Shown here one piece after another: positions 1 through 26,681 of a stretch of DNA of 26,681 bases. The notes under the pieces are model-generated. The model was not told the origin of the DNA. It saw only the letters and a program-made list of their open reading frames with translations, and ran no database searches. Within the stretch, counting starts at the first letter, position 1; each line of letters begins with the position of its first letter. The DNA comes from a virus. Location: positions 1-26,681 of IMG/VR virus record IMGVR_UViG_3300009425_000078; one strand, given 5' to 3'. The translations under genes and the position numbers were made by a program.

Positions 1-3000
1 ACAATCACATTCACCTTCTGGAATACCAGGTCCTGTTACGCCATTGGGTGCTATTCCAGTACACACACCACATACGTCTGCATAGACACAAGAATCGTCA
101 TCTGCAAGTGCATTTGAGTCATAGTTACATGCAGCAGCCTCCATACATCCAGAACAGGAATTGTTATAGCCTGCACAGACACCATCAGGATTTAGCGCGG
201 ACTCACATAAGTCAAATGAATAGTCACCTGCTACTACCCCCGCATTATCCATAACACCCTCCACCATTGGGCAACCGCAAAGTGTATACGTTTGAGTATC
301 TAGTATATACTCTGTACCCTCAAAATATGATCCATTAGGACAGGTTTCACAAAGATCAATTGGGAATTCATCGTCACATCCGCAATAACCTGCAGCATTC
401 TCAAAGAAGGTACCACCGCAAACTTCACACTCATCTACAATATTACCCGCACAATCACAAGCATCTACTGCAAGCCCATTATTTTCGTTTCCAAGTATAT
501 TTATAGATATGTTATCTATCTGAACTTCAAATAAGACTTGACCACTAAAATGAATTTTTGGGTCTTGGATACCAACTGCCGTAAAGTGATGTACAAATGA
601 TCCAGTTCCTGTTAATGATGTTACACTTGGCACCTCTGCTTGACCTGTACCGTAGTTTCCTCTTGATATTCGAGAAACAGTAGGAGTACCACTAAGCCAT
701 TTCCAGTCAAATGTTAAGACGTAGCTAACACCCTCTACAAGACTTGGGTTAACAGGTAAGCTTAATGCTGGATAATTAGCTGCCTGTGCGCTCGTTGACA
801 GTACTGTACACTCTATTATAAAATCTTTTTCTCCCATAATAGGACTAACATCATTTATATGAGTACCAGCAGTAGCACCTCCACCTGTAGTAAGCGATAT
901 ATTTGATCCGTTAGAATTTGTCGTCTGATCATTAAAGTTTTCATAGTATATTTCTTGTCCGCCACCACCACAAACTAAACAATCGTCTAAAACGTGTCCG
1001 TCACAATCACAATCACCTTCTGGGATACCTGATCCTCCACAAGTTCCACACTCACCACAGACAGTAGCTACGCCTGTATCTCCTAAACAACCGCACTCTT
1101 GGTCATAGGTCGTAGAAGTTCCATCGCAGACTACATGTGATATGTCACCACCGCAATTTCCGCAGTCGTCAATTTGAGTACCATCACAAGTACCATCTGT
1201 ACCTAAACATTCACCAGCAGGAATACCTGAGCCTCCACAAACTCCACAATCGTCAATGGTTGCAGTTTCTAGGCAGTCACAAAAACCAGTAGGGAATTCA
1301 TCACATCCACAATCGAGTGTAGCTCCCGGCCCATCACATATATTACACGCGTCCCATACTTCAGTTAAATCATCACAGTTGCAATAAGTTCCTGCTACTC
1401 CGCTTGTGACGGTTGTAACAGGACCATCACAAACATTACATACATCATACACCCCACCAGTACCATCATCAATACCAGTTGCTGGGTCTATACCATCACA
1501 ATCACAATCACCATTGGTTGTTAATACAGGATAAGTTCCAGCAGTAAAAAAATTATCTCCTCCACAAACACCACACTGATCATTGTAAATACACGAACCA
1601 GCACCGTCAGTATCAATTGTGTGTAAAGGATCATAATTACAAGCCAGGTCGTCTGTACATCCAATACAGTCATTAGTGCCGTTTGGCTGACCACAATCGT
1701 CTTCACAAGAAATATCATCGTTACAAGCGCCACAAACTCCGTCACATGAAGTGCCGTCTCCGTTTGATACTCCACAACAGTCAGCACAAGAAGAGCCGTC
1801 TCCGTTTGGAACGCCACAAGCGTCTTCACAAGAAGTGTTATCGTTACACGCACCACAAGCTCCGTCACATGTTGAACCGTCTCCGTTTGGAACGTTACAA
1901 CAGTCAGCGCACGTAGTGTACTCACACGTTGCGTCAGATAGAGTAGCATTAGGATCAAAGTTACATGCAGTAGTATCCATACATCCAGTACAAGTAGCAT
2001 TACCTCCATTACATTCAGAGGGGTCACAGGAATCAAATACTTGGCCAGAACCACACTCGCCATTACAACCCATTATCAGTACGTCACAACCATTAAGACA
2101 CTCATTTGCTGCTAGCACTTGGTTACATTCACCACAATCATCCGTATAATATGTAGTAATAACTCCTGTTACAGAATCTGGCTCAGAACAACCACAAGAA
2201 TCACCAGGCGTCGTGTTATCATCTTCAGAAAAATATCCCTCGTTTCGTGGTAAACAAGCCCCACACTCGTCAATAATGTTTCCATCACAATCACAGACGG
2301 ACATCGTTGTTTGTTCTGACGGAGCTATAACCACAATTGGATTACCGCACCCACATGCATAAAGTGTTATTCCGTCAAGGCCTTCAGTACAGTCACAGTA
2401 GTTTCCTAACTCAGTACCAAAAAAGACGGGTCCACCACAAACCCCACAATCGTCCAGATCAGTTGAATTACAACCACATCCTTCCTCTCCACCAATAGTA
2501 AAACCACCTGAAGGATCTATTCCATTAGTATATATTGCATCTCCGTCACAAGTACCGCAAACATCCCATTCAAGTGGTCCTCCACATTGGCCGTCACAGT
2601 CATCTACTAAACAATCACCTTCATCCTCTATTGTGTACGCATTACCAGGCTCATAGTTACAAGCAGTGCTTTGCATACAACCGACACAATCATTATTACC
2701 ACCACATACTCCACATCGATCATCTACATTTCCAAAACAATCACAGAATAGAGCTTTTTCTGTACCATCTGCTAGTAATTTTTTTGGTATACCTTGCCCA
2801 AAACAATCACCACACTCATCGACTCCAAGACCGTCACAAACACCACACTCATCAACTATATTACCATCACAATCACATGATGCTGGGAAAGTTGCAGGTA
2901 TATTTATATATGTACAACAACTGTCATTTGCACATCCCACTCTAGTATTCGGGTCATAGTTACATGCAGTAGTATCATGACATCCAATGCACTCATAAGT

Positions 3001-4005
3001 ACAATCCCCATTATCATATTGGGCTAAAGTATTAAAGTTACATGCATCAGGGTTAGTACAACCGCCAATACTTCCACAATCATTAGCTATATTTGCAAAA
3101 CACTCCTCCTGTGTTAAATAAGCGCTTATTCCTCCTGCCGTCGCAGGTACACACCCGGATAAACCTCCTTTCCCCACAACACACTGCCAGTAATACTCAC
3201 ATAACCCATTATCACATGTTGCATCTAGGTTATAATTTATAGCTTCTGGGTTAGTACAACCGTCCAAACAGTACGTACAGCATGAATCCCATCCATCAGC
3301 TCCTACCCAATCATCTGCAGTTACATCTGCCCCTAAACAATCATATTGTTGCCCTGTTGCATAATTTAAAGCATCCGAGTCAGTACAACCTGTCTCTATA
3401 CACGACCCGTCACTTATTTCTGAATCAGGGTCGTAGTTAAACATTAGATAACCTCCCGCACATGGATATGGACAATCCTCACCGTTGTTGTCGTTTCCAT
3501 TTACATCAGGAAAGTCTCCTGGTGTAGCATTTATACAACCATATGTGGTATCATCTTTAACGTTAACAACGACCATAATAGCCTTAGTACAAGTATTAGT
3601 AGTGACGCCGTTAAGTGCAAAAGTCTGTGTTACTTCACAGGTGTATATACCAGGACCGATGAGCTCTAAGTCCTGTAATTGATACCCTGTTGTCCACTGA
3701 TAAGTATGAGTAAAAGTTACTCCCTCTGGCAAAGGTGATACACCATATGCTGTTATATTTATTTCACCATCATTACTAGTACTGGTCGTGGGCTGTGTTA
3801 CCTCAGACGTTACATTAAACTGGTTACAATACGTACAAAGTTCATTTTGATTATCAGCTTCAGGATTATAGTTGTCTGCACCTTCAACCGTGCAACCACC
3901 TATCATATTTCCTGACGGAATGACTACAGCATCATCCTCACAATTTGTTAATGGCTTACCGCAAGGCTCCTCCGGACACTCCTCGTTTTTATTATCTATT
4001 TGCAT
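1..4005 (-). CDS. Giant cysteine-rich mosaic protein, probable receptor-binding fibre or adhesin (C-terminal end beyond window)
   Basis: The minus-strand frame is open from ATG at 4005-4003 to the left edge: 1335 codons, no stop, about 150 cysteines by hand count. Residues about 70-150 hold an SprB-like domain (NDGEINITAYG, YQWTTG, GPGIYTCEVTQ), a family named after the gliding adhesin of Flavobacterium johnsoniae. The rest is mainly two cysteine repeats. One is GC-D--ACNYDP, for example GCMDTTACNFDP and GCTDDLACNYDP, in about ten copies. The other is CDCDGN--DECGVCGG, often with SGIPEGDCDC. Residues about 1015-1170 (490-960) form a cysteine-poor, beta-rich insert resembling a jelly-roll carbohydrate-binding module. 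The start overlaps the upstream gene by 10 nt; no Shine-Dalgarno is seen. Such repeats are known from secreted Bacteroidota proteins. A role in host adsorption is inferred from composition and from its position at the end of the structural genes. Confidence is high for the gene, moderate for the role. Confidence 0.85.
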   Translation of the reverse strand, partial: MQIDNKNEECPEEPCGKPLTNCEDDAVVIPSGNMIGGCTVEGADNYNPEADNQNELCTYCNQFNVTSEVTQPTTSTSNDGEINITAYGVSPLPEGVTFTHTYQWTTGYQLQDLELIGPGIYTCEVTQTFALNGVTTNTCTKAIMVVVNVKDDTTYGCINATPGDFPDVNGNDNNGEDCPYPCAGGYLMFNYDPDSEISDGSCIETGCTDSDALNYATGQQYDCLGADVTADDWVGADGWDSCCTYCLDGCTNPEAINYNLDATCDNGLCEYYWQCVVGKGGLSGCVPATAGGISAYLTQEECFANIANDCGSIGGCTNPDACNFNTLAQYDNGDCTYECIGCHDTTACNYDPNTRVGCANDSCCTYINIPATFPASCDCDGNIVDECGVCDGLGVDECGDCFGQGIPKKLLADGTEKALFCDCFGNVDDRCGVCGGNNDCVGCMQSTACNYEPGNAYTIEDEGDCLVDDCDGQCGGPLEWDVCGTCDGDAIYTNGIDPSGGFTIGGEEGCGCNSTDLDDCGVCGGPVFFGTELGNYCDCTEGLDGITLYACGCGNPIVVIAPSEQTTMSVCDCDGNIIDECGACLPRNEGYFSEDDNTTPGDSCGCSEPDSVTGVITTYYTDDCGECNQVLAANECLNGCDVLIMGCNGECGSGQVFDSCDPSECNGGNATCTGCMDTTACNFDPNATLSDATCEYTTCADCCNVPNGDGSTCDGACGACNDNTSCEDACGVPNGDGSSCADCCGVSNGDGTSCDGVCGACNDDISCEDDCGQPNGTNDCIGCTDDLACNYDPLHTIDTDGAGSCIYNDQCGVCGGDNFFTAGTYPVLTTNGDCDCDGIDPATGIDDGTGGVYDVCNVCDGPVTTVTSGVAGTYCNCDDLTEVWDACNICDGPGATLDCGCDEFPTGFCDCLETATIDDCGVCGGSGIPAGECLGTDGTCDGTQIDDCGNCGGDISHVVCDGTSTTYDQECGCLGDTGVATVCGECGTCGGSGIPEGDCDCDGHVLDDCLVCGGGGQEIYYENFNDQTTNSNGSNISLTTGGGATAGTHINDVSPIMGEKDFIIECTVLSTSAQAANYPALSLPVNPSLVEGVSYVLTFDWKWLSGTPTVSRISRGNYGTGQAEVPSVTSLTGTGSFVHHFTAVGIQDPKIHFSGQVLFEVQIDNISINILGNENNGLAVDACDCAGNIVDECEVCGGTFFENAAGYCGCDDEFPIDLCETCPNGSYFEGTEYILDTQTYTLCGCPMVEGVMDNAGVVAGDYSFDLCESALNPDGVCAGYNNSCSGCMEAAACNYDSNALADDDSCVYADVCGVCTGIAPNGVTGPGIPEGECDC
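1691..1913 (-). repeat. Near-perfect 123-nt tandem duplication inside the giant cysteine-rich gene
   Basis: On the plus strand, units begin at 1691 (ccacaatcgtcttcacaaga) and 1814 (ccacaagcgtcttcacaaga), a period of 123 nt or 41 codons. The encoded units share the order NGDGS-CDG-CGACND--SCED-CG--NG. A shorter subrepeat, NGDG(S/T)(S/T)C, occurs three times. The duplication keeps frame and the cysteine spacing. This fits expansion by unequal recombination or slippage, and the unit differences (for example TCDGACGACNDNTSC against SCDGVCGACNDDISC) show it is not an assembly artefact of identical copies. Confidence 0.85.
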
Positions 4006-4568
4006 GCTAGAACTATAGTTATACGTTGTTGATCACAGCCTCCGGTTGTGGTAAGACATTCACACAATTGTAAATTGTGATTTGTATCGATTGATGCTGC
4101 TGCTATGCAGAAGCGTAATTTACCCATATCATTGGTGAGTCCCTGAGAAACACCATTTAATATAATATCATAATTTGGAACAGGTAGTCCTGTATCTGTA
4201 ACAGCTTGAATTAAAATACATTCATCATCGTTACATTTAAGTCCAACATTGTTATCTACTGTAGCTTGTTCACCACATTTTCCATCTTGACCACACATCT
4301 TGTTAACCCAAGAAGGAGCGTTTATATCCTCATCTACTGTAGTATTATCAGCAGGTGCATATAACACAGTGGTAATAGACTTGATTGTATATGTCAATAC
4401 CTTATTATCCTGCCAATCACATAGACTCTTTTTAGCAATGTTGTCAGCTAAATCAGAACCGCAGCAATTACCCATACCATACTTCTCTGCCCGAAATGCT
4501 TTATACACATCATCAGCGAAGTTTAGTTCGATCTCTAATTTTCTTAATGTGTAATCTTGTTGCTCCAT
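3996..4568 (-). CDS. Cysteine-rich phage protein with a C-terminal beta-sandwich-like region
   Basis: A 190-residue protein of unknown function. The N-terminal part (EIELNFADDVYKAFRAEKYG) looks helical and is followed by cysteine groups such as GNCCGSD, KMCGQDGKCGEQ and KCNDDECIL. Residues about 120-190 include GLPVPNYDIILNGVSQGLTN followed by GKLRFCI, a pattern like small transthyretin or carboxypeptidase-regulatory-type beta sandwiches; this is a resemblance only. No signal peptide or membrane segment is evident. It starts 3 nt after the stop of the 38-residue gene and its last 10 nt overlap the start of the giant cysteine-rich gene, so the three are probably co-translated. Its position suggests a fibre-attachment or fibre-assembly role, which is inference. 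Confidence 0.8.
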   Translation of the reverse strand: MEQQDYTLRKLEIELNFADDVYKAFRAEKYGMGNCCGSDLADNIAKKSLCDWQDNKVLTYTIKSITTVLYAPADNTTVDEDINAPSWVNKMCGQDGKCGEQATVDNNVGLKCNDDECILIQAVTDTGLPVPNYDIILNGVSQGLTNDMGKLRFCIAAASIDTNHNLQLCECLTTTGGCDQQRITIVLACK

Positions 4569-4571
4569 TTT

Positions 4572-4688
4572 TTACTTCTTGTCGGCAGCTGCCTTACATG
4601 TTTTATGAACGAAATTCCCATTCTTGTCTTTGGTTTTTTGACAACCACAACTGAAAGCTTTTCCACAGTGTGTGCATATTGCAGCCAT
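4572..4688 (-). CDS. 38-residue zinc-ribbon-like microprotein
   Basis: A small ORF that falls below common length cut-offs. ATG is at 4688-4686 and the stop at 4574-4572. It begins MAAICTHCGKAFSCGCQKTK and continues with an HKTC motif near the C-terminus. The two CxxC/CxC-type pairs (CTHC and CGC) plus the HKTC residues could bind one zinc. It sits 11 nt after the stop of the 180-residue gene and 3 nt before the next start, with no other reading of this gap. The tight fit and the nonrandom Cys/His layout make it likely real. Its function is unknown; a structural or assembly cofactor for the neighbouring cysteine-rich virion genes is inference. Confidence 0.75.
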   Translation of the reverse strand: MAAICTHCGKAFSCGCQKTKDKNGNFVHKTCKAAADKK

Positions 4689-4699
4689 AATTTTTTTAA

Positions 4700-5242
4700 T
4701 TAACAGGTTTTACAAGTGATTTTTTCTAATTTCCTTTTGGCAAAATCATAGAGCTCCATCCCCTGTGTAGGGTTAGATGCATATTCTACTTTAGCTTTTG
4801 CTGCGTCTATATATGTTCTTATAATTGACATTTGATCCATAAGCTCCTTTTTATCAGAAGAAGGTTCACACGGACTAACATCTATAGTTCCCATTTTTTC
4901 AAAGTACATATGCATAAGATGCGTAGTTCTCAGAATATTATATTCAACAAAAACTTTCTCATTAGGTGATACGCTATATCTAACTACATATACACCATCT
5001 GGTAGATGTGCTCTGTCTTCATTACAAGCCGTAGTTTGTAAGTTAAGAGAACATGCCGTTATTTGAAGATCAAAACCCGGACCCGTCTCTACTAATGCAG
5101 AGCTAAATCCAGGAGCGGTTATAAGAAGTTCAGCACAGTCAACCTCCAGATTAGGAGCGTATTGACTAGTGTCTTTTAAATGAAGAGTTTCACAATTTGA
5201 CACTAATGAAGAATCAAGACTTAGTATATGTTTTGCTGCCAT
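4700..5242 (-). CDS. Conserved phage structural-region protein, 180 residues, cysteine-containing
   Basis: Unknown function. The N-terminal half (residues 1-100) reads as beta strands with regularly spaced cysteines (SNCETLHL, EVDCAELLIT, QITACSLNLQTTACNED), followed by DGVYVVRYSVSPNEKVFVEY, a typical beta-sandwich strand pair. The C-terminal half is helical (KKELMDQMSIIRTYIDAAKA, then GMELYDFAKRKLEKITC) and ends in CKTC. The two-domain layout suits a small virion neck or tail-attachment protein, but I cannot name a family. It is the first gene after the terminator at 5314-5345 and opens the cysteine-rich group, so it probably has its own promoter in the 5243-5313 interval, where the minus strand holds only an imperfect TATATTTTG match to the -7 consensus. 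Confidence 0.8.
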   Translation of the reverse strand: MAAKHILSLDSSLVSNCETLHLKDTSQYAPNLEVDCAELLITAPGFSSALVETGPGFDLQITACSLNLQTTACNEDRAHLPDGVYVVRYSVSPNEKVFVEYNILRTTHLMHMYFEKMGTIDVSPCEPSSDKKELMDQMSIIRTYIDAAKAKVEYASNPTQGMELYDFAKRKLEKITCKTC

Positions 5243-5313
5243 TACAATAGAAGTTATTTAAGGCACACCGGTACCTAATAATAATATACAAAATATATTA
5301 GAAATATAAAATA

Positions 5314-5345
5314 AAAAGAGGTGAGAACTTAATCCCACCTCTTTT
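5314..5345 (-). terminator. Strong intrinsic terminator after the 410-residue structural gene
   Basis: A perfect 10-bp stem: aaaagaggtg (5314-5323) pairs with cacctctttt (5336-5345) around a 12-nt loop. Read on the minus strand, the hairpin is followed by TATTTTATATT. It lies 25 nt past the stop at 5370 and separates the structural block from the cysteine-rich group. Confidence 0.85.
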
Positions 5346-5369
5346 CGAGATTTATATATTATTACTCTA

Positions 5370-6602
5370 CTAGGCCACTAATGGAGTAGTTATTGTAAGA
5401 CCAGTTAAAGTTGCAATCTGATCCCATAACGTGTCCATTTTAGCAATTTCACCTGTTTCGGTAGTATCCGTCGCATCTGTATAACGCTTAACTGCTACAG
5501 CAACAATGTACTGATCGTTATCAAAAACACCTGTAGGGTTGTTAAAACGAGGTACGCTGTGTTGTAGGTAGTATATTGAATACGGATCCGCTACTGTAAT
5601 AGCAGCCACAAGCTTCGCACCTCCTTCAATTTCTCTGAAGCGGTTAGAATCTTTATTACCTTGGCTAAATCCTCCATCTTGTCTGTAACGACCGTCTTGG
5701 ATAAGATCTCTTAGTACGCATTCTCCAGTAACAGTTGGTGCTGTTCTTACAGCAGATACACCTGTTGCAGTAAGAAGTGGCGCTTCAATTACAGCAGTAG
5801 CAGCATCTGTAATATCTGTATATACATCAACTCCTGCTTCTATAACACTTGATCCACAAGCATCACCATCGTCATCAATAGCACTTACAGTTAACGTCAA
5901 AGGCTCTGTATTATAAGCGTCTCTTGTGTCAAATGAATTTGCATTGAACGTTGTTGCTAAGTAATTAACAGTAATAGACAAGTGTGCCTCTTGTGCAGGT
6001 AACAAGTTAGTAGCATCAGTTCCATCAGCAGCAGCCGCTTCTGTTACAGTAGCACTAACGAACTTACTCATAATAGGATCACCATTAATAGCATCTTTCC
6101 AAGCAGTAAGTACCTCAAGTCCTGTAAGTAAACCAGTACCAGAAGCTCCACATCCTGTAGCATCAGCAATAAAGTATTCATTACGGTTTAAAGATCGCAA
6201 GACCTCAGAACCCTTTAAGTCAATACGGATTTGAGGGTGATCAGTAGCAGCAAAACCAGAAACAGCAGGAAGACCAAGTTTAACTACTGGATCAGCAGAA
6301 GCTAATGTTCCATCAACTTTCCACATAGCGTTTACGTAGTTTTTCTTGATAATCTTAGACTTGATAGATTCAGAATACCCACCGTGAAGAGGGTTACCTC
6401 CTAGTGTATCAACTTCATTAAGGTTTCCTTGTACGATAAGGAACTCATCTGGACAAGTACCTGAAGAAACAACAGATACATAACTTGATGCATCAACTAA
6501 AGCAACTTCTCCTGCTTCAAGCTCTGCTGTTGTTGTAGCAGCTGCTTGCTCTACAGTTTTCGCCAAGAACATTTTCTTATAGGCGTGATTAAAATAACTC
6601 AT
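5370..6602 (-). CDS. Probable abundant virion structural protein (tail or neck), 410 residues
   Basis: The protein begins MSYFNHAYKKMFLAKTVEQA, is rich in Ala, Thr and Asp, and has the alternating short-strand character of phage tail-tube or capsid-decoration proteins (for example LTLTVSAIDDDGDACGSSVI). The C-terminal third contains QDGRYRQDGGFSQGNKDSNR and AVAVKRYTDATDTTETGEI. I do not recognise a named domain. It is a single-gene unit: a 145-nt leader upstream and a strong terminator downstream. The leader carries the best Shine-Dalgarno in the window (AGGAGG at 6620-6615, 12 nt before the ATG) and a TATAAT-like box, unlike the neighbours. Independent, strong expression fits an abundant structural protein. 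An overlapping upstream ATG at 6612-6610 is out of frame. Function is inferred from context. Confidence 0.8.
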   Translation of the reverse strand: MSYFNHAYKKMFLAKTVEQAAATTTAELEAGEVALVDASSYVSVVSSGTCPDEFLIVQGNLNEVDTLGGNPLHGGYSESIKSKIIKKNYVNAMWKVDGTLASADPVVKLGLPAVSGFAATDHPQIRIDLKGSEVLRSLNRNEYFIADATGCGASGTGLLTGLEVLTAWKDAINGDPIMSKFVSATVTEAAAADGTDATNLLPAQEAHLSITVNYLATTFNANSFDTRDAYNTEPLTLTVSAIDDDGDACGSSVIEAGVDVYTDITDAATAVIEAPLLTATGVSAVRTAPTVTGECVLRDLIQDGRYRQDGGFSQGNKDSNRFREIEGGAKLVAAITVADPYSIYYLQHSVPRFNNPTGVFDNDQYIVAVAVKRYTDATDTTETGEIAKMDTLWDQIATLTGLTITTPLVA

Positions 6603-6747
6603 TTTTTTTCATTGCCTCCTACTTTACTTAGAGGACTTTTTAATTTACAAAAAGAATGGGTTTATTATACCAGAATGAAAGTACCCAAACCTGAACTCTC
6701 ATCCTTACCTTATTAATATAAGAATTAATTATGTAATAACCAATTCA
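6603..6747 (-). promoter_or_regulatory. 145-nt leader with AGGAGG and possible -10 box
   Basis: The minus strand contains AGGAGG at 6620-6615 upstream of the ATG at 6602-6600, and further upstream GGTATAATAA (around 6670), a good -10-like box. No exact TAnnTTTG is present. A short out-of-frame ATG lies between the AGGAGG and the annotated start. The promoter is suggested by the box and by the transcriptional isolation of the gene. Confidence 0.4.
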
Positions 6748-7449
6748 TTAATTATTTTTTTCTGCTGACTGTGAGCCCCTAGCATACTGATTAACAGAGT
6801 CTATGTCACCTGCTATAATAGCTACGGCCTCATCTATAATCAATTCAACAACATCGTCCTTAAACTCACATTCAACACCAACGTCTGACTCTATTGTTGT
6901 ATAGGGATCAAGACAAGATACTATCTCCATTCTTACAGGTTGTCTGTAATATGTTAGTGTAGGTTCTACAACTGTAAAATCTTTTCTATATACTTTGACT
7001 GTATTAGCAGCCATAGTGCAGAATGTTTCGCTCCATTCAAAATCAGGTCTTTTAAGAGGGTCTCTCATAATAATATCTACGTTAGCTTCTTCTGCTAGAT
7101 AGACCGTCATTGCTCGTGCTTCTGTACAACAATCTGATGTAGCATTAACACTAACTCTTTTAAACTCCATATAATTATCAGGGAAATTTGTTCCTTCAAA
7201 ATAATCATCAGAAACATCCCCTGTTAGTACAACAGATTCAAGCAAGGGTTGGAGGTCATCTACACGTCGTTTAGATGCCTCATCCCCCTCTTTATACATA
7301 TTGTTACCATGAAGCTGTCTTCTACACCACTCTACCTGCGCTTTATTAAAAGCCTCAACTATCTGCCAACATTCAATGTTGTCATAATCGTTGCTGGCTA
7401 ATTTATTTAACCTTTGCTTAAATTTAATCTGCAGTGTGGTGTTGTTCAT
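6748..7449 (-). CDS. Putative head-tail connector or neck protein, 233 residues
   Basis: The helical N-terminus (LQIKFKQRLNKLASNDYDNI, then WQIVEAFNKAQVEWCRRQL) is followed by a beta-rich middle with KRPDFEWSETF, TVKVYRKDF and TLTYYRQPVRM, and a helical acidic end (DDVVELIIDEAVAIIAGDID). Helical ends flanking a beta domain, with the motif order 'residues predicted from primary data, then Y-R-P', are common in head-completion and adaptor proteins of phages. I base the call on this layout and on its place after the capsid gene. Cysteines are fairly frequent (DCCTEA, VGVECEF). It starts 8 nt before the stop-proximal region of the previous gene ends, with a 7-nt gap, so the two are co-transcribed. 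Confidence 0.6.
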   Translation of the reverse strand: MNNTTLQIKFKQRLNKLASNDYDNIECWQIVEAFNKAQVEWCRRQLHGNNMYKEGDEASKRRVDDLQPLLESVVLTGDVSDDYFEGTNFPDNYMEFKRVSVNATSDCCTEARAMTVYLAEEANVDIIMRDPLKRPDFEWSETFCTMAANTVKVYRKDFTVVEPTLTYYRQPVRMEIVSCLDPYTTIESDVGVECEFKDDVVELIIDEAVAIIAGDIDSVNQYARGSQSAEKNN

Positions 7450-7456
7450 GACTTAT

Positions 7457-8473
7457 TTAATTTTCCCAGAGCTCTTCCATGTCAGCCATATAGCGGACAA
7501 GTGTTTCATCATTAAGTGGGTTCTTTAGAAATTCAAGTACTTCAGAAGGTCTTTTACCTAATTTAGAACCTGAATATTTATCATAAATAAAACCATCAGA
7601 CTTACTAGACATTAAACCGTGTGTAGTAGCGTCTTTAATCATGGCTCTTATTTTAAGATCTTCCATTGTAGAGTTAGATACTTCAATAAAAGTTTCTGCA
7701 GCGCGTGTCTTAGATGACTCAACACCTTCCCCATTGATATACATATCCATACTCTCATACAAGACATCTATAGGAGTTCCTTTTGTATACTGAGTGCTGT
7801 TAGCATCTGTAACTTTAGTTACATAAAGTAACTTAGTTGTGTCAGTATCATATAGATTTTGAAGAGAAGCTAGTGCTCTGTTTCTAATCTTAGAAAGCTT
7901 AGTACGAGTTCCTGTTGTTTCTTTAACTTTGTCTAAGTAAAACTTACTTCCCTTGGCCTTTGCCTCTTCAAGGCTTTTTGCAACAATAGAAAAACCACCT
8001 GCTTCAATCGCATACATCTTAATTAGATCATAAGGATCAAGAGCAGGATCTAAAAACATAGCGTCATTTCCACATTTTAAAGACATTTTTTCCCAAAACT
8101 TGTGGTTGTCAGGGCGAAGTATCTCCACCTTATTCCAAAAGTCTTTATCCTTTACATCAATAACATTAGCACCCAACTCTTGTTCAAGTTGAGCAACTAC
8201 TGTTCTAATTTCTTTGATTTTTTCTTTCTTTGCATTTCCCTTAAGTATTTTTACTTCAGGTGCAAATTCATTCAGACCAGTTATATATCTACTGATGCCG
8301 TTTCTTTCTAAACAAGCAAGGCTTTCATGGTGCCATACACCTTCAAACAATGTCATGTTATAATTCTCTAGACCCATATTTTCTTTACCTGAGTCAAAAT
8401 AAGGACGGATAGCAATTGTTTGCGCCTTTCCTTGTTGGTACTTTTCTATAATAGTTAAATTTAAATCTTCCAT
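7457..8473 (-). CDS. Phage structural-region protein of unknown function, 338 residues
   Basis: A mixed, mostly helical, soluble protein without recognisable domain. Notable segments are YQQGKAQTIAIRPYFDSGKE near the N-terminus, EKIKEIRTVVAQLEQELGAN (helical, about residues 85-105), DPALDPYDLIKMYAIEAGGF in the centre, and GLMSSKSDGFIYDKYSGSKL followed by PSEVLEFLKNPLNDETLVRY near the end. It has few cysteines and no transmembrane stretch. It is the first gene after the terminator downstream of the capsid gene and is followed after 7 nt by the connector-like gene. Position suggests a capsid-associated or portal-vertex protein, but nothing in the sequence proves this. Confidence 0.75.
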   Translation of the reverse strand: MEDLNLTIIEKYQQGKAQTIAIRPYFDSGKENMGLENYNMTLFEGVWHHESLACLERNGISRYITGLNEFAPEVKILKGNAKKEKIKEIRTVVAQLEQELGANVIDVKDKDFWNKVEILRPDNHKFWEKMSLKCGNDAMFLDPALDPYDLIKMYAIEAGGFSIVAKSLEEAKAKGSKFYLDKVKETTGTRTKLSKIRNRALASLQNLYDTDTTKLLYVTKVTDANSTQYTKGTPIDVLYESMDMYINGEGVESSKTRAAETFIEVSNSTMEDLKIRAMIKDATTHGLMSSKSDGFIYDKYSGSKLGKRPSEVLEFLKNPLNDETLVRYMADMEELWEN

Positions 8474-8510
8474 TTTTCTGGTTTTATTATTTTTGGTTTA
8501 AAAGAATAAT

Positions 8511-8532
8511 GGAGGGACCCTAAGGCCCCTCC
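8511..8532 (-). terminator. Hairpin terminator after the major capsid gene
   Basis: GGAGGG (8511-8516) pairs with CCCTCC (8527-8532); CC/GG pairs extend the stem inward past one mismatch around a ctaa loop. Read on the minus strand the hairpin is followed by ATTATTCTTTT. It lies 23 nt past the stop of the capsid gene. Confidence 0.75.
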
Positions 8533-8554
8533 TTATCCATATATTAGTCACTCG

Positions 8555-10183
8555 TTAAAATGAACCTCCTGTTATAGGGTTCTTCATAACAATCTTAAGC
8601 ACTTTAGTTGGGTCCTTTACCCAAACTGCAGGCATAGTCTGCGTCATCATAACTCTGTACCCGTTAAAGTGTCCAGAAGATGCGAAACCTTGAGTTCTTC
8701 CCATGTAGTCCATTGTACCATTCTGGTAGAACCACTTCAACTGATTATCCCAAGAAAGCTTAAGTAAGTTGATGTTATCACTACCTCCTTCAGTTATATC
8801 AAAAATGATAAAGCTGTAAGAAGAAAGAGGACGTCCATCAATAAGCGGATTCTCGATGTCATTAGTATGAAGGTTGTCAAACGCTGGGTTTAGAACAAAC
8901 TTAACATTAGCTAAGAAAGGAATAACGAAGCTTGTGTAAGCAAATCCAAATCCTAGATCCATACCTTTTCCGGTAATTGCACCAACATCAGCAGCTTGCG
9001 TAACCATACCGGTATTAGCACTACCAGCTTCTGCAGCAATTGCAGCATTAACTAGTTGCATACCACCGATACCTGTTTGTACAACAAGCTCGCGCTTAGG
9101 ATCTGGTCCTTCAAATTCAACTTTACCTGCATAGAAGTTGTATAGCTCATTCTTGAACATATCAAGACTGAAACCAGACTTGTTGTACACTCGTTTGAAT
9201 GAGTTATCTAACTGCTTCCATAGACCTACTGATAATCTTAGATCATCTGGTCCATCTTGCTTGATTCGTCCACCGTGTCCCCACATTAAGTAAGTCTCGA
9301 TGTCATTAGCAATCTTAGATAAGTGAGCTGCTTCCATAGACGTTAAGAACGTTCTAGAAAGTGATCCATTATCAAATGCCTTTTTAACATAGTCCTTACC
9401 CATTGCAGAAGCGATGTCCTCAACAGAAGAAAGAGAAGGGTCAACAGACTTATCAAAGTTTCTCCAAATCTCAGTTACTGGTACAGTACCATCAGCGTTC
9501 ATTCCACCCTTGAGCATTAAGTCTGCTCTAGAAGAAATAGAATAGTGAACGTGTGCTTCTGCTCCACCAACAAAGTTGTAGAACTCTCTGAAACCTGCTC
9601 CAGTAGAGATATCAGAGAAACGCTCTCCGTACTCACCTCTTGCAGAACCTTTTCTGAAGAACTTAGTTCCAGCAGCAAGGTACTTTACAGGAAGTCCAGC
9701 AGATGAGTCGTTATTAACGAGTTCAACTGTGTATACCCATGCATCACCTACTTGAAGGATATCATCAGCAGTAATGTAAAGCTCCATACCATTATACTTA
9801 TCATAAGTAATGATATCTCCATGACCAAACTCTCTTTTAGATAGTTTAATCTGGAAAGGAACTCCGTCTGCTCCTAAAGAAACAGGATCAGCGTCCGTAG
9901 CATTAGTACCTAAAGAGACAGGTAATTCTTGAGCTACAGGTGTTTGCCACTTGTATTCTCCTCTAGCATTGTCCACCATAATTGTGTTCTTACCTCCGAA
10001 AGATGCCATTTGGTATAAAGGCATCTCTACCTTCTGCGTCATCGCCCATAGATCCACAGGACCCATATCGGTTGGTTCAGCATTACCTAACATGTTTGTC
10101 AAGTGATAAGAATCAATATGTGAACTAGCTTTGTAGTTTGTGTCCCTCAGAAAGAGACCATTGTTTAAAACTGGTGTTGCCAT
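8555..10183 (-). CDS. Probable major capsid protein, 542 residues
   Basis: The protein starts MATPVLNNGLFLRDTNYKAS. It contains FFRKGSARGEYGERFSDIST (about residues 175-194) followed by HVHYSISSRADLMLKGGMNA, both of the kind seen in large capsid proteins of Bacteroidota phages, then helical segments (NDIETYLMWGHGGRIKQDGP) and a long C-terminal beta-rich region (NPAFDNLHTNDIENPLIDGR, YRVMMTQTMPAVWVKDPTKV). Evidence for the role is mainly its size, its low cysteine content, its place directly after portal and scaffold-like genes, and the strong terminator that follows. No cleaved N-terminal delta domain or adjacent protease was recognised. The start has the A-rich, SD-less context (GTGAAAAAATG) usual for Bacteroidota. 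Confidence 0.75.
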   Translation of the reverse strand: MATPVLNNGLFLRDTNYKASSHIDSYHLTNMLGNAEPTDMGPVDLWAMTQKVEMPLYQMASFGGKNTIMVDNARGEYKWQTPVAQELPVSLGTNATDADPVSLGADGVPFQIKLSKREFGHGDIITYDKYNGMELYITADDILQVGDAWVYTVELVNNDSSAGLPVKYLAAGTKFFRKGSARGEYGERFSDISTGAGFREFYNFVGGAEAHVHYSISSRADLMLKGGMNADGTVPVTEIWRNFDKSVDPSLSSVEDIASAMGKDYVKKAFDNGSLSRTFLTSMEAAHLSKIANDIETYLMWGHGGRIKQDGPDDLRLSVGLWKQLDNSFKRVYNKSGFSLDMFKNELYNFYAGKVEFEGPDPKRELVVQTGIGGMQLVNAAIAAEAGSANTGMVTQAADVGAITGKGMDLGFGFAYTSFVIPFLANVKFVLNPAFDNLHTNDIENPLIDGRPLSSYSFIIFDITEGGSDNINLLKLSWDNQLKWFYQNGTMDYMGRTQGFASSGHFNGYRVMMTQTMPAVWVKDPTKVLKIVMKNPITGGSF

Positions 10184-10211
10184 TTTTTCACGTGTTAATT
10201 AATAATTGTTT

Positions 10212-11522
10212 TTAAAATCTTTTGAATATGTTGTTACTCCTTGGTAGAGTTCGCTTAGGCGATCGTGCTTTTGCTTGCGTCTTAGGTTCACCACCTGAAG
10301 ATGCTTGCTTATTGGCTTGTGCAGTCTTTAACTTACGCACTGTAGCTTCTACAGCCGCGTTTGTTCCTTTTGTCTTTAATTGGTCCTTGTATCCGGTAGG
10401 ATCTGCAAGTAACCATAATGCTTCTGATACCAGTGTGTAATTTGGCTCTACAAACTGATACTTTTCTAATAGATGACCTAATAGATTTGTGTTCTGTCCT
10501 GAGATAGACGGATAAGAAGGATTAACTAGTCCGTCATATAACATAGACTGTGTCTTCTTATTGACTTTCATATCTCCGAGCGTACCTTCTTTTAGTGTGT
10601 GGTAAACATTAGACATATAATTTTCTGAGGCTTTTTGCTGCTGCTGTCTTTTCATCTCCTGTTCTTGGAGCTTGCGAGCTACAACTGCTTCAGACATCTT
10701 ATCTAACTTTGGCTTAAACTTGTTAGCTTGCTTTTCCAGCTTACCTAAGTCTTTCCAAATCTCAATCTCTTCTTCAATATCTTCAATTGTACCATAACCT
10801 GTTGATGATAAGTATTCTCTAACTACCTGCGACTGTCCTTCAACAGTACTAGTGTCAGTACTACGTGTTTCTTCAACTTGTGCTAATGTAGAAAACAGAC
10901 CTTTAAGATCCTGTCCTCCATCAGCTACATACTTAGCAGCAACCTGTAATTCTTGAGGTAAACTATCAAAGAATTGCTTAGGAGTTTCACGTCTAACTTT
11001 ATTAGCCCTTTCATCCATGTTGGCCTGAATAAGCTCTTTCCAGTCTTTAGCAGAATAATCGTCTAGTTCTTTATCATCATCGAAAGGAACTATTTCTCCT
11101 TTATCAATCATTTGAGTAAAGACATCTGACATACCTTCAATACGACGTCTGCCTTTAGCAGTTGACTTGCCCTCTTCTTCTTCGGCTAACTCTAATCCTT
11201 CATTAAGGATTTCATCAACCTCATCAGCTGTGACTGAAGGTTCTTTAAGTTTAGTTTCCTGCTGTACTGAATTATCTGTACTTTCTTCAGGTGTCGAGCT
11301 GTTGTCCTCATTTTCTACTTCTTCTTCTGATACTTCCTCTGATACTTCTTTGTCAAGAAATGATAGATCTACATCCTTTCCTCTAGAAAAGACATTTGGT
11401 TTTTTAACTTCTTCTTCAGGTAGTGTAATAGAGCTAGCCCCGGGAGCTCCTGAAAAGATCTCATCGAGGTTAATTTCTACTTTTTCTACACTAGTTGTTT
11501 CCATGTTTGCTTCGTTAGCCAT
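10212..11522 (-). CDS. Scaffold-like protein, 436 residues
   Basis: The N-terminal 120 residues are highly acidic and low-complexity (LDKEVSEEVSEEEVENEDNS, GLELAEEEEGKSTAKGRRRI). A helical, charged middle at about residues 250-300 is probably coiled coil (LGKLEKQANKFKPKLDKMSE, then VARKLQEQEMKRQQQQKASE). The C-terminus is strongly basic (KARSPKRTLPRSNNIFKRF). An acidic N-terminus, coiled-coil centre and basic capsid-binding tail is the standard design of phage scaffolding proteins. The gene lies between portal and capsid genes, which is the usual place. It ends 28 nt before the capsid start and begins 106 nt after the portal stop. No protease active site is visible, so a scaffold-protease fusion is not supported. 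Confidence 0.7.
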   Translation of the reverse strand: MANEANMETTSVEKVEINLDEIFSGAPGASSITLPEEEVKKPNVFSRGKDVDLSFLDKEVSEEVSEEEVENEDNSSTPEESTDNSVQQETKLKEPSVTADEVDEILNEGLELAEEEEGKSTAKGRRRIEGMSDVFTQMIDKGEIVPFDDDKELDDYSAKDWKELIQANMDERANKVRRETPKQFFDSLPQELQVAAKYVADGGQDLKGLFSTLAQVEETRSTDTSTVEGQSQVVREYLSSTGYGTIEDIEEEIEIWKDLGKLEKQANKFKPKLDKMSEAVVARKLQEQEMKRQQQQKASENYMSNVYHTLKEGTLGDMKVNKKTQSMLYDGLVNPSYPSISGQNTNLLGHLLEKYQFVEPNYTLVSEALWLLADPTGYKDQLKTKGTNAAVEATVRKLKTAQANKQASSGGEPKTQAKARSPKRTLPRSNNIFKRF

Positions 11523-11628
11523 TTTGTTTTGGTTTTAATTAATGGTTGTTACATATACAATATACTTTAACATCTAGAGTAAACCTTAGACATTTGAGGT
11601 ATTGTTATAATTTTTTCACAGTATATAG

Positions 11629-14388
11629 CTAAGACTTCTTCTTCTTCTTTTCTTTCGTGTCTTTAACGTCATATTTGTTTTTATTTTCACGAGCTATCTG
11701 CAGATTCTTGTTAGCAATGTCACGCTGTGTAGCTAACTTTTCTTTCTCAAGTGAAAGCTTCGTTTTACTGTCCGCATTATTAACTGTTGCCTGTTCTCGC
11801 TTGAAGTTCATCTGCTCTCTATATTGATCCCTCTGACGGATGTCTTTCATAGCATCCTGAAAATCACTTTCTTTATTTTCATTTATGTCAACCTGCGCTC
11901 CGTAACCTGCAGACCTGATCTCAGCAACTGTAATATCTTTTTGTCTTTCAGCTTCCTGCTGTGACATTTCAAACTGACGTTGAGCTTCCTTTTCTGCTTT
12001 CTGTGCCTCAAGCTGCTGCTGTTGCATTTCCTGCTGTTGCTGCATCTCTTGTTGCTTTTGTGCAGTCTGCTTAGTTTCAGCATCTTTAAGTATATCAGAC
12101 ACCTCAGCAATAGAATCAGATTTAAGTACATTACCTAGATCATATATAGAAGCTCCTGTAGTATTATTTTGTAAAGCCATCTGCTTTAACTGCTCTAATG
12201 TAGCTCTGTGATTTGTTTTAGTTGTAGCAAACACATTAAAATCTCGTAGGAGAAGTTCCTTACCATTAATAGTAAAGTTAACTTTCTCTGCTTCAGTAGT
12301 CATATACGTAAGACGCACTGAAGGATTTGTACTATGGTAATGCTGAGCAAGGTCCGTTCTCATTTGGTGCACTCTAGGCATCAAGTGATCTGCGTGTTGT
12401 GTAAAGTACATCTCCGTCTGAGCGTAAGACTGATTCATAGCTTGTGTTACACCTGTTGCAGTCTGTTGCGCTATAGGCGCTCCTAGTCTTTGAGGATTAA
12501 CTCCTATCGCATCAAATGCTTGTTGCTTAAAGTGATTAGCCAATTGAACCCTAGACATTAACCTATTTGTCTGCTCTAAGTTAAGAGTTTGGTAGTGGTT
12601 GAAGTTTACAGCATTTTCTGTATTAGTGATAGATGTGTCTAATGGCATCATACCAAAGTCCTTCATTGCTACGTAAGCCTTCTCTAAATTATTCTTTCCC
12701 CAGTCTTCTCCCATGGAGTGTCTAGGTAAAGCGTTTTGGTCAAACATAATTACAGTACCTAACTCGTCTACAAGTATGTCAGCAATTTGATTGTTAACCA
12801 TATTATAACCTACTTGATAAGGTTTCATTAAGTCAACTAAAGATGTAGATCGTGTGTTACGGTCAGAAAATACGCGACCCTCTACAGGTAGCTTACATCC
12901 ATATAAAGAGTCAGTCCCTTTAAACTGATATTGTACTCGTCCTGGCTTATTTCTATTTATCCCTATATAGATAGGATTAACCTCATGGTCTTCAGTTCTC
13001 CACGCAGCAGGAGCATTAGGTCCAATTTTAACCCCACCCCACACGTCATTTATCCACAACCAATCTATATGCTCTCCCTCAATAAGATTATCCTTTGTTT
13101 TTTGCTTAAACAAGTGAGTGTTGTAAATAGGCTTTTCTGTAACCTTATACGTATCATCAACTATTGCTTGAATAATTTCACCCTCTGGTGTTATTCTAAT
13201 AAGATGACCCACCATGCGCTGCGTCTTCCAGTAAGTTGTTGTCACACGCATCATGTCAGAATCTCCCCAATCAGAGATGTCACCACCTTCACTAAGTAGC
13301 CACTGCACCACGTCACCTTCCATGCTAGGATTATGTCCGTGGTTTGACATGAGACGTCTATAATCTAATCCAGGAGCTTCTGTATTCCATTTATGTGATT
13401 TAGACGCATCATAATAAGATCCGTCATTCTGCATACCATTGAGCAGGTATTTAGAGTTTGTTGCAGGATGCAGGTTTTGCATGCTTCTTAACTGGGGCTC
13501 ATCCATCAAGTAACCATACTTATCTATTACATCAGCTACGGTCATCATATCACATTTCCCTACAAAGTTAGAATCTGAAATGTATCTTGAATCTGGTGAT
13601 TTTTGATAGAAGGTTAATACAGGATTCCATAACTCAACGTCATAGTCATCCTCATTCATTTTAAAGTGCCAGAATTCTCTGTCACATATAAGCATATCTT
13701 TAAACGCCCTTTCCTCTAACTCAGCCATTTTAAAACGCTCCTCATCCACATTTAATTGATGTGATGCCCATTCTTCAACTAGGCTTCTATAGTCTTTAGA
13801 GAAGAAGTCCTCTATTTCAGGAAGGGTTTTTAATTTCTCGGGCGATATCTCTTGTTTAAACTCTTCTGATTCAGGGTCAGCTCCCTGTTTAACCATCTCC
13901 ATGGTTAATTTAGCACGTGCATCATTCAACAAGTTCTCTTCAATAAGAGCTCTCTTTGATTCTAACATCTCATTATATGATGAGTCATCAACAGCCCTAA
14001 ATTGTACTTTATTATATCTTTTAGAGAACTCTCCAACTAAAACATTTATCACATTGGGTATAATAGGATAGAATTTTAACTCTAATGCCGTCTCATCCTC
14101 CTTTGTTAACACGTCCATAAAATCAGCGTATTCATTATCCTCTTCTATGATGTAGTCTGTTTTATCTATAATACCTTTTGCAAGTTTATAGTTCTTAAGT
14201 AAACGTCGCCCGTTTTTCTTAAGTTGATCCATTCCTCTTAATTCAAGCCAATCTAAATTCCAGGCAGCCCAATCGTCATCCTTTTTCTTTGAAGAGATGA
14301 ATTGTAAGGGCTGCGTTAAAGATGCATTGACAGGAGACTTGTCAACTTTAGCCCCCTTCTTGAGATCCATTGCGTTATATACCTTCAT
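11629..14388 (-). CDS. Portal protein, 919 residues, with long C-terminal coiled coil
   Basis: Portal rings form the DNA entry vertex and dock the terminase. The call rests on position directly after the terminase, a length suitable for large P22-type or crAss-like portals, and the region LVGEFSKRYNKVQFRAVD (about residues 117-134), a wing/stem-type segment typical of this family. Later stretches such as GRVFSDRNTRSTSLVDLMKP and GYNMVNNQIADILVDELGTV, then QQTATGVTQAMNQSYAQTEM, fit the portal crown and helical barrel. From about residue 770 the protein becomes a long glutamine- and charge-rich coiled coil (QEMQQQQEMQQQQLEAQKAE) ending in a polylysine run. The start is 1 nt after the stop of a 27-codon micro-ORF. 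Confidence 0.85.
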   Translation of the reverse strand: MKVYNAMDLKKGAKVDKSPVNASLTQPLQFISSKKKDDDWAAWNLDWLELRGMDQLKKNGRRLLKNYKLAKGIIDKTDYIIEEDNEYADFMDVLTKEDETALELKFYPIIPNVINVLVGEFSKRYNKVQFRAVDDSSYNEMLESKRALIEENLLNDARAKLTMEMVKQGADPESEEFKQEISPEKLKTLPEIEDFFSKDYRSLVEEWASHQLNVDEERFKMAELEERAFKDMLICDREFWHFKMNEDDYDVELWNPVLTFYQKSPDSRYISDSNFVGKCDMMTVADVIDKYGYLMDEPQLRSMQNLHPATNSKYLLNGMQNDGSYYDASKSHKWNTEAPGLDYRRLMSNHGHNPSMEGDVVQWLLSEGGDISDWGDSDMMRVTTTYWKTQRMVGHLIRITPEGEIIQAIVDDTYKVTEKPIYNTHLFKQKTKDNLIEGEHIDWLWINDVWGGVKIGPNAPAAWRTEDHEVNPIYIGINRNKPGRVQYQFKGTDSLYGCKLPVEGRVFSDRNTRSTSLVDLMKPYQVGYNMVNNQIADILVDELGTVIMFDQNALPRHSMGEDWGKNNLEKAYVAMKDFGMMPLDTSITNTENAVNFNHYQTLNLEQTNRLMSRVQLANHFKQQAFDAIGVNPQRLGAPIAQQTATGVTQAMNQSYAQTEMYFTQHADHLMPRVHQMRTDLAQHYHSTNPSVRLTYMTTEAEKVNFTINGKELLLRDFNVFATTKTNHRATLEQLKQMALQNNTTGASIYDLGNVLKSDSIAEVSDILKDAETKQTAQKQQEMQQQQEMQQQQLEAQKAEKEAQRQFEMSQQEAERQKDITVAEIRSAGYGAQVDINENKESDFQDAMKDIRQRDQYREQMNFKREQATVNNADSKTKLSLEKEKLATQRDIANKNLQIARENKNKYDVKDTKEKKKKKS

Positions 14389-14389
14389 G

Positions 14390-14473
14390 TTAGTCTGATG
14401 TTCCGTAGTCTAAATAACTATATGATATATCGGTTATGTCAGGGTCCGAGCACGTCATTACATAATCTATCAT
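14390..14473 (-). CDS. 27-residue micro-ORF between terminase and portal
   Basis: ATG at 14473-14471 shares its A with the terminase stop (TAATG). The stop at 14392-14390 lies 1 nt before the portal ATG. The peptide begins MIDYVMTCSDPDITDISYSY and ends in an LDYGTSD segment. It is acidic and tyrosine-rich, with no known motif. Two reasons to believe it: it fills the gap exactly, and the same TAATG coupling is used at 17448 and 16930 in this operon. Its function is unknown; a packaging accessory peptide is only a guess. Confidence 0.55.
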   Translation of the reverse strand: MIDYVMTCSDPDITDISYSYLDYGTSD

Positions 14474-16677
14474 TATCCTATATTTTTAAATGGGTTCCTT
14501 TTATTACGGCCAGTATGCTTAGATTTACCCTTACCAATATTCCTAAAAGGACTCGTATTTAATTTACGCCTTTTTTGGGGTTTATCCAAGACTTCCAATG
14601 ATTTATCCCTTTCCCTCCTCTTAACGTATCCCCTGTTCGCATGTTGCATATTAGCAAACGCAACTAATGCTGCAAACGCCACTAACCTATCTACGTTAAG
14701 TCCTGGGAAGTATTGTAACATTTCAGTGACTAACATAGGGTCAGGTATTCTTTCTACACCATACGTTTTTTTATAGACTACACCATCTTCACCTGTCTCC
14801 TCATGTGTTACTTCTCTGATAAACTCGATAGCATAAGAAATTAGATGACTTTTAAATAGCGTGCCTGTATTCTTCCATCCATATTCCTGGAATACACTTC
14901 TATTTGACCCTAGCTCTTTTAGGAATACTATCTGACTTTTGGGCACTAAATACTTTTGTTTTCTTTCTCCTATCATATACTGTATAAACAAAGAGATGTT
15001 GTTCTCAACAATAGTCCAGGCGTTATACCACTCTATAATGAGTTTTAATTGCTCATGCGTTTTATTAATGTCATCATATCTACCACACCAAGAAGCTACA
15101 ATTTTGTCACCCTCTATAAAAGTTTCTAAACCTGAAGGTGTTTCTTTAGTTACCTCTACAGGGTTTTTATAGACAAAGATGCTACACAGAGAGTCTGATG
15201 TAGTAGTCTTTCCTTCTGATACAGGGTCGACAGAAGCATAGTAAGTTCCAAAATCAGGCTTCTTGATAGGACGCTCCCAAACCTTTAATACCCCCCTTTT
15301 ATCCTCTTGCTTTTTGTTTACAGGGAATTCTGTAATGGGTATCCTTCTTGAGGGGTTAGCTTTTATCTTACCTTCTGTCTCTTCCAGGTCTAATAGTTCA
15401 AAGGAATATTCCTTATCCTCTATACGCTTCATTTGCTTTGCTAAGAAGCCTTGAGGGAATATAGATTCTTTCCTATAAGCAAAAGCCTCTGCTATGTCAA
15501 TAGGCTTCTGTGAAATTCTAAGTTGATATTGTTCAGCCTCTAAATCTTTCTTCCACACCTCACGCTCCTTCTTAATTGAGACTAACGCTTCCTCAACTAG
15601 AGAATTACCAAACTGATCTAGGAAAGGGGGCATAGACCATTGCTCAGGAATAAATAAACCTGCTATCCCCAAAGTACCCTTATCATCCATAAGGTCTGTT
15701 TCAACACCTAGAATACCATTAGCTTCAGGATTAAGGATCATTCTCTTTAAAGGTTTGCAATGATCTAAATCTCCTACAGAACCTGCCGCTATAAACTGAC
15801 CAGTAGTCATCATTCCTGAGGACATTGCAGGACGTAAGTACTCATAGGTCTTATCCATTTTTGGTGCAATCCCTGCTTCCTCATGAAAAAAGAAACTACA
15901 AGGTCCACCTACACCAGCAGTAGCATTTTTCTCGAATGATGCTCCCTGTATCTTAGATCGTAATCCCTTGAACGTCTTGCGGTTATTGATCCTTACTTCA
16001 ATCTTTTGTTCCCATAACAAAACCTTTCCTGGGTTACTTGGTCTATACCATGCCGTGTGCTCATTAAGAAAGGCTGCATACTCATCTAGAAACTTCCAAG
16101 AACCTTTATCATTTACGTAATCTTTCAGTGAAGCACCTATCTTACATACTGCTCCTTCTTCAAACCAATATGCATTAAGTAACTTGGCCATGTGGAAATA
16201 AGATGAGGCTATCTGTCTCTTCTTTAAAATAGCTACATGTTTGTAGTTTATTTCAGCCATTATCTCATAGAGAGCCATGTGATATTGAGCATCCCTAACC
16301 TTAGCAAAACCATATTTCTTCTCTTCCTTGTCATAAATAGGTAAGAAGTTTAACCACATGTAGTAGTCACGTGTTAGGTACCAGGTTCCACCTTTATTTT
16401 TATATATGACACCTTCTCTGCATTTATTTTTTTCACTTTCCCAATACTTAATAAAATCTTTACTACGTATAGGTTTATCACAGTAAAACCCCTGAGTATT
16501 AAAAGCTCTTGCTTCAGAGTTAAAAATAAAAGCAGTTTCGTCAAAGTCATAGTGCCCTGGTACTTTAAATACAGAGTCTATAAATACACGAAAATCCTCT
16601 AACGTCTTGAATTCTGTTTCTTCCCAGACTCCTTCATTTAGCGTAGGGACTGTTTTATATAGCGACGATGACTGCAA
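14473..16677 (-). CDS. terL: Terminase large subunit (TerL), 734 residues
   Basis: The packaging motor ATPase and nuclease. After an N-terminal extension (KNKCREGVIYKNKGGTWYLT, about residues 84-103) comes a Walker A-like segment KKRQIASSYF (152-161) and a Walker B-like segment SFFFHEEAG (about 261-269) with the catalytic Glu pair. The nuclease domain shows YASVDPVSEG (Asp484), VENN (Glu558) and a late Asp in LNVDRLVAFAAL, together the three acidic positions expected of the RNase H-like fold. The C-terminus is basic (KRRERDKSLEVLDKPQKRRK). The Walker A lacks the canonical GKT/GKS, as is common in phage terminases. The start overlaps the GroES-like gene by 23 nt. No small terminase subunit was recognised nearby. 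Confidence 0.93.
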   Translation of the reverse strand: MQSSSLYKTVPTLNEGVWEETEFKTLEDFRVFIDSVFKVPGHYDFDETAFIFNSEARAFNTQGFYCDKPIRSKDFIKYWESEKNKCREGVIYKNKGGTWYLTRDYYMWLNFLPIYDKEEKKYGFAKVRDAQYHMALYEIMAEINYKHVAILKKRQIASSYFHMAKLLNAYWFEEGAVCKIGASLKDYVNDKGSWKFLDEYAAFLNEHTAWYRPSNPGKVLLWEQKIEVRINNRKTFKGLRSKIQGASFEKNATAGVGGPCSFFFHEEAGIAPKMDKTYEYLRPAMSSGMMTTGQFIAAGSVGDLDHCKPLKRMILNPEANGILGVETDLMDDKGTLGIAGLFIPEQWSMPPFLDQFGNSLVEEALVSIKKEREVWKKDLEAEQYQLRISQKPIDIAEAFAYRKESIFPQGFLAKQMKRIEDKEYSFELLDLEETEGKIKANPSRRIPITEFPVNKKQEDKRGVLKVWERPIKKPDFGTYYASVDPVSEGKTTTSDSLCSIFVYKNPVEVTKETPSGLETFIEGDKIVASWCGRYDDINKTHEQLKLIIEWYNAWTIVENNISLFIQYMIGERKQKYLVPKSQIVFLKELGSNRSVFQEYGWKNTGTLFKSHLISYAIEFIREVTHEETGEDGVVYKKTYGVERIPDPMLVTEMLQYFPGLNVDRLVAFAALVAFANMQHANRGYVKRRERDKSLEVLDKPQKRRKLNTSPFRNIGKGKSKHTGRNKRNPFKNIG

Positions 16678-16930
16678 GGATGTCTTCTTTTCTTAGAAGA
16701 AGATGCTGCGCACCCTCATGTTCCATTTCTACAGGGCTAGCAAAATCGCTGTAGCGGATGATATCCCCGTCAACAACTTCAGTAACATTCTTCCCTACGG
16801 CTATAACAAGGGCTTTTCTTTCTTTTACCTGTTGTGCTTCAGGTATGAATATAGCGGACGCTCCATATGTGCTCTTAGCTTCTACTTGTTTAACTAGAAG
16901 CCTATCGCCTGTGGGTATTATTTTTTCCAT
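16655..16930 (-). CDS. GroES-like co-chaperonin (Cpn10), 91 residues
   Basis: The sequence follows the Cpn10 plan: IIPTGDRLLVKQVE at the N-terminus, a mobile-loop region (AKSTYGASAIFIPEAQQ, about residues 18-34) whose hydrophobic AIFI would contact GroEL, then ALVIAVGKNV, a VVDGDIIRYSDFAS segment and the C-terminal LLLRKEDILAVI. At 91 residues it is near the bacterial GroES length (about 95). No GroEL gene is in the window, so it probably works with host GroEL, as T4 gp31 and similar phage proteins do, to fold a phage protein such as the capsid subunit; that target is inference. It is coupled by TAATG to the upstream gene and overlaps terL by 23 nt. Confidence 0.88.
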   Translation of the reverse strand: MEKIIPTGDRLLVKQVEAKSTYGASAIFIPEAQQVKERKALVIAVGKNVTEVVDGDIIRYSDFASPVEMEHEGAQHLLLRKEDILAVIVAI

Positions 16931-17448
16931 TATAGTTGATCATATGCTAAACCCAACCCACCACGAACTGTACTTTTTTGTTCTTCCTTCATGTCTTTAT
17001 AAGCTCCTTTAAATGATTGTCGTATTGCATCAAAGTTTTTTGCTGCACTAACTAGAGAATTAATATTACCATCTCTTCCATGCTCTATTTGAGTGTGTTC
17101 CATGTAGTGAGCAAGGTTATCAATCATGGCCTTAATACCTTTATATGCTCTTAACGTAGGCGTCTCATATAAAGCAGAGCATCTGTCTAAAGCATATCTT
17201 ATCTTAGGACATTCTAGATCTTCGTCCATACTAATCTCTCCTAGAATTATTTCTTCCTTGTCTTCCTCGGGAACATTAAAGAAAGGATTAATATCAGGAT
17301 CAGGGCACGTCATATAGAATATATACTTATAAACTTCAAGGTGTGTGTCAGGGTATGTTTCCATTATAGCTTTTAAAAACTTTAATGTATAACAATGCTC
17401 GGATGGTATTACCTTACTGTTCTGAACGTCGAATAGTTTTATAAGCAT
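16930..17448 (-). CDS. Conserved phage protein of unknown function, 172 residues
   Basis: No named domain. The N-terminal half is helical and contains SEHCYTLKFLKAIMETYPDT and YIFYMTCPDPDINPFFNVPE. The C-terminal half is helical, with a Tyr/Asp-rich section (RCSALYETPTLRAYKGIKAM, then HGRDGNINSLVSAAKNFDAI, and a basic SFKGAYKDMKEEQK segment). It is probably cytoplasmic and soluble. It is joined by TAATG to the nuclease gene upstream and to the GroES-like gene downstream, and sits just ahead of terL. This suggests a DNA-packaging or small-terminase-like role, which is inference only; no helix-turn-helix is obvious. Confidence 0.8.
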   Translation of the reverse strand: MLIKLFDVQNSKVIPSEHCYTLKFLKAIMETYPDTHLEVYKYIFYMTCPDPDINPFFNVPEEDKEEIILGEISMDEDLECPKIRYALDRCSALYETPTLRAYKGIKAMIDNLAHYMEHTQIEHGRDGNINSLVSAAKNFDAIRQSFKGAYKDMKEEQKSTVRGGLGLAYDQL

Positions 17449-18275
17449 TATTTATTATTGTTTAACCACGTTATTAAAGCTCTTACTTCTCTCCTTAGAT
17501 AGGGAAGCTCATACATTTTAAGATTTTTCAGCACAGGTTCTCCCTGTGCGTCATACTCAGTGATAGGGTATCCATATTTATCCACTCCTTTCTTTTTAAA
17601 GGTCACATGTTGAATAATTAACTTACCCGCCTTGAGTTTGGGATTATGCTTTAACATAATGTACATGTATAAACTTAACTGGATATTATAATGACTCAAG
17701 TTACAGTCATCCAAATGAGATAGAGGTTTATACATCTTAGAAGTTATTCCTTCCCAATTAGTATAACCTTTTTCTTTAATCTCTTTATTTGTCTTATAAT
17801 CTATAATATGAATTTTACCGTTTACTACAGTCACTAGATCAGCCTGCCCGCATATAGCTGCTGATTTCAAATAGGCAAAGTGTTCAGGATAAACACCCTC
17901 TTCTAGTTTTTGCACAGGTGCTATTTTAACTCCTGTACCATCAACAATAGGACGTATAATAGGAACCTCTACCCCTTCTCTTTCAATAGTACTAAAGTCT
18001 AATATGTTTTCCTCTCTTTGGTTATGATACCAGTTTCCCAGCTTAATAGCTCTGTCAGTTTCATTATCCCAAATATCTATGATCTCTTTAGGTTTAAGAC
18101 CATACCATTTAGATCTTTTATTCTTAGAAGATTTTTTAGCTTGAGCCTTAGCGTCAAACTTAGGCTTGAACTTACTAATGAAACTAGTCACACTAGTCCA
18201 TTCAATATTATCCTTGTCTAGATTTTCATCTATACTTTCATAACTATGCCCTTCTTCTTTGAATATTACAGCCAT
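17448..18275 (-). CDS. PD-(D/E)XK superfamily nuclease (RecB/Cas4-like exonuclease), 275 residues
   Basis: The motifs of the superfamily occur in order: GNWYHNQRE (motif I G--xH---E, His84 and Glu88), GQADLVTVVNGKIHIIDYKT (Asp146 and the catalytic D-x-K at Asp159/Lys161), and QLSLY (QxxxY, residues 199-203). The metal-binding residues Asp146, Asp159 and Lys161 are all present, so the enzyme should be active. The family includes phage recombination and repair exonucleases acting on DNA ends. The length is usual for single-domain phage members. It lies 2 nt after the frameshifted cysteine-cluster gene and is joined by TAATG to the next one. A role in genome replication, recombination or end processing is likely. 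Confidence 0.88.
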   Translation of the reverse strand: MAVIFKEEGHSYESIDENLDKDNIEWTSVTSFISKFKPKFDAKAQAKKSSKNKRSKWYGLKPKEIIDIWDNETDRAIKLGNWYHNQREENILDFSTIEREGVEVPIIRPIVDGTGVKIAPVQKLEEGVYPEHFAYLKSAAICGQADLVTVVNGKIHIIDYKTNKEIKEKGYTNWEGITSKMYKPLSHLDDCNLSHYNIQLSLYMYIMLKHNPKLKAGKLIIQHVTFKKKGVDKYGYPITEYDAQGEPVLKNLKMYELPYLRREVRALITWLNNNK

Positions 18276-18277
18276 GT

Positions 18278-18660
18278 TTATTTTTCTTTATCTGGGTCTT
18301 CCACCACAGTTTCTTTTAAGGCAGCCGTTCCTTTACCATCACGCAACTGCTCATGTAATTCTTTCTCGTCCTCCCTGTCCATAACAGCATCCCATTTTTT
18401 AGCATCCCCTGTCAGAGGACAAGATGCTGACAATGAACGTGTTTTAAAGGCAAGACTACAACACAAGCAGAGCAGCAGGGTTGTGTGCCAGGTGCAGCAC
18501 ACGACTTGCCCTCAGGATCCATGTTAGGACACTTCTGACATTCCTGCCACCTATAGCTTGCTATTTCCTCTATATAATCCTTTTTAAAGACGTTATTCTT
18601 TACACCTTCATATATTTGACCCATGTTCTTAAGGGCACCTAGTAGTTTACCTATTTTCAT
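18278..18660 (-). pseudogene. Cysteine-cluster phage protein with an apparent one-base frameshift
   Basis: The first frame starts at 18660 (MKIGKLLGALKNMGQIYEGV) and carries WQECQKCPNMDPEGKSC followed by QPCCSAC, then runs into a short unrelated tail and stops at 18412. The second frame, read from about 18461 to 18278, gives CSLAFKTRSLSASCPLTGD and an acidic helical end. Inserting one G at about 18461 turns TGTGTTGTAGT into TGT GGT TGT AGT and restores CGCSLAFK as one 127-residue frame covering the whole interval. The cysteines form a likely zinc-binding cluster. No slippery heptamer is seen at the junction, so this is either a real mutation, a sequencing error, or an unusual -1 shift. Its start overlaps the HU-like gene by 14 nt. 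Confidence 0.75.
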
Positions 18661-19030
18661 TACGCCAGTCTTTTTTTTCTTTTAGTTCAAGGGCTAATCT
18701 CTTAGCTGCTTTTTCAAATAATTCTATTTTTTCCTTTACAGGAACATGCGCATCATACCCTTTGTAAGTAGTCTTAGCCATGTTACCTAGGATGTCTTTG
18801 TTCCTTTTAATAGCATGGTCTAGTCTTGCCTTACGTAAGTTAAATGTTCCCAGATTGGGAATAAGTATTTTGCTATGGTCTAAACTTTCAAGATTCTTTC
18901 TAATCTTACCATAAAAGAAGCCAATGAGATCGTCAACTAGGTCAACGTGAACCTCACATTCGTCTGCTACAGGTTTAAAGAACTGTTTATAGTTTTTAGG
19001 GTTGAGTTTTATTTTTCTTTTACTCTCCAC
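18647..19030 (-). CDS. HU/IHF-like DNA-binding protein, 127 residues
   Basis: Helical N-terminus (YKQFFKPVADECEVHVDLVD, then DLIGFFYGKIRKNLESLDHS) leads into ILIPNLGTFNLRKARLDHAI (about residues 55-74), where the IPNLGTF-L turn matches the start of the HU/IHF saddle. The rest is a basic, helical extension. HU-family proteins bend and coat DNA; phage members act in replication, packaging or nucleoid condensation. Crystal-level features such as the intercalating proline on the DNA arms cannot be assigned with certainty. It overlaps the wHTH-like gene upstream by 11 nt and the cysteine-cluster gene downstream by 14 nt, so the three are translationally linked. Confidence 0.7.
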   Translation of the reverse strand: MESKRKIKLNPKNYKQFFKPVADECEVHVDLVDDLIGFFYGKIRKNLESLDHSKILIPNLGTFNLRKARLDHAIKRNKDILGNMAKTTYKGYDAHVPVKEKIELFEKAAKRLALELKEKKDWRNENR

Positions 19031-19373
19031 TACCTAATATTTTAAAGTCTAAGTAAATGTGACCTTCAGACTGAATCTTCATAATAGGGTTTAGCATAAT
19101 TTTCTTATTATTCCTTATAATGAGTTGCTTTTTCTTTGCCTTTTGCACAGCGTTTCTGCAAGACTGAGAGCTTTTAAAGATACCTTTTTCTGAGATAACT
19201 AAACAAAAGCCCGTAAGGCTTGTAGCTTTTAACTTTGCTAGTTCTGTAAGACAGTTAAGATCTGAAGCACTGATTTGAATATCATTCATAAAACAATAGG
19301 TCACAATCTGATACTTGATAACCTTTTCAAGAGTTACCTTAACTTTCTTATCTACTTTATTAACAACCGTCAT
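19020..19373 (-). CDS. Small winged-helix-like protein, 117 residues
   Basis: The layout suggests a winged helix-turn-helix. Helices occupy residues about 20-50 (YQIVTYCFMNDIQISASDLN, then CLTELAKLKATSLTG). Helix-turn-helix-like residues GIFKSSQSCRNAVQKAKKKQ lie at about 64-84, and the wing is LIIRNNKKIMLNP. The C-terminus has short strands (HIYLDFKIL). It is basic overall, consistent with nucleic-acid binding. It lies 51 nt after the proline-rich gene, behind a terminator-like hairpin, and its 3' end overlaps the HU-like gene by 11 nt. A transcriptional or replication-initiation role is possible. The call is structural pattern recognition, not a family match. Confidence 0.6.
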   Translation of the reverse strand: MTVVNKVDKKVKVTLEKVIKYQIVTYCFMNDIQISASDLNCLTELAKLKATSLTGFCLVISEKGIFKSSQSCRNAVQKAKKKQLIIRNNKKIMLNPIMKIQSEGHIYLDFKILGSGE

Positions 19374-19389
19374 AGCTTAAATAATTAAT

Positions 19390-19417
19390 GGGTCCTCTGC
19401 TGTTACACAGAAGACCC
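19390..19417 (-). terminator. Hairpin after the coiled-coil/proline-rich gene
   Basis: GGGTC (19390-19394) pairs with GACCC (19413-19417); after one mismatch TCTG pairs with CAGA around ctgttaca. On the minus strand it is followed by ATTAATTATTTAA rather than a pure T-run. It lies 8 nt past the stop at 19425, so it probably acts as a partial or full terminator. Confidence 0.65.
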
Positions 19418-19424
19418 TTTAATA

Positions 19425-19835
19425 TTACTCTTCTACGGTTTTAAGAGCTCTACGACGTGGGGGAGCTGCTTTACTGTCAACATCCCAGTCTGCACCAGCT
19501 GTTCCAACAAGAGGACCTACATTACCACCTTGTTTTTGTAGAGGGGGTTGTGCGGGCGCCTGTGGTCTTGGTGCAGGAGCTTGTCTCTGCTGTTGTGGAG
19601 CTTCCTTAGCTTCCTCAGGTTCTGCCATAGCTTGTGCTACAAACATCTGAGACTGTATACGCTCAGCGCGAGCTACTTCAATATCTTTTAAAACAACTTC
19701 ATACTCTAGCTGAACCTTCAGGTGAGTAAGTGATTCTTTGTAGTAAGCTGTAATTTCAGATCTCTTTTTTTCCATTTCTACTTTAGAAAGTTCGTCTGTG
19801 CTGGCATTTGCCTGTACATTGGTTTGTTTGTTCAT
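19425..19835 (-). CDS. Coiled-coil protein with Pro/Ala/Gln-rich tail, 136 residues
   Basis: Residues about 15-70 form a charged coiled coil (DELSKVEMEKKRSEITAYYK, then LKVQLEYEVVLKDIEVARAE and a basic RIQSQMFVAQAMA end). Residues about 75-105 are a disordered Pro/Ala/Gln tract (APAPRPQAPAQPPLQKQG), and the basic end is PPRRRALK. No enzyme motif is present. Coiled coil plus flexible linker plus basic tail suits an adaptor or minor scaffold protein. A TATCTTTG promoter element lies 30 nt upstream and a hairpin terminator follows, so it may be an independent, strongly expressed monocistronic unit. Function is unknown. Confidence 0.8.
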   Translation of the reverse strand: MNKQTNVQANASTDELSKVEMEKKRSEITAYYKESLTHLKVQLEYEVVLKDIEVARAERIQSQMFVAQAMAEPEEAKEAPQQQRQAPAPRPQAPAQPPLQKQGGNVGPLVGTAGADWDVDSKAAPPRRRALKTVEE

Positions 19836-19864
19836 CCTATTATGGTTTTATAATTAGTACATAA

Positions 19865-19872
19865 CAAAGATA
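19865..19872 (-). promoter_or_regulatory. Bacteroidota-type -7 element TATCTTTG
   Basis: The minus strand reads TATCTTTG, an exact match to the Bacteroidota primary-sigma consensus TAnnTTTG, 29 nt before the ATG at 19835. The preceding spacer is T-rich, but a clear -33 TTTG is not present. Confidence 0.6.
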
Positions 19873-19933
19873 CAAAAAAAGTTTAAATAAAAGAAGTTTA
19901 CGTCTTATTTTTTAAATTTTCCTTTTAGGTACA

Positions 19934-20602
19934 CTAGTATCCTGTTAACTTTTCAAGAACCTCATTTATAGCAGGGTGTCTATGATTGTCTTCTAACACT
20001 ACTTTATAAACGTGCTTTGAGTCTTTGATTTTTGCCACTTCATGTATGGCGCTGTAATTAGGATCCTTTAGGTCTATTTGCTGGTAGTCCCCACAGAATA
20101 TCATTATAGAGTTTGCGCCTAATCTACCTATAGCCATAGAAAACTGGCTTTTAGTTAGATTCTGAAACTCATCTATGATTACAATGCTATTATCAAATGT
20201 ACGACCCCTAAAGTGAGATAGAGATACTAGTTCTATCTCTTCCGCCTCCTCCATTTTTTGTATCTTATCTGCTTTATCATAAACTTTTCGCATGTTAGAT
20301 ATTATAGGAACAAGCCAAGGTTCCATCTTTTCCTTTTCACTACCTGGTAAAAACCCATTGTCTTCAGTAGCTACAGTAGGACGCGTAATAATTATTTTAT
20401 TATACTGACGCTTAAAGAACTGATCTAGAGCTATTTGTACTGCTAATAACGTTTTTCCACTTCCCGCTCTCCCTACAACAAAGTTAAAGGGATGCAATAG
20501 TATGTCACTTTTGGCCTTCTTCTGCTCTTCTGATAATGTTATCGAGAATCTCACAGATCCCTTTGGTGGCGTTTTCTTTTTGTTCTCTGTTGACATCGTC
20601 AT
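19934..20602 (-). CDS. phoH: PhoH-like ATPase, 222 residues
   Basis: A P-loop NTPase with Walker A GRAGSGKT (residues 44-51), a family motif region ITRPTVATEDNGFLPGSEKE (about 72-91), and Walker B IVIIDEFQNL (140-149), followed by FCGDYQQIDLKD. The PhoH family is frequent in marine phages; its role (RNA or nucleotide metabolism, stress-linked) is unresolved. The protein is a single ATPase domain without the extra N-terminal PIN domain found in some PhoH2 proteins. The first two Met codons are at 20602 and 20596; no later Met precedes the Walker A. The first 33 codons overlap the upstream gene out of frame. No Shine-Dalgarno is seen, suggesting translational coupling. Confidence 0.9.
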   Translation of the reverse strand: MTMSTENKKKTPPKGSVRFSITLSEEQKKAKSDILLHPFNFVVGRAGSGKTLLAVQIALDQFFKRQYNKIIITRPTVATEDNGFLPGSEKEKMEPWLVPIISNMRKVYDKADKIQKMEEAEEIELVSLSHFRGRTFDNSIVIIDEFQNLTKSQFSMAIGRLGANSIMIFCGDYQQIDLKDPNYSAIHEVAKIKDSKHVYKVVLEDNHRHPAINEVLEKLTGY

Positions 20603-20888
20603 TTACTAATGTTATTAAATCTCTAATTTCAATACACTTCTCAAATTCTTCTTCGTCTTCAAGAAAGTATAGCAAACTACTCAGGTCGTCTGTATTTGGA
20701 CCATTGTCCAAGTCATGCGCTACTAAGACTGATCCATTCTCTCCTAGAAGGTCTTCAAAGGATTGTTTGCCCGTGACTATCTCATACGAGTTTCTGAAAG
20801 CAGTAGATAGCAAACGGTTCTCTATCTCAAGCTGTTCAAACTCATCTCTCTCTTCGTATCCATCTAGAGGATCATTATACTCTTCCAT
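20505..20888 (-). CDS. Acidic small phage protein overlapping phoH, 127 residues
   Basis: The protein is strongly acidic and helical (MEEYNDPLDGYEERDEFEQL, then RNSYEIVTGKQSFEDLLGEN). The segment FLEDEEEFEKCIEIRDLITL at about residues 74-94 resembles the helical-hairpin UVR motif of UvrB/UvrC and small phage proteins, a resemblance that does not prove function. Its last 98 nt overlap phoH in another frame. It has a promoter-like TAACTTTG 18 nt upstream of the ATG, so it probably leads the phoH transcript. It may be a regulator or partner of the PhoH ATPase; function unknown. Confidence 0.7.
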   Translation of the reverse strand: MEEYNDPLDGYEERDEFEQLEIENRLLSTAFRNSYEIVTGKQSFEDLLGENGSVLVAHDLDNGPNTDDLSSLLYFLEDEEEFEKCIEIRDLITLVNDDVNREQKENATKGICEILDNIIRRAEEGQK

Positions 20889-20905
20889 AGCTTACTTTTT
20901 AGTTA

Positions 20906-20913
20906 CAAAGTTA
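20906..20913 (-). promoter_or_regulatory. Bacteroidota-type -7 element TAACTTTG
   Basis: The minus strand reads TAACTTTG (exact TAnnTTTG), 17 nt before the ATG at 20888. A TTG lies too close for a -33 box, so only the -7 half is supported. Immediately upstream is the short inverted repeat at 20918-20936. Confidence 0.55.
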
Positions 20914-20917
20914 TACC

Positions 20918-20936
20918 AGGATCAACATACGATCCT
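20918..20936. repeat. Inverted repeat AGGATC-n7-GATCCT
   Basis: AGGATC (20918-20923) and GATCCT (20931-20936) form a 6-bp perfect stem around 7 nt, 12 nt past the stop of the 685-residue gene and just before a promoter-like element. It could be a weak terminator or an operator. There is no T-run beyond the stem on the minus strand, which argues against a strong terminator. Confidence 0.45.
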
Positions 20937-20948
20937 AATTTATATTTA

Positions 20949-23006
20949 TTATTTTTTCCTTCCCCAATTAGAGGGACCTCCATGTTCTAAGCTCATTACG
21001 TTAGCAGTTGACATGTATGTTGCGTTATCCACAGTCTCTCCTTTACCTAGTTGATCTACTAAATCAAGCCATGTTTTATTAGGAGCCGCGGGAGGCATAG
21101 CGTTTTGTGAGCCCCCACCTTGGAATTTAGGACCTGTAGGAAATCCCGTAGTTTTTTCAATGACGCGTTTCAATCTGGTGTTATCCTTATTTTGCTTTAT
21201 TTTATCCTGTAATATTTTAATTGCTAGAGGACGCAGTTCAACAGGATTTACGTCTTTATATCTCTCTTCTTTTTGCAATGTCTTTATTATAGGAGCAATA
21301 GCTTTTTCTAGTTTCTGATCTTTCTGAAGGTCATTGTCAAACCATTTGTGATTAAATACAGGATCTATTCCTTGATCCATAAATAATTGTGCTCTTGGGA
21401 AAGCACCATATTGTTCCATAAATTTAGCATTTGGATTTTCTCCAAATACGCCTGACCAAGCATCTGATATTGGTTGCCCTTTTTGATGAAGAGCTCCTAG
21501 ACCTACGTCAATAGCATCAGGTACCATTAAACCTCTTGATAAACCTTTCCACAGCCAGGGGTGATTCAATACTTTTCCATATGGTATCTTACTATTTTTC
21601 AGAATGTTAGCTAAAGTATTACCTGCTTTATCATATCCTCCAGGTCCCTTAGTTCCATAAAGAGCCTCTCCTACAGCATCGAGTGCTTGAGGAATTTTTA
21701 ATTTTGATGCGTGTGCTAGAGGATTAAGTCTTGCTAATCCTTTAGGTGCTTCAGTTAACCATTTTCCTGTAGGTATAGATCCGGAAATAGCATCATATAT
21801 TTTCTTAGCTGCAGCTTCTCTTGATAATGCTTTATTAGCCTGCTTATATGTAACTAAAATATCACCTCCTTCATCTACAACTTGACCTGTCTTTAATAAT
21901 TCATCTACTTTAGAAAGAACATTTGTTTTCATATCAGCAAAACCCCCTCTAAATCCTTGTTCAACCGGACCTAGCTCAACATGTGGAACTATGTTTCCTC
22001 CTCTTATTCCAGAACGCCCTCCTATCCCTACACCTGTACCACTTACCGGATTATGCAGTCCTGTATTACCAAACATACCCGGTGTTTCAATCCACGGCTT
22101 ACCCATAACATTAAAAGGATTATGAACTGATAATCCCCCTCTAAATTTAGAACCATGGTTCCAAGAATACAAACCTGGACCCATGGCATGCATTCCACCT
22201 CGTGTTACTTCTTCTATTTGTTCATTATCTGCACGACCTAACCATGTTTGTAACTGTTGTGTATCATGCGCAGAAACTGTCGCACCAACAAACGGAGTTT
22301 TCATATTACCAGCCATTTCTATTCCTGTATATAGAAATCCTGGTGGTAAATTCATGTCACGAGTAACATTTGTTCCTGTAGCGTCTGCAAGTGAATTACC
22401 ATATCCTTTTAAATGAGCTGTATTAAATAGTAGACCAGCGCCAGGTCCTGTAGGATCAAGGTCTAACTCTAAACCAATACCCAGCGGATCAGAATATGGG
22501 AAATACCCTCTGAAGCCAGCTCCGGGGCCACCTGCTGATGTAAATGTAAACGTAGGCTCTACTCCTGTTCTATTTAATTCATTCATAAATGAGGTTTTGT
22601 ATTCCTCATTTATAACTTCTCCCGTTTCTGGATCTAATCTAGGAATATTAAATTTTTGTGGATTATGCATACCCAGCGCTTCAGTCCATCCTCCCGCTGC
22701 ATCTAAAGTAAACGGGTTTAAAGTACCGCTTTCACCTTGACCTAGGAAATTAGGATCTAGACCAACTCTAGGTAAGAAATTATCATATCTAGAGGGTGAT
22801 TGTGAAATAGCCCCCTGTTGCATAAGTCGTTGAACTAGCTGCGGATCAGCCACAGCTTCAGGTCCTGTATTACGGGGTACACCTTTTTTCTTTGCACCAT
22901 ATTTTGCTATTAACCCTTCCTCACTAAGCATGAAGTCAGGTGTCTCACTAAGAGATGTTCCTTTGGCTGTCTCTTTACCTTTTTGTGCCTTTCTTAATTT
23001 TTTCAT
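20949..23006 (-). CDS. Large virion-type protein with N-terminal LRKAQKG motif, 685 residues
   Basis: The protein begins MKKLRKAQKGKETAKGTSLS, matching the LPKAQ-G junction motifs of the upstream giant protein, and at about residue 50 has GPEAVADPQL, paralleling GYEAVADPEV there. Residues about 100-340 are Gly-rich with repeated strand-turn signatures (GFRGYFPYSDPLGIGLELDL, FRGGLSVHNPFNVMGKPW, GVGIGGRSGIRGGNIVPHVE), suggesting a beta-barrel or beta-helix type domain. The C-terminal third is helical (APIIKTLQKEERYKDVNPVE). It starts with an ATGA overlap of the upstream stop, so the two proteins are coupled. It is probably a minor capsid, ejection or tail component; I do not recognise a family. 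Confidence 0.8.
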   Translation of the reverse strand: MKKLRKAQKGKETAKGTSLSETPDFMLSEEGLIAKYGAKKKGVPRNTGPEAVADPQLVQRLMQQGAISQSPSRYDNFLPRVGLDPNFLGQGESGTLNPFTLDAAGGWTEALGMHNPQKFNIPRLDPETGEVINEEYKTSFMNELNRTGVEPTFTFTSAGGPGAGFRGYFPYSDPLGIGLELDLDPTGPGAGLLFNTAHLKGYGNSLADATGTNVTRDMNLPPGFLYTGIEMAGNMKTPFVGATVSAHDTQQLQTWLGRADNEQIEEVTRGGMHAMGPGLYSWNHGSKFRGGLSVHNPFNVMGKPWIETPGMFGNTGLHNPVSGTGVGIGGRSGIRGGNIVPHVELGPVEQGFRGGFADMKTNVLSKVDELLKTGQVVDEGGDILVTYKQANKALSREAAAKKIYDAISGSIPTGKWLTEAPKGLARLNPLAHASKLKIPQALDAVGEALYGTKGPGGYDKAGNTLANILKNSKIPYGKVLNHPWLWKGLSRGLMVPDAIDVGLGALHQKGQPISDAWSGVFGENPNAKFMEQYGAFPRAQLFMDQGIDPVFNHKWFDNDLQKDQKLEKAIAPIIKTLQKEERYKDVNPVELRPLAIKILQDKIKQNKDNTRLKRVIEKTTGFPTGPKFQGGGSQNAMPPAAPNKTWLDLVDQLGKGETVDNATYMSTANVMSLEHGGPSNWGRKK

Positions 23007-26000
23007 TTGTTTTTAAGTTCCTGACGTTTTGCAACATCCTCGTCTGTAATGTATTTTCTTGTTTCAGGATCAATGTAGAAACGGTCATATATTTTGAAAG
23101 GGTTTCCTGCTTGATGCATTATAGAAGCTTGAATATATGCTTGATTTTCAGTCTCCTTTCCTCCTTCCTCTCCCCTTTCTTCTCTTCCCTTCTCTGTTCC
23201 GCTCCTCCATCTTTTACTATAGTCACCAGGTGAAAAGTCCCAAGCGTCTGATATAGACATGTAGGGTAACTGTCGTTCTTCATCCCATCCTAAACCCTGT
23301 TTATGATGTGCTAAATTAGCATCTAAAAGGCGCGAAGCGTTGTGTCCCCTGCTATAAGAGTCAGCAAATAATGTTTTTTTATTGGTCATAAAGTCCTCCC
23401 AAGTTATACCCTCATCTTTTAGTAAGCCATCAATAATAGAGGAAATGTCATCCTGATTAGAGATCCACCGCCCGGTGGGCCTCCCCCCTTTTTTTCCTCC
23501 ATAATATTCGTCAACAAGGTTACCTTTTAAAGAATACGATGGAAGCCATTCGTAATAATCATCCTTGGGTGTATATATAGATTTGGCTAAATCACGTTCA
23601 TCTTCCTCTTGGAAATAAATATCTAATAACTTATGCTTCCCTGGGGGTCCCACCCTTCTATTCATATTACTTCCATCGTATTGCCAGGTGTCTTGTGCAC
23701 CAAACCAACCTGCAACTTTATCAAAAGTTAAGCCTACAAGAGGAACTGAAGATCTTGTAGCACCAGAATGCTGACTGGCTACTTCTTTAGCAAGGTCTTT
23801 AATAACATCCCCAAAAATAGGCGTATCCATTAACCAAGGGTTTTTATAGAGAAAATCTTGTCTCCAGTCTCCACTTGTGATATCTCTTATCTCGGGGTTA
23901 TAATACTCCTCCTCCTCAGTCATAGTCGGTGATGCCAGCTGTGCTCCCACTTCGGGATCAGCTACAGCTTCATAGCCAACTTGAGCTTTAGGTAATGTTC
24001 CTCCATTTCTTTTTATGCCATAACCTGCTAATTCTCCTTCACGTGTTGTATGGTTTCTATTCACCACATTGCCAAAAGCGTTTGTCTTCTCCACATCTCT
24101 AACTAAAAGATTATCTTCCTTGTCATATATATTAAATACTTGCTTGTATTTTTCTCTGTTACCGTTATCTACTGATTTAACATTCATATTAGTATGTCCA
24201 TCGCTATCAGTAACCGTGGTATCTTCCAAAAAAGTTCCCTTCCACTTCTCCTTACCATTATTCTTTATTCTAGAATTCTCTTCATAAGAGCTATTGCTAT
24301 CAACATAAGCGTCAGGAAGAACTTCTCCTCTAGGTGACATTGATCCTCCCGGATATTGTTGAGAGAACGATATTTCAGGTCGGGCTATAGGTGTTATTGG
24401 TCTAGGAATTAAAGGTTGTATTGTTGTATTACCCGTTGTTGTTCCAGTGTTACCTTGAACTCCTGCATTACCCTGAAGTTCCCTATTACCTTGAACACCA
24501 AAATCACCATAAAATCCTTCTGTAGATCCACCAGGTTCATCAGATCCATTTAGTACCGTAGGTTCCGTACTGTCTCCAATTTCTAAACCATAAAAATCCT
24601 CAGTTATAGAAGCTTCATCACCCGGTAGTGTTCTTTCTCTATTCTGTATGTCACTTTCATTTTCTGTTTGTGATTTTTTCCACCTTTCAGCTTCAATCTT
24701 GAAATCCGCAAGACTACCTTTATTACCTGCAGCCAACCAGTTTTCGTAACCCACTTTCCAGTTTACACCACGCTTAGAATATGCAACATCGCGGTTACCA
24801 GTTCTTTCATCAATTATTGTTGTAGCACCTGTATCCGGATTTACATTTCTGCTTACTTCTGCCCAATCTCCGTATATAAACGGATTTGCAGAAGTTTGAT
24901 TTAACGCAAAACCATCTTGTGCTTTAGGTAATGAACCACCCATTTGTTTCTCTTGAATCTTATTCTTACCTCTATAATACTCTAACTCCTCTGATTCTAC
25001 AGGTCGTACTTTCCAACTTTTGCTTTTCTTATCCCACACCTTATAGTAGTTAGGTTCTTGTCCTGTACGCATACGACCATTAACTTTATATACGAGCTCA
25101 GGAGCACGACCAGATGTAGGTATAGAGGTACTAGTCTGAAGCTCTTTATCAATTGAATCTCTCTTTATTGTTTTAAGTTTAGATTTAAGTTCTTTAGGAG
25201 ATGTGTGCCTTATCCTTTCCCATGTTGGGTAGGTAGTTGGGAGAGCAACCCAATTCCATCTTTCATCTTGGGGTGGAGGTCTAAATGCAAAGTTGTCATT
25301 GTATCTATAACGGTCATCAAAATCTTGAGGACCTCGTACCTGTGGATGTCGAACTTTATCTAAACGTAATTTTTCTTTTCTCCATTCATCTCGTTCTTCA
25401 ACTGAATCAAATCCATCCATAGTTGGATTATCATATGTGATTTCATCCCCTTTCTGTTTCATAGACAAGGGAAACTTCTGAGTGATTCCTTGGGGGTATA
25501 TATTAAACTCTTCATAAAGTCGTTTACGTTCTAGGGCTTCGGGAGAATTAGGGTCCTCTCCTCTACCTTTAAAAGTAACAAACTTATCATAGAGGCTTTT
25601 TTCTCCCCCTTCAGGAGAAAAGTGACTTTGGTATTCCCTGTCATCTCTCATCCAATAATTAGAAGCGTCTGGACGCTTACCCTCTAACTCTTCTCTTAGT
25701 TTTCTTGAGTTTTTGGTTGCCATCCTATTTCCTTGATGCTCTGGCATCAGGTGAGAAAATTCTGCCATAAATTGATAAACTTGATCTTCTCTGCCTTCAC
25801 TCATTATTTTATCTTTGTACCATTGAGCTACATCTGGATCATTTACCATATCAAAGTAATGATCTCCTGGTACGTTATAATCAGCGTCTGGCACGTAAAT
25901 AAATTTAAGTTCCGGGTATGCATGGGCTCTAAAACTGCTTTCACCCTCCTTTACCTTATATTTTTCTGGATGATTTTTTGCATAGTTAGAAGGTTCGTTG

Positions 26001-26681
26001 CTTAATTTTTCTAATCCCACATACCTTGACATATCTAGTAGATCCATCCAATGAATATCCCCCTTGTGTTTTATTTGAGCCACTGGGTTTCTTCCATAAC
26101 CTGCCCCACCGCGAAATTTAGCCATTGTCCCTAGTGATGATGGTATACCTCCTCTTGTTTTTACGGTGACAGGTGATGTTTGGACTGTGCCTTCTGGTGT
26201 TTCAAATAGATCATAAATTCTTTTTTCTGCATCTGTTAGATTATCATAGCTCTTATCAGATAAAGTTGATATTTCTACACCAGGAAGATTAGTTACACCT
26301 TTACTTTCTAGCCATTTTTCATAGGTTGCCTGTGGAAGATGGTTAATACCTAAGTGCTTCTTAAGCTCCTCATAACTCATGACTGGAGTCTCACTAGCCC
26401 CCTTGTCGCCCTGATATCTCGGTAATGAACCTCCAACTTGTTTATTTTCGATAGGCATATTTGTTTCAGGATCATAATGTACTCTACCATACATTTCTGC
26501 TGGAGTTAAACCTGCAACCGATTGTATAGCATTCTCTAACCAGCTAGACATATAGTCTGCTCCACGACCTTCCGTTTTATCTGAAAGTGGGTTTACATCC
26601 CATTTATCATAATAAGAAAGGTAAGAACCTTTTTCATCCTCACCTTTATCTAAAGTGAAGTTACCTAAAACATCACCATAA
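23003..26681 (-). CDS. Giant modular virion protein, candidate polyprotein (5' end beyond window)
   Basis: The frame remains open from the stop at 23005-23003 to the right edge: 1225 visible codons, with no in-frame stop before the ATG at 26551, so that ATG is internal and the true start lies outside. Three GG(S/T)LP(K/R)xQ motifs, at about 26402-26446, 24900-24946 and 23958-24012, divide it into blocks of 310-510 residues. Two blocks end in similar tails: YYDKWDVNP then YDPETNMPI, and ISDAWDFSP then YIDPETRKYI. FMAEFSHLMPEHQ (25733-25770) offers an E--H----H arrangement that might be a metal site, but this is weak. Little coiled coil is present, so a tape measure is unlikely. A large internal or tail-associated virion protein, perhaps processed at the repeated motifs, is inference. 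It overlaps the next gene by ATGA. Confidence 0.85.
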   Translation of the reverse strand, partial: YGDVLGNFTLDKGEDEKGSYLSYYDKWDVNPLSDKTEGRGADYMSSWLENAIQSVAGLTPAEMYGRVHYDPETNMPIENKQVGGSLPRYQGDKGASETPVMSYEELKKHLGINHLPQATYEKWLESKGVTNLPGVEISTLSDKSYDNLTDAEKRIYDLFETPEGTVQTSPVTVKTRGGIPSSLGTMAKFRGGAGYGRNPVAQIKHKGDIHWMDLLDMSRYVGLEKLSNEPSNYAKNHPEKYKVKEGESSFRAHAYPELKFIYVPDADYNVPGDHYFDMVNDPDVAQWYKDKIMSEGREDQVYQFMAEFSHLMPEHQGNRMATKNSRKLREELEGKRPDASNYWMRDDREYQSHFSPEGGEKSLYDKFVTFKGRGEDPNSPEALERKRLYEEFNIYPQGITQKFPLSMKQKGDEITYDNPTMDGFDSVEERDEWRKEKLRLDKVRHPQVRGPQDFDDRYRYNDNFAFRPPPQDERWNWVALPTTYPTWERIRHTSPKELKSKLKTIKRDSIDKELQTSTSIPTSGRAPELVYKVNGRMRTGQEPNYYKVWDKKSKSWKVRPVESEELEYYRGKNKIQEKQMGGSLPKAQDGFALNQTSANPFIYGDWAEVSRNVNPDTGATTIIDERTGNRDVAYSKRGVNWKVGYENWLAAGNKGSLADFKIEAERWKKSQTENESDIQNRERTLPGDEASITEDFYGLEIGDSTEPTVLNGSDEPGGSTEGFYGDFGVQGNRELQGNAGVQGNTGTTTGNTTIQPLIPRPITPIARPEISFSQQYPGGSMSPRGEVLPDAYVDSNSSYEENSRIKNNGKEKWKGTFLEDTTVTDSDGHTNMNVKSVDNGNREKYKQVFNIYDKEDNLLVRDVEKTNAFGNVVNRNHTTREGELAGYGIKRNGGTLPKAQVGYEAVADPEVGAQLASPTMTEEEEYYNPEIRDITSGDWRQDFLYKNPWLMDTPIFGDVIKDLAKEVASQHSGATRSSVPLVGLTFDKVAGWFGAQDTWQYDGSNMNRRVGPPGKHKLLDIYFQEEDERDLAKSIYTPKDDYYEWLPSYSLKGNLVDEYYGGKKGGRPTGRWISNQDDISSIIDGLLKDEGITWEDFMTNKKTLFADSYSRGHNASRLLDANLAHHKQGLGWDEERQLPYMSISDAWDFSPGDYSKRWRSGTEKGREERGEEGGKETENQAYIQASIMHQAGNPFKIYDRFYIDPETRKYITDEDVAKRQELKNK

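Follow-up and report, generated by a model that had tools for sequence, protein, structure and literature searches.

A giant cysteine-rich protein with host-type repeats, probably part of a tail fibre, encoded among the structural genes of a crAss-like phage

The left end of a viral sequence of 26,681 nucleotides (IMG/VR record IMGVR_UViG_3300009425_000078, analysed as a whole and referred to here as the window) encodes a giant cysteine-rich protein, P0001, which probably forms the proximal and middle part of a large virion appendage with a modular build. The virus would be a crAss-like podovirus of aquatic Flavobacteriales-like bacteria, and the appendage most likely a tail fibre or adhesin attached close to its tail barrel. 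The composition of P0001 suggests attachment to cells via borrowed host-style adhesive modules; it may bind a receptor and mimic host adhesins, as the earlier note had proposed. A likely receptor-binding locus is thereby identified for an abundant crAss-like clade lacking a close isolate (the 180-aa gene lying two upstream of P0001 has at least 568 relatives), and is connected with a family of repeats found in surface proteins of Flavobacteriales.

By its capsid, portal, terminase and ring protein genes, the window is identified as a fragment of a crAss-like phage, probably a marine one. The longest relatives recovered by capsid match are 114-123 kb in length, compared with 26.7 kb for the window itself, and genes for ring 2, ring 1 and the muzzle were found in one relative, L346. 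The features on which the argument depends are as follows.

14473..16677, minus strand: terminase large subunit (phrog_6681, 1e-65).
11629..14388, minus strand: portal protein (phrog_6547, 4e-96).
8555..10183, minus strand: crassvirus major capsid protein (PF23898, 3.1e-34).
6748..7449, minus strand: crassvirus tail ring protein 3/4 (phrog_29507, 6e-13; PF25710 weak).
5370..6602, minus strand: clade-conserved protein of 410 aa, placed where phi4:1 has gp61 (virion).
4700..5242, minus strand: 180-aa virion structural protein, an Ig/FN3-like sandwich plus helices, homologue of phi4:1 gp56 (a virion protein by MS/MS).
3996..4568, minus strand: 190-aa ORF with an RYG..CC..KK.LCDWQ module and a following domain (6.3% Cys), preceding P0001 in the same polypeptide in relatives.
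1..4005, minus strand: P0001, giant Cys-rich protein, at least 1,335 aa with 148 Cys and no stops, 3' end beyond the contig.
3172..3987, minus strand: segment of the phage lineage (P0001 residues 7-278), with homology to internal parts of the giant proteins in crAss-like relatives.
1006..2985, minus strand: GC-D..ACNYDP and DECGVCGG modules in an array across P0001 residues 341-1000 (from pattern positions and matches to L291).
481..954, minus strand: domain without Cys (P0001 residues 1018-1175), resembling a jelly roll by eye.
1..468, minus strand: a second array rich in Cys (P0001 residues 1180-1335), cut off by the window edge.

Bases 4005 to 1 of the minus strand form a single frame that begins with an ATG at 4005 and runs past the contig edge without closing; the remaining five frames contain 44-190 stops here, and at the observed stop density an open frame of this length would arise by chance with a probability of about 1e-39. 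The earlier note's reading, a frame encoding 1,335 residues or more and some 150 cysteines, is borne out, and no in-frame stop interrupts it within the window. The stop codon of P0001 was not found, the window being the entire IMG/VR record, nor was any overlapping viral contig. Cysteine makes up 11.1% of P0001, compared with at most 6.3% in all other tested proteins of the window and 0% in the capsid, scaffold-position and long internal proteins. The protein is also extremely acidic, with 219 Asp and Glu residues against 16 Lys and Arg and a net charge of about -203.

P0001 is not uniformly Cys-rich, residues 1018-1175 being free of the residue. The two modules quoted in the earlier note are both present: GC..ACN[YF] occurs at residues 341, 442, 674, 782 and 1286, with A.NY variants at 37, 206 and 249, and [DE].CG.C at residues 385, 396, 429, 481, 518, 579, 622, 809, 918, 946 and 1310. 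An AlphaFold model of part of the array (residues 331-480) had a pLDDT of 46, too low to interpret. The Cys-free domain is a candidate binding head, for which no relatives were found in Pfam, phage sequences or IMG/VR. P0001 as a whole had no Pfam match of any kind at E values up to 0.1, BACON included, and no known fibre, lectin, depolymerase or receptor-binding protein family was found for it in Pfam, PHROG or NCBIfam, nor any significant match in the PDB. Searches of IMG/VR for direct homologues of P0001, its N-terminal 295 residues and the Cys-free domain, and tblastn in INPHARED, likewise returned no relatives; homology became visible only after relatives had been collected via the capsid gene and compared locally.

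That comparison ties the N-terminal part of P0001, which includes an Ig-like stretch at approximately residues 60-155 (by eye), to the phage lineage. Residues 7-278 match residues 1507-1771 of the L355 giant protein (phmmer, 5e-44) and also match L019, L349, L014, L348 and L117, and the matching segments in the relatives' giants (E about 1e-40) directly follow the domain that in the window is encoded by the 190-aa gene. Residues 8-94 and 110-187 of the latter match the L355 and L014 giants directly before the P0001-like segment. In the window a frame break separates the two, and, judged by these alignments, the gene for P0001 probably starts functionally one ORF earlier.

In the relatives, the locus between ring 3/4 and rings 2/1 plus the muzzle is usually occupied by a variable giant Cys-rich gene, encoding up to 3,247 aa and mostly 3-6% Cys. 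Its content varies while the flanks are conserved: the complete giants span a wide range of lengths, and in different relatives the P0001-like segment begins at residue 1507, 2275, 545 or 690. A receptor-binding locus subject to shuffling would be expected to look like this. A conserved anchor with an exchangeable body, as in fibres and receptor-binding proteins, is found here in the 190-aa domain, which also occurs in stand-alone forms with other distal domains, and in the movable P0001-like segment; the 190-aa domain would be the anchor. P0001 lies in a virion-structural operon, its position among the tail structural genes being conserved, and its description as a giant, Cys-rich, phage-encoded protein is supported.

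The corresponding interval of the Cellulophaga phages phi4:1 and phi17:2 (gp45-gp62), which has related crAss-like portal and ring genes and a homologue of the 180-aa gene, is filled with virion proteins verified by MS/MS; in phi4:1 this annotation applies to 13 of the 16 genes that lie between those for ring 3/4 and ring 2. Unlike the window, it contains several separate genes and no Cys-rich giant. The homology of the 180-aa protein extends to its fold, its model (pLDDT 87) matching the phi17:2 structural protein R9ZWW9 with a TM score of 0.81. Fibres usually lie shortly after baseplate-wedge genes, and this is where the same repeats are found in an independent, contractile-tail lineage (5,456 and 1,514 aa on the L139 contig; 1,877 aa on the L123 contig), which further supports a tail fibre.

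Profile searches of the PDB with the 180-aa and 410-aa families found nothing, and a PDB fold search with the 180-aa model gave generic Ig/FN3 matches only, for which reason we do not claim this protein as a tail hub; the solved crAss001 hub was absent among the top matches, so that tail and capsid attachment are not separable from that fold. It is conceivable, if unlikely, that the same modular Cys-rich protein decorates the capsid and mediates weak adhesion to surfaces or particles, in the manner of crassvirus head fibres of the Ig-like and phi29-gp8.5-like types. Two fibres on the PhicrAss001 capsid are considered to attach to external surfaces (PMC10172136), the neighbouring gene products of 410 and 180 aa are structural proteins that may belong to either head or tail, and the relatives' Cys-rich proteins contain FN3-type pieces. 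Against this, the tail hub and fibres of PhicrAss001 (gp38, gp39, gp22; PMC10172136) offer a parallel to the window, the fibre-docking hub (tail hubs gp38 and gp39) being numbered between ring 3/4 and ring 2, whereas the head-fibre genes, gp21 and gp29, lie elsewhere, and the association of the repeats with baseplate-wedge genes in the L139/L123 lineage also points to the tail. The likeness is incomplete, the PhicrAss001 hub not having been retrieved by the 180-aa fold search and the text of PMC10172136 making no mention of cysteine-rich repeats.

The tail fibre that we favour would be made together with the tail genes. Neither of the two starts, those of P0001 and of the 190-aa ORF (MQIDNKNEE... 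and MEQQDYTLRK...), shows by eye a hydrophobic leader, and this, together with the position of the gene, argues that the protein is built in the cytoplasm. Its link to the virion would run through upstream modules, the 190-aa RYG/CC/LCDWQ domain among them, as their conservation and fusion suggest. The stalk would then consist of short modules in series, of the types GC..A.NY..DDGSC and DECGVCGG, with Cys pairs and acidic loops closing each one; these would be reduced and flexible in the cytoplasm and become oxidised, and possibly calcium-loaded, after lysis to give a rigid, protease-resistant rod. Contact with the host surface may be made by Cys-free domains, for instance residues 1018-1175, and perhaps by the repeats as well.

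The cysteines themselves bear on this scheme. The Cys in A-C-N co-occurs with extra nearby Cys (Fisher p 9e-8 for viral and 3e-31 for host repeats, the relatedness of the repeats being ignored), as expected of added pairs rather than of a fixed four-Cys metal site. An unlikely version of the same explanation is that metals such as zinc or iron are bound by the Cys/Asp clusters while the protein is still in the cytoplasm, making disulfides unnecessary. The C-x-C...C-x-x-C spacing of the DECGVCGG module and the strong negative charge of P0001 would suit such a role, but 116 of 354 viral repeats have just the two framing Cys, too few for a Cys4 site, and the extra Cys tend to come together. The earlier note regarded a virion protein with this disulfide or metal load as unusual. 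That view holds for the DECGVCGG array and the 11% Cys content, which are the only extremes here; it does not hold for large Cys-rich proteins as such, which are a general trait of the clade (22 of 26 distinct complete intervals), nor for virion disulfides, which in the cryo-EM structure of PhicrAss001 stabilise tail hubs and rings (PMC10172136). Should disulfides close the modules, one would have to ask how at least 148 Cys per chain avoid mispairing in a reducing cell. Erv/Alr sulfhydryl oxidases gave no matches in 14 relatives, with control genomes equally silent, and thioredoxin-fold matches, present in 7 of the 14, are not specific.

The modules were said to be known from secreted Bacteroidota proteins, and the repeats do indeed match Flavobacteriales proteins, one of which carries a type IX secretion (T9SS) sorting signal (L291, MAG contig CALKFF010000032.1). 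L291 shares the GCTD..ACNYDP, DECGVCGG and CDCDGN modules and a Cys content of 11.6%; it differs from P0001 in ending in a T9SS sorting domain and in being GC-rich (58%), whereas P0001 follows the phage in its codon usage and shows no export signal to the eye. In the literature searched, no paper mentioned ACNYDP, or a phage together with DECGVCGG. The CGVCGG-like motif of the ADAMTS Cys-rich region of animals is superficially alike, with no significant homology (best PDB E value 0.23). A precedent within the Crassvirales is the BACON-domain protein of crAssphage, a tail-associated protein with a host-type Bacteroidetes domain in tandem, which evolved through horizontal transfer and duplication and for which a host-binding role was suggested (PMC6949934); P0001 differs in its small Cys-rich repeat, the lack of a BACON match and its non-gut relatives. 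Because the repeats are of the kind that hosts put on their own secreted proteins, the appendage may have arisen as host modules were captured and shuffled, and its targets may be the very matrix or glycans to which host adhesins bind. Were the modules disulfide-closed, such borrowing for attachment would become testable.

The same resemblance could indicate a moron, produced in the course of infection for display on the host and not for packaging into virions, and the repeat proteins of some IMG/VR contigs (L195, L222 and L197) have an apparent leader peptide. We consider this improbable, given the starts that look leaderless by eye, the absence of a Por_Secre_tail (T9SS sorting domain) match from the complete relatives scanned (the C terminus of P0001 itself lying outside the window) and the location of the gene inside a conserved tail operon, fused in relatives to that operon's own 190-aa domain. 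A host-derived chimera, which the earlier note named as a possible refutation, in this case a phage contig joined to a host adhesin gene at the contig edge, is very improbable: the left 3 kb are most similar to host-type repeats, common in Flavobacteriales MAGs, and end at the contig edge, but the phage-specific segment of residues 7-278 continues in an unbroken frame into the repeats, the crAss-like contig L116 has both repeat types within one ORF, and in codon usage each of the four P0001 segments agrees with the core genes of the phage (r 0.73-0.91), whereas for a host gene carrying these repeats r is 0.33 with the phage core and 0.32 with P0001.

More tentatively, the tail fibre proposed here may represent a previously undescribed class of appendage, namely rods that are armoured by disulfides and carry hundreds of Cys in adhesin modules of host type, put together in the reduced state in the cytoplasm and oxidised outside. 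Short-tailed crAss-like phages and contractile-tailed phages, both infecting aquatic Bacteroidota, would have adopted it independently of each other, and it would join or mimic the T9SS adhesive matrix of their hosts; this is possible rather than probable. The repeats occur in 109 raw IMG/VR stretches, a figure that is not a count of fibres, L151, L195, L197 and L222 resembling secreted proteins with leader peptides.

The window is a linear fragment of 26,681 bases, the complete IMG/VR record, and its phage belongs to the Crassvirales, as matches to capsid protein (PF23898, 3e-34), portal, terminase and ring protein 3/4 establish. Judged by portal, Leptolyngbya phage Lbo-JY46 is the closest deposited phage (34%), followed by csAssE-Sib (27%) and the Cellulophaga phages phi17:2 and phi4:1 (26%), and at least 598 IMG/VR stretches carry a capsid relative, among them contigs of 114-123 kb. 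Lbo-JY46 (PP438436.1, L344), the closest deposited relative of the crAss-like clade, retains the ring, 180-aa and muzzle genes; its listing gives a cyanobacterial host, an assignment that deserves checking. The genes at issue, with a GroES-like gene that adjoins the terminase, are as follows.

4005..1, minus strand: P0001, giant cysteine-rich protein, 3' end beyond the contig
4568..3996, minus strand: 190-aa ORF preceding P0001
5242..4700, minus strand: 180-aa gene
16655-16930: GroES-like co-chaperonin gene (Cpn10, 7e-15)

The frame of P0001 runs from 4005 past the edge at base 1, giving 1,335 amino acids with zero stops, against 44-190 stops in the remaining five frames of the region; the computed chance of so long an open frame is ~1e-39. 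The edge-open frame described in the earlier note is therefore real, and its estimate of about 150 cysteines is close to the 148 counted. Acidic residues number 219 and basic residues 16. The quoted GC..ACNYDP and DECGVCGG modules were recovered by pattern search as five GC..ACN[YF] copies, with A.NY variants in addition, and eleven [DE].CG.C copies. Two cysteine-poor gaps interrupt the map: one (residues ~60-120) falls within an Ig-like stretch, and the other (~1018-1175) is a Cys-free domain that by eye has the look of a jelly roll and for which searches of Pfam, phage and IMG/VR proteins returned no family match.

The repeats are of host type. Among the matches listed when GTDB genomes were scanned for the pattern, the great majority of carriers are Flavobacteriales, Crocinitomicaceae, Saprospiraceae and other Bacteroidota; the rest are a few Neomarinimicrobiota, other FCB-group MAGs and a single archaeal MAG. 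Residues 331-480 are matched best (E 7e-11) by a 1,520-aa Flavobacteriales MAG protein with 11.6% Cys and a T9SS sorting domain, which fits the earlier note's account of such modules in secreted Bacteroidota proteins. A chimera of host reads, which the earlier note had considered, is unlikely, because each of the four P0001 segments follows the phage core genes in codon usage (correlation 0.73-0.91), whereas the Flavobacteriales host gene follows neither the core (0.33) nor P0001 (0.32). The same Cys repeats occur in ~650-aa proteins of three viral contigs (L195 4631-6574, L222 1964-3919, L197 1619-3571) with a leader peptide and an HEVGHFLGLYH metalloprotease motif, possibly a phage-borne secreted protease or host contamination. 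The 44-kb viral contig L164 encodes, on its reverse strand (~3717-7583), a 13% Cys protein that begins with a LysM-like sequence and has 18 repeats.

P0001 occupies a defined position in an operon whose order is conserved among relatives: capsid, 338 aa, ring 3/4, 410 aa, 180 aa, a variable locus, a Cys-rich 180-aa FN3-like protein, exonuclease, 173 aa, ring 2, ring 1 and muzzle. The exonuclease of this order is a DNA repair enzyme (phrog_704; L346 7934-9115), its gene in relatives sitting inside the tail operon, after the fibre locus and ahead of ring 2. The usual occupant of the variable locus is a giant Cys-rich protein, the longest complete one in a first set of 20 regions reaching 3,247 aa. 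In a count over 26 distinct complete intervals, a protein of 400 aa or more and 3% Cys or more is present in 22, two or more GC..A.NY repeats in eight and a DECGVCGG array in none. P0001 is thus a member of a clade-wide habit, extreme in its cysteine content and DECGVCGG modules. A further crAss-like contig not in this sample, L116, its capsid and portal confirmed, encodes a 535-aa protein combining both repeat types.

P0001 is homologous to the giants of relatives, its residues 7-278 matching L355 and L019 at 1507-1771 (5e-44), L349 at 2275-2539, and L348 and L014 from 545 onward. The 190-aa ORF matches L355 at 983-1072 and 1429-1506, stopping one residue before the P0001-like segment starts, so that the two form one protein in relatives. 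In the window they overlap by 10 bases (3996-4005) in differing frames, where relatives have a single ORF; the break reflects either a true split of the gene, its two parts translationally coupled, or a small indel from assembly. An insert of ~360 aa, possibly a VWA-like domain, splits the 190-aa domain in relatives, L355 and L014 among them (FYYDATSLG...GERWLDWATS..TG.FNN; L007 15501-16151, L014 15680-21028, L355 712-8142). Where the 190-aa gene stands alone, its first ~60 residues (RYG, CC, K-LCDW) are retained and other domains replace the remainder; the location of the P0001-like segment also varies among relatives. Such swapping and movement are the hallmark of a modular, shuffled appendage.

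Several observations suggest that P0001 is present in the virion, probably on the tail rather than the head. Of the 16 phi4:1 genes that lie between ring 3/4 and ring 2, 13 carry annotations based on virion MS/MS, and the 180-aa protein of the window is a homologue of phi4:1 gp56, by a profile match over nearly its full length (3e-7); its AlphaFold model (pLDDT 87) has as best viral fold match the phi17:2 structural protein R9ZWW9 (TM 0.81, E 2e-10). The numbering of PhicrAss001 (rings gp34/35, hubs gp38/39, ring 2 gp40; PMC10172136) places fibre-docking hubs in the equivalent interval. No T9SS sorting domain was found in the complete relatives scanned, and no signal peptide was seen by eye at the starts of the 190-aa ORF or P0001. 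Receptor binding and mimicry of host adhesins, as the earlier note proposed, would be plausible roles. The strategy itself is already known from the BACON repeats of crAssphage (PMC6949934), and P0001 adds a new form of that strategy.

Structure prediction of the cysteine array was poor. Repeats with the extra ACN cysteine have a further cysteine nearby much more often than those lacking it (odds ratio 3.9 in viral repeats, n=352, and 12.8 in host repeats, n=601, counted as independent though many are related), a result that points to cysteines in pairs more than to fixed four-Cys metal sites and is silent on calcium. P0001 may carry disulfides; in PhicrAss001, hubs and rings are stabilised by them (PMC10172136).

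The repeats also occur in a second phage lineage: a short way past the baseplate-wedge genes (phrog_219) of contigs L139 (58 kb) and L123 (15.5 kb) come Cys-rich giants. Those of L139 (G028, loci L368-L370) are a 1,514-aa protein (8.4% Cys) adjoining one of 5,456 aa (6.7% Cys), and that of L123 (1,877 aa, 11.7% Cys) continues off the contig. Taken with the crAss-like locus, these neighbours indicate that repeats in fibre-position genes span unrelated tail types.

Follow-up and report, generated by a model that had tools for sequence, protein, structure and literature searches.

The GGxLPKAQxG motif, a probable joint between modules of large, probably internal virion proteins of Crassvirales-related phages

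Multi-domain ejected proteins, i.e., the polyvalent proteins (PMC5512222) and the cargo of crassviruses, are already known, and so is prohead proteolysis (PMC10052503). Polyvalent proteins, which occur in phages as well as in conjugative elements (Iyer et al. 2017), are large and multi-domain, carry peptidoglycan hydrolases and other activities and are predicted to be delivered with the DNA; their processing is also predicted and is attributed to zincin domains embedded in them (PMC5512222). In the crassvirus phi-crAss001, the cargo proteins gp45 and gp46 were identified as virion proteins by mass spectrometry. There, gp45 was read as a single chain spanning the capsid and the tail, with one ordered piece bound to the portal (residues 425-552) and another in the tail (residues 214-245) (PMC10172136). 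In T4, phiKZ and SPN3US, the propeptides of several internal head proteins share a short motif, often near their N-termini, and a known protease cuts after glutamate; processing by a prohead protease is described for SPN3US, for example (PMC10052503).

The DNA analysed here, hereafter called the window, is a whole stretch of 26,681 nucleotides (26.7 kb) from IMG/VR. It carries successively an ORF with several copies of a motif, a 685-aa ORF, small genes (PhoH, exonuclease, GroES), the genes of TerL, of the portal, of a scaffold-like protein and of the major head protein, and tail genes, all encoded on the minus strand. The block extending from TerL to the major head protein (8555..16677, minus strand) matches phrog_6681, phrog_6547 and phrog_11589, and all four genes have homologs in 20-21 of the 21 genomes compared. 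The TerL shares about 25% identity with those of Crassvirales and of the Flavobacterium phage Fpv20, and the presence of a crAss-type TerL, portal and head protein relates the phage to Crassvirales. The mapped relative G021 also has CrAss_Ring_1, CrAss_Ring_2 and the muzzle; in the window, the only match of this kind is to Ring_3/4 and is below the cut-off (E 0.037). The motif genes of the window sit upstream of TerL, so that its gene order differs from the arrangement seen in G021 and phi-crAss001. Between the GroES and exonuclease genes lies a strongly conserved gene encoding a 172-aa protein (16933-17448, minus strand), whose length is constant and which is found at this place in 18 of the 21 genomes.

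The ORF located at the right end of the window (23003-26680, minus strand) encodes a modular protein of at least 1225 aa without any match in Pfam or PHROG, and its 5' end is open at the contig edge. The first in-frame ATG is found at 26551. The 43 residues encoded upstream of this ATG are homologous to the interior of a 2567-aa protein, residues 1-101 matching the interior of this ORF in L090/L155, which indicates that the long gene runs off the contig. Three copies of the motif are found in this protein, all on the minus strand: GGSLPRYQG (26408..26434), GGSLPKAQDG (24911..24940) and GGTLPKAQVG (23975..24004). Using a profile built from relatives, they score 19.9, 35.6 and 30.5 bits, respectively, all above the maximum of 16.6 bits reached by 1000 shuffles of the protein. 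The downstream gene (685 aa; 20949..23006, minus strand) begins with the variant MKKLRKAQKG (22977..23006, minus strand) and its ATG overlaps the TGA of the long ORF as ATGA. This variant scores under the profile threshold; its assignment rests on the KAQxG core and on the relatives, where the gene starts with MKKLRRAQKG (L002/L003) or MKAQKG (L001). Thus, the arrangement described in an earlier note on this DNA, with three internal copies and KKLRKAQKG opening the next gene across an ATGA, was recovered in full.

The motif is not restricted to the window. A degenerate DNA pattern for GGxLPKAQxG was found in at least 119 IMG/VR contigs and, among the matches listed, the motif is in frame within large ORFs in 115 of 119 contigs; the same pattern read backwards gave 0 in 100 contigs. 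A narrower pattern gave two matches in 257 Gb of prokaryote genomes. One of them is a 52-aa chance frame; the real one belongs to a 1139-aa ORF on L132 (WLWP01000004.1), a probable phage contig that had been assigned to a Pseudomonadales MAG. Of 50 motif contigs, 31 encode a crAss-type TerL; those that do not include several short fragments. When contigs were picked by their head protein alone (n=25), the exact core was found in seven. A profile scan of four long head-protein contigs devoid of the exact core revealed several degenerate copies in three of them (0-1 in decoys) and weak copies only in the last one.

Over 117 contexts, the information is limited to [FYK][KQR][YEDN]GG[SQE]LPKAQxG, i.e., about 13 residues from positions -3 to +9, the flanks carrying none; the fixed letters of this consensus reflect the search pattern, a reservation that does not apply to positions -3 to -1 and +2. 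An iterated profile, which includes KYQ, EAQ and QAQ forms, detects 430 sites in 197 of 703 proteins versus 6 in reversed proteins. These sites are dense in proteins of more than 800 aa. They are enriched within the first 40 residues (46 versus 18 expected) and depleted within the last 60 (6 versus 21), and GG is found at 233 of 369 internal sites versus only 7 of 33 N-terminal ones (P = 3.5e-6). The 100 residues on either side of the 430 sites have average charge, hydropathy and disorder propensity and are not Lys-rich, which speaks against a Lys-rich or disordered linker; the only bias of the flanks concerns positions -3 and -2, which tend to be aromatic and basic. The charged, Lys-rich stretch that the earlier note had seen before each copy therefore does not hold as a general feature. 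Conservation of the motif at the DNA level is weak: codons mostly vary, identity among copies within one contig being 0.60 versus 0.49 expected. Near-invariant core residues combined with mostly free codons indicate a selection acting at the protein level. Other forms of the motif were encountered. A zinc-ribbon-like N-terminus (CTCGWSWNKSDSSKKDMY.CHECG) directly precedes a GGWLDxY variant at ORF starts of L101, L119 and L043, and GGWLDKY forms the end of these or of related genes. In addition, a 128-aa protein with a MPKAQAG-type start (KKITKKMPKAQAG) is encoded by G021:C1:19392-19776, upstream of the TerL block and apart from the other motif genes.

Comparisons between proteins whose motif had been masked reveal what lies on both sides of it. 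In 118 cases, versus a shuffled mean of 2.65 (maximum 10), an alignment ends at most 5 aa away from a motif in each of the two proteins; alignments begin at such a place 34 times versus 2.2 (maximum 8). These counts are not probabilities because related sequences are not independent. As about 98 distinct sites are involved in the stops and about 47 in the starts, this border signal does not come from one family. The identity between homologous upstream modules drops to 0.11 at +8, i.e., at the residue following Q, and to about 0.06 beyond; that between homologous downstream modules is mostly near background before the motif and reaches 0.3-0.45 from +8 on. This drop and this rise place the border inside LPKAQ, GGx belonging to the upstream module and xG to the downstream one. 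Alignments also pass through the motif in 208 cases, which indicates that neighbouring modules can stay together.

Individual proteins illustrate this organization. Residues 404-598 of the long protein of the window, which end at motif 2, match residues 206-389 of a protein from L003 (61.5%), which end at its NLPKAQNG. In the same way, residues 654-902 match a protein from L045 (63.7%) and this match ends at the last residue of motif 3. In L038, motifs immediately precede the start of a DUF5872 domain and that of a LysM domain, the latter located 5 aa past its motif. Motif proteins of relatives also include SLT, YkuD, amidase, lysozyme, SET and M91 modules. The SET domain is found inside a motif polyprotein of L016 (1213-7485, minus strand), and M91 effector-peptidase matches were obtained in two scanned members. 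It is thus very probable that the motif marks module borders, as the earlier note had proposed, and this joint is where modules are shuffled, become fused or separate into distinct genes.

The splitting into genes is visible at gene ends, which fall at motif borders more often than expected (18 versus 4.2 and 32 versus 6.6). The latter count comes from places where a gene ends in one genome while its homolog continues in another: the homolog has a motif within 20 aa in 32 of 64 such cases (6.6 expected, maximum 21). For example, one gene ends with ...LTLKMEYQKGGEK just before its stop codon, whereas its homolog continues as ...LTLKMEYKQGGEVSLPKAQDG. Such ends imply that a continuous chain is not needed at these places. 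Besides, stand-alone genes have the core at their start in 20 cases versus 7 expected. A coincidence of gene starts in the same comparisons (37 versus 10.8) was discounted, as two subject proteins dominate it and one shuffle gave a higher value (48).

The window itself contains such a split. Module 1 of the long protein (residues 1-82; 26435..26680, minus strand), which includes a ...YDPET... domain, runs in frame into motif 1, and its homologs in L090, L146, L060 and L172 are each followed by a motif or by a GG remnant. The C-terminal domain (residues 1120-1211; 23048..23323, minus strand) is a diverged paralog of module 1: its Smith-Waterman score against residues 13-82 is 65 versus 28.6 for shuffled sequences (sd 5.0, Z 7.3). 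Whereas the first copy leads in frame into GGSLPRYQG, the last one is followed by a stop and by MKKLRKAQKG, i.e., by a gene border instead of an in-frame motif. The proposal that the last module has become a gene of its own is borne out by this boundary, which sits where the paralogous domain otherwise continues in frame into the motif. Furthermore, L001-L004 encode the 685-aa protein at 85-90% identity; in those where an upstream gene is present (L001 and L002/L003), its end differs and looks unrelated to that of the window. The earlier note had suggested examining in homologues whether splits and fusions always fall at the motif: gene ends do match motif sites, and "always" is too strong given the 208 passages.

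The motif proteins are likely to be ejected virion cargo, judging from their position directly after the muzzle gene in G021, the one genome fully mapped, and from a module shared with gp45. In phi-crAss001, gp45 and gp46 occupy the same place after the muzzle gene as the motif proteins of G021. The shared module, ...GKFTA...FA.NA.KW, also present in homologs of gp45, has AFGG at its end in gp45 and NKAQDG in L077. Unlike the proteins of the motif clade, gp45 (L125:41987-44515) is devoid of LPKAQ. It has six A[FY].GG sites (207, 259, 330, 388, 425 and 560) versus 0.39 expected, such sites being fewer in other gut crassviruses. Two of its regions, 264-329 and one starting at about 369, are found again in other crassviruses, their borders being close to these sites. 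Since the ordered pieces 214-245 and 425-552 each lie within one interval between sites, gp45 may correspond to more than one mature protein.

As the motif joins modules and genes frequently end there too, it probably acts as a signal for cleavage or for docking. The likeliest function, to which we would give slightly less than an even chance, is that a virion protease reads the joint in trans and cleaves it. Such a protease would free the modules, each consisting of one domain or a small set of domains, during head maturation, by cutting within the core or immediately behind it (KA/Q or Q/x). Modules seem functional when joined or separate and N-terminal copies are mostly devoid of GG, so the core would be LPKAQxG and GG looks like a hinge that would make the joint accessible. 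Cleavage at the N-terminal copies would strip off short basic leaders, in the way that internal head proteins of T4 and phiKZ type lose theirs. Processing by a trans-acting protease would thus account for the joints, the splits and the leaders. However, stand-alone genes keep the core and, in L001, only a Met precedes KAQKG, so that a cut there would do nothing. The ordered 425-552 domain of gp45 includes an apparent counterpart of the motif, AFGG at 425-428 (PMC10172136), so this diverged site at least seems uncut. The conserved head genes of the window have no match to any protease family, and no prohead protease was recognised among its head genes or when the proteins of G021 were scanned twice against Pfam, with part of the giant ORFs covered. 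Several candidate readers were considered and set aside. A retropepsin, like gp66 of phi-crAss001, is absent from 31 motif contigs. The conserved residues of the ORF preceding the capsid gene and of the 172-aa ORF point to a scaffold rather than to a protease. A putative HExxH metallopeptidase (DUF2201_N) of about 390-440 aa is encoded by 25 of the 31 motif contigs (e.g., G021:C1:103087-103845); it lies outside the late block in G021 and is missing from six contigs, and thus stays a weak candidate. There is also no signal of a genome-specific co-evolution of motif and reader inside the clade, as motif variants do not diverge together by genome (0.542 within, 0.543 between).

The main rival to cleavage, which we regard as a serious though minority possibility, is that LPKAQxG is an uncut docking or threading element. 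It would be an N-terminal tag by which each module binds a conserved component of the virion (portal, tail barrel or scaffold) for packing or ordered ejection, fused modules staying joined and separate ones carrying their own tag. Docking accounts for the missing protease, searches of head genes and motif contigs having come up empty, for the core kept at gene starts even as M-KAQKG, and for the ordered site of gp45, whose ordered pieces adjoin its A[FY]GG sites (PMC10172136). The enrichment of the motif near N-termini, its depletion near C-termini and its constancy throughout a clade with an equally conserved portal and capsid also agree with it. However, docking does not account for the division of the motif between modules: xxxGGx, its left half, goes along with the module upstream, and the motif does not move as one unit. 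Moreover, some genes end with GGWLDKYQ-type sequences, which makes the element also C-terminal, and the binding partners named are candidates. Breaks located inside the core could also point to a neutral hinge, spread by DNA homology for module shuffling, maintained by recombination and read by no protein, and the slightly high codon identity within contigs goes in the same direction. Such a linker is nevertheless improbable, since the protein-level selection described above is not expected of it and since conservation extends to single-copy and N-terminal sites. The GG preceding most internal sites recalls Gly-Gly processing, either by a ubiquitin-like pathway (ThiF E1 and JAB), phi-crAss001 encoding ThiF and a weak JAB match, or by a GG-X protease of adenovirus/ASFV type. 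This reading is hardly credible: ThiF and JAB were found in 0 of 31 motif contigs each, GG is missing at most N-terminal sites and hence does not accompany every site, and conservation falls after GG.

If the cleavage reading is extended to the whole clade, swappable cargo modules would be packaged as polyproteins whose near-invariant joint is cut by a virion protease, and the capsid and tail pieces of gp45 could be separate mature proteins. This broader picture is tentative and, taken as a whole, rather unlikely. If it is true that the joint is cleaved, many ejected proteins would be freed from few genes and the enzyme reading the motif may be of a new type. Whichever of cutting or docking applies, the motif provides an objective parser of large unannotated proteins into modules in an abundant phage group, and it predicts the start points of mature proteins or of docking units. 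With it, the way in which crassviruses store and eject their cargo can be put to the test, as can the question of gp45 being a single chain or several.

No near-invariant border motif common to many unrelated modules turned up in the searchable literature; several known systems share some features with it. The Azobacteroides phage ProJPt-Bp1, another member of Crassvirales (L128, L130), contains A[YH]GGx[VI][PR]R[YF]xxG about ten times or more in five large proteins encoded near or after the portal gene; its consensus differs from that of the motif clade, and the likeness lies in the recurrence of a consensus of its own. As in polyvalent proteins, several unrelated domains are combined in one polypeptide in relatives (LysM, SLT, YkuD, amidase, SET, DUF5872), and the long ORF of the window has a mosaic homology despite the lack of a Pfam match. 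Unlike in the motif clade, no short conserved border motif is described for polyvalent proteins in the available part of the source (PMC5512222), and the counterpart of their zincins in the clade is limited to M91 matches in 2 of 27 proteins. Compared with T4, phiKZ and SPN3US, what distinguishes the clade is that the motif joins the modules of polyproteins.
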